DNA of 64,000 nucleotides, taken from contig NZ_CP102270.1 in the NCBI RefSeq assembly GCF_025148445.1, positions 2,281,001-2,345,000 on the forward strand, in the 5' to 3' direction. The position numbers were made by a program, and so were the translations under genes. The stretch is from Eshraghiella crossota. GTDB taxonomy: Bacteria; Bacillota; Clostridia; Lachnospirales; Lachnospiraceae. The notes under the pieces are model-generated. The model was not told the DNA's origin. It did not search any database and saw only the letters and a list, made by a program, of their open reading frames with translations. Of this stretch, positions 1 to 64,000 are shown piece after piece (within the stretch, counting starts at the first letter, position 1; the number at the start of each line of letters is the position of its first letter).

Positions 1-1530
1 CAGAAGCTTTACGTTATATATGTAGCGTTTACCGCCGACCTTATTGTCCATCTTCACATCAAAGTAGAGACGCTCATAATAAAGGGTTCCCGCATCTGTG
101 AGTTCATAATCCTTCAGCAGATTCGTATATCTGAAAGTATCGTCGTCCGGATCGGTCGCCGACTTGCAGACCCAGTAGAACTCTATACTGTGTGTTCCGA
201 TGCGGTCCACATAAAAGTCATACAAATAGGCGTCTTCATAGCCCACTTGCACACCCGGATTGCACAGGCGGCCGAAGAAATGGAATTCGATCCTTCCCGC
301 GTCCTTCAGCTTTTGCATCCACTCGGGCATATACAGAATCTCCGCAGACATCTCATAGCCCAGACCCGCCTCCAGATCCCTTACGATATCGCCGTTCTTC
401 ACCTCTTTGAGGTTGAGATTGAAACGTATCCGCGGTTTATCGTTGCCATGATTCAGAATCAGATCATAGCGGCCTGTGTTTTTGGTGTTTCCGGATATAT
501 TCCATTCGCTGCCGATCTTGCCGATGCTCTTGTAATACTTAAACATCTTCACCGGGTCGGATTCGTTGTTGCTGCCGAAAAATCTCAATCCGTCGACTCC
601 CAGATTTGCGGAGACGTTCAGCTCCTCCGCGTTGAGGATCTTGAAGTTATTCATATGGCAGCCCCACGGTGCGGCGTTAAACTTGGGGTTTGTGATATTA
701 AGGTTAACACTCTTGGTGGTGTCGATGGTGAATGTGATTGTCTGGATCAGGGTATTCACATCTCTGTAGCTGTTGCCACAGGTAACACTCAGCGCAGTAT
801 CCTCCAGAACCGATGTATTTTTCGCCACGATGGCATAGTCGGGGCTGGTTTTCTTAGGGGCATCCTTCGTGAAGATACCAAGCTTTCCGTTTCCAAGCAG
901 CTCAAAGTTGCCACAGCCGTTCAGGCTTCCCTCCGACTGTGCCAGATCGATGACCGCGCCGGTCACACCATTTTGAGGACAGTAGGCAGTCTTATTCTTA
1001 TACCGGGTGCTATGGCGGAAGGTGACATAGGCGCCATTGGTCAGAATCATCTTCAGATCAACGCCGGGGGCATACAGGGCGGATAGATCCAGATCGTCGA
1101 ACAGAACCAGTGTCAGAGACCGACCCTCAAGCCCCGAAAGATCCAGAAAATCATTCTCGATACGCGTCCAATACTTAAGAATACCGTTATCGTATAACAC
1201 GACCCGCTGAAGATTTGTATCGCTCCTATAACTTTCGCGTAATCCCGAGTTAAGCCTGCAATCTTCCGGGTCTATAGCAATCGAACGACGGTCTACCTTG
1301 CCGTTTTTATAGAAAAAATAGCCGTAACCGTGGAGTATCTCCGTTCCCTCGACCAAATTGGTCAGTGCCGGATACCCTGTAGCAGAGGCTTGTGCTATCC
1401 CCTGGGTGGTACCGGTCTCCTCACCGCCGCTTTCAGCTCTGGCTGTCAACACGGAAAGCGGCAGTAAACCCACGATCATTATCAATGCGAGTAAAAAGCT
1501 GAGCCATTGATTTCGTTTACTTGTTTTCAT
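1..1530 (-). CDS. Secreted protein of unknown function, C-terminus beyond the window
   Basis: The reading frame is open from the ATG at 1530 to base 1 (510 codons, no stop), so the gene runs off the left edge. A strong Shine-Dalgarno (AAGGAGG, 7 nt before ATG) fixes the start. Residues 1-36 form a signal peptide (KTSKR start, hydrophobic core, LTARA end). The rest is exported, soluble and rich in Asn, Gly and beta-strand-like segments; I recognise no catalytic family. It lies 190 bp downstream of the wall-anchored cohesin-like gene, on the same strand and with the same high-GC composition, so it probably belongs to the same surface operon. Whether it ends in a dockerin or a sorting signal cannot be seen. 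Secretion is well supported; function is unknown. Confidence 0.8.
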   Translation of the reverse strand, partial: MKTSKRNQWLSFLLALIMIVGLLPLSVLTARAESGGEETGTTQGIAQASATGYPALTNLVEGTEILHGYGYFFYKNGKVDRRSIAIDPEDCRLNSGLRESYRSDTNLQRVVLYDNGILKYWTRIENDFLDLSGLEGRSLTLVLFDDLDLSALYAPGVDLKMILTNGAYVTFRHSTRYKNKTAYCPQNGVTGAVIDLAQSEGSLNGCGNFELLGNGKLGIFTKDAPKKTSPDYAIVAKNTSVLEDTALSVTCGNSYRDVNTLIQTITFTIDTTKSVNLNITNPKFNAAPWGCHMNNFKILNAEELNVSANLGVDGLRFFGSNNESDPVKMFKYYKSIGKIGSEWNISGNTKNTGRYDLILNHGNDKPRIRFNLNLKEVKNGDIVRDLEAGLGYEMSAEILYMPEWMQKLKDAGRIEFHFFGRLCNPGVQVGYEDAYLYDFYVDRIGTHSIEFYWVCKSATDPDDDTFRYTNLLKDYELTDAGTLYYERLYFDVKMDNKVGGKRYIYNVKLL

Positions 1531-1640
1531 TTAATTTCCTCCTTTACAAAAATATAGATGTTTTTAGCCGAGTATCTTCGCAGGTTACTGCATAACATTA
1601 CCTTTCCAAAGAAAACCAATTGTTTGATTTTCTTTGGAAA

Positions 1641-1683
1641 AGCAAAAGGGCGATGGCGGATGATTTCCGTCCCGCCCTCTGCT
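1641..1683 (-). terminator. Possible terminator after the wall-anchored cohesin-like gene
   Basis: The minus strand can form a stem from AGCA, AGGGCG and a short inner GC pairing (complements TGCT and CGCCCT), 37 nt after the stop at 1721. Only short interrupted T stretches follow, so termination may be partial and allow read-through into the next secreted-protein gene. Confidence 0.45.
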
Positions 1684-1720
1684 TAAATCCTTTGACTCGG
1701 TTTCCCGATATTATTGGTTA

Positions 1721-3394
1721 TTAGTTATTTGCTCTCTTTTTGCGAGAATACAGTGTTGTTCCCGTAAGTGAAGCAGCGGATACAAGCAACAGTGTAATCC
1801 AAAGAGCCTTCATACTGTTGTCACCGGCCTTAGGTGCCTCGGAATCCTGTGGCGCCGGAGGAGTTACAGGCTTCTTTGCGCTATAGCTGTTGGTGAATCC
1901 GATTTCTTCGAGCGGATTGTTGTACTCCATCTCGTTGTTCTGGTCGAACTTGAGGAAAGACCAGTCTCGGATGCTTTCGTAGCTGTCGGCAAACACCGGA
2001 ATGGCGTAGAACTTAGTCTCATCGTAAGTCCAGCCATCAGCATTGCCCTTGACCTGACGGATAACAAAGCCCTCAGACAGATTACCGGCCTGATCTCCGC
2101 TGAGTGTAAAAATAAATTTACCCTCATATGTCTTTTCGCCATTAGTCTCTACGGTATCCTGCACCAGTGTATAGATTGTAGGAGCTCCGAATTCCTCAAT
2201 AACGAAGTGGAATGTTTCCTGACCAGGAGTCATTTCGCCTGTCTTCTTTACAGTGAGTTTGAAAGGAACCTCAACACGAACGCTGCCACGCTCCCGCTGT
2301 GGCTCAAGCACAAGGCCGCAGTCGGTACATTTCACAGCGTACTCGTAAGTCGCTCCGCCCTCATGATCCGGTGTATGTGGCTGAACAACATCATGATGCT
2401 CTGCATTATATCTGCAGACATGAGCGTGTCCGTCGGCTCCTTTATATCCCCACTCAGAGGTATTGAAATCATGGTTGTCGTTGAGTGCTCTGTACGGAAT
2501 TGCATCAATAGGATTGTCACTCATATCAAACAGTTTGCCACAAAGAATGCACTCATTATAAGCGTCCCAGCCTTTCTCCGTACAGTTCGAGTCCTTCTCC
2601 GGAACAGGGTTGAGGGAACCGTGAGTACAATTAACCTTAACAGTACAGGTTGCTGTTTTTGTTCCGGCCTTTGCGGTAATGATTGCCTCGCCAGGGGCTG
2701 CTGCATTTACTTCACCCGTGGTAGGATTAACGGTTGCAACCTCTGGCTTATTAGAAGACCAAACTACCGTGTCGGTAGAATCGCCTGGAGTTACGGTTGC
2801 TGTCAGACTTGTGTCATTGTCACCGGCATTCAGAGTCAATTCGCTCTTATTAAGAGAAATGCCAGTTGCAGGCTTCGGTGCGGCAGTGATGGTGACCGCA
2901 GAGCTGTTGGGATCAAAATTCAGCACATAGTCGCCATCGACCGAATCGGAAAAGACTTGATCCGTGATGGAGATGACCGGATTCTTGCCGGCAGCCACGC
3001 CCTCCTTCACCTTGCAGGTGAAGTTGACCAGCACAGTATCGCCGGTGCTGGTATACTCACCAGCGCCATAGCTGGCATATATCTTGGTGGAAGGGGCAAA
3101 TTCTGCCGCATGGGCCCCCAGTTTAGCCGCCAGCCCGTCCGGGCAGCTGCCATTGATGAACTCCAGCTCCTCCGGGATTACCAGTTCAAATTGCACAGAC
3201 TGCAATTTTACTACCGGACCGAGAATCGCCTGATAGGCAATGGTGTCGCCGGGTTTCGCGGTGGTTTTGTCCGGTTTGATTGTAAATGTGATCGCCGGAT
3301 GCTCCGATGGATCGGCAAATGCAGGCGTCGCAATTGCCATCAATGCAAAAACCATGATAAAACAAAGTAATAGTGATGTAATTCGCTTGTTCAT
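1721..3394 (-). CDS. Cell-wall-anchored surface protein: cohesin-like, Big_2, Cys/His-rich and pilin-like domains
   Basis: The 557-residue protein has a modular surface layout. Residues 1-27 are a signal peptide ending TPAFA. Residues about 33-172 resemble a cohesin: an opening TIKPDKTTAKPGDT strand, the central LVNFTCKVK strand and the closing SAVTIT. Residues 174-254 are a Big_2 Ig-like domain (SNKPEVATVNPTTGEV). Residues 256-362 hold paired Cys and His (CILCG, CTDCG) like the zinc-ribbon-like modules of gut adhesins. Residues 371-505 resemble a Spy0128/FctA-type pilin domain that can form isopeptide bonds. The end has APKAGD (520-525), a membrane segment and RKKR, a variant of the sortase signal PKTGD. 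The AAGGAGC site before the ATG supports the start. It follows the dockerin gene in the same direction, so a scaffold-partner relation is inferred. Confidence 0.8.
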   Translation of the reverse strand: MNKRITSLLLCFIMVFALMAIATPAFADPSEHPAITFTIKPDKTTAKPGDTIAYQAILGPVVKLQSVQFELVIPEELEFINGSCPDGLAAKLGAHAAEFAPSTKIYASYGAGEYTSTGDTVLVNFTCKVKEGVAAGKNPVISITDQVFSDSVDGDYVLNFDPNSSAVTITAAPKPATGISLNKSELTLNAGDNDTSLTATVTPGDSTDTVVWSSNKPEVATVNPTTGEVNAAAPGEAIITAKAGTKTATCTVKVNCTHGSLNPVPEKDSNCTEKGWDAYNECILCGKLFDMSDNPIDAIPYRALNDNHDFNTSEWGYKGADGHAHVCRYNAEHHDVVQPHTPDHEGGATYEYAVKCTDCGLVLEPQRERGSVRVEVPFKLTVKKTGEMTPGQETFHFVIEEFGAPTIYTLVQDTVETNGEKTYEGKFIFTLSGDQAGNLSEGFVIRQVKGNADGWTYDETKFYAIPVFADSYESIRDWSFLKFDQNNEMEYNNPLEEIGFTNSYSAKKPVTPPAPQDSEAPKAGDNSMKALWITLLLVSAASLTGTTLYSRKKRANN

Positions 3395-3569
3395 AAATAA
3401 GCTCCTTTTCTTTATATTTATTTGCGGGGCTTTTTTTACGCACCCTTCCGCCGCCTCGCTTAGTTGCAGTCGGGGTGGGGAGATTTCTCTCCGATTTATT
3501 TCTTAAACCGTGTGCCTCCCTCATAAAGCGTATGAAGCAGGCGCCGGTATTAAGACTTGAAAAGAATGG

Positions 3570-6500
3570 TTACCAAAGCGGCTGTGTTTTGTTCACATGC
3601 TTGAGCAGCCGGGAACAGTCCTTGATGTTGACAGCAGAATCCCCGTTTGTGTTCGCACATTTCAGCGCATAGGTATCGGTCAGCAACTGGGTCTTGTTCA
3701 CATGCTTGAACAGCCGGGAGCAATCCTTGATATTGACGACGCCGTCCCCGTTTACATCTCCAAGCAGCCAAATCTCCGCATTCAGCGTTTTTACATCGCC
3801 GCCTACGGTTACCGTATATTCCCGTGTGGCATGGTTTTTCTTCGACACCTGCACGGTGTAGGTGCCGGCAGTAATCGAAGGAATGTCATAGACTGCGGTG
3901 TATTTTCCGGAGCTGTCTTTTGTTCCGCCCGGAACCGTTACGGTGTACCCGGGCTCCGCACTGCCTTCGGCAAATAGGGAAAAAGTCACATCGCCTCCGT
4001 CATGGAAGCTCACCACCTGACCGTGCAATCCGGAGGATACGGCAAGGGAATATTCGACCGTAACGGTGGTTCCGTTTCCCTCTGCTTCTGTGACCAGCGC
4101 CCTATTTCCGTTCACATAGGCGTCCATGATCTCGGGGTCGGCTAAATAATAACCATCCTCGCAATCCAGAATCACCTCGAATCGGTAGGATCTGCCAGCT
4201 ACAAAGGACGTATTTTTTCCCAACTGTGCTCCGCTTTCGACATCATACCAGGAATAATTCCGGACAGTGACGCCGCCTGGCACCCCGCTAATCCAATTAT
4301 TGTTGAATTCAGGGTAAGAACCCGCCCATGGATATGGTGCGCCCAATGACAGATAATCATAATTGACGACATCCGGCTCCGGTGTCAAATCAATGGTATA
4401 TGCCAACGCGGATTTATCATACGTTACTTCCTTATAGTCCGCAGCGGTGTTAAAATCGTTATTCATCCTCAGCTTGACATTTGTATTGAGATAATAGCCA
4501 AATGTGATATCGTACTGCTCAGGACCGTTGTGGAAGGTCATCCCATGCTTCCCCGTACCCACCAGCTTGATCCGATAGGTATAGTCGGGATCAATCACCT
4601 CGTCAGGGCTCGTGCTGTAAGCAACTCCGTTTTTGATTCGCTGAATTTCCTTAATCTCGAAATCAAAGTGATTATCTTTCGGTCTGATGCTCACTCCACC
4701 GACCAGGCTTCCTGCCCGCAATCCGGTAACGGTACCCCAAGCGCTTTGAATCAGCTCAGAGGGGTGGGAGGCCAGGGACACCCCCAGGGACCTTTTATCA
4801 CTGGCGACCGAAACAGATATACTGTCACATTCCCGGTTGAGGCCCCGAACCTTGATCTTTGGCGGGTTATTCTTATCGAATTTATACCCATCATAGCCGT
4901 CCTTGAGATATACACGGATGAAGCGATAATACTGATCCCCCAATATCGCGGGAACACTGCCGTTTCCGGTCAGGTCCCATATGTCCTCGTGTTCCCAGTA
5001 GCCCTGCCTATCCTCGATGGTGTAGGGAGCACTCCCATCCACAGTGAAGGTGCCGCTGGTATAATCCCCCTGAACCAGAGGCTGGCTGATATCCAGATAG
5101 ACGGTGTCGATGGTCTGGATATGATCCACCCACTGCACCACCTTTGCGCCCTTGTAGCCGGTCGAAACCTGCTTCTTTACCCCGTTGGTTTCCAGCATAA
5201 GGTTATATTGCAGCTCCATGGTGGTCAGTGCATCCACATCGGATTCATTAATGTAGTAAGTCACCGAAAACGGCTGGTCTCCTGACGCGGGAACACTGGG
5301 AAAATGCACCATGCCCTGTCCCGTATGGTGGTCACTAACGAGCATCCGAATATATCCGGTGGAATATTCGTTGGAATAGCTGTACCCGAACACACGCAGC
5401 ATGGGGGAAATCGGATACATCACAAAACTCACCCGATGATCGCTCTCCGCGGTGGTATCCACCTGGGGTGCGCTGAAGCCTCGCTCGCCGTATTCCATCG
5501 GCTCACTGTCCAGCAGGACCTCCTTCACGCCGTAGGCGTTGGAGATCACCTTGGCTATGCTGCCCTGCACGCCGAACGACGTACCCTGGAAAATCATGAT
5601 CGGCCCGCCGTTTTTAACCCACTGGCGCATATTGCCCCGCACATACCAGTTTCCGTCGTGTACATCGGTAAAGACTGCGCCGTTTTCACTGATAAGGTGC
5701 GGTATTAGATCATCCATCATACTCAGTGCATCATCGAAAGTCGCGCCCGGAATATCGTTATAAAGTAACCGGTAATCCCAGTTTCTGTCATAAAAGCTTT
5801 GCATCTTCCCGCCTATCACCAGACGGCACTGGTCCAGCTTATCGGTGGTGCGCATGAAATACGCATCGTTGATCTGCATGGTCAGATGGTCAAGATGGCT
5901 GGCATACACATCCCCAACCAATATCTGGGCGATGGATTGCCGGAAAAAGCCGCCGTTTACCACCAGCTCATACTTTCCCCGATTCTCCGGCGTGGGGGTG
6001 CTGTGCAGAACCACCCGGTCGAAGGTGCCGTCGTTGATGGTGACGCTGCCGCCTGCTTCTCCCCGAATGGCTTGCAGCCGGCGGGAAAAATACCGCTCCT
6101 CCCTCTCGCCCCCGGGACTGGTCACCTGCGTCAGCACCTCGCCGCCGTTAAAGACCGCCGTACCGGATACACTGATGGCGCACTTCGTATACTGATTATC
6201 TTTAGAGGGACACAGCATCTTGACTGTACCGCTCTCCATAACCAGCGTACCTTCACTCACATTGATAAACTCATAGTAAAATTCCTGATTAAACTCGCCG
6301 ATCAGGGCGCCGCCCCCCACGCTGTCGCGGATGGTCAGGCGGGCATCCTTATCACATATATTGAACAGATACCCCTGCGCAACCTCCGAATAGTATTTCG
6401 CATACGCATTGACGGTGTGTCCGTTCAGATCCAGCACCTTGTCCATGGCCATCGACATGAAGATGATGTTGTCCTGATGCAGACCGGTATGTCCGTTCAA

Positions 6501-6695
6501 ATCTTTTGTTTCGATGTCCTTAACCACCTTCACCACCGAGCAATTTGTCGTATATTCCAGTGCCTTTTTCAGCTCCTCCCAGGTGGAAACCTCCACCGTG
6601 TCAACTGCCGCATCGACTTTCACCGATGAGAAAGGCACCGCTGAAACAAGCATTATCACTGCCAGCAGCAGGCTAAGCCATTTCCTTTTTTTCAT
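3570..6695 (-). CDS. Large secreted protein with beta-helix-like N-terminus and C-terminal dockerin
   Basis: The 1041-residue product starts behind AAAGGAGGAAGG. Residues 1-29 are a signal peptide. Residues about 35-300 have the repeating hydrophobic/Asn/Gly pattern of a pectin-lyase-like right-handed beta-helix (LDLNGHTV, LTIRDS, LVMESGTVKM, SVTINDGTF). The middle is beta-rich without a recognised catalytic motif. Residues about 905-975 resemble a carboxypeptidase-regulatory-like fold. Residues 977-1041 are a type I dockerin with two calcium loops, DVNGDGVVNIKD and NTNGDSAVNIKD, each followed by a CSRL helix; the two halves are nearly identical. Dockerins bind cohesins, and the next gene encodes a cohesin-like domain on a wall anchor. 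Only 31 bp separates it from the receiver gene upstream, so both are probably co-transcribed. Its ligand or activity is unknown. Confidence 0.85.
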   Translation of the reverse strand: MKKRKWLSLLLAVIMLVSAVPFSSVKVDAAVDTVEVSTWEELKKALEYTTNCSVVKVVKDIETKDLNGHTGLHQDNIIFMSMAMDKVLDLNGHTVNAYAKYYSEVAQGYLFNICDKDARLTIRDSVGGGALIGEFNQEFYYEFINVSEGTLVMESGTVKMLCPSKDNQYTKCAISVSGTAVFNGGEVLTQVTSPGGEREERYFSRRLQAIRGEAGGSVTINDGTFDRVVLHSTPTPENRGKYELVVNGGFFRQSIAQILVGDVYASHLDHLTMQINDAYFMRTTDKLDQCRLVIGGKMQSFYDRNWDYRLLYNDIPGATFDDALSMMDDLIPHLISENGAVFTDVHDGNWYVRGNMRQWVKNGGPIMIFQGTSFGVQGSIAKVISNAYGVKEVLLDSEPMEYGERGFSAPQVDTTAESDHRVSFVMYPISPMLRVFGYSYSNEYSTGYIRMLVSDHHTGQGMVHFPSVPASGDQPFSVTYYINESDVDALTTMELQYNLMLETNGVKKQVSTGYKGAKVVQWVDHIQTIDTVYLDISQPLVQGDYTSGTFTVDGSAPYTIEDRQGYWEHEDIWDLTGNGSVPAILGDQYYRFIRVYLKDGYDGYKFDKNNPPKIKVRGLNRECDSISVSVASDKRSLGVSLASHPSELIQSAWGTVTGLRAGSLVGGVSIRPKDNHFDFEIKEIQRIKNGVAYSTSPDEVIDPDYTYRIKLVGTGKHGMTFHNGPEQYDITFGYYLNTNVKLRMNNDFNTAADYKEVTYDKSALAYTIDLTPEPDVVNYDYLSLGAPYPWAGSYPEFNNNWISGVPGGVTVRNYSWYDVESGAQLGKNTSFVAGRSYRFEVILDCEDGYYLADPEIMDAYVNGNRALVTEAEGNGTTVTVEYSLAVSSGLHGQVVSFHDGGDVTFSLFAEGSAEPGYTVTVPGGTKDSSGKYTAVYDIPSITAGTYTVQVSKKNHATREYTVTVGGDVKTLNAEIWLLGDVNGDGVVNIKDCSRLFKHVNKTQLLTDTYALKCANTNGDSAVNIKDCSRLLKHVNKTQPLW

Positions 6696-6726
6696 TGTAC
6701 TTCCTTCCTCCTTTCTTATGTCATCC

Positions 6727-7110
6727 TTACATCGCGTAAATCTGATCCATCAGATATTCAGCGGTCATCGAGCCGTAGAAAAACTGGTCAATGATGCCGT
6801 TTTTCTTGGCATCCCGGATATCCTTCGCCGCCTGTTTTTCGGTGTTGGAATCCACGATGAGGGCTATCTTGCAGTCAGGACACGTTGCCTTTACCCGGTC
6901 CCGCAGCTTCATCCTCTCACTAAGCAGCCAAGGCGTATAGGCGGTAACTTCCATTACAAGGACATAAGGTTGATACACTCGGCACAGTTCAATGGTATCT
7001 CGCGGAGACTCCGCACGAACCACAGTAATGTCATAGTCCGAATTTTTGAAAGCAGTCGCTATAGAATCGGCAAACAGAAAATTCTGCATATCGACCACGA
7101 TTTTCTTCAC
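6727..7110 (-). CDS. Stand-alone degenerate receiver domain (pseudo-receiver)
   Basis: This 127-residue protein has the alternating strand/helix pattern of a CheY-like receiver and nothing else. The first strand keeps an acidic residue (IVVD, D7). The third strand reads YVLVME, so Glu54 replaces the phosphorylated Asp. The fifth strand reads QFFYGS, so Tyr112 stands where the conserved Lys is expected; Ser88 may fill the Thr/Ser position. It should not be phosphorylated normally, and the Glu could mimic a constant active state. The start is GTG, with AAGGAGG 9 nt upstream. It is the first gene of the surface operon, placed between the response regulator and the dockerin protein. A regulatory role is inferred from the fold and the neighbours only. 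Confidence 0.7.
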   Translation of the reverse strand: MKKIVVDMQNFLFADSIATAFKNSDYDITVVRAESPRDTIELCRVYQPYVLVMEVTAYTPWLLSERMKLRDRVKATCPDCKIALIVDSNTEKQAAKDIRDAKKNGIIDQFFYGSMTAEYLMDQIYAM

Positions 7111-7173
7111 GGAACCATCCCTCCTTTTTCGTAATACATATGACGGATCTGCTCCGTCTTACTTTATGACTTT

Positions 7174-7220
7174 ATTGTAGCAAGGAACAATGGCTCTGTC
7201 TGTCCTCAGAAGTGAGGACA
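7174..7220 (-). promoter_or_regulatory. Promoter and 20-bp palindromic operator of the surface operon
   Basis: A perfect inverted repeat, TGTCCTCA-GAAG-TGAGGACA, occupies 7201-7220. On the minus strand a TACAAT -10 element lies at 7179-7174, and a -35 placed 17 bp upstream would overlap the edge of the palindrome. That is a typical place for an activator of the NarL/FixJ class, and such a regulator is encoded next door at 7371-8024. The symmetry is directly visible; the regulator assignment is inference. Confidence 0.55.
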
Positions 7221-7310
7221 AATGCTGTTTTATTTGGAAAAAATATGAAAAAATTGTTGATTTTTTGAGAAAACCGGTTGTAATAAAACCAGCCGAAAGA
7301 ATTAAATTAA

Positions 7311-7345
7311 GGCAACCGAGTTGACTCAAATAGAACTCGGTTGCC
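7311..7345 (-). terminator. Strong hairpin terminator after the response regulator gene
   Basis: GGCAACCGAGTT at 7311-7322 pairs perfectly with AACTCGGTTGCC at 7334-7345, a 12-bp stem with an 11-nt loop. On the minus strand it follows the response regulator stop by 25 nt and is followed by TTAATTTAATT; on the plus strand it is followed by TTTT. It separates the regulatory operon from the surface operon. Confidence 0.75.
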
Positions 7346-7370
7346 TTTTCCGTTTATGATACGATATTCG

Positions 7371-8024
7371 TTATGTTTCTTTGTGTTCTTCCTGCCAGCA
7401 TCCGGGTACCACCATGCGTTTGCCAACGGCAGCAATCATCAGACGGTTGCGGTTTGTATAACCTGTTTTTTCCAGCATTCGGTTAATGTAGGTCCGCACC
7501 GAAGATTCGGCCACATTCAGTTTTTCGGCAATCTCGGCATTGGTTTTCCCCTCACAGAGCAGGCGCAGGGTCTCCATCTCACGGTCAGACAGTTCGCATG
7601 AAAGCGTATTGCCAAGCTGTACACTCGGTACACTGTCCGGCCAGAAGTGCTTACCCGAAAGGGTGCCTTCAATCACACTCACAAGGTCACCTGAAGGGGA
7701 ATCCTTATACCAGAAACTATCGGCATTTATCTTTTTTGCCCGGTCAAGAAATCGTCCCTCTAACATGGATGTCACCATAACGATTTTTATCTTTGGATAG
7801 AACTTCTTGATCGATTCGGCAGCAGTCAGTCCATCCGAATCGCTTTCGGTGCATATATCCATTATAATCAGATCAATATGACCATCGCCGCAACGACGAA
7901 ATGCCGCATCAGCACGTGTCAGCGTGCCCGCAACTTCGCAATCTGTACACTTCTCCACGCAGGAGCAAAGATATGCCCTCGCCAGTGCCTGATCTTCAAC
8001 AATTAATATTTTCCTTATATCCAT
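7371..8024 (-). CDS. NarL/FixJ-family response regulator with LuxR-type HTH
   Basis: The 217-residue protein is a complete two-domain regulator. The receiver has the acidic pair E10-D11, phospho-acceptor D56 (LIIMD), T85 (MVTS) and K107 (WYKDS). The LuxR-type helix-turn-helix lies at about 148-200 (LSDREMETLRLLCEGKTNAE, then VRTYINRMLEKTG). It should be phosphorylated by the kinase encoded directly upstream; the two reading frames overlap by 10 bp. AGGAGGG precedes the ATG. Target genes cannot be read from sequence, but the adjacent surface operon with a palindrome at its promoter is the obvious candidate. Its own receiver is intact, unlike the 127-residue stand-alone receiver. Confidence 0.92.
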   Translation of the reverse strand: MDIRKILIVEDQALARAYLCSCVEKCTDCEVAGTLTRADAAFRRCGDGHIDLIIMDICTESDSDGLTAAESIKKFYPKIKIVMVTSMLEGRFLDRAKKINADSFWYKDSPSGDLVSVIEGTLSGKHFWPDSVPSVQLGNTLSCELSDREMETLRLLCEGKTNAEIAEKLNVAESSVRTYINRMLEKTGYTNRNRLMIAAVGKRMVVPGCWQEEHKET

Positions 8025-8989
8025 AGGTTACCCTCCCAATTTTCATATTTTGGTATATCAATCACTAAAGAAAATTCCGGTAAGCTCTGTACCGTCATCC
8101 TTCCACCCGATTTTTCTATCTTGTGACGCAGATTGGCAAGGCCACCGCCCTCGGTAATCTCCTTTTCAGGCGGTTTGCCGTTATTGCGTATCATGACGGT
8201 ATAGCTGCATTCGTTTTCCCAAATATTTGCACAAATCTCCGTAGCCTTAGCATACTGAATGGCATTGGTTAAACAGACCTGAATGGCGGTGTACATTAAC
8301 TCCGCCTCACCGCCGGTGGGTTCTTCACCTCTTATTTTCACGGTCACGCCGCCAGTCTTTGCACTATCAAAAAGTTTTCCCTTTGCCGACAGACTGACTG
8401 CATCCTGAAAGGCAATAACCTTCTCCCATTCACGGCACACATCATCTGCAGCAATACCATCAAATTCTCCTGTTATGTACTGTTTCGTCAGTGTAATGCA
8501 GGCGGCAAGGTTGTCGTGCATGGAAGATTTTGCATCAAGCCGCTCCTTTTCACGGGCTAATGCCCCAACATTACCGGAAAGCAGCTTTAATTTTTCCGAA
8601 TCTTCCTCCAGTTTTCTGCTGTCATCGGCAAGCTGCACCAAAGCACGATGCAGCTCGGTAACATCAGCGGCGGTGAGCTGTATATAGCTCTCCCCATATC
8701 GATCGGTGACCTCGATTTTTTCAAATCTCCATACCTTTTTATCCGGAAACAGATAAGTATTCTCCACATCAGAAATCTGTACAATGCCATTCGGAAGATT
8801 AGACATTGCTTCTTCCACCTCGCCTAAATACTGCATATCATTGTCAAACAGCTGTCGGCTCAACTGATACATCTGCCGATTGCAGAGAACAATACTGCCC
8901 ATGCTATCAAAAAAACATACAGCGGTGGGAAGCAGGTCAAAACTTTCTTTGATAGCATTAAACCCTATGCGTTTCATTCTATGCACCAT
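8015..8989 (-). CDS. Soluble PAS-domain sensor histidine kinase
   Basis: The 324-residue protein has no membrane segment. Residues 10-115 form a PAS-like domain (LLPTAVCFFDSMGSIVLCN). A coiled coil at about 117-155 leads to the H-box SMHDNLA with His158, typical of kinases that pair with NarL/FixJ regulators. The ATPase part has an N-box (CLTNAIQYAKA, N242), a G1-like NNGKPP and a G2 GGGLANLRHKI. It lacks a membrane sensor of its own, whereas the gene upstream encodes a membrane sensor lacking a clear kinase; the two frames overlap by 11 bp. AGGAGG lies 5 nt from the chosen ATG; a second ATG four codons later is too far from it. A split two-component sensor is inferred. Confidence 0.88.
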   Translation of the reverse strand: MVHRMKRIGFNAIKESFDLLPTAVCFFDSMGSIVLCNRQMYQLSRQLFDNDMQYLGEVEEAMSNLPNGIVQISDVENTYLFPDKKVWRFEKIEVTDRYGESYIQLTAADVTELHRALVQLADDSRKLEEDSEKLKLLSGNVGALAREKERLDAKSSMHDNLAACITLTKQYITGEFDGIAADDVCREWEKVIAFQDAVSLSAKGKLFDSAKTGGVTVKIRGEEPTGGEAELMYTAIQVCLTNAIQYAKATEICANIWENECSYTVMIRNNGKPPEKEITEGGGLANLRHKIEKSGGRMTVQSLPEFSLVIDIPKYENWEGNLWI

Positions 8990-10616
8990 TCACACCTCCT
9001 ATCAGTGTGCGAATAAGCCACAATCCATCCTCCTGCCTGATAGTTACATTCGAAGAAGCGAGTAAAGACAGATCCGCTGCACACTCTACTGAAAGATCCA
9101 TCTCACTGTCGGATACAGAAATAAACAGAGAATACAACCCGGGTATCGTCGTTTCTGCGACGAGCTTCAAAAGATCAAGCAGCCGCACCACCTCTGACGA
9201 AAGCATCGGTTTTGTTGTATGATATACCACACTGCACTCCGTACCGCAAACAGTCATTGCACCCACAGCCTCATCTACCGTCAGCCTGAGTTCCTGCTGT
9301 GGCAGAAACTCATACTCCAGACTGAGAAAATACAGATTGGCACCGCGCTTGATGTAAGTGCCAAGCAGAAGAATCCTTTTCAGCAGGTTTTGTATTTCGA
9401 CAGGCTCTGCACCCTCACATTGTTTCAGCAGCTGCCCGATCCTGACTATCTGCTTTCCGTACTTTGTTTCCAATTCGTCATAAATACGGTTTTTTTCGGT
9501 CAGCTCATTCAGCTTTTTCTGTATGAGATAGGCTTCCAGTAATTTTTCTTTGTTATTTTTTATTTTGGTCTTGTTTTCACTTAACTTTGCGCGAAGTTCA
9601 GTCAGTGGTTCCACATTATCCTGCCAGACGGCATATCCTCCGCTGATTGGTGCCGAGGAAATTCGTATTCCGTTAGAACGGATGATCTGAAGTCCGTCTT
9701 GTGGACAAACCATATCTTCATCTGCAGCACGGGAACGAAGAACAATATTTCCGTTGCGGTCTGCAATACAAGCTGCCAATGTCGTTGCCTCGAACAATTC
9801 GACATAGCCTGTATTGGACTGTATCATACGGCAACGTATACAGCTTTCATAAATTGCTGCATATAGAAGGCAAAACATCACATTCATATCGCCGAACCAC
9901 CAGCGTACAGCCGGCAGCCCCAACAGATACAAAATTCCATATATAACTGTTGCGCAGCCTATAACAAATGGTATAATCTTCTTTTTTTTGACGCATGGGA
10001 CACGGCTTTTCTTCAAAAGGAGAATAAGTGAAAAAAACAGGCAGATCACCATCCAGCCGAGGCAGCAGAAGTAAACAGGGCCATGTGTATAAGAACTATT
10101 GTCCGGTTCTCCCGGCACGCCGCTGCTGAACGCAAACATCTGCTGGTGCAGGTCGTTGGTAATTACCAGTAAAAACAACGTACTCGGAATAATTGCCAAA
10201 GCGCCGATTCTTCCGGTCAGGCGAAATTCATCAGACTTTCCGAGAGATAGAGCAATGTATACTCCAAGCAATGGAATGAAAAGTAATGGTAGATAGTATA
10301 GATACCAAATGTACCGTGCTACTGTCAAATCGGTAACAACTTCGTATTTCAACGTACGCAAAACAAGCCATACAAGCATGAGTGCCGCTGTCAGACGCAG
10401 GCAGTGCAGTGCCTGTGTCTGTATAATACGACGGTCGATGGAAAAGCCCCATAAGGAAAACAGCAACAGATAAAGTGCCGCACGGATATAGCTTACATAA
10501 ACGCCGCCGATGTCAAACTTGGCAAGCATCCTGCAAGAATAAGCCACTGCAACGATTGTAAAAACAAGGATTATCGGGAGCAGCTGTTTCATTTTCCATT
10601 TCTTTTTCCGTTTCAT
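8979..10616 (-). CDS. Seven-helix membrane sensor with degenerate kinase-like C-terminus
   Basis: The 545-residue protein starts MKRKKKWKMK and has about seven hydrophobic helices up to residue 270, resembling the N-terminal 7TM sensor module of certain histidine kinases. A PAS-like segment follows (FEATTLAACIADRNGNIVLR). After it comes a charged coiled coil (about 345-400) and a region shaped like a histidine-kinase dimerisation/ATPase part. I see no phospho-accepting H-box, no N-box Asn and no glycine-rich G boxes, so it is probably not an active kinase. It is the first gene of the regulatory operon and overlaps the soluble kinase gene, suggesting that it senses at the membrane and controls that kinase. 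GAGGG precedes the ATG. Confidence 0.72.
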   Translation of the reverse strand: MKRKKKWKMKQLLPIILVFTIVAVAYSCRMLAKFDIGGVYVSYIRAALYLLLFSLWGFSIDRRIIQTQALHCLRLTAALMLVWLVLRTLKYEVVTDLTVARYIWYLYYLPLLFIPLLGVYIALSLGKSDEFRLTGRIGALAIIPSTLFLLVITNDLHQQMFAFSSGVPGEPDNSSYTHGPVYFCCLGWMVICLFFSLILLLKKSRVPCVKKKKIIPFVIGCATVIYGILYLLGLPAVRWWFGDMNVMFCLLYAAIYESCIRCRMIQSNTGYVELFEATTLAACIADRNGNIVLRSRAADEDMVCPQDGLQIIRSNGIRISSAPISGGYAVWQDNVEPLTELRAKLSENKTKIKNNKEKLLEAYLIQKKLNELTEKNRIYDELETKYGKQIVRIGQLLKQCEGAEPVEIQNLLKRILLLGTYIKRGANLYFLSLEYEFLPQQELRLTVDEAVGAMTVCGTECSVVYHTTKPMLSSEVVRLLDLLKLVAETTIPGLYSLFISVSDSEMDLSVECAADLSLLASSNVTIRQEDGLWLIRTLIGGVNGA

Positions 10617-10933
10617 TGTGTGAATCCCTCGCTTTCTCTCTCGCAGACAGAAGTTAATCCCTCGGCGATTTTATATGTTTTTATAGCTTATATCCATACC
10701 GTCAGCCTCGATTCAGACGGAATTTCCCCAGAAAATTGATACCGTAGGTCTTGATTTTTTAAAATATGGTATCATATATATTGTAAAAACGCAATGTTTA
10801 TAAATTGTTGAACTGCATTGGTATCTTTATCCGGTTCACCATATATACACATTTACCTCATTTTTTTGTCACATTATTAAAATAAAATGATACGCAGTAA
10901 AAATAAATCAACTTATATGAAAGGATTTTGCTT
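10617..10933. other. Divergent intergenic region at the composition boundary
   Basis: This 317-bp stretch separates the GC-rich minus-strand sensor operon from the AT-rich plus-strand gene at 10934. It has no credible gene. It contains two AATCCCTCG direct repeats (10623 and 10656) in the sensor leader, an inverted repeat TGATACCGTA/TATGGTATCA at 10737-10746 and 10765-10774 with one mismatch, and a weak plus-strand promoter candidate (TTGTCA at 10866, then TGATAC after 16 bp). No tRNA or attachment-site-like repeat was seen. Confidence 0.5.
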
Positions 10934-12607
10934 ATGAAGAAAAAAATAACAAGTTTCCTGGCTTTTGTTATACTGGCTGCCGGAATTCTTCTTGTCGTTT
11001 TTTTACCCGGCAATAAAAAAGCAACAAAACGGGACGGAACATCCACTTCGGCTGATGATAATCAGGAATCCATTTTTCTTACCGTAAAAAATGCAGATAT
11101 TGAAACTGATTACGATGAAAGTCAGGCAGATAAAATCGAATTGTCTGATTCTATGACTGACAAAACCATAGAAATCACTTCCGGAGGTACCTATATAATA
11201 TCCGGTTCGTTATCTGATGGTCAGATAATCATAAATGCCCCGGACTCTGAAAAAGTCCACCTTATACTTAATAATGTAACGCTTGGTTCATCAACCGGTG
11301 CTCCGATATATATTAAGTCTTCCGACAAAACAATAATCACGCTTGCCAAGGATTCCGAAAATTCTTTAAGTGACACAAACAGGGAATCCGGATATGACAA
11401 TGCAGTTATCTATTCCGAAACAGATCTGTCAATCAACGGCACAGGTACACTAACCATAAACGCACTTTATAACAATAGTATCAACTGCCGCGATGACTTA
11501 AAACTTATTAACGGCACCTATATCATCAACTCTGTTGATGACGGAATTGTAGGTCATGACTCAGTAACTGTTGCCGGCGGAACTTTCACCATCAACTGCA
11601 AGGGCGATGCTATCAAGTCAAGTAAATCGGATAATGACTCAGAAGGATATGTCCATATAACCGGCGGTGAGTTCACAATTAATTGCGGCGGTGACGGTAT
11701 TCAAGCCGAAACCTATCTGTATATAGAAAACGGAACCATTAATATTACAGAATGCTATGAAGGCATTGAAGGTCATAATGTAACCATTGATAATGGAACA
11801 ATAAGCATAAATTCTTCCGATGACGGCATTAATGCCGCAAAAAATTCTGCTTCATCTATCGTAATAAACGGTGGTGACATATATGTAAATGCCGAAGGTG
11901 ATGGCATTGATTCCAACGGAACTATAGTGATTAATTCGGGAATCGTTGTTGTGGATGGTCCGGTATCCGATGGTAACAGCGGTCTTGACTACGATGCAAA
12001 CTGTACAATAAATGGCGGATATATATTTATTGCAGGTTCAAGCGGTATGGCTGAAGGTTTTTCTTCGGATTCCACACAATGCAGTGCGCTTTTAGCCGTA
12101 ACTAACGGTAGTGCGGAAAATACAGTTTCCCTTGCAGATTCAAAGGGCAATGTAATATTAAGCTATACCCCATCGAAAAAATACGGTGCATTAAACATAT
12201 CTTCTCCGGATATGAAAACAGGTGAGACCTACACTCTTTATACCGGCGGTACAATTACCGGTATAACAGAACTTAACAGTAGAATTTCAAAAGGCGGTAC
12301 AATATCAGACGGAAGCTCTGTTTTAGAATATACACAGACAGATGTGACCTACTCCGATATTAAAGGCGGTTTTGTTCCCGGCGGCAATGGTCGTCCAAAT
12401 GGCGGCAATGGTGGTCCAAATGGCGGCAACAGACCGGGTGGCGACAAGTTCAATCCTGATGACAACTCAGGAGATTTCACTCCTCCCGATATGTCAGATG
12501 ATGAGCGTCCAAGTATGCCTAGTATGTCAGACGGCGAACGTCCTGAAAAACCTGACAATAACGGTTCACGTCCTGAAACCCCCGGTGAGACTTCCGGAAT
12601 TTCATAA
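10934..12607 (+). CDS. Exported Cthe_2159-like carbohydrate-binding beta-helix protein
   Basis: The 557-residue product begins with an N-terminal membrane/signal segment (KKKITSFLAFVILAAGILLV) that has no lipobox. Residues about 50-460 are beta-helix repeats rich in Gly, Asn and Asp (GGTYIISGSL, LNNVTLGSSTGAPIYI, NSVDDGIVGH, GGDGIQAE, NSSDDGINA). This is the pattern of the Cthe_2159 family, whose founding member in Clostridium thermocellum binds cellulose and acidic sugars. Residues about 480-557 are a low-complexity Gly/Asn/Pro/Asp tail, probably a wall-spanning or linker region. AAAGGA sits 8 nt before the chosen ATG; an in-frame TTG two codons earlier is less likely. It is monocistronic and ends at a strong terminator. 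Confidence 0.8.
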   Translation: MKKKITSFLAFVILAAGILLVVFLPGNKKATKRDGTSTSADDNQESIFLTVKNADIETDYDESQADKIELSDSMTDKTIEITSGGTYIISGSLSDGQIIINAPDSEKVHLILNNVTLGSSTGAPIYIKSSDKTIITLAKDSENSLSDTNRESGYDNAVIYSETDLSINGTGTLTINALYNNSINCRDDLKLINGTYIINSVDDGIVGHDSVTVAGGTFTINCKGDAIKSSKSDNDSEGYVHITGGEFTINCGGDGIQAETYLYIENGTINITECYEGIEGHNVTIDNGTISINSSDDGINAAKNSASSIVINGGDIYVNAEGDGIDSNGTIVINSGIVVVDGPVSDGNSGLDYDANCTINGGYIFIAGSSGMAEGFSSDSTQCSALLAVTNGSAENTVSLADSKGNVILSYTPSKKYGALNISSPDMKTGETYTLYTGGTITGITELNSRISKGGTISDGSSVLEYTQTDVTYSDIKGGFVPGGNGRPNGGNGGPNGGNRPGGDKFNPDDNSGDFTPPDMSDDERPSMPSMSDGERPEKPDNNGSRPETPGETSGIS

Positions 12608-12611
12608 AAAT

Positions 12612-12651
12612 AAGACCTCTGTTCATGTTATGCCTGACAGAGGTCTTTTTT
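12612..12651. terminator. Bidirectional terminator between convergent genes
   Basis: AAGACCTCTG at 12612-12621 pairs with CAGAGGTCTT at 12638-12647 and is followed by TTTTTT on the plus strand. It lies 5 nt after the beta-helix gene and directly before the stop of the convergent spoVT, so it can serve both. Confidence 0.85.
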
Positions 12652-12654
12652 GTA

Positions 12655-13200
12655 CTATATTTCCATTTGTTTTCCAAGTAACGTTGCTGCCGATGCTGCC
12701 AGTTTATGTTCTGCATCACCCATGATACCGTTTTCATCTTTTCCTATTATCACAACCGCCCCCATAATATCGCCTTCGCTTATTATAGGTGCTATTACCT
12801 GTCCTGAAAAAACATCCATTTCATTCCATATTTTTACCGGCCTTTTTTCACCTTTTCCTGTTATATATAAATTACGTTTTTCAATTATCCCATACAATTC
12901 TTTTGTAATTGGTTTTCCTATGGTATCCTTTTTCCCTGCACCGGATACAGCCACAATTGAATTTTTGTCTGTTATTATAACTATATGTCCGCTGATATGA
13001 GCAAGAGTATCCGCATACTGTTTCGCGTATTCGGATATTTCCCCTATTTGCGAATATTTTCTCAGGATTATTTCTCCGTCTTTTTCGGTAAAAATCTCTA
13101 TAGGGTCACCTTCCCTTATTTTGAGGGTACGTCTGATTTCCTTCGGTACAACAACTCTGCCAAGGTCATCTATTCTTCTGACAATTCCTGTCGCCTTCAT
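12655..13200 (-). CDS. spoVT: Stage V sporulation protein T, AbrB-type transcription regulator
   Basis: The 181-residue protein has an N-terminal AbrB/MazE-type swapped-hairpin DNA-binding domain (MKATGIVRRIDDLGRVVVPK, then IRRTLKIREGDPIEI) and a GAF-like domain at about 55-178. The length and both domains match SpoVT, which controls late forespore genes in Bacillus under sigma G. The start at 13200 has GGAGG 8 nt upstream; a longer in-frame start at 13221 would precede that site and is rejected. It stands alone. In this lineage it is good evidence for spore-forming ancestry. Confidence 0.93.
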   Translation of the reverse strand: MKATGIVRRIDDLGRVVVPKEIRRTLKIREGDPIEIFTEKDGEIILRKYSQIGEISEYAKQYADTLAHISGHIVIITDKNSIVAVSGAGKKDTIGKPITKELYGIIEKRNLYITGKGEKRPVKIWNEMDVFSGQVIAPIISEGDIMGAVVIIGKDENGIMGDAEHKLAASAATLLGKQMEI

Positions 13201-13304
13201 GCTAATTTTCCTCCAATGCAAATATTTCTATATTCGTTATGGAGTTAGTATGTGGAAAAAGTGGGGAAATATTCTTGTCTTTAATTTTCAAAAGTTTTAG
13301 TATA

Positions 13305-14096
13305 TTACTTATCCAGACGACACCCTTTTTGCTGTATCATCCATAGCCTCATCATCATTTTCTGAGGTAAAATTTTGGCTACTAAATGGCAGAATTTTAC
13401 ATACAGACTATACACGGATATATCCCTTCCCATATCTGCATCATGAAGTGCCTTTCTCGCAACCACGGATGGCTTTACCATATGGCTGAAATATGTGGTT
13501 GCCCTTTCTGCGCCGATGATTCCTCTGTCATAAAGTTCTGTTTTCATCCAACCCGGACATACTGCCGTTGCAATAATTCCTTTATCCCTGAGTTCTACGT
13601 TAAGTGCTCTTGTATAATTTCTTACAAATGCTTTGGTTGAACTGTAAATATTCTGATAAGGCAAAGGCTGGAAGGCTGCCTGTGAGGCTACATTTATAAT
13701 ATGACTGCCTTTTCTCATGTATGGAATACACACAAGCCCCATTGCCACAACCCCGCTTACATTAAGGTCAATCATATTTACCGATTCGTCTATTGAGATA
13801 TCGTCATAGGAACAGAACTTTGCAAAGCCTGCATTATTCACAAGGTATTTTATATTGCATTTTTTTAATTCCTCTAGTGTTCCAAAAGCTTTTATATTGT
13901 CTTTCACCGATAAGTCCATTGAAAAAACTCTGATTTTTTTACCGAAATGCTCTTTAATCTTATTAAGCCTGTCCTCATTTCTTGAGATAATCCATACCTC
14001 GTCAATGTCCTTTCTCCTGACAAAAAGATTAACAAATTCCTTTCCGAATCCGCTACTTGCCCCTGTAACTATTGCTATATTTTTCATTTTACTCAT
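13305..14096 (-). CDS. Short-chain dehydrogenase/reductase
   Basis: A classical SDR of 263 residues. The Rossmann cofactor motif is TGASSGFG (11-18), the structural motif is NNAG (87-90), and the catalytic residues are S138, Y151 and K155 (YSSTK). The C-terminus is basic and hydrophobic (VKFCHLVAKILPQKMMMRLW), which suggests membrane association and a lipid-like substrate, but the substrate cannot be read. The ATG at 14096 overlaps the antiporter stop and lies only 2 nt from GGAG; the ATG at 14087, 11 nt from it, may be the real start. It seems to depend on transcription through the truncated antiporter gene. Confidence 0.88.
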   Translation of the reverse strand: MSKMKNIAIVTGASSGFGKEFVNLFVRRKDIDEVWIISRNEDRLNKIKEHFGKKIRVFSMDLSVKDNIKAFGTLEELKKCNIKYLVNNAGFAKFCSYDDISIDESVNMIDLNVSGVVAMGLVCIPYMRKGSHIINVASQAAFQPLPYQNIYSSTKAFVRNYTRALNVELRDKGIIATAVCPGWMKTELYDRGIIGAERATTYFSHMVKPSVVARKALHDADMGRDISVYSLYVKFCHLVAKILPQKMMMRLWMIQQKGCRLDK

Positions 14097-15093
14097 TTCT
14101 CCTTAATAATTTTTTATATGATAAATCAATGGCAAAAGTGCCAAGCGGTGCCGTTATGACAATGGCGAGTACGGCTATTGTCAGCACTGTTTCCCCACAG
14201 GCAAAATTAAGTGCCAGAGGGATTCCTCCAATGGCTGCCTGCACCGTGGCTTTAGGTGTATACGCCATCATTGTAAACAATCGTTCCTTCTTATTAAGTT
14301 CCGTTTTAATAAGGCAGACAAACACGCCCGCCATTCTGAAAATTAAAGCTCCAAAAATAACAATCAATGCTTTAATACCCATGTTTCCAAGGTAATTGAT
14401 ATTTACGGTTGCTCCCACAAACATAATTGCGATTAGTGCCGAAAACTTAATAGGTGTATTAAGCATATCTTCTGTTGCTACAAGGATAAACGAAATACTC
14501 AATATTAGCAATACTTTTACCGTATCTCTTATATGTATTTTTTCAAAATACATTGCAAGCAGATATCCCGCAAATATACCTATTCCCATTCCTAAAATAA
14601 TAGACACCGGTATATTAACGAAGTTTATTACGGAAGCACCTTTGCCCTGCATCATTCCCGTAAAAGTTGAAAAAAGGACAATTACATATACATCATCCAC
14701 AGAAGCTCCTGCCAGTATAAGCTGTGGAATTCCTTTTGCTGTGCCATAGCCATTATCCATTAATTTTACCATTCTCGGAACAACAACTGCCGGGGAGACT
14801 GCTGCAAGTACAGCTCCCATTATTGCCGCCTCAAGTACCGACATTCCCAGAGCCTTGGGTGCTATTAAGATTATACCCAGTAATTCAAAACTTGCAGGTA
14901 GAAAACACATAAGAATTGCAGGTCTGCCTATTTTTTTTAGTCCTGTAATATCAAGTCCGAGTCCGACCCTTGTAAGAATAATTATGAGAGCAATTTTTCT
15001 TAATTCTGAAGATATATTAAGAATTGACGAGTCAATCAGATTAAGAACGTAGGGTCCCAGAACAATACCTGTCGCCAAATTTCCTATCCGCAC
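14089..15093 (-). CDS. Cation:proton antiporter (CPA family), apparently 5'-truncated
   Basis: The 334 residues contain about ten hydrophobic helices and match sodium/proton exchangers of the CPA superfamily (ATGIVLGPYVLNLID, LIIILTRVGLGLDI, AAVSPAVVVPRM, GASVDDVYVIVLF). Members usually have one more N-terminal helix before the GIVLGP segment and about 380-400 residues. Here the first available start is a GTG at 15093 with no Shine-Dalgarno. It abuts the T-run of the upstream gene's terminator, and a stop codon lies 14 codons further upstream in frame. The start appears to have been lost by a rearrangement. It may be a pseudogene or a poorly expressed remnant; the remainder of the frame is intact. 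Confidence 0.75.
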   Translation of the reverse strand: MRIGNLATGIVLGPYVLNLIDSSILNISSELRKIALIIILTRVGLGLDITGLKKIGRPAILMCFLPASFELLGIILIAPKALGMSVLEAAIMGAVLAAVSPAVVVPRMVKLMDNGYGTAKGIPQLILAGASVDDVYVIVLFSTFTGMMQGKGASVINFVNIPVSIILGMGIGIFAGYLLAMYFEKIHIRDTVKVLLILSISFILVATEDMLNTPIKFSALIAIMFVGATVNINYLGNMGIKALIVIFGALIFRMAGVFVCLIKTELNKKERLFTMMAYTPKATVQAAIGGIPLALNFACGETVLTIAVLAIVITAPLGTFAIDLSYKKLLRRNE

Positions 15094-15138
15094 AAAAAAG
15101 CTGACAACCCTGCGTATTATCCGCAGAAGTCACCAGCT
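15094..15138 (-). terminator. Strong terminator after the lipoprotein gene
   Basis: On the minus strand AGCTGGTGAC pairs with GTTGTCAGCT (some G-T pairs) around a perfect inner stem CTGCG/CGCAG, followed by TTTTTT. It ends the ABC importer/lipoprotein operon. Its T-run touches the first usable start codon of the antiporter. Confidence 0.85.
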
Positions 15139-15160
15139 TATATACATGACCGAAATGATA

Positions 15161-15967
15161 TTATTTAACTGTTACAGATGTAATATGTGGATTAACACCT
15201 TCATACCAGTAAAGGAATCCTTCCATATCTACAGTATCTCCGATTTTAAGTTCTTTAACTGCTTTGTATACATCAGTATCTTTTCCGCAAAGGTATGCTC
15301 TGATTGTGAATGTATATGTCTTATTTCCGTCTGAAACGTTGAAGTATAAGTCATCTCCTTCACTTCCTGAGCCATCCCACTTATAAAGGAAAGCTACATC
15401 ATTGCCATCGGCATCCTTAGAAGCTTCTACTTTAAGACCCTTGAATGATGCAAAAATGTTCTGTTTCTTAACAAGGTCATCACTTCCAAGAAGTGCTGTA
15501 ACATCTTCTGCTTCTGCAACATAATTTCCGTCAAGAATTTCAAATTCAGCGTCAATAATTTCTACTTCTCCTGACCACTCTGCCTTATAACCTGTTACTT
15601 TAATCTTAGTTCCTTTTTCAAGCTTTGCGTAATCTTCTTCTGAACATGGCATATCATAGATAAAATATGCTCCATCCTTGTCCTGTGTGTAAAGTGTACA
15701 CTTGTTATCCCACCAAGACTGTTTAGCCTGTACATATGTCTCAACTACAACCTTTGTCTCAACGGCTGCATTGGCATATTCTTCATAAGTCATAACGCCT
15801 TCTGATTTAGCATCATCCTTTAACTCTTCGCTCTCACTTGTTGCACTGTTATCACTTGTTGCATTGTTGTCACTTGTTGCATTGTTGTCTGTTGGCTTTT
15901 TAGCACCACATCCTGCAAGTGCAAGAATTGTTGTTGCAGCAACTAATACTGCTAAAAACTTTTTCAT
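15161..15967 (-). CDS. Lipoprotein with OB-fold-like domains
   Basis: The 268-residue product starts MKKFLAVLVAATTILALAGC, a lipoprotein signal with the anchored Cys at 20. The start at 15967 has AAGGAG 7 nt upstream, better than the ATG two codons earlier. A low-complexity linker of ATSDNN/ATSDNS repeats (about 27-45) lifts the folded part off the membrane. The rest has two beta-rich units, each containing an OB-like KGTKIKVTGYKAEWSG or KIGDTVDMEGFLYW strand pair. Exported OB-fold proteins often bind sugars or nucleic acids, but nothing here defines the ligand. It is the last gene of the ABC importer operon, 52 bp after the binding protein. Confidence 0.78.
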   Translation of the reverse strand: MKKFLAVLVAATTILALAGCGAKKPTDNNATSDNNATSDNSATSESEELKDDAKSEGVMTYEEYANAAVETKVVVETYVQAKQSWWDNKCTLYTQDKDGAYFIYDMPCSEEDYAKLEKGTKIKVTGYKAEWSGEVEIIDAEFEILDGNYVAEAEDVTALLGSDDLVKKQNIFASFKGLKVEASKDADGNDVAFLYKWDGSGSEGDDLYFNVSDGNKTYTFTIRAYLCGKDTDVYKAVKELKIGDTVDMEGFLYWYEGVNPHITSVTVK

Positions 15968-16019
15968 TTTCATTCTCCTTAATGGTAAATATTTGAAAGA
16001 AGTATACATCATAATATGT

Positions 16020-17609
16020 TTAATGGCAATGCCTTTCTTTTTTTATTTTTCTCATAACCAAAACAATACCCATAATTAACCATGCCGCACCTATGCTTAT
16101 TAACATGACTTTTGACCCTGTGGGAAGTGCTCCCTGACTGCTGTTTTCACTGACATCATCAAGATGATAAAGTGCTATCACTTTGTCAAAAAGATTATCC
16201 ATGTAACTTTCATCCACGGTTTCTTTTCGTCTTACCGATTTCACAACATTTTCTATAAGCTGGCCGGCAGCATTTCTAAGGGATGCCGAGCCGTTAAATA
16301 CCGGTGTCACAAAAGTATTATCTTCGTTATCAAGCAGCAGCTTTGTTGCTTCTATCTTTATGCTGTAGTGCTCATTATCATCACTTCCGCCAAGTGCCAG
16401 ATATTCCCTGTACTCATCGGAATTAACCGCCTTTTTGGTCACAGGTACATATCCTTCCGTCTCACTGTATGGTATCTGTACATCATTGGTTATGAGATAT
16501 TGTGCAAAAATCCATGATGCAAGTACCTCCTGGCGGTCGCTTTTATTAAAAATACATATTGATGGTCCCTGTGAAATCATTGAAGGATTGTTCACATCAT
16601 ATTGGGGAACAGGCCTTACAACCGTTTCAAAATCAATTATTTTATCTTCACTTATATCACTTAGCGGTGCATCTGCACCCATCCATGTTGAGCCGGCAGT
16701 CGAGTCTACGGCAAAAATACATTGACCCGCATTTAAGAAATTAGCGGGATAACTAGAAATCTTAAATGTGGAAAATGCTCCTGTTTTACCATGTTCTGCA
16801 AGTTCATATAAAATCTCTTTGGTTGTGTCGTTAAAAATCTCTATTTTACCATCATCCGTGGAATAACCTGCATTCCTTTGCTTCAACATCTGGATAAGCA
16901 TATTGTCCGTTGATTTATATATAAAAGGTATGAGTACGTTCTGACCGTTGACGAGATAGTTTCCGTCCCCGTCTTTTGCCATTGCTGCCTCTGATACCTT
17001 AAAAATATAATCCCATGTGAGAACATCGGGTACCTCATATCCAAGTTTTTCTACCATGTCTTTATTAATATAACAGGCTTCTGTTGACCTCATATAAGGA
17101 AGTGCATAATATCTGTCACCTATCTTACATTCATTGAGAAAACTCTCCGTTATCTCATCTTTTTTTACTGAATCGTATCTTAATTCTTTGCCGCCGAGAC
17201 CATAGTTTTCATCCGTCATAAGTTCATCAAGAGGAACCACTACATCCGTTCCCGTAAGGTATGTGGCAATATGGTCGGGATAGGTAATACACACGTTCGG
17301 GGTTGTGTCCGTGGAAATATTGGTAATAACGTCATTGTAAATCCTGTTGTAATCCGTATAAAGCCTTAAATTAACTTTTATATTGGGATAAAGTTCTTCA
17401 AAACGGCTTATGGTATTTTCATAAATTCTTGTCTGATTTACATTGGTATCAGATTTTGCCCAGAAATTAATCTCGTAATTCCTGTCTGTGTCAAATTTCT
17501 CCGGTATTACAAAAGATACGTTGTTTTTTTTACCATGGCAGCCTGTAAATAACGATACTGCAAGACAGCATACCGTAACAGCCGCAACGGCTTTTTTGAA
17601 TTTTCTCAT
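16020..17609 (-). CDS. ABC sugar importer binding lipoprotein with a C-terminal membrane segment
   Basis: The 529-residue protein is an extracellular solute-binding protein of the family-1 type (EINFWAKSDTN, FEELYPNIKVNLRLYTDYNR). Its lipoprotein signal ends LFTGC (Cys24). Unusually it also ends with a hydrophobic segment and a basic tail (about 495-529: VMLISIGAAWLIMGIVLVM then RKIKKE), so it could be held at both ends. The LPTGS just before that segment is not a full LPXTG motif. It is encoded last in its transporter operon, after the ATPase and both permeases, and its start overlaps the upstream permease stop by 4 bp (ATGA). The substrate is probably an oligosaccharide; its identity is unknown. 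Confidence 0.88.
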   Translation of the reverse strand: MRKFKKAVAAVTVCCLAVSLFTGCHGKKNNVSFVIPEKFDTDRNYEINFWAKSDTNVNQTRIYENTISRFEELYPNIKVNLRLYTDYNRIYNDVITNISTDTTPNVCITYPDHIATYLTGTDVVVPLDELMTDENYGLGGKELRYDSVKKDEITESFLNECKIGDRYYALPYMRSTEACYINKDMVEKLGYEVPDVLTWDYIFKVSEAAMAKDGDGNYLVNGQNVLIPFIYKSTDNMLIQMLKQRNAGYSTDDGKIEIFNDTTKEILYELAEHGKTGAFSTFKISSYPANFLNAGQCIFAVDSTAGSTWMGADAPLSDISEDKIIDFETVVRPVPQYDVNNPSMISQGPSICIFNKSDRQEVLASWIFAQYLITNDVQIPYSETEGYVPVTKKAVNSDEYREYLALGGSDDNEHYSIKIEATKLLLDNEDNTFVTPVFNGSASLRNAAGQLIENVVKSVRRKETVDESYMDNLFDKVIALYHLDDVSENSSQGALPTGSKVMLISIGAAWLIMGIVLVMRKIKKERHCH

Positions 17610-18481
17610 CCTTTTGTACCTCCCCTTCTGACACCTTCCATAATTTTTTTACGGAAAACAAAGAAAAGTACTATGAGAGGCACCGAAATAACCACAACCG
17701 CCGCCATCATTGCAGGAATATTTTCCCTGCCGAAGCCGTTTTCCCTAATCTCCTGTATTCCGTTTGACACAAGATAATATTTCTGATCGTAGGTAATAAG
17801 TCTTGGCCATACGTAGGAATTCCAACATTCTATTACTTTAAGAATGGTTATGGTAATTATAGTAGGTCTGCAAATCGGTATCATTACTTTTAAAAGATAT
17901 TTTATATCGGAGGTTCCGTCTACTTTTGCCGCATAGTAAAGCTCGTCCGGCACCTGTTCAAAATTCTCTTTTAACAGATAAATGTAAAATACCGAAGTAA
18001 CCGACGGAAGAATAAGTCCCGTAAAAGTATTTCTGAGATTGAGATTGGTAATTGTAACATAATTCGTAATGATAACAAGCTCATACGGTATCATCATCAG
18101 CGATAGAAACAGTCCGAACACGATATTTTTACCCCTGAATCTCATCCTTGCAAAGGCATAGGCCGCAAGTGTCACCACAACCAACATCAATACAGTTGTC
18201 GCAACGGTAAACCACAAAGTATTTGCCAGATATCTTAAAAGAGGCACTGATGTGAATACATTTTTGTAGTTCTCCAACGTAGGCGACGTTGCAATAAGAC
18301 TTGGTATTTTTTCCGAATTGTAGGCACCGTAGCCTTTTATTGAGGTAACCACCATCCAGTAAAACGGAAAAAGCACAATTACCGCCCACAATGTAAGCAC
18401 AAGGTATAAAAAGATATTTCCCACTGTTTTCTTTGCATGGGATTTTTTATTAATTCTTACATAATCAATATCAGCAGCCAT
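17606..18481 (-). CDS. ABC sugar importer permease, MalG-like
   Basis: This 291-residue protein has six predicted membrane helices and the cytoplasmic EAA loop ELYYAAKVDGTSDIKYLLKV-MIP that contacts the ATPase. It matches the MalG-type permease of carbohydrate uptake (CUT1) systems. It lies 3 bp from the partner permease upstream and overlaps the binding-protein gene by 4 bp, so the complex is made from one mRNA. With the MalF-like partner it forms the channel for the substrate delivered by the 529-residue lipoprotein. Confidence 0.92.
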   Translation of the reverse strand: MAADIDYVRINKKSHAKKTVGNIFLYLVLTLWAVIVLFPFYWMVVTSIKGYGAYNSEKIPSLIATSPTLENYKNVFTSVPLLRYLANTLWFTVATTVLMLVVVTLAAYAFARMRFRGKNIVFGLFLSLMMIPYELVIITNYVTITNLNLRNTFTGLILPSVTSVFYIYLLKENFEQVPDELYYAAKVDGTSDIKYLLKVMIPICRPTIITITILKVIECWNSYVWPRLITYDQKYYLVSNGIQEIRENGFGRENIPAMMAAVVVISVPLIVLFFVFRKKIMEGVRRGGTKG

Positions 18482-18484
18482 AAC

Positions 18485-19381
18485 TTACTCCTTTCCGTCA
18501 TTTTTGTTGCTTCCAACCATAAGATTTATACAGGTTATGGTAAAAACAATTAAAAACAATATAATCGCCGCGGCAGAGGCATAGGACGGATATCCGCCGC
18601 TCTTGCCGTAAAGCATATCGTAAACATAACCTACGATTGTATTCATTCCCGCCGCATTAAGGTCTGTTCCAAAGAGTGCAACTTCATCACTGTATGCTTT
18701 AAATGCTCCTATAAATCCCGTGATAACAAGATAAAATACAATCGGTTTAATCATAGGAAGTGTAATTCTGAAAAATATTCTTGTACCGGATGTTCCGTCA
18801 ACCCGTGCCGCATTGTAATACTGCTCATTAACGGAGGCAAGGGCACTTGTCAGAATAAGTATCTTAAAAGGCATTACAATCCATATAGTGTAAATACACA
18901 TAACAAGCATTTTTGCCCAATACGGACCATCAATAAAATCCACGGACTTTCCTCCGAACGCATTTATAAGAACGTTTATTAGTCCGTCGGAATATGCGGT
19001 CTTTTTGAAAAGTATCATAAATACAAGACCGACTGCGAGGGTATTGGTTACATAAGGCAGAAAATATACTGTCTGGTATAAATTTCTGAGCGGCTTTATT
19101 TTACTTAATCCCACAGAAATAAGTAACGACAGAATCGTTGATGTGGGAACCGTTATTGCCACAAGGAGTATTGTATTTTTTAGTGCCTGTACAAAATAAG
19201 GGTCATGAAGCACATAGGAATAATTATAAAACCCTATACCACTGTAGCTTTGTGACGCAAAATTATATCCCTCTTCAAAGGAATATATAAGCACGTCCAC
19301 TAACGGATATATCATAAACACACCAAGAAAAAGAATGGCAGGTATAAGATACAGCCATGCTTTGTTGTTATTTTTCTCCAT
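18485..19381 (-). CDS. ABC sugar importer permease, MalF-like
   Basis: The 298-residue protein has an N-terminal helix (AWLYLIPAILFLGVFMIYPL) typical of MalF/UgpA-type permeases, six membrane helices and an EAA loop (QYYNAARVDGTSGTRIFFRI). The ATG at 19381 has AAAGGA 6 nt upstream and overlaps the ATPase stop by 14 bp; a start ten codons earlier is less likely. It pairs with the MalG-like permease encoded next. Confidence 0.92.
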   Translation of the reverse strand: MEKNNNKAWLYLIPAILFLGVFMIYPLVDVLIYSFEEGYNFASQSYSGIGFYNYSYVLHDPYFVQALKNTILLVAITVPTSTILSLLISVGLSKIKPLRNLYQTVYFLPYVTNTLAVGLVFMILFKKTAYSDGLINVLINAFGGKSVDFIDGPYWAKMLVMCIYTIWIVMPFKILILTSALASVNEQYYNAARVDGTSGTRIFFRITLPMIKPIVFYLVITGFIGAFKAYSDEVALFGTDLNAAGMNTIVGYVYDMLYGKSGGYPSYASAAAIILFLIVFTITCINLMVGSNKNDGKE

Positions 19382-20471
19382 AACGTATCCTTTCCTCCGT
19401 TTCCTTATCAAATATAAGGACTTTTGATGGTTTCAGGTTGAATGCAACTTCTTCCCTGGTTCCGTCAATAACCCTGTCATTGGTTATTATTGAACGTACA
19501 ACCGGATTAACGGAAGCATCATTTTGGGAAACTATGCTTATATCCCTTCCCATAATTTCTATTCTTTCCATTTTGCAATGCAATTTTCCGCTGTCTTCAG
19601 GAATGAAACCCTCCGGTCTTATGCCCACATAGACTTCTCTGTCGCTTACTCCCTGTACTGCAAAAAGTTCATCTTTTCCGATATATAATTTTTCATTTTT
19701 GACATACCCGTTAAACACATTGATAGGCGGTGTTCCGAGGAATTTTGCCACGAAAAGATTGACAGGATTATCATAGACCTCCTGCGGCCTGCCCACCTGC
19801 TGCATCCTGCCGTCCTTCATGACAATTATAATATCCGATATACTCATTGCTTCTTCCTGGTCATGGGTTACAAATATGGTGGTAATCCCTGTCTCCCTCT
19901 GGATTCTTCTTATCTCCTCCCTTGTCTGTAATCTTAATCTTGCATCAAGATTGGACAATGGTTCGTCAAGCAGCAATACCGGCGGCATCTTTACAAGTGC
20001 TCTTGCAATGGCTACTCTTTGCTGCTGTCCTCCCGAAAGTGCATTGGGTTTTCTGTCAAGGAACTCATCTATCTGGACTATTTTAGCCGCATTATATGCA
20101 CGTTTGTCCATCTCTTCTTTAGTAAGTTTATCTTTTCCTTTAAGGTTCTGTAATGGGAAAATAATATTCTGTTTTACGGTAAGATGTGGATACAAAGCAT
20201 AATTCTGGAACACAAGTCCCACGCCTCTGTTTTCTGTAGGAACTTTCGTTACATCATTCTCTCCAAAATATATTTTGCCCTCCGTTGGTGTAAGCAGTCC
20301 GCTTATCATATAAAGCATGGTGCTTTTTCCGCAGCCTGACGGTCCCAAAAGACCTACAAGCTTTCCGTCCGGAATTTCAAGATTAAAATCATCCACCGCG
20401 ATAACATCTTTTTTGTCTTTTCGGTTTCTATTCTGGAATTTTTTGGTCAGATTCTCTAATACAACCTTCAT
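19368..20471 (-). CDS. ABC sugar importer ATPase, MsmK/UgpC type
   Basis: The 367-residue protein has Walker A GPSGCGKST (43-51), the signature LSGGQQQR, Walker B LLLDEPLSNLDA and a switch His in FVTHDQEE. A C-terminal regulatory OB (TOBE) region is typical of CUT1 ATPases such as MalK, UgpC and MsmK. It drives the two permeases encoded after it. No ATPase lies in the malEFG cluster at 24.0-27.2 kb, so this protein may energise both transporters, as MsmK-type ATPases do in other Firmicutes; that sharing is inference. Confidence 0.94.
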   Translation of the reverse strand: MKVVLENLTKKFQNRNRKDKKDVIAVDDFNLEIPDGKLVGLLGPSGCGKSTMLYMISGLLTPTEGKIYFGENDVTKVPTENRGVGLVFQNYALYPHLTVKQNIIFPLQNLKGKDKLTKEEMDKRAYNAAKIVQIDEFLDRKPNALSGGQQQRVAIARALVKMPPVLLLDEPLSNLDARLRLQTREEIRRIQRETGITTIFVTHDQEEAMSISDIIIVMKDGRMQQVGRPQEVYDNPVNLFVAKFLGTPPINVFNGYVKNEKLYIGKDELFAVQGVSDREVYVGIRPEGFIPEDSGKLHCKMERIEIMGRDISIVSQNDASVNPVVRSIITNDRVIDGTREEVAFNLKPSKVLIFDKETEERIRYGEK

Positions 20472-20482
20472 TTTACTTCTCC

Positions 20483-21322
20483 TTAATATCTGAGTTTAAT
20501 GTCCGACAGGGTTACCGGCACATCATAATTTAATGCTTTCATCATATAATCCATCCCCTTTTTGGCAAGGTCTATGTGGTTCTTCGGTGCAACCACAATT
20601 TCATTGACAGGAAGGGGCTCTGTGCTTAAAGGAACCTCTATATATGGTATAATGTACCCTTCCCTTACCCTGAAATGGACCTTCGTATCGGATTTCTTGG
20701 CAAATACAAAGCGGTACTCCTTCTCCTGTGAAAATGCTTCTGCTTTAAAAAACATTGAATATATTGATATCTTATCGCTGAAACTTATACACATTCTCCT
20801 GTATTCTTCATCGTTACGGTCATTATAACCTTTATCAACCATGTCCGTAAACTGCGGAAATTCTTTTATGAACTGTTCCATAAATTCATGGATATATTTT
20901 ATCTGCTTATCTCGGTCATAAATCACGAGTCCGTGATATTCTACCTCGTTGGCTTCATCTATTCTCTTAATTATCTTTCTGCTGTCAAAACCAATGTTAT
21001 ATCCATTGGCGTTACCAAATTCTGCCCACATGGTTATGCTGTCCCTGCAGCAGGAAAAAGATAAAACAAAATATTCTGAGTTGCCGCTATTATTGACATC
21101 CTCTAAAAACATCCCAATTTTATCATCATTCCCGATGTAGTTAATAAGTACTTTCTTCAGTATTTTATTAACATACAGAAATTCTTTTGGATCATTTAAA
21201 AAATCATTCTTGGTCGCCCAAAAGCATTTATTATTCATTATTCCGTTAATTCCATTGCTTTTTGTGTAGTGGTAAAGTACCTTATCCTTTACCTCATCAA
21301 GACATATCCTGCTACCTATCAT
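20483..21322 (-). CDS. DUF2971 family protein
   Basis: The 279-residue protein begins with the features of DUF2971: LYHYTKSNGINGIMNNKCFW, then a DP dipeptide in LNDPKEF, the mid-region SFSCCRDSITMWAEFGNANG, and a C-terminal VVAPKN. The molecular function of this family is unknown; members are often found near defence or mobile genes. Here it is the first gene of an ABC sugar importer operon, 11 bp before the ATPase, with its own upstream promoter candidate. It is soluble, with no signal peptide. A role linked to transport is only suggested by the operon. Confidence 0.82.
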   Translation of the reverse strand: MIGSRICLDEVKDKVLYHYTKSNGINGIMNNKCFWATKNDFLNDPKEFLYVNKILKKVLINYIGNDDKIGMFLEDVNNSGNSEYFVLSFSCCRDSITMWAEFGNANGYNIGFDSRKIIKRIDEANEVEYHGLVIYDRDKQIKYIHEFMEQFIKEFPQFTDMVDKGYNDRNDEEYRRMCISFSDKISIYSMFFKAEAFSQEKEYRFVFAKKSDTKVHFRVREGYIIPYIEVPLSTEPLPVNEIVVAPKNHIDLAKKGMDYMMKALNYDVPVTLSDIKLRY

Positions 21323-21354
21323 ATATTCCTGCCTTTTTGTTTTCTTAATTTTTT

Positions 21355-21384
21355 ATTTTACCACCTGAATCCCCATTTCGTAAA
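21355..21384 (-). promoter_or_regulatory. Promoter candidate of the DUF2971/ABC importer operon
   Basis: On the minus strand TTTACG (21384-21379) and TAAAAT (21360-21355) are separated by 18 bp, with TGG directly before the -10 as in an extended -10 promoter. It lies 33 bp upstream of the DUF2971 start and just after the malQ terminator. Confidence 0.45.
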
Positions 21385-21392
21385 TATTTAAA

Positions 21393-21422
21393 AAGAACTT
21401 CGGCAGTTTAACCGAAGTTCTT
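21393..21422. terminator. Terminator after malQ
   Basis: AAGAACTTCGG at 21393-21403 pairs perfectly with CCGAAGTTCTT at 21412-21422, followed on the minus strand by TTTAAAT. It ends the malE-F-G-lacI-malQ operon before the DUF2971 promoter. Confidence 0.85.
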
Positions 21423-21462
21423 TTAACTTATTATTTAACATTTTAACCTTTTATTTATCCGT

Positions 21463-22944
21463 TTATTTCAGACGTCCGTAAAGTTTTGTAAGTCTGAAAA
21501 GCCTGTTGGCTATCTTAGCGTTAAATGCCTTTGGCATAGCACGCCATGACCAGTTTCCGCCAAGTGTAGAAGGTATATTCATTCTGCTTTCGCTGCCGAG
21601 TCCTAAAAGATCCTGTGCCTGAATGATTGTTGTACCCGCTACGCTGCTCCATAATGCTCTTATCATATCCCAGTATGGTTCTTCTTTACCCATAACAAGA
21701 TATTCTTTTGCATATTTAACATCTTCCTTATCTGCTGTTTTCATCCAGCCCATAATTGTATCGTTGTCATGTGTTCCCGCATAGGCAATACAATTAACCG
21801 GATACATATGTGGAAGATAATCGTTATTGTTGCTGTCCCTGCTGTCAAAAGCAAATTCCAGAACTTTCATTCCCGGATATCCGCTTTCGCGAAGAAGATT
21901 TCTTACCGAATCTGTTAAAAATCCTAAATCCTCGGCAATTATATTCTTCTTTCCTAATTTCTTTTCAACTGCTTTGAACAATTCTATTCCCGGTCCCTGT
22001 CTCCATTCACCGTTTACGGCAGTTGTCTCACCATAAGGAATTGCATAATATGAATCAAATCCTCTGAAATGATCAATTCTGAGAACATTATATATTCTGC
22101 ATGCTGCATCTATTCTCTTTATCCACCATTTATATCCGTCAGCTTTCATTACATCCCAACGGAATAAAGGATTACCCCATAACTGGCCCGTTGCTGAAAA
22201 TCCATCGGGAGGACATCCTGCAACATCCGTAGGATTAAGATTATCATCAAGCTGGAAAAGCCCCGGATTAGCCCATACGTCAACACTGTCAAGTGCTACA
22301 TATATAGGGAGGTCACCTATAATCTCAATATTTTTCTCATTGGCATAGGCTCTTAATTCATTCCACTGCTTAAAGAAGAAATACTGCATTATAATCCAGA
22401 AATTGATATCTTCCTTATGTTCTTCCTTTGCTATATTAATTGCATCATCATAACGTTTCTTAAGAGGTTCATCCCATTCAAGCCATGATTTACCGCCATT
22501 GGCATCCTTTAATGCCATAAACAAAGCGTAATCATATATCCATGACTTATTGTCATGGCAGAATTCCTTATATCCATCTTCCGGATTTTCAAGAAACCTC
22601 TCTGCTGCTTTTCTCAAAACAACATATCTTTTATTATATAATGCTTCGTAATTTACTCTGTCAGGTTCACTTTCCCAGTCAATACCTGCATATTCTTTTC
22701 TTTTAAGGTATCCGGCCTTGCAAAGCTCATCCAGATCAATAAAGTATGGATTACCTGCAAAGGTTGAAAATGACTGGTACGGAGAATCTCCGTAGCTTGT
22801 AGGGCATACAGGCAATATCTGCCAGTAAGCCTGACCTGCTTTATCAAGAAAATCCACAAAATCTCTTGCAGGTTTTCCCATGCTTCCTATCCCATGTGGT
22901 GACGGAAGTGATGATATGTGCATTAAAACACCGCTTTTTCTCAT
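21463..22944 (-). CDS. malQ: 4-alpha-glucanotransferase (amylomaltase)
   Basis: The 493-residue enzyme is a GH77 amylomaltase. It has the N-terminal SGVLMHISSLPSPHGIGSMG, the substrate-site NPLFRWDVM, the nucleophile region LRIDHFRGFDSYYAIP, the acid/base region IIAEDLG and GTHDNDTIMGW. It transfers glucan units between maltodextrins and releases glucose in the cytosol. The ATG at 22944 has AAGGA 10 nt upstream; a GTG three codons earlier is too close to it. It is the last gene after malE, malF, malG and a LacI regulator, which supports maltodextrin as the substrate of the operon. Confidence 0.96.
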   Translation of the reverse strand: MRKSGVLMHISSLPSPHGIGSMGKPARDFVDFLDKAGQAYWQILPVCPTSYGDSPYQSFSTFAGNPYFIDLDELCKAGYLKRKEYAGIDWESEPDRVNYEALYNKRYVVLRKAAERFLENPEDGYKEFCHDNKSWIYDYALFMALKDANGGKSWLEWDEPLKKRYDDAINIAKEEHKEDINFWIIMQYFFFKQWNELRAYANEKNIEIIGDLPIYVALDSVDVWANPGLFQLDDNLNPTDVAGCPPDGFSATGQLWGNPLFRWDVMKADGYKWWIKRIDAACRIYNVLRIDHFRGFDSYYAIPYGETTAVNGEWRQGPGIELFKAVEKKLGKKNIIAEDLGFLTDSVRNLLRESGYPGMKVLEFAFDSRDSNNNDYLPHMYPVNCIAYAGTHDNDTIMGWMKTADKEDVKYAKEYLVMGKEEPYWDMIRALWSSVAGTTIIQAQDLLGLGSESRMNIPSTLGGNWSWRAMPKAFNAKIANRLFRLTKLYGRLK

Positions 22945-22962
22945 GCTATCCACATCCTTAAC

Positions 22963-23970
22963 TTAGTTTATTTTTCTGACGCTCTCTCCTTTTACAAGGG
23001 CAAATTCCTCTACCTCATATACAGGCCTTGCGCCATTGTCAATACAGTCGAGAAGTATCTCCACGCTTCTTGCAGCTATTTTTTCTTTATGCTGTCGGAT
23101 TGTTGTAAGTCTCGGTTTAAAATAGTTACCGATATCAATGCCATCAAATCCCACAACAGATATGTCTTCCGGAACACGCAGTCCCTTGTCCCATATTGCT
23201 CTTATGGCACCGATTGCCGTCACATCTGACATGGCAAAAACCGCTGTCAGCTCCGGCATCTTATCAAACAATCTATTCATTGCCTCGTATCCTCCGGATA
23301 TTGTAAAATACGATGTCACAAACTGTCTGTCCTCGTCAAAACCATATCCGTGCTCAACTAATGCTTCTTTAACACCTACGTATCTGCTGTAAACAGCATT
23401 TGAGGCACTCATATTGCCACCCAAAACTCCAATATTCTTATGCCCCTGTTTTATCAAGTGCTCCACCGCCAGTCTGGCAGCTGATTTATCATCTGTGCAC
23501 ACACTGGAAAGGTTATCTAACTGCAATCCCTCCGCGTTACTTGTTACCAGTACGCATGGAACCGTAATCCGGTGAAAATATTTTCTGAAATAGTCATGAT
23601 TGCACCCTAAAAATAGAATTCCCAATGGACGTCTTTCTTTACATATCTGGATAGCCTGTTCAATTTCATTATCATCTTCGCTTATGTAATACATAAGCGA
23701 AGCATAACCTTTTGATTCAACAAGCCTTTGCATCGGTTCCAGAACTGCTGCAAACAGCATATTCTGTGTTCCTTTTATTATTATCGCAATACCATCCTTA
23801 CTTTGTTGTTTTAAATGCTTTGCATTGTTATTAAGACGGAAATTATATTTATTAACAACCTGCATAACGGAATTTTTTGCGTGTTCTGAAACATCCGACG
23901 CATTGTTCAGTACTCTCGAAACTGTCCCTATGGAATAGCCTGATTCTTTGGCAATATCTTTTATTGTCAT
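22963..23970 (-). CDS. LacI-family regulator, probable maltodextrin operon repressor
   Basis: The 335-residue protein has the LacI helix-turn-helix and hinge at 1-60 (MTIKDIAKESGYSIGTVSRV-LNN, hinge NNNAKHLKQQ) and a periplasmic-binding-protein-like sensor domain (VSVVGFDGIDIGNYFKPRLT). It lies between malG and malQ, 18 bp before malQ. Palindromes with the core AAACGTTT lie upstream of malE and of malF, so autoregulation of the operon is likely. The same sites also fit the CcpA cre consensus, so CcpA could compete. AAGGA lies 9 nt before the ATG. Confidence 0.93.
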   Translation of the reverse strand: MTIKDIAKESGYSIGTVSRVLNNASDVSEHAKNSVMQVVNKYNFRLNNNAKHLKQQSKDGIAIIIKGTQNMLFAAVLEPMQRLVESKGYASLMYYISEDDNEIEQAIQICKERRPLGILFLGCNHDYFRKYFHRITVPCVLVTSNAEGLQLDNLSSVCTDDKSAARLAVEHLIKQGHKNIGVLGGNMSASNAVYSRYVGVKEALVEHGYGFDEDRQFVTSYFTISGGYEAMNRLFDKMPELTAVFAMSDVTAIGAIRAIWDKGLRVPEDISVVGFDGIDIGNYFKPRLTTIRQHKEKIAARSVEILLDCIDNGARPVYEVEEFALVKGESVRKIN

Positions 23971-23999
23971 CTAAATCATTCCTTCTCCTACTAAAAAAC

Positions 24000-24866
24000 T
24001 TATCCTTTAACGGCTCCGGCTGCAATACCTTTAATAATATGTTTCTGTCCAAACAGATATACAATAATGATAGGTATAATAGTAAGCAGCACACTGGCAA
24101 ACATAGAACCATTATCAACATGTCCATATGAGCCTGTGAATGCCGAATTAATAAGTATAGGTAAGGTCTGGTATCCTTTTGTTCTGTCAAGAACAAGATA
24201 AGGAAGTAAATAGTCATTCCATACCCACATAGCTTCAAGAATCAATACTGAAATAAGTGTTGGCTTAAGGATTGGCAATACAACCTTAAAATATGTCTGT
24301 AACGGATTACATCCGTCAATCATTGCTGCTTCCTCTATTTCCATAGGAATTGTTTTCATAAATCCGGCAAACATAAATACCGCCAGACCTGCACCAAATC
24401 CCAGATAAATTATCCATATAGTCCATGGTGAGTTGAGGTGCATTTTTGTTGCTGTATACGAAAGTGTAAGCATAACCATCTGGAATGGAACAACCATCGA
24501 AAATACAAACATATAATAAATAAAACTAGATATAAATCCTTTAACTCTGGTAATAAACCATGCACACATCGAGCAGAATATTATAATAGCTGCCACTGAT
24601 GTTACTGTGATAAGCAAACTCACTCCAAAGCTCTGGAAGAATTTGTTCGTCTCGATTGCAGTTTTAAAATTCGTCCAACCTGTAAATGTCTCACTTGTCG
24701 GAAGCTTGAACATTGCATCTGTTGTAATTTTATTACTCTTTTTCAAGGCATTGATAAGTACCATAAATATTGGGTAAATATATGCCAGTGAAATCAATGA
24801 AAGCACAGCTCCGAGTACAAAGTTAGATGTATTAAATTTTTTCTTAACTACGATTTTTTCATCCAT
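24000..24866 (-). CDS. Maltodextrin-type ABC permease, MalG-like
   Basis: The 288-residue protein has six membrane helices and the EAA loop (EIEEAAMIDGCNPLQTYFKV). Its start overlaps the MalF-like stop by 1 bp (TAATG). The N-terminus is short and basic with no signal cleavage. It forms the translocation channel with the partner permease. The neighbouring malQ and LacI genes support maltodextrin as substrate. No dedicated ATPase gene is in this cluster. Confidence 0.92.
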   Translation of the reverse strand: MDEKIVVKKKFNTSNFVLGAVLSLISLAYIYPIFMVLINALKKSNKITTDAMFKLPTSETFTGWTNFKTAIETNKFFQSFGVSLLITVTSVAAIIIFCSMCAWFITRVKGFISSFIYYMFVFSMVVPFQMVMLTLSYTATKMHLNSPWTIWIIYLGFGAGLAVFMFAGFMKTIPMEIEEAAMIDGCNPLQTYFKVVLPILKPTLISVLILEAMWVWNDYLLPYLVLDRTKGYQTLPILINSAFTGSYGHVDNGSMFASVLLTIIPIIIVYLFGQKHIIKGIAAGAVKG

Positions 24867-25750
24867 TACTGCTGTACCTCCTTAGAACGTGTTGCTTTAA
24901 GCTGGATAAGTGAAATTGCCATTACAACTATACAGAAGATAACGGCCTTCGCCTGTCCGTAACCTTTCCAGACCTTTCCGGATCTTGCATAAAATGTATT
25001 AAAAATATTAAGTGCAAGCATTTCTGTCATCTTGCCTTTTCCATAAGGCTGACCATTTGTAAGTGCAAGGTTCTGGTCAAATAACTTAAATGAATTAGAA
25101 AGTGTCAGGAATAAACATACTGTGACTGATGACATAACCATTGGGATTTTAACTTTAAATAAAGTCTTCCATGCATTGGCACCATCAATTTCTGCTGCTT
25201 CAATAACAGAATCAGGTACACTTTGTAATCCTGCAATGTAAACAATCATCATATATCCTATCTGCTGCCAGCACATAAGGATTATGAGTCCCCAATATCC
25301 GGCAGTTGAATTCAAAGCTAAGAGTGGCTGACCAATGATTGAAAGGAAGCAGTTAATAAGCGTCTTCCATACATAACCAAGTACAACGCCACCGATTAAG
25401 TTAGGCATAAAGAATATTGTTCTGAAAATGTTAGTTCCCTTAATGCCCTTTGTAAGTGCAAGTGCAAGTGCAAATGCAAGTACATTAATTAATATTACCG
25501 ATACTATAGTAAATTTTCCTGTGAATAAAAATGCGTCAAGGAATCCGCCGGGTGCGGCAAATCCTGTTTTTTCTTTTGTGAAGATATAAATAAAATTCTT
25601 AAATCCTACCCATTCTGCATCCTTTATTGTATTAAACTTGCAAAATGATAAGTATACGCCTTCTATAAATGGAATGATAAATCCGATTACAAAAGCACCT
25701 ACAGTAGGAATAAGAAAAAATGGCCAATATTTCTTAACTGATTTTTCCAT
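24866..25750 (-). CDS. Maltodextrin-type ABC permease, MalF-like
   Basis: The 294-residue permease has the MalF-type first helix (WPFFLIPTVGAFVIGFIIPF) and an EAA loop (SVIEAAEIDGANAWKTLFKV). It follows the binding-protein gene after a 152-bp gap that contains a strong hairpin terminator and two AAACGTTT palindromes. The permease genes are therefore probably expressed less than malE, and are controlled again by the local regulator. AGGAGG precedes the ATG. Confidence 0.92.
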   Translation of the reverse strand: MEKSVKKYWPFFLIPTVGAFVIGFIIPFIEGVYLSFCKFNTIKDAEWVGFKNFIYIFTKEKTGFAAPGGFLDAFLFTGKFTIVSVILINVLAFALALALTKGIKGTNIFRTIFFMPNLIGGVVLGYVWKTLINCFLSIIGQPLLALNSTAGYWGLIILMCWQQIGYMMIVYIAGLQSVPDSVIEAAEIDGANAWKTLFKVKIPMVMSSVTVCLFLTLSNSFKLFDQNLALTNGQPYGKGKMTEMLALNIFNTFYARSGKVWKGYGQAKAVIFCIVVMAISLIQLKATRSKEVQQ

Positions 25751-25773
25751 ATGCTCCTCCTATAATGTTTTAC

Positions 25774-25794
25774 AAAACGTTTTCTAAACGTTTC
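25774..25794. promoter_or_regulatory. Paired LacI/CcpA-type operators upstream of malF
   Basis: AAAACGTTTT (25774-25783) is a perfect palindrome. TAAACGTTTC (25785-25794) is a second copy with its centre 11 bp away, about one helical turn. Both share the AAACGTTT core with the two sites upstream of malE. They lie between the malE terminator and the malF ribosome binding site. Confidence 0.65.
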
Positions 25795-25833
25795 TATATC
25801 CGGTTAAAAATGTTTTTGATACTGTTTTTTGGC

Positions 25834-25867
25834 AAAAATTAGGACAGGCAGGTCACCTGCCTGTCCT
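25834..25867 (-). terminator. Intercistronic terminator between malE and malF
   Basis: A near-uninterrupted palindrome of two 13-base arms (AGGACAGGCAGGT and its complement) lies 35 nt after the malE stop. On the minus strand it is followed by AATTTTTG. Such a structure normally terminates most transcripts or protects the malE message, giving more binding protein than permease. Confidence 0.85.
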
Positions 25868-25902
25868 ATTATTAACAAGTCGATCAATAAATAAGTTGCT
25901 AA

Positions 25903-27234
25903 TTATTTAGTATTAGCTGCTTCGTACTCTGTCTTCCATCCGTCAACGAATGCTGAAACAACTGCTTTCCAGTTATCATCTGTCTGATCTGCTGCGTATG
26001 CTGTTAAAGCTGCACCAACACCATCTTTCCAAGCTTCTGAAGGCATTGTTGTAAAGTTCCAAGATACAGGAGTCTTACCATTGTTTGTGTATTCTGTATC
26101 GTTCTTTACAAAGAGGTTGCTAGATGTTGCTGCGTTCTTGAATGGGATTACGAATCCACAGTCATTAGCCATGAATGTAGTTCCTTCTTCTGAGTTAACT
26201 AACCAGTACATAAAGTCAAGTGTTGCCTGAATATCTTCAGCTTTTGCATTCTTATTTACACACCAGTAGTTCTCTGTACCAGTACAAAGACCCTGATTCT
26301 TCTCATCGCCTACACCAATGTAGATAGGAATCATCTTAAGTTCATCATCCTTGAATGCCTTAGCAACATTACCATATTCCCAAGAACCGTTCTGGTAGAA
26401 TACTGCTTTGCCTTCTCTGAACTCATTTAATGTATCTTCAGAAGTCTTTGAAGAAAGTTCCTTAGGATCACATGTTGAGTTGTTGATGTAAAGATCAAAG
26501 ATATTTCTGTAGTTGTCAAGGTATGTACCCTTAATAGCAGCTGTTGAAGAAATCTTATCTGCCTGATATTCAAAGTAGATAGGAAGGTTAGCTAAGTGAG
26601 TCTTAAATCTCCAGTCTGAAGACTTGTCCATACCTGCTGATGTAAATGCTGAGAATCCAAGTTCTTCTTTACGCTTTGTAATATCTTCAGCAACTTTCTT
26701 TAAGTCATCAAATGACTGGATATCATCTGTCTTATATCCTGCCTTCTCGAGTAACTTAGTATTTGTGATAAGACCGTATGATTCAATAACGTATCCTACA
26801 CCATATACATATCCGTCTTCTGTTAATGCGTAGCTTTCATTTGTAAGTTCTCCGTATACCTTAGTATCCTTAAGGTCATAGCAGTAATCTTTCCAGTTAG
26901 CAAGACCTACAGGACCATTAACCTGGAATAATGTAGGTGCATTTTCCTTCTGTATCTCGGCTGCTAATGTTGATTCATAAGAACCTGATGCTGCTGTTAC
27001 AACTGTAACCTTAACACCTGTTTCCTCTTCATATTTCTTAGCAATTGCCTGATAGTCCTTATCCTGTTCAGGCTTGAAGTTAAGGTAGTAAACTGAACCC
27101 TTAGCTTCTGTCTTAGTATCATTTCCTGCTGATGGCTTAGACTCTTTGTTGCCACCGTCACTCTTACCGCAGCCAACTAATGCTGTTGCAGCAAGTGCAC
27201 CTGCGAGTGCTATTGATAAAAATCTTTTTTTCAT
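25903..27234 (-). CDS. Maltodextrin-type ABC binding lipoprotein
   Basis: The 443-residue protein starts MKKRFLSIALAGALAATALV-GCGK, a lipoprotein signal with Cys22, followed by a Ser/Gly/Lys linker. The mature part is a family-1 solute-binding protein (VYYLNFKPEQDKDYQAIAKK, FREGKAVFYQNGSWEYGNV). It is the first gene of the operon encoding MalF-like, MalG-like, LacI and MalQ proteins, so oligosaccharides such as maltodextrins are the likely ligand. Strong GAGGAGG precedes the ATG. The upstream region holds a clear promoter with two palindromic operators. Confidence 0.93.
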   Translation of the reverse strand: MKKRFLSIALAGALAATALVGCGKSDGGNKESKPSAGNDTKTEAKGSVYYLNFKPEQDKDYQAIAKKYEEETGVKVTVVTAASGSYESTLAAEIQKENAPTLFQVNGPVGLANWKDYCYDLKDTKVYGELTNESYALTEDGYVYGVGYVIESYGLITNTKLLEKAGYKTDDIQSFDDLKKVAEDITKRKEELGFSAFTSAGMDKSSDWRFKTHLANLPIYFEYQADKISSTAAIKGTYLDNYRNIFDLYINNSTCDPKELSSKTSEDTLNEFREGKAVFYQNGSWEYGNVAKAFKDDELKMIPIYIGVGDEKNQGLCTGTENYWCVNKNAKAEDIQATLDFMYWLVNSEEGTTFMANDCGFVIPFKNAATSSNLFVKNDTEYTNNGKTPVSWNFTTMPSEAWKDGVGAALTAYAADQTDDNWKAVVSAFVDGWKTEYEAANTK

Positions 27235-27281
27235 ACTATAAATTACCTCCTCTTTCTTTATTAGGTCATTTTTGTTTTTTT

Positions 27282-27293
27282 GGAAACGTTTCC
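27282..27293. promoter_or_regulatory. LacI/CcpA-type operator in the malE leader
   Basis: GGAAACGTTTCC is a perfect 12-bp palindrome and also fits the cre consensus for CcpA. It lies about 40 bp downstream of the malE -10 element, where a bound repressor would block elongation. Confidence 0.75.
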
Positions 27294-27331
27294 ATAAATA
27301 TGAAAAAATTGTTTACCTATCGGTAGTTATA

Positions 27332-27360
27332 ACTATAACTCTTTCATTGTAAAAAATCAA
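27332..27360 (-). promoter_or_regulatory. Promoter of the malE operon
   Basis: On the minus strand TTGATT (27360-27355) and TATAGT (27337-27332) are separated by 17 bp. The leader to the malE ATG is about 90 nt and holds one operator. A second operator lies about 110-120 bp upstream of the -35. Confidence 0.65.
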
Positions 27361-27466
27361 TAACTTTTTTTGTATTTTTTTGTTTTTTTGGTAAAAAAGT
27401 TATAATATGGTTATATCTACCAGTATTTATTGATATATAAGTATTAACAAAATGCACATTAATTCG

Positions 27467-27479
27467 TGGAAACGTTTCA
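27467..27479. promoter_or_regulatory. Upstream LacI/CcpA-type operator of malE
   Basis: TGGAAACGTTTCA overlaps the stop codon of the asparaginase gene. Its centre is 186 bp from the leader operator, with the malE promoter between the two. This layout suits repression by looping; that is inference from spacing and symmetry. Confidence 0.65.
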
Positions 27480-28394
27480 GTTAATTTGTAATATCAGCTC
27501 GGTATAAGCTGTTATTTCTGTTATATTTTTTAATATTTTTATTCCCAGTCCGTCATACAGCCTGCAGCTTTCGTAATCCGTTCCGTCACCGTTTCCCACC
27601 AGATACACAGGAATATTATACCTGACAGCATTTTGCATAAATTCCTTTAATTTTTCGGAGGCTGTACAGATTGTCCCACTGTGGTAAGTACATAATATTA
27701 CTGCCTTGTATTCTTTAATATCGGGATATTTCATCCCCGGATACGGATACAGGATAAGGACATCAGAATATTTGCCATGACCGGCAGGGACCGGAAACAA
27801 TTTATTCTTACAAGGATTGGCCTGTCCCGAAGGACTGAATTCACCTTCGGCATAGTCACCATAACAGCAGTCATTCACCGTATATATCTCATCACTGTAA
27901 ATATGATGTCTTAAAAGGGTGTTCCCATAGTATATCTTTGTAATACCATCTCTGCCCGTGTATGGAACAAACACACCATTACCGCATTTGTTCCTGATAA
28001 AATCAACTGCCGCAGAAAAATTCCTGAGTCCATTGGCTCTATTATCCGTAAGTACATAATTACTGCATACCACCATTACGGGAATATGCGTAAATTCCTC
28101 TATACACGATAAGAATGATGCTGTGTACTGTATCGTATCACTTCCATGGGTCAGAATAATTCCCTCAACATTCCCTAACATCATTTTATGCACTGCTTCG
28201 GCAATTATGACAAAATCACTGCAATTAATATTTTCGCTCAGTATCGTACAGGGTGCGTCTGTTACAAAATCATCATATCCACAGCTCTCTTTATACATTT
28301 TAAGAAGCATATACCTCATTTCAGGATCAGTTGATATATATCCGTCCGATATACTGCTGCCTATAGTTCCTCCTGTAAAAATCACACCAATCAT
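27477..28394 (-). CDS. Asparaginase-like protein
   Basis: The 305-residue protein has the two threonine motifs of the L-asparaginase family: FTGGTIGS near residues 6-13 and THGSDT at 82-87. The catalytic Lys region is less clear, and the C-terminal part (LYPYPGMKYPDIKEYKAVI) resembles the second domain of the family. It would hydrolyse asparagine or a related amide in the cytosol; no signal peptide is present. The ATG overlaps the mfd stop (ATGA), with GGAGG inside the mfd end, so translation is coupled to mfd. No terminator is evident after it, and a mal operator overlaps its stop codon. Confidence 0.82.
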   Translation of the reverse strand: MIGVIFTGGTIGSSISDGYISTDPEMRYMLLKMYKESCGYDDFVTDAPCTILSENINCSDFVIIAEAVHKMMLGNVEGIILTHGSDTIQYTASFLSCIEEFTHIPVMVVCSNYVLTDNRANGLRNFSAAVDFIRNKCGNGVFVPYTGRDGITKIYYGNTLLRHHIYSDEIYTVNDCCYGDYAEGEFSPSGQANPCKNKLFPVPAGHGKYSDVLILYPYPGMKYPDIKEYKAVILCTYHSGTICTASEKLKEFMQNAVRYNIPVYLVGNGDGTDYESCRLYDGLGIKILKNITEITAYTELILQIN

Positions 28395-31300
28395 TTGCTT
28401 TCCTCCGATATCTTAAGAGTCCCGATTTCATCAACTATTTTGTCTATGGTCCTTATATATTCCTCTGTATTTTTAGTCTCAGCCTGTTCAAAATAATAAG
28501 TAAAATATGGGCTTTCCCCTGTTGTAAACTTCATGCGGATACCTTTCTTTTTCACAATGTCAGGTATCCCCGCAGGATTAATCATGGCTCTGTGGTAGAG
28601 ACGGATTTTAATTTCTTTACGGTTTCCTTTAATTTCCGTTATATAATTACTGTGACATTTTGATTTTAGCAGTGCAATGCTCATAAGTATGACCGCCGGC
28701 TTAGGAATATCTCCAAAACGATCTATGAGTTCATCTGTCATATCAGCAAGGTCTTCTTCCGTCTCAATGGCAGCAATTCTCTTATATATGTCAAGCTTCT
28801 GATTTTCGCTTCTTATATATGTGGCAGGGATATATGCATCCACGTCAATATCAACAACAGTTTCGTAATCCTCGATTGTTCCCTCGCCTTTAAGTTCAAG
28901 GACAGCCTCATTAAGCATCTTACAATAAAGGTCATACCCTACCGCTTCCATATGTCCGTGCTGTTCTTCACCTAACATATTTCCTGCTCCTCTGATTTCC
29001 AGATCTTTCATGGCAATCCTGAATCCGGAGCCCAAATCGGTAAACTCTCTTATTGCACTCAGCCTTTTCTCAGCAATTTCACTTAATACCTTATCTTTTT
29101 TGTACATCAAGAAAGCATACGCCATTCTTCCTGTACGTCCGACTCTTCCTCTTAACTGGTACAGCTGGGAAAGTCCGTATTTATTGGCATCATGTATAAT
29201 AATAGTATTTACATTCGGTATATCAAGTCCTGTTTCGATTATGGTGGTTGAGACAAGAACATCAATGTCTCCGTTAATAAAATCCATCATTATTTTTTCA
29301 AGTTCACGTTCGCTCATCTGTCCATGTGCAAATGCAACATTGGCTTCCGGCACAAGTTTTGCAATATTAAGGGTAATTTCGTCTATTCCCAGAACCTTGT
29401 TATATACATAGTATACCTGTCCGCCTCTTGCAAGTTCCCTGTTAACAGCCTCTCTCACCATTTCTTCATCATATTCCGTAACAAAGGTCTGGATGGGTAT
29501 TCTGTCCACCGGAGGTTCCATAAGTACGCTCATATCCCTGATTCCTATTAAACTCATATGGAGGGTCCGCGGAATAGGTGTTGCCGATAAAGTTATGACA
29601 TCAACGGATTCCTTCATCTGTTTGATTTTTTCTTTGTGTGCCACGCCAAAGCGCTGTTCCTCATCTATGATAAGCAGTCCGAGATTCTTAAAACTAACAT
29701 CCTTGGATAAAATCTTATGAGTACCGACAACAACGTCCACAAGCCCTTTTTTAAGTCCTTCTATTGTATTTTTTGCTTCTTTTGGCGTACAAAATCTTGA
29801 TAACATCCTGACTTCAACGCCAAAATCTTTCATTCTCGAATCAAAATTGGTAAAAATCTGTTTTGCCAAAATTGTTGTTGGGCATAAATATACTACCTGC
29901 TTGTTATCCTGGACAGCTTTAAATGCAGCCCTTAATGCGACCTCGGTTTTTCCAAAACCTACGTCACCGCATATAAGTCTGTCCATAATTCTGGTGCTTT
30001 CCATATCTGTTTTGATCTCTTCTATTGCCGTAAGCTGGTCTGTCGTAGGTTCATAAGGGAAAAGTTCCTCAAATTCCTGTTGCCATGGCGTATCTTTTGA
30101 AAAAGCAAACCCTTGTCTGGCACTTCTGGATGCATATAATTTAATAAGTTTATCGGCAACCTGTTTTACAGCGCCTCTGACTTTTGTTTTGGTCTTTGTC
30201 CATTCCGACGAACCCAGTCTGTTAAGCTTAGGCTTGGCACCCTCCCTGTCGCCGTATTTTTGTATCATATCAAGCTGTGTAGCAAGTATATAAAGGTTTC
30301 CGCCGTTGGCATATTCTATTTTAATGTAGTCTTTCTCGGTTTTGTCTACACGGATTTTTTCAATTCCCCTGTATATTCCGAGTCCGTGATTTTCGTGAAT
30401 TACATAATCTCCTATTGACAGTTCGGAAAAATCGGAGATAGATTTACCATCGTAGCTTTTTTTCTTTTTCTTAGGTTTCTTCGCCGTGCTGAAAATATCA
30501 TCTTCCGCAACTGCTGCAAATCTTATATCAGGATATTCATAGCCCTTCCTAAGCTTGCCACAGACGGTTACAACTTCTCCTTCTTTGATTTCTTTTTGGC
30601 TTTTATCTGAAAATGCGGCCATTATATCATTTTCCATCAGGTCTTTTGCCAGTCTTCTGGCCCTTATTTCCGAGCCTGATACAATTAGTATGCGGTATTT
30701 TTTCTTTTTCCAGTTCTTTATGTCACTTACAAGGGTTTCAAAAGAATTATTATACGAACCTATTCCCTTTGCATTTATGTCATAGTGTCCCGAAATATTA
30801 AGTTCCGGTATTTTGCAGTCAAGCACTGATACTGCCATCAGGCTGTGCAAAGCCAGTTTATGGAACACTTCGCCTTTTGAATACAATACCTCTGTCTGTC
30901 CCGGAAGGATGCTTCCTTTTTCAAGCCTGTGGGACATACTTTCCCTGAATTCTTTCTCCACTACATCCATTTTTTCAATAATTCTTACCGGTTCATCAAT
31001 AACTATACCATCTTTTTCATAGTCAAAATAATCCGCTAATGATACCGGATTTTTTATAAAATATTTAACATAACTGTCAAGTCCGCTCCTGTCCTTAAGC
31101 ACAAACAGTTTTTCCTTAAGCTCTTCAACATTTTTCTTTATAAGGTTGCTTTCAGTAATTTTAGCTTCTTTATTAAGTGCTTCACTGTATTTTGCTGCAT
31201 CTTTCTCAATACTTTTAATTCCCGATGCCAGTGTATCATCTATGAGCAGCTCTGTTGCCGGGAAAATATCAATTTCTTCGATATTCTCTACGGAACGTTG

Positions 31301-31924
31301 GCTTTCCGCATCAAAAAGCCTCATTGCATCCACTTCTGTATCCCACAGTTCAATACGGCAGGGATTTTCCATATTCACAGGGAAAATATCTATTATGCCG
31401 CCTCTGATGGCAAACTGACCGCTGTGTTCCGTCTGTCCGGCATTTTCATAACCGGCATTTACAAGTCGTTCAGATAATCCTTTGATGTCGATATCATCAC
31501 CGGTTTTTATATTTATGGTGTTTTTTCTGAATATATCCTGTGGTACCAGTTTATCCATACAACCGTCAATGGTTGTAATGATAGTGGCTTCCCGGTCATT
31601 TATAAGATGATTGATTACTTCCAGCCTCTCCCTGACAACTTCATTGCTTCTTATGTCAGCACTGTAAAAAATGAAGTCCTTGGCAGGATAGTAATAAGTA
31701 TTTTTATCAATGGCTCGATAATCTTCATAAAGTTCTCTTGCCCTTATTTCTGTACCTGTTATTATGAGCTTCTTATTAAATTTTTCTGTGATTTTATAGA
31801 TAAAATATGGCTTCTGCTGGTCAACACAGCCAAAAGCCACAGGTACATTCCCTTTTTTCTTAAGGTCATCTATAATATTCTGATAATATGCCAGTTCACA
31901 TACCGGCTTCTCCAACATGCTCAT
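28391..31924 (-). CDS. mfd: Transcription-repair coupling factor Mfd
   Basis: The 1177-residue ATP-dependent translocase removes stalled RNA polymerase and recruits UvrA. The order is standard: an N-terminal UvrB-like region (about 1-340), a CarD-type RNA-polymerase-binding domain (about 490-560: SIGDYVIHENHGLGIYRGIE), a RecG-like helicase with Walker A CGDVGFGKTE (about 650) and DEEQ (about 754), the TRG region (QLRGRVGRTGRMAYAFLMY) and a C-terminal TRCF domain. The length is usual. It follows pth by 3 bp and is coupled to the asparaginase gene. GGAG lies 8 nt before the ATG. Confidence 0.97.
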   Translation of the reverse strand: MSMLEKPVCELAYYQNIIDDLKKKGNVPVAFGCVDQQKPYFIYKITEKFNKKLIITGTEIRARELYEDYRAIDKNTYYYPAKDFIFYSADIRSNEVVRERLEVINHLINDREATIITTIDGCMDKLVPQDIFRKNTINIKTGDDIDIKGLSERLVNAGYENAGQTEHSGQFAIRGGIIDIFPVNMENPCRIELWDTEVDAMRLFDAESQRSVENIEEIDIFPATELLIDDTLASGIKSIEKDAAKYSEALNKEAKITESNLIKKNVEELKEKLFVLKDRSGLDSYVKYFIKNPVSLADYFDYEKDGIVIDEPVRIIEKMDVVEKEFRESMSHRLEKGSILPGQTEVLYSKGEVFHKLALHSLMAVSVLDCKIPELNISGHYDINAKGIGSYNNSFETLVSDIKNWKKKKYRILIVSGSEIRARRLAKDLMENDIMAAFSDKSQKEIKEGEVVTVCGKLRKGYEYPDIRFAAVAEDDIFSTAKKPKKKKKSYDGKSISDFSELSIGDYVIHENHGLGIYRGIEKIRVDKTEKDYIKIEYANGGNLYILATQLDMIQKYGDREGAKPKLNRLGSSEWTKTKTKVRGAVKQVADKLIKLYASRSARQGFAFSKDTPWQQEFEELFPYEPTTDQLTAIEEIKTDMESTRIMDRLICGDVGFGKTEVALRAAFKAVQDNKQVVYLCPTTILAKQIFTNFDSRMKDFGVEVRMLSRFCTPKEAKNTIEGLKKGLVDVVVGTHKILSKDVSFKNLGLLIIDEEQRFGVAHKEKIKQMKESVDVITLSATPIPRTLHMSLIGIRDMSVLMEPPVDRIPIQTFVTEYDEEMVREAVNRELARGGQVYYVYNKVLGIDEITLNIAKLVPEANVAFAHGQMSERELEKIMMDFINGDIDVLVSTTIIETGLDIPNVNTIIIHDANKYGLSQLYQLRGRVGRTGRMAYAFLMYKKDKVLSEIAEKRLSAIREFTDLGSGFRIAMKDLEIRGAGNMLGEEQHGHMEAVGYDLYCKMLNEAVLELKGEGTIEDYETVVDIDVDAYIPATYIRSENQKLDIYKRIAAIETEEDLADMTDELIDRFGDIPKPAVILMSIALLKSKCHSNYITEIKGNRKEIKIRLYHRAMINPAGIPDIVKKKGIRMKFTTGESPYFTYYFEQAETKNTEEYIRTIDKIVDEIGTLKISEESK

Positions 31925-31927
31925 TTT

Positions 31928-32491
31928 CTATACTCCGTTATATTTATTCATTGCTGCGTCGTAACCTTCTGTTACCATACATTCGATGGCATTGCAGGCT
32001 TTTTCCAGCTCTTTTGCAACTATTGCCTCGTCTTCGCTGTTAAAACGTCCCAGTACATAATCTGCTAAATCCATCTGTTTCGGCTTATCTCCCACACCGA
32101 ATTTAAGGCGCGGAAAAGCATCCGTACCAAGGCACGATATAATACTCTTAATGCCGTTATGTCCGCCTGCACTTCCTTTCTTGCGGATACGGATCTTGCC
32201 CGGTTCCAGACTTATATCATCAAAAGCCACAATACATTCTGATGGATCTACCTTATAATAATCGCAGACGGGTCTTATGCATTCACCACTTAAATTCATA
32301 TATGTTAAAGGTTTAACAAGTATTACCTTATTTCCGCCTATTATTCCCTTACCTATGAGTCCCTTATGTTTCTGTTCGGTCATCGAAATATTAAATCTGC
32401 CGGCAAGCGCATCAATTATTCTGAATCCCATATTGTGTCTTGTCATCTCATATTTTTTCTCAGGGTTACCAAGCCCGGCTATTACATACAT
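31928..32491 (-). CDS. pth: Peptidyl-tRNA hydrolase
   Basis: The 187-residue enzyme recycles peptidyl-tRNA. It has the family motifs GLGNPEKKYEMTRHNMGF (with the catalytic His of RHNMGF), KPLTYMNLSGE, the DDISLEPG region and GSAGGHNGIKSI. The ATG at 32491 follows GGAGG by 8 nt; a start 11 codons earlier would include that site. It is the first gene of the pth-mfd-asparaginase operon. The pth-mfd order is common in Firmicutes. Confidence 0.96.
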   Translation of the reverse strand: MYVIAGLGNPEKKYEMTRHNMGFRIIDALAGRFNISMTEQKHKGLIGKGIIGGNKVILVKPLTYMNLSGECIRPVCDYYKVDPSECIVAFDDISLEPGKIRIRKKGSAGGHNGIKSIISCLGTDAFPRLKFGVGDKPKQMDLADYVLGRFNSEDEAIVAKELEKACNAIECMVTEGYDAAMNKYNGV

Positions 32492-32519
32492 ATTTTTTTC
32501 CTCCAGATTTGTTAATAAT

Positions 32520-32549
32520 ATCATATTTTCTTTATTTTATCCATATCAA
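32520..32549 (-). promoter_or_regulatory. Promoter candidate of pth-mfd
   Basis: On the minus strand TTGATA (32549-32544) and TATGAT (32525-32520) are separated by 18 bp. It is placed back to back with the promoter of the divergent CBS-domain gene. Confidence 0.5.
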
Positions 32550-32553
32550 ATTA

Positions 32554-32582
32554 TTGACAGAACTTCTATTAAAATATATATT
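32554..32582 (+). promoter_or_regulatory. Promoter of the CorC/HlyC-type gene
   Basis: A consensus TTGACA at 32554-32559 is followed after 17 bp by TATATT at 32577-32582. The start codon lies 33 bp further on. Confidence 0.65.
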
Positions 32583-32615
32583 TAGATAAAAATACTTTAA
32601 AAGGAGTTGAATAAC

Positions 32616-33914
32616 TTGGACCCCAGTGTGGCGATTCAGTTTATTGTGTTAATCGTACTTCTGTTACTCTCTGCTTTCTTTTCATCGGCGGAGACATCAC
32701 TTGTTACGGTCAACCAGATTAGGATGCGTTCTCTTGCAGATGAAGGTAATAAAAAAGCAGCGAGAGTTCTTAAAATTACATCTAATTCATCTAAAATGCT
32801 TAGCGCAATTCTTATTGGCAATAACATAGTCAATATTTTTGCATCATCCCTTGCAACAACCATTACCTTACAGTTGTGGGGCAACAGATTCGTAAGTCTT
32901 ACTACAGGTATTCTTACCTTACTGGTATTGATTTTTGGTGAAATAACACCGAAAACAATTGCTACTTCCCATGCGGAAAAGATTGCAATGACTTACTCAG
33001 GTGTCATAAGCCTTCTTATAAAGGTTCTTACCCCTGTTATTTTTATCATCAATAAATTAGCAAATGGTTTTCTTTTTATCTTAGGACTTGACCCGGGTAA
33101 AAAAGCTGCTTCAATTACAGAAGACGAGCTGAGAACCATTGTTGACGTAAGCCATGAAGAAGGTGTAATCGAAAAAGAAGAACGCCAGATGATTAAAAAC
33201 GTGTTTGATTTCGGTGATTCCCAGGCTAAGGATGTTATGATTCCGCGTATTGATATGACATGTGTATCAATAGACAGCCGTTATGACGAGATAATTTCGG
33301 TATTCAGAACCGATAAATATACCCGTCTGCCTGTTTATGAAGACTCTGTTGACAATGTCATCGGTATTATTAATGTCAAGGACCTTTTGCTCTGTGAGGA
33401 TAAGGCTTCATTTAATGTAAGAGATATTCTGCGCAAGCCGTATTATACATACGAGTTTAAAAAGACCTCTGAGCTTATGGAAGAACTTAAAAAGACCTCT
33501 AACAATTTTACCATAGTAATAGATGAATACGGTTCGACTGTTGGCATGATTACCCTTGAGGACCTGCTTGAGGAAATTGTTGGTGAAATCCGTGACGAAT
33601 ACGATGGTGACGAAGTCGATGACATTATTAAGGTAAATGATACTGAATATATTTTTTCAGGTACGGCAAGGCTTAACGATATTGAGGAATACATAGAGCT
33701 GCCTGACATTGAAACTGACCACGAATCGGATTACGATTCCATAAGCGGATTTATTATTGATTCCCTTAAGCGTCTGCCTGTGCTTGGTGATGAAGTTACC
33801 ATCGGCAATCTCAGGTTTGTGGTGGAAGGTTGTACCAAAAACAGAATCACGAAGGTTCACGCATATATTTTAGATACTAAAAAAGAACCTGATGAAGAAA
33901 ATACCGAAGAATAG
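32616..33914 (+). CDS. CNNM/CorC-type membrane protein with CBS pair
   Basis: The 432-residue protein has three to four membrane helices in a DUF21/CNNM domain (about 1-190), a CBS pair (about 205-325: DVMIPRIDMTCVSI, YTRLPVYEDSVDNVIGIINV, GSTVGMITLEDLLEEIVGEI) and a C-terminal CorC_HlyC domain. It is often called a hemolysin, but characterised relatives such as MpfA and CNNM proteins act in magnesium efflux. AAGGAG lies 9 nt before a TTG at 32616, the chosen start; the TTG at 32607 touches the Shine-Dalgarno and is less likely. mscL follows 13 bp later. Confidence 0.9.
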   Translation: MDPSVAIQFIVLIVLLLLSAFFSSAETSLVTVNQIRMRSLADEGNKKAARVLKITSNSSKMLSAILIGNNIVNIFASSLATTITLQLWGNRFVSLTTGILTLLVLIFGEITPKTIATSHAEKIAMTYSGVISLLIKVLTPVIFIINKLANGFLFILGLDPGKKAASITEDELRTIVDVSHEEGVIEKEERQMIKNVFDFGDSQAKDVMIPRIDMTCVSIDSRYDEIISVFRTDKYTRLPVYEDSVDNVIGIINVKDLLLCEDKASFNVRDILRKPYYTYEFKKTSELMEELKKTSNNFTIVIDEYGSTVGMITLEDLLEEIVGEIRDEYDGDEVDDIIKVNDTEYIFSGTARLNDIEEYIELPDIETDHESDYDSISGFIIDSLKRLPVLGDEVTIGNLRFVVEGCTKNRITKVHAYILDTKKEPDEENTEE

Positions 33915-33927
33915 GAGATATACTTTT

Positions 33928-34347
33928 ATGAAGAAAATAATAAAAGAATTCAAGGAATTTATTTCAAAAGGCAACATATTTGATATGGCTATCGGTCTTA
34001 TCGTAGGCAGTGCCTTTACAGCTATTGTAAATTCTCTTGTAGGAGACATCTTTTCTCCGCTCCTTACAATTGTAACATCTAAGGCTGACCTTACAGCTTT
34101 GGCATGGAACATCAATGGTGCCCAGATTAAATATGGAAGTTTCCTTCAGGCGATTATCACATTTTTATTAACCGCCATTGTTCTTTTCTTCCTTGTAAAA
34201 GGAATCAACAAATTACGTTCCCTCGGCCAGAAGAAAGAGGAAGCGAAAGAAGCAGCTCCGACAACAAAGATTTGCCCGTTCTGTCGTTCTGAAATTGATT
34301 TAGATGCAACGAGATGTCCTCATTGTACATCCGAACTTGAGAAATAA
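33928..34347 (+). CDS. mscL: Large-conductance mechanosensitive channel with C-terminal zinc ribbon
   Basis: The 139-residue protein has the MscL core: an N-terminal helix (KEFKEFISKGNIFDMAIGLI), the first pore helix with GLIVGSAFTAIVNSLVGDIF, a periplasmic loop and a second membrane helix (ITFLLTAIVLFFLVKGIN). It opens under membrane tension to release solutes during osmotic downshock. After the usual basic helix (about 90-110) there is an extra four-Cys zinc ribbon, C116/C119 and C130/C133. The ATG at 33928 follows GGAG by 10 nt; a start 12 codons earlier overlaps the upstream gene and is rejected. Confidence 0.93.
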   Translation: MKKIIKEFKEFISKGNIFDMAIGLIVGSAFTAIVNSLVGDIFSPLLTIVTSKADLTALAWNINGAQIKYGSFLQAIITFLLTAIVLFFLVKGINKLRSLGQKKEEAKEAAPTTKICPFCRSEIDLDATRCPHCTSELEK

Positions 34348-34368
34348 TAAAATAATTGCAAAAAACAC

Positions 34369-34411
34369 GGGGATGCCGCCTCAACAATTTTCAATTGTTA
34401 AAGCGCATCCC
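34369..34411. terminator. Hairpin terminator, copy 1 of an intergenic repeat
   Basis: GGGGATGC pairs with GCATCCCC, and an inner stem CAATT/AATTG sits around a short TTTC loop. It lies between the convergent mscL and ABC ATPase genes. The sequence closely matches the hairpin at 45041-45085, including unpaired positions (GCCGCCTCAAC and GTTAAAG). Confidence 0.75.
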
Positions 34412-34476
34412 CATTTTATTAACGTGGCGTAAAATTGCCTTTCATATGCTGATATATTACGTCTGCATCTTCTTTA

Positions 34477-35142
34477 CTACAGCTTCCTCTGTATCTCTCC
34501 ATCCTTCATATAGATGATTCTGTCCGTCTTTTCTGCCATATCTTTATCATGGGTTACCATTACTATTGTCTGGTTATGGATTTTGTTGCCTTTAACAAGT
34601 GCATCCATTACTATTTCACTGTTTACCGAATCAAGGTTACCCGTGGGTTCATCAGCAAGAATTACGGCAGGTCTTTGCAACAATGCCCTTGCAATTGCCA
34701 CACGCTGCTTTTCACCGCCTGACAGCAATCCCGCCTTTCTGTATAAAAGCTTCTCTATATCAAGCTCCTTTATAAGCTCTTTCAGGTAATCTTCGTCCCA
34801 TTTGGACTTATCAAATACAAATGGCAAAACAATATTGTCATATACATTCAGGTCTTCTACAAGGTTGTAGCTCTGGTATATTATGGCTATTTTGGTTCGT
34901 CTTAACTTACATTTTTCTTTCTCAGAAAGAGTGGACATATTCCTGTCCCCAAGGAAATATTCACCTGAATCAGCATTTTCCAGAGTTCCGAGAATATTCA
35001 AAAGTGTTGTCTTTCCACAGCCGCTCTTTCCCATTATGGCAACAAACTCTCCGGTATTTACATCAAGTGAAAGATTTTTTAATACATGTACTCCGGAAAG
35101 CTCCTCACCAAAGGATTTGTTTATTTTATTTAACTTTATCAT
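34477..35142 (-). CDS. ABC transporter ATPase, MacB/LolD type
   Basis: The 221-residue ATPase has Walker A GKSGCGKT (38-45), signature LLSGGEKQR (139-147), Walker [12 protein letters not shown] (161-171) and the switch His in VTHDKDM. The family partners FtsX-like permeases in exporting peptides, lipids or antibiotics. It overlaps the permease gene by 17 bp and is the second gene of that operon. A LytTR regulator gene lies upstream, as is common for antimicrobial-peptide or bacteriocin-related exporters. Confidence 0.93.
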
Positions 35143-37519
35143 GTCTTTTTCCCTTTCCTAATTGTCCTGCAATCACAATTAATGCCAATATTGCCAAAGT
35201 TCCCGCAGCTACCTTAACCAGATTAATGAATAATGTCTTATTTTCAACATAATAATAGCTGACCATTCCTTTTAGTAAAGTATTAATAAGTATAATTACA
35301 AGAATCGTTGAAAGAATCAGTGCCGATAGCCATACTGATATGTACTCATATATCTGTAGTTCGGTCTTTATATGTGAATCCATTCCAAGCGTCCTGTATA
35401 TTGAAAATTCACGTTTTCTTGACATATTATCAAGCCTGATGGATGTTATCATTCCTCCAAGTCCGATAAGTATAAAGAGGCCTGACACAACTGCTACAAC
35501 AAATACCTGTATTTCATGATTATCCTCAGCCAGTTCATAAGTCTCGGCAGTATCCATAAGTCCTACGCCTAATCTATATGCAAGATCCTGTAATTTCTCA
35601 CCGGCACTCTTTATTTTGCCTTTTTCACATATAATAGTATAGTCCCTCTCAGGAATACATCCAACTTCCTTCGCTTCATCTTCCATTTTGTTTCGTGAAA
35701 CAAAAAATGTCAAACGATCTTCTCTACTGTCTGAAAGCCAGTCAACAGGCATGGAAATAATCCCATCTATTTTGATTTCATTTTCTTTATCTGAATCCTC
35801 TGCCCGTGAGTATGAATATCTGAATGTGTCTCCTTTTTTAGCATCATTTGTAGGTACTCTTTTTCCGTCTTTTAAACCTTCATTTACAGCATATACCATT
35901 CCATTTTCTTCAAATGTATCAAAGTCCACCATCCATGGGTTCTTTTCTCTTAAGAAATTATAAAAATCTCTGTTACAACCGACTATTCCGCTATCACAGT
36001 TATCTCTTCCATTTATTGCTATACGTGCACCACATTCTAATCTGAATTGTTTTACTCCATCTATGGATTTGAATTCCTCCTCATACTCATCGATATCTTT
36101 GTCAGTATATATAAAATAGTGACCCTGAGACATATAAATTCCTGCTTCTTCTTCACTTCTGCTTTTAATTCCCGGATGGATGCTTAATAAAATCGTTATC
36201 ATAAGAAGCATTATCGTAAGCGAGCTTGTGAGCACTATATTAAATATCCACCTGTTTCTTACGGTTGTACTTGCAAGCTTTGATACACTGTTACATGGTT
36301 TTTTCTTTATTTCTCCCGTTATTTTTCTTTTATGTATAGTGAGGATGCCATTACACTTTATTAACATGAATATCATTGTAACTATAAGGACTATGATATA
36401 CATCATAACTATTTTGACAGGATTAATCTTAATAAGCGAAAAATCCGTATATTCAGAATTAAGTATACTGATAATGACTTTCTTCCCTGCCGTCAATGCA
36501 ATAACCGCAAGTCCTGTTCCCGCTAAAACACCTGTGAACTCACATACTGCAAATACCCTGTTATATATTCCGGTTATCTTTCCTTTTCCGGCACCTATTG
36601 TATACATCTGGCGGATATTTTTTCTTTCAGATTCTCCAATCTGAAAAAGATTGAGAATTATTGTTGCAAGGGATACAATAATTATTATCCCCTGAAAAAG
36701 AAATACTCCTGCTTTACTCGCTTTAAAATAATCAGACTTATATACGGACTCCACAGTCATCTTCACATACTGGTTAGCTTCAACATTTCCTATGCTATTA
36801 AGTTTTTCCCATACTTCTTCATATTTTTCTTTATAATGACTGTTACAGGTGTAATAATATATCCTGTTACCGGTTCCTGATTTTCCTGAGTACGCACTAT
36901 GGATAAAGGTTCCCATTGTAAATGATGCACCATCATATATTCCGCATATTGTATATTTTCTTGTGGCAATATCCGTATATACATCACTTACCGACAATCC
37001 CTCGTCTCCAAGGATATTACCATCTTCATCATGGCGTTCTTTTATATCAAGCTCTATTACATCACCTGTCTTAAGGACTTTTCCTTTGTATACCGTATTA
37101 TTAGCAACAAGAAGTTCATCTGCACTGACAGGATAATTTCCTTTTATAAGCTTATATGGAATTGTATCATATAAGTCGCTGTCAATTCCCGTAATTGCTA
37201 ATAAATACCTGTCTGTACAATCTATATAATCTCCTATATGTTCCAACTCAGGTATTATATCAAGAACACCTATATTCTGATTCTCTGCATACCCGCTATA
37301 TGTCACTCCATCGACTTTTATATCCTCATCTGATGATGTTTTCAAACGGTAATCCCATACCCCGTTATATCGGTATGCGTTTCTGACCTTAACCTCTCCA
37401 TATGATGAAAATATGCTTTCAGAGGCAATTATGAACATCATGGCAATCATGACCGCAGTCATGATTGCCACATATTTTTTTAAATTGGATTTAAAATTTG
37501 AATATGATAATTTAAACAA
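35126..37519 (-). CDS. FtsX-family ABC exporter permease
   Basis: The 797-residue membrane protein has an N-terminal helix (YVAIMTAVMIAMMFIIASES), a large extracytoplasmic region (about 35-250), three helices of the first FtsX core, further helices and a second extracytoplasmic region, and a C-terminal FtsX core (VVSGLFILIGLGGMITSIRL). Two half-permeases in one chain fit a single-gene partner for one ATPase, as in BceB-like and MacB-like exporters. The start is TTG at 37519, with AGGAG 11 nt upstream. A LytTR-type operator and promoter lie 60-140 bp upstream. The cargo is unknown. Confidence 0.88.
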   Translation of the reverse strand: MFKLSYSNFKSNLKKYVAIMTAVMIAMMFIIASESIFSSYGEVKVRNAYRYNGVWDYRLKTSSDEDIKVDGVTYSGYAENQNIGVLDIIPELEHIGDYIDCTDRYLLAITGIDSDLYDTIPYKLIKGNYPVSADELLVANNTVYKGKVLKTGDVIELDIKERHDEDGNILGDEGLSVSDVYTDIATRKYTICGIYDGASFTMGTFIHSAYSGKSGTGNRIYYYTCNSHYKEKYEEVWEKLNSIGNVEANQYVKMTVESVYKSDYFKASKAGVFLFQGIIIIVSLATIILNLFQIGESERKNIRQMYTIGAGKGKITGIYNRVFAVCEFTGVLAGTGLAVIALTAGKKVIISILNSEYTDFSLIKINPVKIVMMYIIVLIVTMIFMLIKCNGILTIHKRKITGEIKKKPCNSVSKLASTTVRNRWIFNIVLTSSLTIMLLMITILLSIHPGIKSRSEEEAGIYMSQGHYFIYTDKDIDEYEEEFKSIDGVKQFRLECGARIAINGRDNCDSGIVGCNRDFYNFLREKNPWMVDFDTFEENGMVYAVNEGLKDGKRVPTNDAKKGDTFRYSYSRAEDSDKENEIKIDGIISMPVDWLSDSREDRLTFFVSRNKMEDEAKEVGCIPERDYTIICEKGKIKSAGEKLQDLAYRLGVGLMDTAETYELAEDNHEIQVFVVAVVSGLFILIGLGGMITSIRLDNMSRKREFSIYRTLGMDSHIKTELQIYEYISVWLSALILSTILVIILINTLLKGMVSYYYVENKTLFINLVKVAAGTLAILALIVIAGQLGKGKRHDKVK

Positions 37520-37577
37520 TTCTAGTTGTACTCCTATGTTTTTCTCCTATCAAATAATATTAATATATAATTCGAAT

Positions 37578-37606
37578 TATACATTACATGCTACCATCTT
37601 TCAGGT
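37578..37606 (-). promoter_or_regulatory. Promoter of the FtsX/MacB-type exporter
   Basis: On the minus strand TTGAAA (37606-37601) and TAGCAT (37583-37578) are separated by 17 bp. The operator's last conserved ACA ends 16 bp upstream of the -35. A TATAAT nearer the gene has no good -35. Confidence 0.5.
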
Positions 37607-37622
37607 TATATTTCAAGTATTA

Positions 37623-37655
37623 TGTCGCGAGTGGTCTATTTTTGTCGCAAGTGGT
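37623..37655 (-). promoter_or_regulatory. LytTR operator upstream of the exporter operon
   Basis: Two direct repeats, TGTCGCGAGTGGT (37623-37635) and TGTCGCAAGTGGT (37643-37655), differ at one base and start exactly 20 bp apart, two helical turns. Direct repeats at this spacing are typical of LytTR-domain regulators. The second copy touches the stop codon of the LytTR gene. Confidence 0.75.
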
Positions 37656-37984
37656 TACTTTTCACTTAAATATACCATGTATGCCATCTTAACCTCCTTC
37701 CATCTTCTTCTTGAAACAATTAGTTTATCTCCGTTATTAACAATAACTTCTCCATCCTGCACACACACAGCATTATCAAAATTAACAACTACATTGCGTG
37801 ATATTCTTACAAAATTTTTTTCAAGTTTTCTCATACATTCGTTGAGACTTGACCTTACATAATACTTATTCGTATCGGTGTATATGTTAATGTACTTGTC
37901 GTCCACGTGTAAATATACAATCTCACTTTGCCTTAATAAAGCAACGCCACCACCATACTGTTTTGAAAATATTCTACTATCCAT
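37655..37984 (-). CDS. LytTR-domain DNA-binding regulator without receiver
   Basis: The 109-residue protein is a single LytTR DNA-binding domain (IVYLHVDDKYINIYTDTNKY, YVRSSLNECMRKLEKNFVRI-SRNVVVNFD, LIVSRRRWKEVKMAY). It has no receiver or membrane part, so it is not controlled by a fused phosphorylation domain. Direct repeats typical of LytTR sites lie upstream of this gene and upstream of the following exporter operon, with matching spacing to each -35. That points to autoregulation plus control of the exporter. GGAG lies 5 nt before the ATG. Confidence 0.9.
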   Translation of the reverse strand: MDSRIFSKQYGGGVALLRQSEIVYLHVDDKYINIYTDTNKYYVRSSLNECMRKLEKNFVRISRNVVVNFDNAVCVQDGEVIVNNGDKLIVSRRRWKEVKMAYMVYLSEK

Positions 37985-38119
37985 ACCTGCTCCATAAAAA
38001 TAACCGGGAATATAAAACGAACTGTAAATGATAAAATAAAGATTGTAGATGATATAAATCTTAAAACTCCTTTAATCCGTACATCATACTCCCAAATATT
38101 GTAAATTTTTTATAATTTT

Positions 38120-38148
38120 ATAATAACTCTATAATAGAATAATAGCAA
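38120..38148 (-). promoter_or_regulatory. Promoter of the LytTR gene
   Basis: On the minus strand TTGCTA (38148-38143) and TATTAT (38125-38120) are separated by 17 bp, with the LytTR repeat 6 bp upstream of the -35. The leader is about 130 nt. Confidence 0.55.
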
Positions 38149-38154
38149 GAATTT

Positions 38155-38187
38155 TGTCGCAAACGGTAATATTTTGTTTGAGTATTA
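38155..38187 (-). promoter_or_regulatory. LytTR operator upstream of the LytTR gene
   Basis: TGTCGCAAACGGT (38155-38167) matches the exporter repeats at 11 of 13 bases. A weaker copy (TGTTTGAGTATTA) begins 20 bp further on. It has the same orientation relative to transcription as the exporter operator. Confidence 0.6.
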
Positions 38188-38190
38188 AAA

Positions 38191-38221
38191 AACCTGCACA
38201 AGCAGACCGCCTATGCAGGTT
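38191..38221 (-). terminator. Terminator after the AEC transporter gene
   Basis: AACCTGCA pairs with TGCAGGTT directly next to the stop codon at 38222, followed on the minus strand by TTTTTT. The LytTR operator lies immediately downstream. Confidence 0.85.
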
Positions 38222-39166
38222 TTATATCCATCCCATATATCTCATAAGGAATACCAGTCCCGTCAATGTAAATGACGAAAGCAGCGTCGCAAGCACAACA
38301 ATACTTCCGCTAAGGACTTCATCATTATTCATATTCTTTGCCATTATGTAACAGGTTACCGTTGTAGGTGAGCCTAGCATAATAATTATTGCAACAAGAG
38401 CTTCTCGTCTGAATCCCATTTTAACCGCAACCGGTAAAAATATCAGAGGAAGAACTATAAGCTTGATAAAAACAGCCACAAGCGTCGGTCCTGTTTTGGC
38501 AATGGCCTTCTTCCCTTCAAAACCGGCGCCGACAACTATCAGTGCGATGGGGGTTGCGGTAGCAGCAACGCTGTTTATCGCTTTTAACGGTATAGCCGGT
38601 ATCTTAAGTCCGGTACATGCAACAATCATTCCGAGAAAAATACCTATTATAATAGGATTTTTCAGTACATTAATAAAAGATTTTTTAATTGCCTCTTTAC
38701 CATTCTTATTATCCCTTGCCTCAACCGTAAGAATTATAACAGAATATATATTATATAGCGGTACCGCTGATACAATCATCAGTGGTCCCATCCCTGAACT
38801 GCCGTATATATTGTCAATAAATGCAATTCCAAGAATAGCCGCACTACCGCGGACACTTCCCTGCGCAAACGCACCGACCATGCTCTTATCTCTTATAAAA
38901 ATCCTCGCAAGAAGCCACACCATGCCAAACATTACCGTTGTAACTATCATGCAGAAGAGAACAAACCTGATATCAAATTCGGAACGGATATCCGCTGTTC
39001 CTATCTGTTTAAAAAGCAATACCGGCAAAGCCACTTTAAATACATATTTGTCTGCTACCTCTGTAAACTCTTTAGTCAGAAATCCGACACGCATAAGTAT
39101 ATAGCCAAGGATAATTATCATAAAAACAGGTACAGTGGCTTCAAGGCTGAATATAAAACTGTCCAT
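38222..39166 (-). CDS. AEC (auxin efflux carrier) family transporter
   Basis: The 314-residue protein has about ten membrane helices in two halves and matches the AEC family (FSLEATVPVFMIIILGYILM, FALPVLLFKQ-like KVALPVLLFKQI, LGSPTTVTCYIMAKNMNND). Bacterial members export or import small organic acids such as malate; the substrate cannot be read. Its ATG overlaps the galE stop by 1 bp (TAATG), so the two are translated from one mRNA. The link to galactose metabolism may be only organisational. Confidence 0.9.
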   Translation of the reverse strand: MDSFIFSLEATVPVFMIIILGYILMRVGFLTKEFTEVADKYVFKVALPVLLFKQIGTADIRSEFDIRFVLFCMIVTTVMFGMVWLLARIFIRDKSMVGAFAQGSVRGSAAILGIAFIDNIYGSSGMGPLMIVSAVPLYNIYSVIILTVEARDNKNGKEAIKKSFINVLKNPIIIGIFLGMIVACTGLKIPAIPLKAINSVAATATPIALIVVGAGFEGKKAIAKTGPTLVAVFIKLIVLPLIFLPVAVKMGFRREALVAIIIMLGSPTTVTCYIMAKNMNNDEVLSGSIVVLATLLSSFTLTGLVFLMRYMGWI

Positions 39167-40155
39167 TATCCGTTATAACCGTTTGGGTGGTTTTTATGCC
39201 AATTCCATGCAGTTGATATAATTTCCTCAAGATCCGCGTGCTCAGGTTTCCATAAAAGCACCTGTCTTGCTTTATCGCTTGATGCAATAAGTCTCGCAGG
39301 GTCTCCGGCTCTTCTTTCGGCAATTCTGGCCGGTATCTCATGTCCTGTGACTTTTCGTGCCGTATCTATTACTTCCTTAACTGTAAATCCCACACCGTTA
39401 CCGAGATTAAATATGTTGCTTTCATTGCCTTTCATCAGGTAATCAACAGCAAGTATATGTGCCTGTGCAAGGTCTGTTACATGAATATAATCTCTTATGC
39501 AGGTTCCATCACTCGTATCATAATCATCACCAAATATGCTGATGTACTCACGTTGTCCCAGTGGCACCTGAAGAATCAAAGGAATAAGGTGTGTCTCAGG
39601 AGAATGTGCTTCTCCAATCTTTCCGCTTACATGTGCACCACATGCATTAAAATATCTCAAAGAAACATACTTAAGTCCATGGGCACGATCTGTCCATTTG
39701 AACATCTTTTCCATGGCAAGCTTGGTCTCACCGTATGTATTGGTAGGTTCTGTTCTGTCTGTTTCAAGAATAGGAACTTTTTCAGGTTCTCCATAGGTAG
39801 CTGCCGTTGATGAAAATACTATCTTATCAAGGCCGTGGGCAACCATTGACTGTAAAAGAACCTTGGTACCGTTTACATTATTGTCATAATATTTGAGCGG
39901 ATTAACCATGCTCTCGCCTACGAGTGAATTAGCGGCAAAATGAATAACCGCGTCTATCTTCTCCTTATCTAAAACGCTGTCAACAAATGCCCTGTCCCTG
40001 ATATCGCCTTTGTAAAAACGTGCTTTTTCATGAACTGCTTCTATATGACCTGTTTCCAGATTATCTATAACTACTACATCCACACCCTTTTCAATAAGTG
40101 CATACACAGTATGCGAGCCTATATACCCGGCTCCGCCTAAAACTAATATAGTCAT
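39166..40155 (-). CDS. galE: UDP-glucose 4-epimerase
   Basis: The 329-residue enzyme interconverts UDP-glucose and UDP-galactose. It has the NAD-binding GGAGYIGSH (7-15), DNLETGH, the active-site FSSTAATYG (114-122), Y141 and K145 (YGETK), and the GalE C-terminal region with [17 protein letters not shown]. The length is typical. AGGAGG sits next to a perfect 12-bp inverted repeat directly upstream. No galK or galT is nearby, so it may supply UDP-galactose for surface polysaccharide. Confidence 0.96.
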
Positions 40156-40164
40156 TACGTTCCT

Positions 40165-40205
40165 CCTGAATTATAACATTCTTTTTCCAAATATTATAAT
40201 TCAGG
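40165..40205 (-). promoter_or_regulatory. Perfect inverted repeat at the galE ribosome binding site
   Basis: CCTGAATTATAA and TTATAATTCAGG (40165-40176 and 40194-40205) are exact complements around a 17-nt loop. On the galE mRNA the 3' arm ends in CAGG, which begins the Shine-Dalgarno AGGAGG. Each arm also contains TATAAT. It could be an operator or an RNA hairpin that limits ribosome access. Confidence 0.5.
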
Positions 40206-40227
40206 ATTGAATCTTATGCAACCGCTA

Positions 40228-42156
40228 TTATTCTTCTATTGTAATACCTGCAGTCTTGTATATAAATGTCACACTGCCTTTTAAGTCATCTGACTTACCT
40301 AAGAACGATGTATAATCCTGACCTGATTTTACAACTTTTTTGATTGTGTCAACAGCATTCTGTAAATCATCACCCACAAGTTTTTCAAGTGGTTCTATTG
40401 CTTCACTGTTAAACTGTGCCATACCGTCTTTTAATGTAATGGCTCCGGCATTAAGTTTCTCAATGGCATCCGCAAGTGTTGCGGCGCTGTCATTAAGGGT
40501 TCCTGTTCCGTCTGCAACCTGTGCGGCACCGCTCTTAAGTGCATCATTGTTAGATGTAAGTGTTCCGAGACCGTTTACAAGAGTTTCTGTTCCGTCTTTA
40601 AGTGTTTTGCTTCCTGTCTGAAGTTTGTAAATTGCTGAACAGATAGTTTCTGTATTGCCTGTTCTTGTTGCATTGGTATTGTCATTCATTGAACCGATAC
40701 CTGTCGATAACTGATTAACACCTGTCTGCACCTGGCTTAGGGCTGTATACACACCGCCGTTGCTTGCTGCTGACATAAGCATTGCAATTTCCTGCTGGTA
40801 TACCTGTCCGAGATTTGTTACGGATGAACCGTCAACGCCTCTAAGTTTCATCTGTGAAACATACGCATCAGCCCGTGTAAATTTCGCTTTTGCACTTATG
40901 TAAATTGTGTAATCTGACATATATTTTGTAAGAAGTTTTGAAACTTTTTCCTCTGTAAGTCCCGAACTCATTTCTGAGTAAGGAACTACTGACATATCGC
41001 TCACACCATAAGCTGCACCTGCTGACTTAATAGTGTTATTCAATGCCGCAAATGCTTTATCATATGTTCCTGCTAATGTAAGAACGGATGTAACTTTTCC
41101 TCCGTAAGTCTTTACATTGGCGTCAACGGTATTTTTCATCTGTGTAATTCCCGGAACTACCTTTGTATTTATTGCAGAGGCAAGACTGTCAAGACCTGTT
41201 GCAAGGTCTGATGCTCCTCTACTAAGCTGTGACGCACCTGCCGATACTGTATTTACGCCGTCAATATAAGCATACATTCCGTCTCTTAATGAAAGCGCAC
41301 CTGTGTTTAACCTGGTAATTCCGTCTGTAAGGGCAGGAACAGCATCCTTTAACTGTGAGGTTCCGTCTGCAAGAGCTGCTGAACCATCCACAAGCTGTCC
41401 GGAAGCACTTCCAAGCTTATCTGTAAGAGCTTTTATGCTGTCAATGGAAATGTCATCCACATTCACATCTGAAAGAAAGTTAGATGTTGCCACAGACATT
41501 GTCATATCAAGCGAGAATTTATTTACATCTGCTGTTACTTCAAAATACTCAGGAAGCTCTATTCCTTTAAGGTTAAGCATATCGGAAAGACCCGGCATTG
41601 TAAGTCCGACTGCAATAATTGAATCACCGTTTCTGGTAAGTTTACCGTTTGTAATCTCTACATTTGAGAATACGTCGGCAGGAAGTACCATTCCCGTAAT
41701 CATTGTAAAAGGAACATCTTTTGTATTATTTGTGTAATCAAATCTCATTGTTACTTTGCCGCTCTTTCCCGCAAGTTCTTCAGGTGTAACTTCATTTCCG
41801 TCAAGAGTGTATGTAACTTTCATGGAAACCGGTACTTCGCCATCAGATTCAGTCCTATTAAGGGTTTCCTTTCCTTTGTCATCAGTTACTTTTTCATTAA
41901 CGATTATATGGTCCTTATTTCCGTTAGCATCCCCGAACACATATACCGTTTCCTGTCTTGTGTTGATTGGAAGTGTACTTTTTGACGATAATTCTTTTTC
42001 TATGGATGTCTGGACCATATTGTCCTGACTGTACGCACTCTGTTTTACTTCTTCGTTTGTACTGCCTGTTCCCGCTCCGCATGCAACAAGGTTAGCTGCA
42101 ACAAGAACACTGCACATTAATATTGAACAACGTTTTAAAAATTTCTTCTTTACCAT
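40228..42156 (-). CDS. Coiled-coil lipoprotein, YhgE/Pip-like partner of the MMPL exporter
   Basis: The 642-residue product has a lipoprotein signal ending NLVAC (Cys26). After a beta-rich N-terminal part (about 60-220) it has many heptad-like repeats of the type LxxGxxxLxDG (ALADGTSQLKDAVPALTDGI, LSRGASDLATGLDSLASAI), as in YhgE/Pip-type proteins. Such repeats form long coiled coils on the outside of the cell and accompany MMPL-family exporters. It lies 12 bp after the MMPL gene. It probably forms part of a surface or export complex; the cargo is unknown. It differs from classical YhgE in being a lipoprotein without membrane helices. Confidence 0.82.
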   Translation of the reverse strand: MVKKKFLKRCSILMCSVLVAANLVACGAGTGSTNEEVKQSAYSQDNMVQTSIEKELSSKSTLPINTRQETVYVFGDANGNKDHIIVNEKVTDDKGKETLNRTESDGEVPVSMKVTYTLDGNEVTPEELAGKSGKVTMRFDYTNNTKDVPFTMITGMVLPADVFSNVEITNGKLTRNGDSIIAVGLTMPGLSDMLNLKGIELPEYFEVTADVNKFSLDMTMSVATSNFLSDVNVDDISIDSIKALTDKLGSASGQLVDGSAALADGTSQLKDAVPALTDGITRLNTGALSLRDGMYAYIDGVNTVSAGASQLSRGASDLATGLDSLASAINTKVVPGITQMKNTVDANVKTYGGKVTSVLTLAGTYDKAFAALNNTIKSAGAAYGVSDMSVVPYSEMSSGLTEEKVSKLLTKYMSDYTIYISAKAKFTRADAYVSQMKLRGVDGSSVTNLGQVYQQEIAMLMSAASNGGVYTALSQVQTGVNQLSTGIGSMNDNTNATRTGNTETICSAIYKLQTGSKTLKDGTETLVNGLGTLTSNNDALKSGAAQVADGTGTLNDSAATLADAIEKLNAGAITLKDGMAQFNSEAIEPLEKLVGDDLQNAVDTIKKVVKSGQDYTSFLGKSDDLKGSVTFIYKTAGITIEE

Positions 42157-42168
42157 AACTATCTCTCC

Positions 42169-44268
42169 TTACATAACTGCTTCTTTTTTATTTTTCTTAG
42201 ATTTAAAACCAATACTTGTATTTATAATGAGTTTATCAAACAATACAAATAATGATGGAAGTATAAATATTACAACTAACATACTGATGATTGCACCTCG
42301 TGCCATGAGTATACATAATGATGAAATCATATCAACGCTGGCAATCATACCTACACCAAAGGTTGCTGCGAAAAATCCGAGGGCACTTACGATAATTGAC
42401 GGAATAGATGTTCCAAGTGCAATCGATATGGCCTCTTTCTTGCTTTCGCCTGCGGCTCTTTCTCTTTTGTATCTCGTTGTCATAAGAATTGCGTAGTCAA
42501 CCGTTGCACCAAGCTGTATGGTTCCGATGACTACCGATGAAATAAACGGTATTGATGTTCCTGTAAAATAAGGAATACCCATATTTACAAATATCGCAAA
42601 TTCAATTGCCGCAACAAGGATAACAGGTAATGATATTGATTTTAGTACAACGAATATAATTACGAATATTGCTGCAATTGATACAATACTTACTGTCTTA
42701 AAGTCTTTATCTGTAATTGTAATAAGGTCTTTTGTACATGGTGCTTCACCGATTACCATTGATTTTGCATCATATTTTTTAGCAATTTCATCAACTTTAT
42801 CTATCTGGTCATTGATTTCATCAGATGCAATGGCATAATTGGTTGATATCATCATTATCTGATATTCGTTTCCCTTTAACTCTGAAACAAGGGAATCCGG
42901 AAGCATTTCCGTAGGCAGTTCTGCACCAACTACGGAATCAAGGCTCATTGCCGTTGATATACCGTCAAGTTCTTTTATCTCATCTATCATTGCAATAGAG
43001 TCATCTTTTGAAAGATTGGTGTCTGCAAGAATCATATATATTGAATTGGTCTTATCAAAATTTTCCGCAAGTAATTTATTAGCCTGTGAGCAATTAAGTT
43101 TATCAGGTAATGTATCAGATAAATCATAATATACTTTTGTATGGTTGTAGCCGTAAATTGCCGGATATAAAAGTCCCAGGAAGACAATGAGGAATAACCA
43201 TGAATGTTTTACTATCCATCTTGCCGGCTTATCAAAATTAGGCATAATTTCTTTATGCATTGTCTTCTCAAGTGCTTTATCGAATGTAAGTATAAGTGAA
43301 GGAAGAATTGTTACGCATCCGATTACTCCGAATATAACACCCTTTGCCATTACTATACCAAGGTCAAGTCCAAGGGTAAAACTCATAAAGCAAAGTGCTA
43401 TAAATCCTGCTACTGTTGTGATTGATGAACCTACAACAGAGGTAAGTGTATTTCCGATTGCAACTGCCATTGCCTCTTTATGGTCACCGGGATTCTTTTC
43501 TTTTTCTTCCTTATAGCTGTGCCACAGGAATATTGAATAGTCAAGTGTTACACCAAGCTGGAGCACTGCTGCAAGTGCTTTTGTTATGTACGATACTTCT
43601 CCGAGGAAAATATTCGTTCCTAAGTTATATACAATGGCCATTCCTATACTTACCATAAATAATACAGGTACAAGGAACGAATCCATAAATATTGCAAGAA
43701 CCACACAAACAAGTAATACCGCTACAAGTACATATATAGGAGTTTCTTTTTCTGACATTGACTTGGTATCGGTAACTACCGCCGACATACCCGCTATGTA
43801 GCACTGTTTATCGGTTACATCCCTTAATTCTTCAATGGCATCCATCGTTTCTGTACTTGATGTTGTATCATCAAAGAATATTGCGAAAAGTGTCGCTCCC
43901 GAATCATCATTCTCAAAGTAAGACCTGAACTTATCAGGAAGTATTTCTGCCGGTACTCCGTCACCAACAATTCCATTGTATGAAATAACACTGGCTACAT
44001 GGTCAACTTTTTCAACTTTTTTTACAAGCTCGGATACATTTTTCTTGTTCATTCCGTCAACCACAACCATTGCGTAGGCGCCCTTGCCGAAATCGTCAAG
44101 TAATATATCCTGACCCTTCATTGTATCAATATCACCCGGAAGGTAATATAAAATGTCATAATTAACTTTAGTATTAAAGTATCCTATTGCTGCCGGAATT
44201 AAAAGCAGCACGCTAAGAATTAGAATCGGTATTCTTAGCTTTACGATAAGTTTTCCAAACTTTTTCAT
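42169..44268 (-). CDS. MMPL/RND-family exporter
   Basis: The 699-residue membrane protein has two repeats of one helix, a large external domain and five helices (12 in total). The conserved Asp-Tyr pairs of MMPL proton relay helices are present in GVTLDYSIFLWHS and GATVDYAILMTTR. Family members export lipids or drugs using the proton gradient. It is the first gene of an operon with the coiled-coil lipoprotein. It faces a divergent TetR gene, with paired operators between them, so substrate-induced expression is likely. GGAGG precedes the ATG. Confidence 0.92.
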   Translation of the reverse strand: MKKFGKLIVKLRIPILILSVLLLIPAAIGYFNTKVNYDILYYLPGDIDTMKGQDILLDDFGKGAYAMVVVDGMNKKNVSELVKKVEKVDHVASVISYNGIVGDGVPAEILPDKFRSYFENDDSGATLFAIFFDDTTSSTETMDAIEELRDVTDKQCYIAGMSAVVTDTKSMSEKETPIYVLVAVLLVCVVLAIFMDSFLVPVLFMVSIGMAIVYNLGTNIFLGEVSYITKALAAVLQLGVTLDYSIFLWHSYKEEKEKNPGDHKEAMAVAIGNTLTSVVGSSITTVAGFIALCFMSFTLGLDLGIVMAKGVIFGVIGCVTILPSLILTFDKALEKTMHKEIMPNFDKPARWIVKHSWLFLIVFLGLLYPAIYGYNHTKVYYDLSDTLPDKLNCSQANKLLAENFDKTNSIYMILADTNLSKDDSIAMIDEIKELDGISTAMSLDSVVGAELPTEMLPDSLVSELKGNEYQIMMISTNYAIASDEINDQIDKVDEIAKKYDAKSMVIGEAPCTKDLITITDKDFKTVSIVSIAAIFVIIFVVLKSISLPVILVAAIEFAIFVNMGIPYFTGTSIPFISSVVIGTIQLGATVDYAILMTTRYKRERAAGESKKEAISIALGTSIPSIIVSALGFFAATFGVGMIASVDMISSLCILMARGAIISMLVVIFILPSLFVLFDKLIINTSIGFKSKKNKKEAVM

Positions 44269-44293
44269 ATAAATCCTCCTTAATTAAAAAATA

Positions 44294-44375
44294 TGTCCAT
44301 TGGTCATTTTTTTATTTCTGTTGACATTATAGCACTAAAAATTGTATAGTCAATATAGAAAATGTCCAAAAGTCA
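44294..44375. promoter_or_regulatory. Face-to-face divergent promoters flanked by two TetR-type operators
   Basis: TGTCCATTGGTCA (44294-44306) and TGTCCAAAAGTCA (44363-44375) share the pattern TGTCC-n3-GTCA and are near palindromes. Between them the plus-strand promoter is TTGACA (44321) with TATAGT (44345) after 18 bp. The minus-strand promoter is TTGACT (44353-44348) with TATAAT (44331-44326) after 16 bp. The two promoters occupy the same 33 bp, each -35 overlapping the other's -10. Confidence 0.7.
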
Positions 44376-44418
44376 GTTTTTTATAAATTTTTAATATTTT
44401 ACACGGAGGATTTTTATA

Positions 44419-45033
44419 ATGGGAAAGGTAGACGATAATAAGCAGCAGAAACTTAATGCTCTTTTAAATGCTGCCTATGATTTATTCACTACGCAAAGCG
44501 TGGAAAAGACGACAATAGCTGAAATTTCCAAGGCTGCCGACGTTGCCAAAGGAACTTTTTATCTGTATTTTAAAGACAAATACGAAATCAGGAACCGGCT
44601 CATATCACATGAATCCAGTAAACTTTTTAAAGATGCCGTAGCGGCTCTTGAAAAAAAATCATCAACTGTCAGTGAGGAACCTGCTTTTGAGGAAAAAATG
44701 ATTTTTATTATCAATTACATTGTAGATGCCCTTGATGGCAACCACTCCCTCCTTACTTTTATATCCAAAAATTTAAGTTGGGGTGTGTTTAAGGAAGCCC
44801 TTACCACAAACGTAGCTTCCAATGATATTAATTTTAAAGACATTTACTACGAAATGCTTTCCACAAGCGGTCTTTCAATAGAAGAGCCTGAAATTCTTCT
44901 TTTCCTTGTAGTGGAACTTGTGGGTTCAACCTGTTACAGTTCTATTCTATACAATGAACCGGCGAATATCGGAAGAATTAAACCGTACCTTTCAAGAACT
45001 GTACGGGCAATTATCAGGGAATACAGTAAATAA
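44419..45033 (+). CDS. TetR/AcrR-family repressor
   Basis: The 204-residue protein has an N-terminal TetR helix-turn-helix (TTIAEISKAADVAKGTFYLY-FKDKYEI, about 31-58) and an all-helical ligand-binding part. It is divergent from the MMPL exporter operon, with two matching operator-like sites between. It probably represses both the exporter and itself until a ligand binds. GGAGG lies 9 nt before the ATG. It ends at a hairpin terminator 8 bp downstream. Confidence 0.94.
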   Translation: MGKVDDNKQQKLNALLNAAYDLFTTQSVEKTTIAEISKAADVAKGTFYLYFKDKYEIRNRLISHESSKLFKDAVAALEKKSSTVSEEPAFEEKMIFIINYIVDALDGNHSLLTFISKNLSWGVFKEALTTNVASNDINFKDIYYEMLSTSGLSIEEPEILLFLVVELVGSTCYSSILYNEPANIGRIKPYLSRTVRAIIREYSK

Positions 45034-45040
45034 ACAAAAA

Positions 45041-45085
45041 GAGGATGCCGCCTCAACGATTTTTAATCGTTAAAGTGACATCCTC
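45041..45085. terminator. Hairpin terminator, copy 2 of an intergenic repeat
   Basis: GAGGATG pairs with CATCCTC, and AACGATT pairs with AATCGTT around a TTT loop. It lies between the convergent tetR and spoVG genes. Its sequence is largely identical to the hairpin at 34369-34411, with compensated changes in the stems. Confidence 0.8.
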
Positions 45086-45114
45086 ATCTTATATATAGTA
45101 TGCTATTATATTCT

Positions 45115-45381
45115 CTATACTTCTTCGTCAGAAGCATTGTTATAGGCTTCAAGGATCTTTCTCTGTAGCATTCCTCTTGTATCTGAATTAATCGGATGTG
45201 CTATATCCCTGTAGTCTCCATCACCCGTTTTTTTGCTAGGCATTGCTATAAACAATCCCTTATCTCCATCAATTACTTTAATATCATGTATTACAAACTC
45301 GTCATCTATTGTAATTGACACAACTGCTTTTAATTTACCTTCTTTTGCAATTTTTCTTACTCTGATATCCGTAATTTTCAT
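45115..45381 (-). CDS. spoVG: Septation/RNA-binding regulator SpoVG
   Basis: The 88-residue protein matches SpoVG through its whole length ([49 protein letters not shown]-x-K-I-L-E-A-Y). The family binds DNA/RNA and affects septation, sporulation and envelope genes. It lies 26 bp after glgD in the same direction with no visible promoter, so it seems co-transcribed with the glycogen genes. GGAAGG precedes the ATG. Confidence 0.96.
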
Positions 45382-45407
45382 ATTTGTAACCCTTCCTTCC
45401 TAATGAA

Positions 45408-46529
45408 CTACATTGGGAACCGCTCATTTTTCTCTATTGCAATTTTGATTTCTCCATTCTGACCGATATATTCTGTATTAGGTCTTATGGTATCTCTGCT
45501 CTCAACAATGCAATTTTCCAAATGACAATTATCACCAATATGAACATCATTAAGAATTATACAATTCTTAATATAAGTGTTACTTCCAATGTATACCTTC
45601 TTAAATATAACGGAATCTTCCACTTTGCCGTTAAAAATACATCCGCTGGCAACTATGCAGTTCTTAACTTCCGAACCCGGATTATATTTTGCCGGTGCAA
45701 GATCTTCTGTCTTTGAATATATATCTGTTGAATCCTTAAAGAAATGCTTTCTTATATCTCTGTTAAGAAAATCCATATTGGTCTTGAAATATGACTCTAC
45801 CGTTGATATATTGCTCCAATATGAATCAAGCCTGTAACCGTATATTTTCTTTACATTCATATATCTTATTACAATATCTTTAACAAAATCATATCTGTCC
45901 TCATCGTAAGCCTTCTGGATAAGTTCAATAAGAAGTCTTCTTCTGATTACATATATTCCTGTGGAAACCGTCTTGCCCGATGTCGCTATCGGTTTCTCTT
46001 CAAATTCCACAATTCTTCCGTCTTCATCGCACTTAACGACACCGAATCTGCGAGCATCTTCTGAATCATCAAGGTCTTTGATTACAACCGTAATATCAGC
46101 TTTCTTCTCAATATGATACTCAATAACCTTATTGTAATCCAGCTTGTATACGCCATCACCCGATGCAATAACAACATAAGGTTCATGGCTGTTTCTTAAG
46201 AAAGTAAGATTCTGATATAATGCATCTGCTGTTCCTCTGTACCATACACTGTTTTCATTAGTTATGGTTGGATTAAAAACAAAGAGTCCGCCCTGTTTTC
46301 TGCCAAAATCCCACCACTTTGAAGAACTCAGATGTTCATTAAGCGATCTCGCATTGTACTGGGTTATTACTGCAACTTTACCAATATGTGAATTACTCAT
46401 ATTACTGAGTGCAAAATCAATCGTCCTGTAACTTCCTGCAACCGGCATTGCAGCAATGGCTCTCTTATTGGATAATTCACGCATCATCTTGTTATTACCG
46501 CCGGCTAAAATAATACCTATTGCTCTCAT
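45408..46529 (-). CDS. glgD: Glucose-1-phosphate adenylyltransferase subunit GlgD
   Basis: The 373-residue protein has a nucleotidyltransferase domain with a degenerate start ([20 protein letters not shown] in place of GGxGxRL) and a C-terminal left-handed beta-helix of hexapeptide repeats ([20 protein letters not shown]). This is typical of GlgD, the non-catalytic or regulatory partner of GlgC in Firmicutes. Its ATG overlaps the glgC stop (ATGA), giving coupled synthesis of the two subunits. The pair makes ADP-glucose for glycogen. Confidence 0.95.
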
Positions 46530-47800
46530 CTTTCTTCACCTGCCTTAATGATGTATCCACCGCTTTCAAGGATTCCATCTTTATAATCTTCAAGAGTCGT
46601 CACTCCTGAGACAGCAGTATTTCTGCCAATTGTAATATTATCCGGAATAACTGTATTTTCACCGATTGTTGCCAAATCAGAATTATAAATCTTAGTATCC
46701 AGCTTACTTTCAGCCATATCACCAAATCCCACATGGCAGTTATTTCCGATTGTCACATTCTCTGCAACTATTGCTTTATTTATAACAGTTCCGTTTCCGA
46801 CAGTTGTATTCTGCATAATTATGGAATCTGTAACTTCCGCACCTTCTTCTATTGTGACACCACTTCCGATTACTGAATTGCGGACAGTACCATAAATCTC
46901 ACTTGCTTCACCGATTATGCTTCTCTCAACCCTGGCACTGCCTGATATGTACTGTGGAGGAATTGCATCCGCTCTTGTGTATACTTTCCATAATTCCTCA
47001 TAGAGATTAAATTCAGGAACTATATCAATAAGCTCCATATTAGCTTCCCAATATGAGTTCAACGTTCCTACATCTTTCCAATATCCGTTATACTCATACG
47101 CAAAAAGCCTGTTGCCATTTTCAAAGCAATAAGGAATAATATGCTTACCGAAATCGCAGCCCTTCTGGTCTCTCATCTTAATGAGAGCTTCTTTAAGGAC
47201 TTTCCAGCTGAATATATATATACCCATTGATGCAAGGTTGCTTCTAGGATTAGCCGGTTTCTCCTCAAATTCTGTTATTCTGTTGTTCTCATCTGTAATA
47301 AGTATACCGAATCTGCTTGCTTCCTCTAAAGGAACAGGCATTGCCGCAATAGTAACGTCCGCATTGCATGCCTTATGATAATCAAGCATTATCTCATAAT
47401 CCATCTTGTAAATATGGTCACCCGATAAAATAAGAACATAGTCCGGATTATACATTTCCATATAATCAAGATTCTGATATATGGCATTAGCCGTACCTGT
47501 ATACCATTCGCTGCTTGTACTTCTCTCGTATGGAGGAAGAACCGTAACGCCTCCGACATTTCTATCCAGATCCCAAGGAATACCTATCCCGATATGTGTA
47601 TTAAGTCGTAACGGCTGATACTGTGTAAGAACGCCTACCGTATCAATCCCAGAGTTAATACAGTTGCTGAGTGGAAAATCAATAATTCTGTACTTACCGC
47701 CAAATGCTACTGCCGGCTTGGCAACCTTGGACGTAAGAACTCCGAGTCTGCTGCCTTGTCCGCCTGCTAACAACATGGCAATCATTTCTTTTTTCACCAT
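46526..47800 (-). CDS. glgC: Glucose-1-phosphate adenylyltransferase GlgC
   Basis: The 424-residue catalytic subunit has the pyrophosphorylase motif [10 protein letters not shown] (11-20), [15 protein letters not shown], the substrate Asp region [18 protein letters not shown] and a C-terminal beta-helix ([20 protein letters not shown]). It makes ADP-glucose, the committed step of glycogen synthesis. The ATG at 47800 follows GAGGTG by 7 nt; a GTG three codons upstream overlaps that site and is less likely. Order: glgC, glgD, spoVG. Confidence 0.96.
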
Positions 47801-47845
47801 ATTAATCACCTCAAGTCTTATATTTTCTAGTCAAATTGTAAACAT

Positions 47846-47874
47846 ATTGTAACACAAACCTTATATATTTTAAA
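47846..47874 (-). promoter_or_regulatory. Promoter candidate of glgC-glgD-spoVG
   Basis: On the minus strand TTTAAA (47874-47869) and TACAAT (47851-47846) are separated by 17 bp, 46 bp upstream of the glgC start. The rest of the 274-bp gap to murC is AT-rich without other clear structure. Confidence 0.4.
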
Positions 47875-48007
47875 GAGTATTTCATAATATTCATTAAATT
47901 TTGACATTTTTATTTTTTATTTTTAGTAATTTCTACTAACATACTACTTGTCTCCCGTTTTTTAATATATATTCATTTCCACGATAAAAAGAACCTCTTT
48001 ATTTTTA

Positions 48008-48035
48008 TTTACTTTTAATACCTTACTGGTATAAA
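48008..48035 (+). promoter_or_regulatory. Promoter candidate of murC
   Basis: TTTACT at 48008-48013 is followed after 16 bp by TATAAA at 48030-48035, preceded by TGG as in an extended -10. The murC start lies about 40 bp downstream, behind GGAG. Confidence 0.45.
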
Positions 48036-48074
48036 ATATAATAAATTAATCTATATTCAAGGAGACAGATTATT

Positions 48075-49451
48075 ATGTCACATATTAATTATAACAGTCC
48101 TATCCATGTTCACTTCATCGGCATCGGTGGAATAAGCATGAGTGGACTTGCAGATATTCTTTTTTCAAAAGGTTTTACAATTTCAGGCTCAGACTCTAAA
48201 GAATCAGAACTGACCAGGAACCTTATATCCCAGGGCATTAAGGTTTTCATCGGACAGAAGGCAGACAACATAACTGACGATATTGACCTCGTAGTATATA
48301 CCGCAGCGATTCACAATGACAATGAAGAACTTGCTGCTGCCAGGGCAAAAAATATTCCCGTAATAACGAGAGCCGAGCTGCTTGGAGAGATTATGACCAA
48401 CTACAAAACAGCAGTCGGTGTGTCCGGTACCCACGGTAAGACAACAACCACTTCCATGCTTACCGAAATTCTTGTGAATGGCAGCCTTGACCCTACCGTA
48501 TCCGTAGGCGGAATTCTTCCATCCATACATGGTAACTTAAGAATTGGCCATTCTGATAATTTTGTGACCGAAGCCTGTGAATATACCAACAGCTTTTTAT
48601 CATTCTTTCCGACTATTGAGATTATACTTAATATAGAAGAAGATCATCTTGACTTTTTTAAAGACATTAACGATATCCGTAATTCCTTTGGACGTTATGT
48701 CAGACTTCTCCCTGAGAACGGTCTTCTGGTAATTAATAATGACATTGATAATGTTGAAGAAATTTATAAAAATGCCGCTTGTCCCGTTATAACAGTTGGA
48801 AAAACACCTGATGCTGATTATACAGCAGATAATATCTCCTTTGATGAATTCGGCTGTCCTTCTTATGACCTTATCCGTCAGGGAAACACAATCGGCAGAA
48901 TAGCCCTCAGTGTTCCGGGGATTCATAATGTATATAACAGTCTTGCTGCCATTGCAGTTGCAATCCACTTAGGAATAGACATCAGTACAATTATTGACTC
49001 ACTTAAAGGTTTTCACGGTACTGACAGACGTTTCCAGAAAAAAGGAACCGTAAATGGTTTTACAATAATTGATGACTATGCGCACCACCCTGCAGAGATT
49101 AATGCAACTATTAATTCAGCAATGAATTACCCTCATAAAAAGCTTGTCATCATATTCCAGCCTCACACATATACGAGAACCAAAGCTTTTCTTAAGGACT
49201 TTGCAGATGTGTTAAAGAGGGCCGACCTTGTAATACTTCCTGATATTTATGCAGCAAGGGAGACTGATACCCTCGGAATTTCGTCAAAAGATATTGCCGA
49301 CCTTATAAACGCTGCAGGAACGGAATGTATTTACGAACCGGACTTTGATAAAATATGCCAAATAATACTTGACCGCTGCCGGAAAGGCGATCTTGTAATA
49401 ACCATGGGTGCAGGAAATGTGGTAGATATTGCCGACCGTCTTACCAGATAA
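48075..49451 (+). CDS. murC: UDP-N-acetylmuramate--L-alanine ligase
   Basis: The 458-residue ligase adds L-Ala to UDP-MurNAc in peptidoglycan synthesis. It has the N-terminal GIGGISMS (16-23), the ATP loop GTHGKTTT (118-125), the central NIEEDHLDFF, and a C-terminal Mur ligase domain with IDDYAHHPAEI and FQPHTYTRTKAFLKDF. The length is typical. It stands alone between glgC (divergent) and the DnaA boxes that begin 1 bp after its stop. Confidence 0.97.
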   Translation: MSHINYNSPIHVHFIGIGGISMSGLADILFSKGFTISGSDSKESELTRNLISQGIKVFIGQKADNITDDIDLVVYTAAIHNDNEELAAARAKNIPVITRAELLGEIMTNYKTAVGVSGTHGKTTTTSMLTEILVNGSLDPTVSVGGILPSIHGNLRIGHSDNFVTEACEYTNSFLSFFPTIEIILNIEEDHLDFFKDINDIRNSFGRYVRLLPENGLLVINNDIDNVEEIYKNAACPVITVGKTPDADYTADNISFDEFGCPSYDLIRQGNTIGRIALSVPGIHNVYNSLAAIAVAIHLGIDISTIIDSLKGFHGTDRRFQKKGTVNGFTIIDDYAHHPAEINATINSAMNYPHKKLVIIFQPHTYTRTKAFLKDFADVLKRADLVILPDIYAARETDTLGISSKDIADLINAAGTECIYEPDFDKICQIILDRCRKGDLVITMGAGNVVDIADRLTR

Positions 49452-49478
49452 TTATCCACATTATCCACACTATCCACA
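49452..49478 (+). promoter_or_regulatory. Three abutting DnaA boxes upstream of the dnaD-like/dnaC operon
   Basis: TTATCCACA occurs twice (49452-49460, 49461-49469) and is followed by CTATCCACA (49470-49478), one mismatch. All have the same orientation and no spacer. TTATNCACA is the DnaA consensus. An AT-rich stretch (about 49496-49520) and an extended -10 (TGCTATAAT ending at 49533) follow before the DnaD-like gene. dnaA and dnaN are not in the window, so this need not be the replication origin. Confidence 0.75.
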
Positions 49479-49569
49479 ACTTTTGTAAAAAAGGAAGTTT
49501 GTTATTTTTTTTTAATAATTACTGTGCTATAATGACAGCATTCGCATTAAAAACAGGAGTGTCGGATTT

Positions 49570-50613
49570 ATGAAGTATATAGCATTAACCTCATCCGTAA
49601 AAAATCAATATTCAATGGTTTCCAACGTATTTATAGATACGTTTATGCGTGATGCCAACGGTGAGTTTATTAAAGTATATTTATATCTTTTAAGATGTGA
49701 GGACGGTAATATGCCTGTTACCGTAAGTGATATAGCAGACAAGCTTAACATGACTGAGAATGATATTCTGCGGGCATTAAAGTATTGGAACAGCCTTAAA
49801 GTGCTTAAGGTTGAATATGACGGCAGCACACCTGTTTCTATTTGTCTTTGTGACCTTAATCAGCCGGTCCTTGCCCCGGTGGAGGAGATAGCCGTATCAA
49901 AGGAACCTGTGGAGAACAAGAGCACTGCAGTTAAACGTTCATATTCTCCGGCTGAAATCAGACGTCTTTGCGAACAGGAAGACATAAAGGAGCTTTTATA
50001 CATAATCCAGAAATATATGGGTGCCCCTCTTACTCCTACGGAAACAAGCACCGTAATTTATATATATTCCGATCTGGCATTTTCGGCAGAGTTGATTGAA
50101 TATCTGATTGAATATTGTCTGTCCGGCAATCACCGTTCTTTTAACTATATATGTAAAGTTGCAATGAACTGGTATGACAACGGTATCACCACTGTTGCAG
50201 AAGCCAAAGAAACTTCAGGAATAAGGAGCAGCAGGAACGCTGCCGTGTTCCGTTCTTTTGGAATTACGGACAGAAACGTCACACCTATTGAAAGTGAGTT
50301 TATTACCCGTTGGTTTGATGAATACAATTTTAGTACAGAACTTGTGAGTGAAGCCTGTAAAAAGACAATCCTTGCGGTAAGCAAGCCCAATTTTGCTTAT
50401 GCCGAGAGTATTCTTAAGAAATGGCATAATGCAGGGATTACAACTCTCGAAGATGTTAAGAAATTAGAATCCGGTTTCAGGACAAAGATAACTGTTCCGG
50501 TTACTTCAAAAGCTGCACCTGTGCAGCAGTCTGTCAATAAATTTAATAATTTTCCACAGCGTTCTTACAATTTTGATGATTCAAAGGATGATCTTATTAT
50601 CATCAATCAATAA
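49570..50613 (+). CDS. DnaD-domain primosome protein
   Basis: The 347-residue protein has an N-terminal winged-helix-like part (VSDIADKLNMTENDILRALK-YWNSL) and two DnaD/DnaB_2 C-terminal domains: about 135-210 (ending ICKVAMNWYDNGITTVAEAK) and about 222-300 (ending ILKKWHNAGITTLEDVKKL). DnaD/DnaB proteins help load the replicative helicase at the origin and at restart sites in Firmicutes. The helicase loader gene dnaC follows 14 bp later. Three DnaA boxes lie about 90-118 bp upstream. AGGAG precedes the ATG. Confidence 0.9.
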   Translation: MKYIALTSSVKNQYSMVSNVFIDTFMRDANGEFIKVYLYLLRCEDGNMPVTVSDIADKLNMTENDILRALKYWNSLKVLKVEYDGSTPVSICLCDLNQPVLAPVEEIAVSKEPVENKSTAVKRSYSPAEIRRLCEQEDIKELLYIIQKYMGAPLTPTETSTVIYIYSDLAFSAELIEYLIEYCLSGNHRSFNYICKVAMNWYDNGITTVAEAKETSGIRSSRNAAVFRSFGITDRNVTPIESEFITRWFDEYNFSTELVSEACKKTILAVSKPNFAYAESILKKWHNAGITTLEDVKKLESGFRTKITVPVTSKAAPVQQSVNKFNNFPQRSYNFDDSKDDLIIINQ

Positions 50614-50627
50614 GGGAGGATTTGGTT

Positions 50628-51602
50628 TTGGCATTAAGTAATTCCCAGTATGAAGAAATAATGCATGAATATAATAAAAGACAACTGAAGTCAGCAGATG
50701 AACTTAACAGACGTACCGAAGAAGTCATACGTGTGATTCCGGAATATAAAGAATGCCTCGATGAGATATCATCCCTTTCAATCCGTGCGGCAAAGGCAAG
50801 GATATCCGGCAATTCTTCCTCTCTTACTTCTCTTCATAAGGATATTGACTCTTACGTATCACGGATGTCTAAGCTTCTGTCATCTGCCGGTTATCCTGAT
50901 GATTATCTTACCCCTTCTTATGTCTGTAAGGACTGCAAGGATACGGGATACATCGGTAATGAAAAGTGCCATTGTTTTAAGCAGGCAGAAATTGACCTGC
51001 TTTACAGACAGTCTAATATAAAGGATCTGCTTTCAGTACAGAACTTTGAGCATTTTAATATTAATCTGTTTTCTGACGATATCCCGGAAGGGTACAGTGT
51101 AAGTCCCCGTCAGAATATGAAAGCGGCTCTTGAAGTATGTAAATCATTTATAGAGGAGTTTCCTTCCGGCAAGAACCTTCTTTTTCTCGGTTCCACGGGT
51201 GTTGGGAAGACATACCTTACAAATTGTATAGCCAAAGAAATTCTTGACAGATACCACAGTGTAGTTTATCTGTCCGCTATCGAACTTTTTGATTATTTTT
51301 CTTCAAAAAATGATCATTACGAATATTCGGGACTTGACAATTCTGACAATTCATTGCAAATTATAAGTTGCGACCTGCTTATTATAGATGATTTGGGCAC
51401 AGAATTAATTAACAATTTTACAACCTCGAAGTTATTTTATTGTATCAATCAGAGATTATTGGAAAAACGTTCAACCATAATCTCTTCTAATTTTGATAAA
51501 CAGAGTTTGCTGGCCGCATACTCAGAAAGAATTTTTTCACGTATTTTCACATCATATAATATTATCAACCTTATCGGTGATGATGTGCGTAAGAGAAAAT
51601 AA
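50628..51602 (+). CDS. dnaC: Helicase loader DnaC/DnaI-type AAA+ ATPase
   Basis: The 324-residue protein has an N-terminal helical part, a small Cys cluster (CKDC and CHC, about 100-116) and an AAA+ domain with Walker A GSTGVGKT (188-195) and Walker B LLIIDDLG (D254-D255). It matches DnaC/DnaI loaders that place the replicative helicase on DNA with DnaD/DnaB partners. GGGAGGA lies 7 nt before a TTG at 50628, the chosen start; an earlier TTG touches that site. prs follows 26 bp later, so the three may share an mRNA. Confidence 0.93.
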   Translation: MALSNSQYEEIMHEYNKRQLKSADELNRRTEEVIRVIPEYKECLDEISSLSIRAAKARISGNSSSLTSLHKDIDSYVSRMSKLLSSAGYPDDYLTPSYVCKDCKDTGYIGNEKCHCFKQAEIDLLYRQSNIKDLLSVQNFEHFNINLFSDDIPEGYSVSPRQNMKAALEVCKSFIEEFPSGKNLLFLGSTGVGKTYLTNCIAKEILDRYHSVVYLSAIELFDYFSSKNDHYEYSGLDNSDNSLQIISCDLLIIDDLGTELINNFTTSKLFYCINQRLLEKRSTIISSNFDKQSLLAAYSERIFSRIFTSYNIINLIGDDVRKRK

Positions 51603-51628
51603 TTGTATATTATGGAGGATTTTTTATT

Positions 51629-52804
51629 ATGCAGAACGATCGCGATCTTGAGACAATTCCTGTAGGTGCACTTGGTCTGATTAACCTTAACGGTTGTGAG
51701 GCACTTGGTCAGAAAATCAACAACTATATTGTTGACTGGCGTAATGAAAGAGAAAATGAACACAAAACAACATTAGCCTTTGCAGGATATCAGAGAGACA
51801 ATTATATCGTTAAGGCTGCCGTTCCACGTTTTGGTTCAGGTGAGGCAAAGGGTGTAATCAACGAATCAGTCCGTGGTTATGACTTATACCTTTTGGTTGA
51901 CGTATGTAATCACAGCCTTACTTACAATCTTTGTGGCAAGACAAATCATATGTCACCTGATGACCACTATCAGGATCTTAAGAGAATAATTGCAGCCGTA
52001 GGAGGTAAAGCAAGACGTATTACGGTTATTATGCCTTTTCTCTATGAAAGCAGACAGCATAAGCGAAGCGGAAGAGAATCCCTTGACTGTGCCCTGGCTT
52101 TAAGAGAACTCGTATCAATGGGTGTTGATAATATAATCACATTTGATGCCCATGATCCAAGAGTACAGAATGCGATTCCTTTGAATGGATTTGAAACCGT
52201 ACAGCCTGCATACCAGTTTATTAAAGCACTTCTTACCAATGTAAATGACCTTAAGATAGACAGCAATAATATGATGATTATAAGTCCTGATGAAGGTGCT
52301 ATGGGACGTGCCGTTTATTATTCTAACGTGCTCGGACTTGATATGGGTATGTTCTATAAGAGAAGAGATTATTCCCGTATTGTAGACGGACGTAACCCAA
52401 TTGTTGCCCATGAATTTTTAGGTTCTTCGGTTGAAGGCAAAGATGTGTTTATCATTGATGATATGATTTCTTCAGGTGAAAGCATGCTTGATGTTGCAAG
52501 AGAGCTTAAGAAAAGAAAAGCTAAGAGAATTTTCCTTGCTGCTACATTCGGTTTATTTACAAACGGTATGGCCAAATTCGATGAAGCCCACGAATCAGGT
52601 CTTTTTGACAAGATTCTTACAACCAACCTCGTATATCAGTCTCCTGAACTTTTAAGCAGGGATTACTATATAAGCGTAGATATGAGTAAATACATTGCAT
52701 TACTTATTGATACACTTAACCATGATGCTTCAATCAGCGACCTTCTTAATCCTGTTGAGAGAATCAACAAACGCGTAAATGCATATAAAGAATCACATAA
52801 ATAA
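51629..52804 (+). CDS. prs: Ribose-phosphate pyrophosphokinase, long divergent type
   Basis: The 391-residue protein belongs to the PRPP synthetase family, which makes PRPP from ribose-5-phosphate and ATP. The PRPP-binding loop is VFIIDDMISSGES (about 272-284), and a catalytic-His region is TFDAHDPRVQNAIPLNGF. It is about 75 residues longer than classical Prs (about 315), with an extra N-terminal segment and insertions. The metal/ATP regions differ from the standard DLHxxQIQGFF. I judge it the functional Prs or a close paralogue. A strong GGAGG precedes the ATG. Confidence 0.88.
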   Translation: MQNDRDLETIPVGALGLINLNGCEALGQKINNYIVDWRNERENEHKTTLAFAGYQRDNYIVKAAVPRFGSGEAKGVINESVRGYDLYLLVDVCNHSLTYNLCGKTNHMSPDDHYQDLKRIIAAVGGKARRITVIMPFLYESRQHKRSGRESLDCALALRELVSMGVDNIITFDAHDPRVQNAIPLNGFETVQPAYQFIKALLTNVNDLKIDSNNMMIISPDEGAMGRAVYYSNVLGLDMGMFYKRRDYSRIVDGRNPIVAHEFLGSSVEGKDVFIIDDMISSGESMLDVARELKKRKAKRIFLAATFGLFTNGMAKFDEAHESGLFDKILTTNLVYQSPELLSRDYYISVDMSKYIALLIDTLNHDASISDLLNPVERINKRVNAYKESHK

Positions 52805-52814
52805 TTAACATAAA

Positions 52815-52858
52815 AAGTCCGGAACCATCTCTTTAATATCAGATATGGTCCCGGACTT
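52815..52858. terminator. Bidirectional terminator between prs and the PBP gene
   Basis: AAGTCCGG with ACCAT pairs with ATGGT and CCGGACTT around a 16-nt loop. On the minus strand it is followed by TTTTTATG and on the plus strand by AATTCTT. It lies between two convergent genes. Confidence 0.8.
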
Positions 52859-52879
52859 AATTCTTATAATCTATCCTCT

Positions 52880-55024
52880 TTAATCATAGTCTTTGTCACC
52901 CATTCCACTTACATCAACATCCTTGTCGCCTCTGCCGCTAACGTCTACTCCGTGAGGTGTATCTCCGTCACTTATATTAGGTGTTCCGCCGCCATGCCAT
53001 CCCGGATGCGTCTCAGTTTCTTTTTCGTCGTGGATATCTCCACTATTATTATCAACGGCATTGTCCTGATAATCCGGAAATTCTTCTAGTGGAAGTCCTT
53101 CATGTATTATTTCCATATATTTTTTCCATATATTAAGAGGGAAAGTTCCTCCTCCAAGTCCAAGCACAGATTTAGGCTGGTCGCAGCCAACCCATACAAC
53201 AGTTGTATAGTATTTTGAATAACCTGCTAACCATCCGTCTTTATAATCATTGGTAGTTCCTGATTTTGCGGCTACTATCGCATTTTCAAGCTTTGCCTTT
53301 TGGAGTATTCCATGATTTACACCCCATTCCATCATTTTTGTTACCATAATCGAGGCATCTTTTGTGTATACACTGTAACCTTCGCCCGGATTATTTACTA
53401 TATTTTCTCCTTTTGAATTGGTAATTTTTGATACACATGTAGGATTTCTGTAGGTTCCATTATTTTCAAGGGTCGCATATCCTGCTGCCAGTTCCACAGG
53501 CGATACTCCGTAAGTAAAACCACCTACGCTTATCGCCATATTATGCTCATCATCATTTATTTTGGCATAATTCATGGCGTGGAGATATTGTATTGCAGTC
53601 TCAGGGGTCAGGCTCTCCATTATTTTCCAGGCAGGAACATTTGTGGAATAACCGAGTGCTTCCGTAAGTGTGATAAGTCCTCTGTATGTATCATCTACAT
53701 TTTTTGGTCCACCCGGCATATAAGAATCATCTATAATTTCATCCGGCATATGCCCTGCTATAAGGTACGGTGCGTACACCAGAACAGGTTTAATTGCACT
53801 TCCCGGCTGTCTGTATGCCTGATACGCCCTGTTAAACATATAACCGTCATATTCCTGCGTTCTGCCTCCGACAATAGCCGTAACCAATCCTGTCTCATTA
53901 TCTATGCATACGGCCGCACCCTGTAAATCGTATATTCCGTTATCACCTGTGTCTTCCGAAAACTTAAGTTCCTGATTAAGAATGTTCTGAAGCAGTTCCT
54001 GTTTCTCCATGTCAATGGCTGTATATATTCTGTATCCGCCTGTGAACAAAGATTTCTGATGCTCGGCATATGTTGAATCATACATCTCCTTATAAGCATC
54101 CTCATCATCTTTATCCGTAAACTCTGTCCTGAATACAAAACCGTCCTGCTCCATTAACGCTCTCGTTGCACAGTAAAATACATAGGTTTCTATGTAATTA
54201 TATCTGTCTGTTTTTTTGCTGTTAATCACAATGTCATATTCTATTGCTTCATAATACTCAAGACTGGTTATAAGGCCTGCCGCATACAGCTGTTTCAGAA
54301 CGGAATTTCTTCTCTCCACGGCTGCGTCATAATTGGTAAATGGGTCATAGGCATTTGGTCTTCTTGGAATACCCGCAAGAAAAGCAAGCTGTGACACATT
54401 AAGTTCACTTACCGGCTTTCCGAAATATCCCTCTGATGCTGCCTCGATTCCATAATATCCGTTAGCAAAATATATATTATTGATATAAAATTCAAGAATC
54501 TGATCCTTTGAAAATCTCTTTTCAAGCTCCATTGCTATAAACATTTCAGTTATCTTACGGTTCCATGTAATACTCTGGTCAAGAAACATATTTTTCGCAA
54601 GCTGCTGTGTAATTGTACTTGCCCCCTGTTTAATTGAAGCGTGTGTTACATTGGCAAGCGCCGCCCTGATAATTGCGGACATATCAATTCCCGAATGATT
54701 GTAAAAATCCTTATCTTCTATCTGGACAAACATCTTCTTTAAAACGTCCGGAATCTCATCGGATTCAAGATAATATAATTCTTTAATTCCACTTAAAGCA
54801 GATATTTCTTTGCCGTTTTTATCATAGATAATACTCGTTTCAGTCTGTCTGAACGAATCTAAAGACACGTTTGACATTATCTTTTTTGCATCTGACCGCA
54901 GTTTTAATATTTTGCCAAGAAATACACCTGCAACAATGAGAAGCGTGCCTAAAAGCGTTATAACGACTGCCAATATAATCTTTTTAAGTGTCTTATTTTT
55001 TTTCTTTGTCTTGTCTTTCGCCAT
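52880..55024 (-). CDS. Class A penicillin-binding protein (PBP1A family)
   Basis: The 714-residue bifunctional peptidoglycan synthase has a short cytoplasmic Lys-rich start, one membrane helix, a GT51 glycosyltransferase domain (EDKDFYNHSGID near residue 98, KQGASTITQQLAKN, RKITEMFIAMELE) and a transpeptidase domain with the active Ser in GSAIKP (near 408), STN (near 456) and KSGTTN (near 590). The C-terminal tail is disordered and ends in an imperfect 10-residue repeat (VDVSGRGDKD, VDVSGMGDKD). It follows a membrane-anchored protein gene by 15 bp. Confidence 0.95.
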   Translation of the reverse strand: MAKDKTKKKNKTLKKIILAVVITLLGTLLIVAGVFLGKILKLRSDAKKIMSNVSLDSFRQTETSIIYDKNGKEISALSGIKELYYLESDEIPDVLKKMFVQIEDKDFYNHSGIDMSAIIRAALANVTHASIKQGASTITQQLAKNMFLDQSITWNRKITEMFIAMELEKRFSKDQILEFYINNIYFANGYYGIEAASEGYFGKPVSELNVSQLAFLAGIPRRPNAYDPFTNYDAAVERRNSVLKQLYAAGLITSLEYYEAIEYDIVINSKKTDRYNYIETYVFYCATRALMEQDGFVFRTEFTDKDDEDAYKEMYDSTYAEHQKSLFTGGYRIYTAIDMEKQELLQNILNQELKFSEDTGDNGIYDLQGAAVCIDNETGLVTAIVGGRTQEYDGYMFNRAYQAYRQPGSAIKPVLVYAPYLIAGHMPDEIIDDSYMPGGPKNVDDTYRGLITLTEALGYSTNVPAWKIMESLTPETAIQYLHAMNYAKINDDEHNMAISVGGFTYGVSPVELAAGYATLENNGTYRNPTCVSKITNSKGENIVNNPGEGYSVYTKDASIMVTKMMEWGVNHGILQKAKLENAIVAAKSGTTNDYKDGWLAGYSKYYTTVVWVGCDQPKSVLGLGGGTFPLNIWKKYMEIIHEGLPLEEFPDYQDNAVDNNSGDIHDEKETETHPGWHGGGTPNISDGDTPHGVDVSGRGDKDVDVSGMGDKDYD

Positions 55025-55039
55025 ATTAAATCTCCCGGT

Positions 55040-57154
55040 TTATTTATGGTCATCCATATATCTGTCCCAGATTTTATTGCCTTGCAGGTCTATCACAACC
55101 CCGCCGGTATTTTTAGCAACACTGATACATTCCGATTTGTCTGTATCTATATAATAAAGTCTGCCGTAAGTATATACATAATAATATTCAGTAGTAATAT
55201 CAAATTCATTGTTAATATGTACTGCGGAATCTGACGGAAATACATACTTTCCGTTCTGCCATGATGTTTTAACAGAACCTTTGACAGGCGGAATAATATA
55301 TAATTCCTTCTGTCTTTCCTCAGAATTTCCTGTGTATAATTTTGCTTTTGTACTGTCTGATTCTGTATTGCTGAGAAGCCTTTCATCAGTGATATCCACC
55401 AAATTATTGTTTTCATCATAGGCAACACGCTTAATTATTATTTTGGATTCGTAAAATTCCGTTCCCGATATATAACTGTCATCATTTTCATAAGTTCTTA
55501 TAATTTCCAGATTTTCATCCATAATATAAATTCCTTTCATAAGGAATTTTCCTGTCTGGGTTACAATATCTTCAGGTGCCAGTCCGTATACAATGTTATT
55601 GTCAATAAAACCGAGAACACGTATTTTCTCATTGGTTTCACATTGTATTGTACGTTTTACCCCATCCTTAAGGTCTATAATATTAATCAGATTATCAACA
55701 TTTTCTGTCTGGTACACAAGGACATTATTGCCTGACGTCATACAGGTATCAGGCACAACATTGCTGTCAAGCAGCATACATTCCTTGGTCTCATAATTCA
55801 AATAATATATCGACCTGTTTCTGTAAAAATATAATATTTTTCTGTCATTAATGTAAGCTGCTTTATCCAGTTCCTCTTTTGTAACAAGATAATTTTCATC
55901 TGTAGGAATAAAAGCAAGTTCGGTTATTGTATTCGATGCAAAATTATACATATAAGCTGCGATTCCGGTATTGCCTTCGTGGCTTCCTCTGTTCATATAG
56001 CCATATACAACAAAATAAATATCTCCGTTCTTATCCACATCAAGAATCTTTATTCCGTAATTTCTGTTTTTTTCCCTGAAACCGTCCGAGGTCTCTTCAT
56101 CAAAAGAAAAAACCTTGTTAAATTTATCTCTGTTAGGGTGATAACTCCACAAATTCCCATTTACTACAAAGGCTGTGACCGTTCCAGTTGAATTGCACAT
56201 GGTCTGAAGAGATTTGTCCTCATTAATTCCCAGATATATATTACGTCCGGATGATATTCCGTATTCAGGTTCAAATATCTGGTTCATAAATCTGTCATAA
56301 GAATATACATAAGTAACCTTTTCGCTGACCTGGTTTATTCTGAAGAATTCCGTTACTTCATAATTATAATTTCTGTTCTCATCTTTTGTTGTAATGCAGA
56401 ACTTCAGGGTTATGGATGCCACGTCACCGTCTATCTCGTCTATCTGGGGATATATTTCTCCCTGCAATTCAGGATTAAGCATTCCGTAGCCTACCTGCGA
56501 CAATTTACTGTGGATATTAACATGACTTAAATCGGTATTATCGCCTGTGCTGTCAGGCTCCAGCTTTGGTATAAGCTCCTTAAGCGTATTTTCATTTCTT
56601 GTATTTCCCGAAAACCATTTAACATAGCTAAGTTTTCTGTCAACATTGGCATTATCTGTCAGCTTAATTCTCGTATAGTATGATGTATCCCCATAATCCT
56701 TTGTATTAATACAGATTTTCAACATATACTCTTTACCGGTTTCAAGAAGATTACGCAATCTTGCATTTATATCTATTATGCCTGATTTATCGGTAAAATT
56801 TTCCAGCTCCGTTTTTTCAATCAGCTCTGTTCCGCTTAAATCCCTGACTTCATAAGATATGCCTGAAATATCGGTTCCGTATGTTTTAAGGGCAAAATGT
56901 ATGTCTCTGGTCGTCTTAACAGGTGTTATAACTCCGTGAAGTTCTGAATAATTTATTTCAGAATTATAACCATACAGATAGTTATAGCCCGTTCCTTCTT
57001 CGGAAACCATATATACCACCGGGAGTCCCGCCTCACTCATGGTTCTGGTATCTGTTTTATCTGTTGCACCATCTGTTTTCAATAAATAAGTAATGGCAAA
57101 AGTTGCCACAAAAGCAATTATATATAAAGCAATTCTTAACCTTAATATCTTCAA
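55040..57154 (-). CDS. Membrane-anchored extracytoplasmic protein, partner gene of the class A PBP
   Basis: The product is about 704 residues: an N-terminal membrane anchor (MKILRLRIALYIIAFVATFA) and a large outside part. The second half has repeating beta segments (NGDIYFVVYGYMN, DRKILYFYRNRSIYYLNYET, NVLVYQTENVDNLINIIDLK, DNNIVYGLAP), suggesting a beta-propeller. I do not recognise a family. The start is uncertain: TTG at 57154 has GGTGG 8 nt upstream, while starts at 57166 or 57169 lie inside that site. It precedes the class A PBP by 15 bp, so it may regulate or localise that enzyme; this is inference. Confidence 0.72.
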   Translation of the reverse strand: MKILRLRIALYIIAFVATFAITYLLKTDGATDKTDTRTMSEAGLPVVYMVSEEGTGYNYLYGYNSEINYSELHGVITPVKTTRDIHFALKTYGTDISGISYEVRDLSGTELIEKTELENFTDKSGIIDINARLRNLLETGKEYMLKICINTKDYGDTSYYTRIKLTDNANVDRKLSYVKWFSGNTRNENTLKELIPKLEPDSTGDNTDLSHVNIHSKLSQVGYGMLNPELQGEIYPQIDEIDGDVASITLKFCITTKDENRNYNYEVTEFFRINQVSEKVTYVYSYDRFMNQIFEPEYGISSGRNIYLGINEDKSLQTMCNSTGTVTAFVVNGNLWSYHPNRDKFNKVFSFDEETSDGFREKNRNYGIKILDVDKNGDIYFVVYGYMNRGSHEGNTGIAAYMYNFASNTITELAFIPTDENYLVTKEELDKAAYINDRKILYFYRNRSIYYLNYETKECMLLDSNVVPDTCMTSGNNVLVYQTENVDNLINIIDLKDGVKRTIQCETNEKIRVLGFIDNNIVYGLAPEDIVTQTGKFLMKGIYIMDENLEIIRTYENDDSYISGTEFYESKIIIKRVAYDENNNLVDITDERLLSNTESDSTKAKLYTGNSEERQKELYIIPPVKGSVKTSWQNGKYVFPSDSAVHINNEFDITTEYYYVYTYGRLYYIDTDKSECISVAKNTGGVVIDLQGNKIWDRYMDDHK

Positions 57155-57204
57155 TGTAAATACCACCAATTCGTCATTATCTTATTATTTTACAACGTAT
57201 TTCC

Positions 57205-57912
57205 CTAGTAATCAAGGTTGTTAATCGGTGTTGCAAGATATATAACTGTTTCATTGGCTGCTTCGTCATACGAAGACGTGACATTCACATTGATTTTTCT
57301 ACCCACTGATTTTATATAACCTTCAATATTGGATGTATATGCATATATTGTAAAAATATCATTATCCCTGCTTTCTGTTACAATTTTACCGTCAAGTTTC
57401 TTTATCATCCTGTCAGCCAGATAACTTCTTTCTTCATAGTTAAGGGCGCCCCTTATTCTTCCCTCAAGATATATGCTCACATTTCCTTTAATACCCTCTG
57501 CCGCAAAAATATTTCTGACCAGCTCTTCATAATCATATAAACATTCTGTATTTTGTTTTAAATCCACCATTATCCTCAAAAAATTATTACCATCCCTATT
57601 GGCAAGCTGTACTTTTACATATCCGTTATCCGATATTTTTTCACAGTATACTTCCTCTTCACACGATACCATATTGTAATCGTTCATAATTCCTAAGGCA
57701 TACATTATATTTTTAACGGCATATTCCTTGTCCGTTATATTTCCATATATGCTGTATTCGCCCTCTCCTATGACTTTTCCCGTCACATAATTGCAATTTG
57801 ATGTTGCAAATGCCGTAAATATATCGCTTTTTTTCTCATTCGCTTCACAAATATATCTGACTGCCACCAGACTCCATATAACCATGCCTGCAATTATTCC
57901 GGCTTTTTTCAT
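57205..57912 (-). CDS. YwmB-like TATA-box-binding-fold protein
   Basis: The 235-residue protein has an N-terminal signal/membrane segment (MKKAGIIAGMVIWSLVAVRY) and a beta-rich body with YSIYGNITDKEYAVKNIMYA and a C-terminal GRKINVNVTSSYDEAANETV. It resembles the YwmB family, which in Bacillus lies near the ATP synthase operon and whose function is unknown. The same neighbourhood occurs here, directly after atpC. The ATG at 57912 follows GGGAGGT; that site is inside the 3' arm of the atp terminator hairpin. A longer reading frame from 57951 runs through the hairpin and is rejected. Confidence 0.78.
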   Translation of the reverse strand: MKKAGIIAGMVIWSLVAVRYICEANEKKSDIFTAFATSNCNYVTGKVIGEGEYSIYGNITDKEYAVKNIMYALGIMNDYNMVSCEEEVYCEKISDNGYVKVQLANRDGNNFLRIMVDLKQNTECLYDYEELVRNIFAAEGIKGNVSIYLEGRIRGALNYEERSYLADRMIKKLDGKIVTESRDNDIFTIYAYTSNIEGYIKSVGRKINVNVTSSYDEAANETVIYLATPINNLDY

Positions 57913-57918
57913 AAAAAC

Positions 57919-57960
57919 ACCTCCCAAATGGCTTTTCTGAATTATTGCCATCCGGGAGGT
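57919..57960 (-). terminator. atp operon terminator that contains the ywmB ribosome binding site
   Basis: On the minus strand ACCTCCC and ATGGC (5' arm) pair with GCCAT and GGGAGGT (3' arm) around a 14-nt loop, with a small internal mismatch, and are followed by GTTTTT. The hairpin starts 8 nt after the atpC stop. GGGAGGT is also the Shine-Dalgarno of ywmB, and the T-run is the spacer to its ATG. Confidence 0.8.
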
Positions 57961-57968
57961 ATTTATTC

Positions 57969-58370
57969 TTAATTTTTTAATGAAATTCGTATCAATGATT
58001 TCTTCAAAGCTATTTCTGCTCTCTGAAGGTCTATTCCGGACTTATCCCCGGAAATTCTTCTTTCAGCTCTTATCTTAGCTTCCCTGGCACGGTTCTCATC
58101 TATCTCATCAGGCCATTCGGCAATTTCCGCAAAAATAGAAATCTTATCTTTCATTATTTTTGCAAATCCGGAATGTAATGCCGCCTTCTTTTCGCCACCC
58201 GGTTCATGTATAACAAGAACTCCCGGGGAAAGAATTACAGCAAGGGGTATATGTTCCGGATATACACCGATATAACCTTCTGTTGTATTAAATTCGGCCA
58301 TTGTTACTTCACCGGTATAAAAATTCCGGTCCGGACACATAATCTCCAGTTTCATTGTTTTATCTGCCAT
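57969..58370 (-). CDS. atpC: ATP synthase epsilon subunit
   Basis: The 133-residue subunit has the N-terminal beta-sandwich (KLEIMCPDRNFYTGEVTMAE, GYIGVYPEHIPLAVILSPGV) and the C-terminal two-helix part (ENRAREAKIRAERRIS). It belongs to the central stalk and can inhibit ATP hydrolysis. It is the last gene of the operon, 11 bp after atpD. Confidence 0.95.
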   Translation of the reverse strand: MADKTMKLEIMCPDRNFYTGEVTMAEFNTTEGYIGVYPEHIPLAVILSPGVLVIHEPGGEKKAALHSGFAKIMKDKISIFAEIAEWPDEIDENRAREAKIRAERRISGDKSGIDLQRAEIALKKSLIRISLKN

Positions 58371-58381
58371 AGATGACCCTC

Positions 58382-60639
<2,258 letters not shown>

Positions 60640-60650
60640 ATATTATACCT

Positions 60651-62198
<1,548 letters not shown>

Positions 62199-62744
62199 CT
62201 ATAAATCAATTTTCTGAAGCTGTCTGGAAAGTTCCAGAAGCTTATGTTTTATACTGCTGTCAACTACTCTGTCACCAATCCTGATTATCATTCCTCCGAT
62301 AAGTGATTCATCGACGCTGTAATGAATTTCAAACTCCTGATAGTCCGTTGTTTCCAATAATCTTTTAAGAATCTTTTCTTTGGCCGCCTTATCAGGTTCC
62401 ACAGGTGTTGTAACGTATGCCGTCCCGATACCTTTATATTCTTTTACCTTGTTAAGGAAATAGTTAAGGATATCTTTTATCGCGTAAGCACGGTCTTTTT
62501 CAACCACAGTTACAAGAAAACCTGTCATTTCTTTTGATACGAACTTTTCAAAGCTGTTTATCATTACTTTGATTTTTTCGTCTTTTTCTATGTTAGGGTG
62601 ACACAGGAATTCGGACAGTTCTTTATTATCTGAAAAGACCTGTAATACACACACTGCCTCATCATACAAAGCATCTGTCATATTCTGTTCAACCGCTACT
62701 TCAAACAGTGATTCGCCATAAGTTGAAGATACTAATTTCGCCAT
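62199..62744 (-). CDS. atpH: ATP synthase delta subunit
   Basis: The 181-residue subunit has the N-terminal helical bundle (YGESLFEVAVEQNMTDALYD) and the C-terminal conserved segment (DESLIGGMIIRIGDRVVDSS). It joins F1 to the peripheral stalk. Its start overlaps the atpF stop by 13 bp. Confidence 0.95.
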   Translation of the reverse strand: MAKLVSSTYGESLFEVAVEQNMTDALYDEAVCVLQVFSDNKELSEFLCHPNIEKDEKIKVMINSFEKFVSKEMTGFLVTVVEKDRAYAIKDILNYFLNKVKEYKGIGTAYVTTPVEPDKAAKEKILKRLLETTDYQEFEIHYSVDESLIGGMIIRIGDRVVDSSIKHKLLELSRQLQKIDL

Positions 62745-63247
62745 GTATTATCACCCATTTCATTAAGTGTCTCATCCACCAGTGATTCCTGTATATCGGT
62801 ATCAATGGAAGCTGATACAACTTTTCCTGCCATCATTGTCGCAACAGCAATCATTTCCTTCTTCATATCGTCAGCAGCTTTTTTCTTCTCAAGCTCAATT
62901 TCATTATCGGCTCTCTTAATAATTCTTCCTGCCTCTTCTTTTGCTTCCGAAATTACTTCAGCTTCTTTCTGAAGTGCTTTCTTTCTTGCATCGGCAAGAA
63001 TCTGGTCTGCTGCTGTATCGGCATTCTTTAATTTCTCATCATACTGAGCCTTTAAAGCATCTGCCTCTTCTTTACTCTTTCTGGCTGATTCAATTTCAGC
63101 CGCTACATTATCCTGTCTTTTTTTAAGAAGGTTTCTTACAGGATTAAAAAGAAGATATGAACCTAACAAGAACAATATGAAAATATTAACAGCTAAAATA
63201 ATTGCATCCTGGAGTAGCTGTGGGTCCAGATTAAATATTCTTTGCAA
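62732..63247 (-). CDS. atpF: ATP synthase b subunit
   Basis: The 171-residue peripheral-stalk subunit has one N-terminal membrane helix (LQDAIILAVNIFILFLLGSY) and a long charged coiled coil (KEEADALKAQYDEKL onward). The start is TTG at 63247 behind GGGAGG. It lies 36 bp after atpE. Confidence 0.95.
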   Translation of the reverse strand: MQRIFNLDPQLLQDAIILAVNIFILFLLGSYLLFNPVRNLLKKRQDNVAAEIESARKSKEEADALKAQYDEKLKNADTAADQILADARKKALQKEAEVISEAKEEAGRIIKRADNEIELEKKKAADDMKKEMIAVATMMAGKVVSASIDTDIQESLVDETLNEMGDNTWRN

Positions 63248-63283
63248 GGTTTTGCCTCCCTTTAGTTCTCTGTCTTGTTTTTT

Positions 63284-64000
<717 letters not shown>

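Follow-up and report, generated by a model that had tools for sequence, protein, structure and literature searches.

What role could three spacer-free DnaA boxes play between murC and a pair of helicase-loading genes? A preliminary description of 64,000 nucleotides of the Eshraghiella crossota genome (the window; positions 2,281,001 to 2,345,000 of the genome, which is one contig of 2,521,323 bp) had noted such boxes and proposed that DnaA might regulate its own loading partners there, or that the cluster might act as a DnaA titration site or a secondary initiation site. DnaA is already known as a regulator, DnaA-box clusters are known outside oriC, and the Caulobacter replication genes dnaB and dnaQ are described in a review as being under DnaA control (PMC8203912). 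Replication control in the group of gut bacteria considered here is almost unstudied. If the regulatory reading is true, loader supply would be coupled to initiator activity in a large group of gut bacteria.

A tandem array of DnaA boxes abuts murC

Two perfect boxes and one near-perfect box were found at exactly the positions first described (Table 1), all on the plus strand with a pitch of exactly 9 bp and a spacer of 0 bp. The array had been placed 1 bp after murC; the gap is in fact 0 bp, as the TAA stop codon (49449-49451) runs directly into the first box. When the 64-kb window was shuffled 300 times with dinucleotides preserved, no shuffle produced the triple, and 3 produced a tandem pair (up to one mismatch allowed per box). 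Genome-wide box counts derive from pattern searches, and in these the murC-dnaD array was the sole tandem pair with at most one mismatch in 18 bases across the complete genome, in line with the earlier judgement that chance triplication is unlikely. Profile matches likewise confirmed the gene assignments, with murC upstream and the dnaD-like and dnaC genes downstream. The dnaD-like product has two DnaD/DnaB_2 domains, and the dnaC-like product matched the DnaI and DnaC models more weakly than its best profile. A search of the window for RNA families and tRNAs found none.

The same kinds of proteins, the DnaD-like CD3653 and the helicase loader CD3654, are present in Clostridioides difficile, a related Firmicute in which the Bacillus DnaB is absent; unlike in our proposal, the accessible part of that source reports no control of the corresponding genes by DnaA (PMC7561715).

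Table 1. Features at and around the murC-dnaD gap (positions in the window)
Feature	Position	Strand	Details
murC, UDP-N-acetylmuramate--L-alanine ligase	48075..49451	+	TIGR01082 E=6.5e-145; ORF; stop codon abuts box 1
DnaA box 1, TTATCCACA, perfect	49452..49460	+	predicted -88 to -80
DnaA box 2, TTATCCACA, perfect	49461..49469	+	
DnaA box 3, CTATCCACA, one mismatch	49470..49478	+	predicted -70 to -62; end 46 bp before extended -10
Degenerate -35 region, TTTTTT	49505..49510	+	17 bp before -10 hexamer; position from aligned promoter profile of 74 gaps
Extended -10, TGCTATAAT	49525..49533	+	hexamer 49528-49533; TRTGCTATAATG conserved across relatives
Predicted transcription start	49540..49540	+	inferred from -10 position only
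dnaD-like gene, primosome / helicase-loading protein	49570..50613	+	PF07261 E=2e-46; TIGR01446 E=1.1e-31
dnaC-like AAA+ helicase loader	50622..51602	+	PRK06835 E=6.8e-107
Ribose-phosphate pyrophosphokinase-like gene	51629..52804	+	PRK06827 E=1.8e-181; synteny, next in conserved order

The array recurs in relatives with the same gene order

A DnaD-like protein was present in 113 of 116 relatives, mostly one relative per genus. The stretch upstream of the dnaD-like gene was read at 110 loci, and murC precedes it in 96 of them, the window's own included; the order murC, array, dnaD, dnaC recurs across the family. With up to one mismatch allowed, these 96 murC-dnaD gaps (95 from relatives and that of the window) held 377 boxes and 113 tandem pairs at 9-bp pitch, where shuffled sequences gave 12.5 and 0, respectively. 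Tandem boxes were found in 62 of the 96 gaps counting the window, or 61 of the 95 from relatives; with the window excluded, 50 of 68 family gaps and 11 of 27 gaps from other relatives had them. One or more boxes, one mismatch being allowed, were present in 63 of the 68 family gaps and 20 of the 27 others, so that five family gaps were boxless. Versions of the array occur in dozens of genera of related gut-type bacteria. The murC-dnaD gap accounted for 76 of 150 listed tandem pairs, over 64 genomes. An independent scan of named genomes placed about 28 of 80 perfect pairs among the matches listed between murC and dnaD, and nearly all of the murC-dnaD pairs among those matches were titled Lachnospiraceae or other Clostridia.

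Within the genus, four of the five members compared, the genome of the window included, keep the boxes at the same 46-bp spacing from the promoter; the other three of these carry one perfect box and one box with two mismatches. The fifth member (G001) retains the gene order and a -10 element and has no boxes. Absence of the boxes from close relatives with the same gene order had been named as evidence against the array, and it was seen in this one congener; otherwise the comparison spoke for the array, because the boxes are conserved in the murC-dnaD gaps of relatives. As judged from these comparisons, the array is a deeply conserved putative control element.

Relatives often carry two box groups, one of which can overlap a murC terminator

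The usual layout in relatives is richer than that of the window, with two groups of boxes and, in many cases, four to seven boxes. Group I begins 0-3 bp past the murC stop codon and consists of two boxes, often with a third 12 bp on; group II follows about 90-190 bp beyond group I, has two to four boxes and is succeeded by the promoter. In 40 of 89 gaps group I is also part of an intrinsic murC terminator, in which it supplies the 5' arm of a perfect hairpin with a T-run behind it; this double use of a box group appears to be new. It also raises the question of whether the repeat is only the stem of a murC terminator, its likeness to DnaA boxes being a by-product. We consider this very improbable, since a search for intrinsic terminators found no terminator-like site at the boxes of the window, group II of relatives forms no stem of this kind, and the 9-mers fit the DnaA consensus much more closely than a stem would require. 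The single group of three boxes in the window, which lacks the terminator, is a reduced version of the layout.

Other motifs were seen in these gaps. A conserved TTTACATAA motif often follows the terminator hairpin, about 63-75 bp past murC (L019, L028, L030, L036, L040, L178, L180 and others), and is sometimes mirrored by TTATGTAA ahead of the second box group. TTCGACA, the reverse complement of the Spo0A box, lies between the box groups in some longer gaps (L020, L022, L023, L030, L034, L036, L040, L189 and L192); it is over-represented there, in 9 gaps against about 1 expected, and is absent from the window. Through this 0A-like box, sporulation could possibly be linked to loader supply. 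Comparison with the distribution of spo0A gives little contrast, because the gene is present in most relatives (90 of 116 above the cut-off) and the 0A-like box is absent from the window.

The array keeps a helical phase with the dnaD promoter

Alignment of 74 gaps on the extended -10 element gave the profile TT(T/C)T(C)(A/T), 17 bp, TRTGCTATAATG, a predicted sigma-A-type promoter with a poor -35 region and an extended -10. Spacing was taken as the distance between the nearest array's end and the TG of the extended -10; the values clustered at 46, 55-57, 65-67 and 76 bp, with a period of 10-10.5 bp, and the window has 46. The Rayleigh R of the array-end distances was 0.705 at a period of 10-10.25 and 0.50 at a period of 9. 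After two clades of near-identical rows were reduced, R was 0.67 (n=45) and was reached by none of 20,000 jittered sets (p < 5e-5), a P value that is optimistic because the rows are related and that applies to spacing classes found by looking, post hoc. Distances from group I boxes were unphased (R 0.31, p 0.57).

At least nine changes of spacing class are needed on a DnaC tree of 33 loci, and for the 46-bp class the starred branches alone force at least three separate changes; because of these repeated changes, the spacing classes are not one shared inheritance. In a wider search of the family with exact patterns, the distance spectrum had its peak at 9.25-9.75 bp. This peak arose because the search also picked up exact boxes at more upstream positions of the arrays and because a group of genomes shares a 49-bp spacing. 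The array-end definition was used for the phasing instead of these exact-pattern distances. The peak near 9.5 bp suggests that gain or loss of boxes at the 9-bp pitch contributes to the spectrum. Within these limits, the 10-bp steps from array to promoter are good evidence for a protein at the array that acts on the dnaD promoter.

DnaA as the predicted regulator of its loading partners

The oriC of this genome uses the same box, and we infer that DnaA is the protein concerned. The three boxes are likely to be a regulatory array at which DnaA binds to control the promoter of the dnaD-dnaC helicase-loading operon. To judge from the sequence comparisons, the occurrence of versions of the array across dozens of genera, a whole number of helical turns from the promoter, makes it very probable that DnaA governs the supply of its loading partners. 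Regulation of these genes by DnaA was thus the best supported of the roles first proposed, through a conserved site before dnaD-dnaC and its phasing to a conserved promoter. In the mechanism we propose, DnaA would occupy one face of the helix at about -88 to -62, probably with its protomers side by side in a short row, and would contact RNA polymerase at the sigma-A promoter with its poor -35 and extended -10. DnaA would thereby act as an upstream activator, most likely raising dnaD-dnaC transcription. Loader supply would then track the level or nucleotide state of the initiator, giving a feed-forward loop from initiator to loader.

If DnaA does act here, activation is the sign we favor, and repression would have a lesser, though real, chance. 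Repression of dnaD-dnaC from the same array, a sub-case of the regulatory explanation that would create a negative feedback loop, is on the whole somewhat unlikely. DnaA represses dnaA and several Bacillus operons (accessible part of PMC4447404; PMC13220808), yet the boxes here lie upstream of the -35 region without overlapping the promoter, the poor -35 resembles that of activated promoters, and the position of the array is phased. A DnaA-activated gene is also known: DnaA activates sda in Bacillus. As described in the accessible part of the same report (PMC4447404), the Bacillus subtilis sda promoter likewise has a DnaA-box cluster upstream; its target is a sporulation checkpoint gene, unlike dnaD-dnaC here, and helicase-loading genes are not among the strongest DnaA regions named there. 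In Caulobacter crescentus, DnaA boxes likewise precede the replication genes of the regulon (dnaB helicase, dnaQ), but the helicase gene is targeted rather than a loader operon, and the phylum is unrelated (accessible part of PMC8203912).

A literature search that reached few of the subscription papers found no report of DnaA control of helicase-loader genes in Firmicutes, and none of a spacer-free DnaA array or DnaA helical phasing for this group. Searches for DnaA boxes with murC/dnaD, helicase loaders, Lachnospiraceae or hpf also returned no prior report.

Titration or a second origin accounts less well for the array

The preliminary description had asked for the placement of the site relative to oriC and the GC skew. 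The genome has an ordinary rpmH-dnaA-dnaN oriC, and this lies 191 kb from the array, because dnaA starts at contig base 1 and the rpmH-side genes end the contig. Measured in 4-kb steps, GC skew was negative on both sides of the site, and no change of sign was found there. The suggestion of a secondary initiation site is therefore disfavoured. A second or ectopic origin would account for DnaA boxes beside an AT-rich stretch and helicase-loading genes; however, the AT-rich stretch is the promoter and the 9-bp pitch differs from the 11-12 bp that prevails at oriC (see below). We regard it as the least probable of the readings weighed here.

The murC-dnaD array is a DnaA-box cluster outside oriC and might alternatively serve as a sink of high affinity, buffering the pool of free DnaA near oriC as Bacillus clusters do, with control of dnaD-dnaC incidental. 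The boxes are of consensus type, many relatives have four to seven of them in two groups, and in 8 of 10 single-contig genomes no more than 9% of the chromosome separates the murC-dnaD site from dnaA (the distance is 191 kb here, 287 kb in G049 and about 45 kb in G092). In the other two genomes, G096 and G113, the operon is 27% and 12.5% away, and the three boxes of the present genome are few for a sink. Moreover, a sink needs no fixed helix face relative to a promoter, yet phasing was seen, and it need not precede one operon in dozens of genera. Titration as the main function is thus unlikely, although it may be a side effect alongside regulation. Bacillus DnaA-box clusters and E. coli datA, which serve titration or DnaA inactivation, are likewise box clusters outside oriC (PMC5295017); the array here differs from them in being phased to the promoter of one operon.

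Box pitch differs between the promoter array and oriC

Among neighbouring boxes up to 30 bp apart in the dnaD gaps, 111 of 161 pitches were 9 bp. Of 22 such pitches in oriC regions, taken from this genome and ten others, 14 were 11-12 bp and one was 9 bp (Fisher p 4e-9 for the contrast, on non-independent counts). The oriC boxes of the family share the pitch of E. coli, whose DnaA prefers boxes 2-3 bp apart, that is, a pitch of 11-12 bp (PMC11317965). The double DnaA box of E. coli likewise consists of adjacent boxes in the same direction that DnaA binds as a pair, but one added base pair strongly cuts binding there (PMC11317965), whereas the spacer here is 0 bp. DnaA thus seems to face two geometries, and the difference between array and oriC pitch in the same genomes appears to be new. 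More speculatively, the two geometries might have two jobs: 11-12 bp at oriC for opening, and spacer-free 9-bp arrays at promoters (dnaD-dnaC, hpf), where a row of DnaA would contact RNA polymerase and be unable to open DNA. Box pitch would then serve as a code by which initiation and gene control are kept apart, and it would tie loader supply to initiator activity. With this contrast one can test directly how a single protein distinguishes origin opening from gene regulation.

A second recurrent array was seen upstream of hpf (long-form ribosome hibernation factor, often beside secA) in many Clostridia. It mostly comprises one box, about 43 bp, and then a 9-bp tandem, and the nearest promoter-like site is far from the boxes (L004, L244-L246, L248, L250, L251, L253-L255 and L258; also L055, L083, L092, L107 and L110). 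The copy in the genome of the window (L004, near 2,108,369) is a weaker form. One oriC region (L247; G020 contig 132, 1-4500) has about 40 DnaA boxes around dnaA, far above the other oriC regions read.

Other repeats were also encountered. A mobile-element-like repeat starting TTATCCACAACTGCG has about 8 copies in G029 and 13 copies in G244, on many contigs. A near-identical TATCCACA...TATAAT stretch occurs in four copies in the genome (G000:C1:2470460, 2481618, 2492776 and 1002421; L264, L267-L269). Three of the TATCCACA copies are exactly 11,158 bp apart and perhaps belong to a large tandem repeat near oriC.
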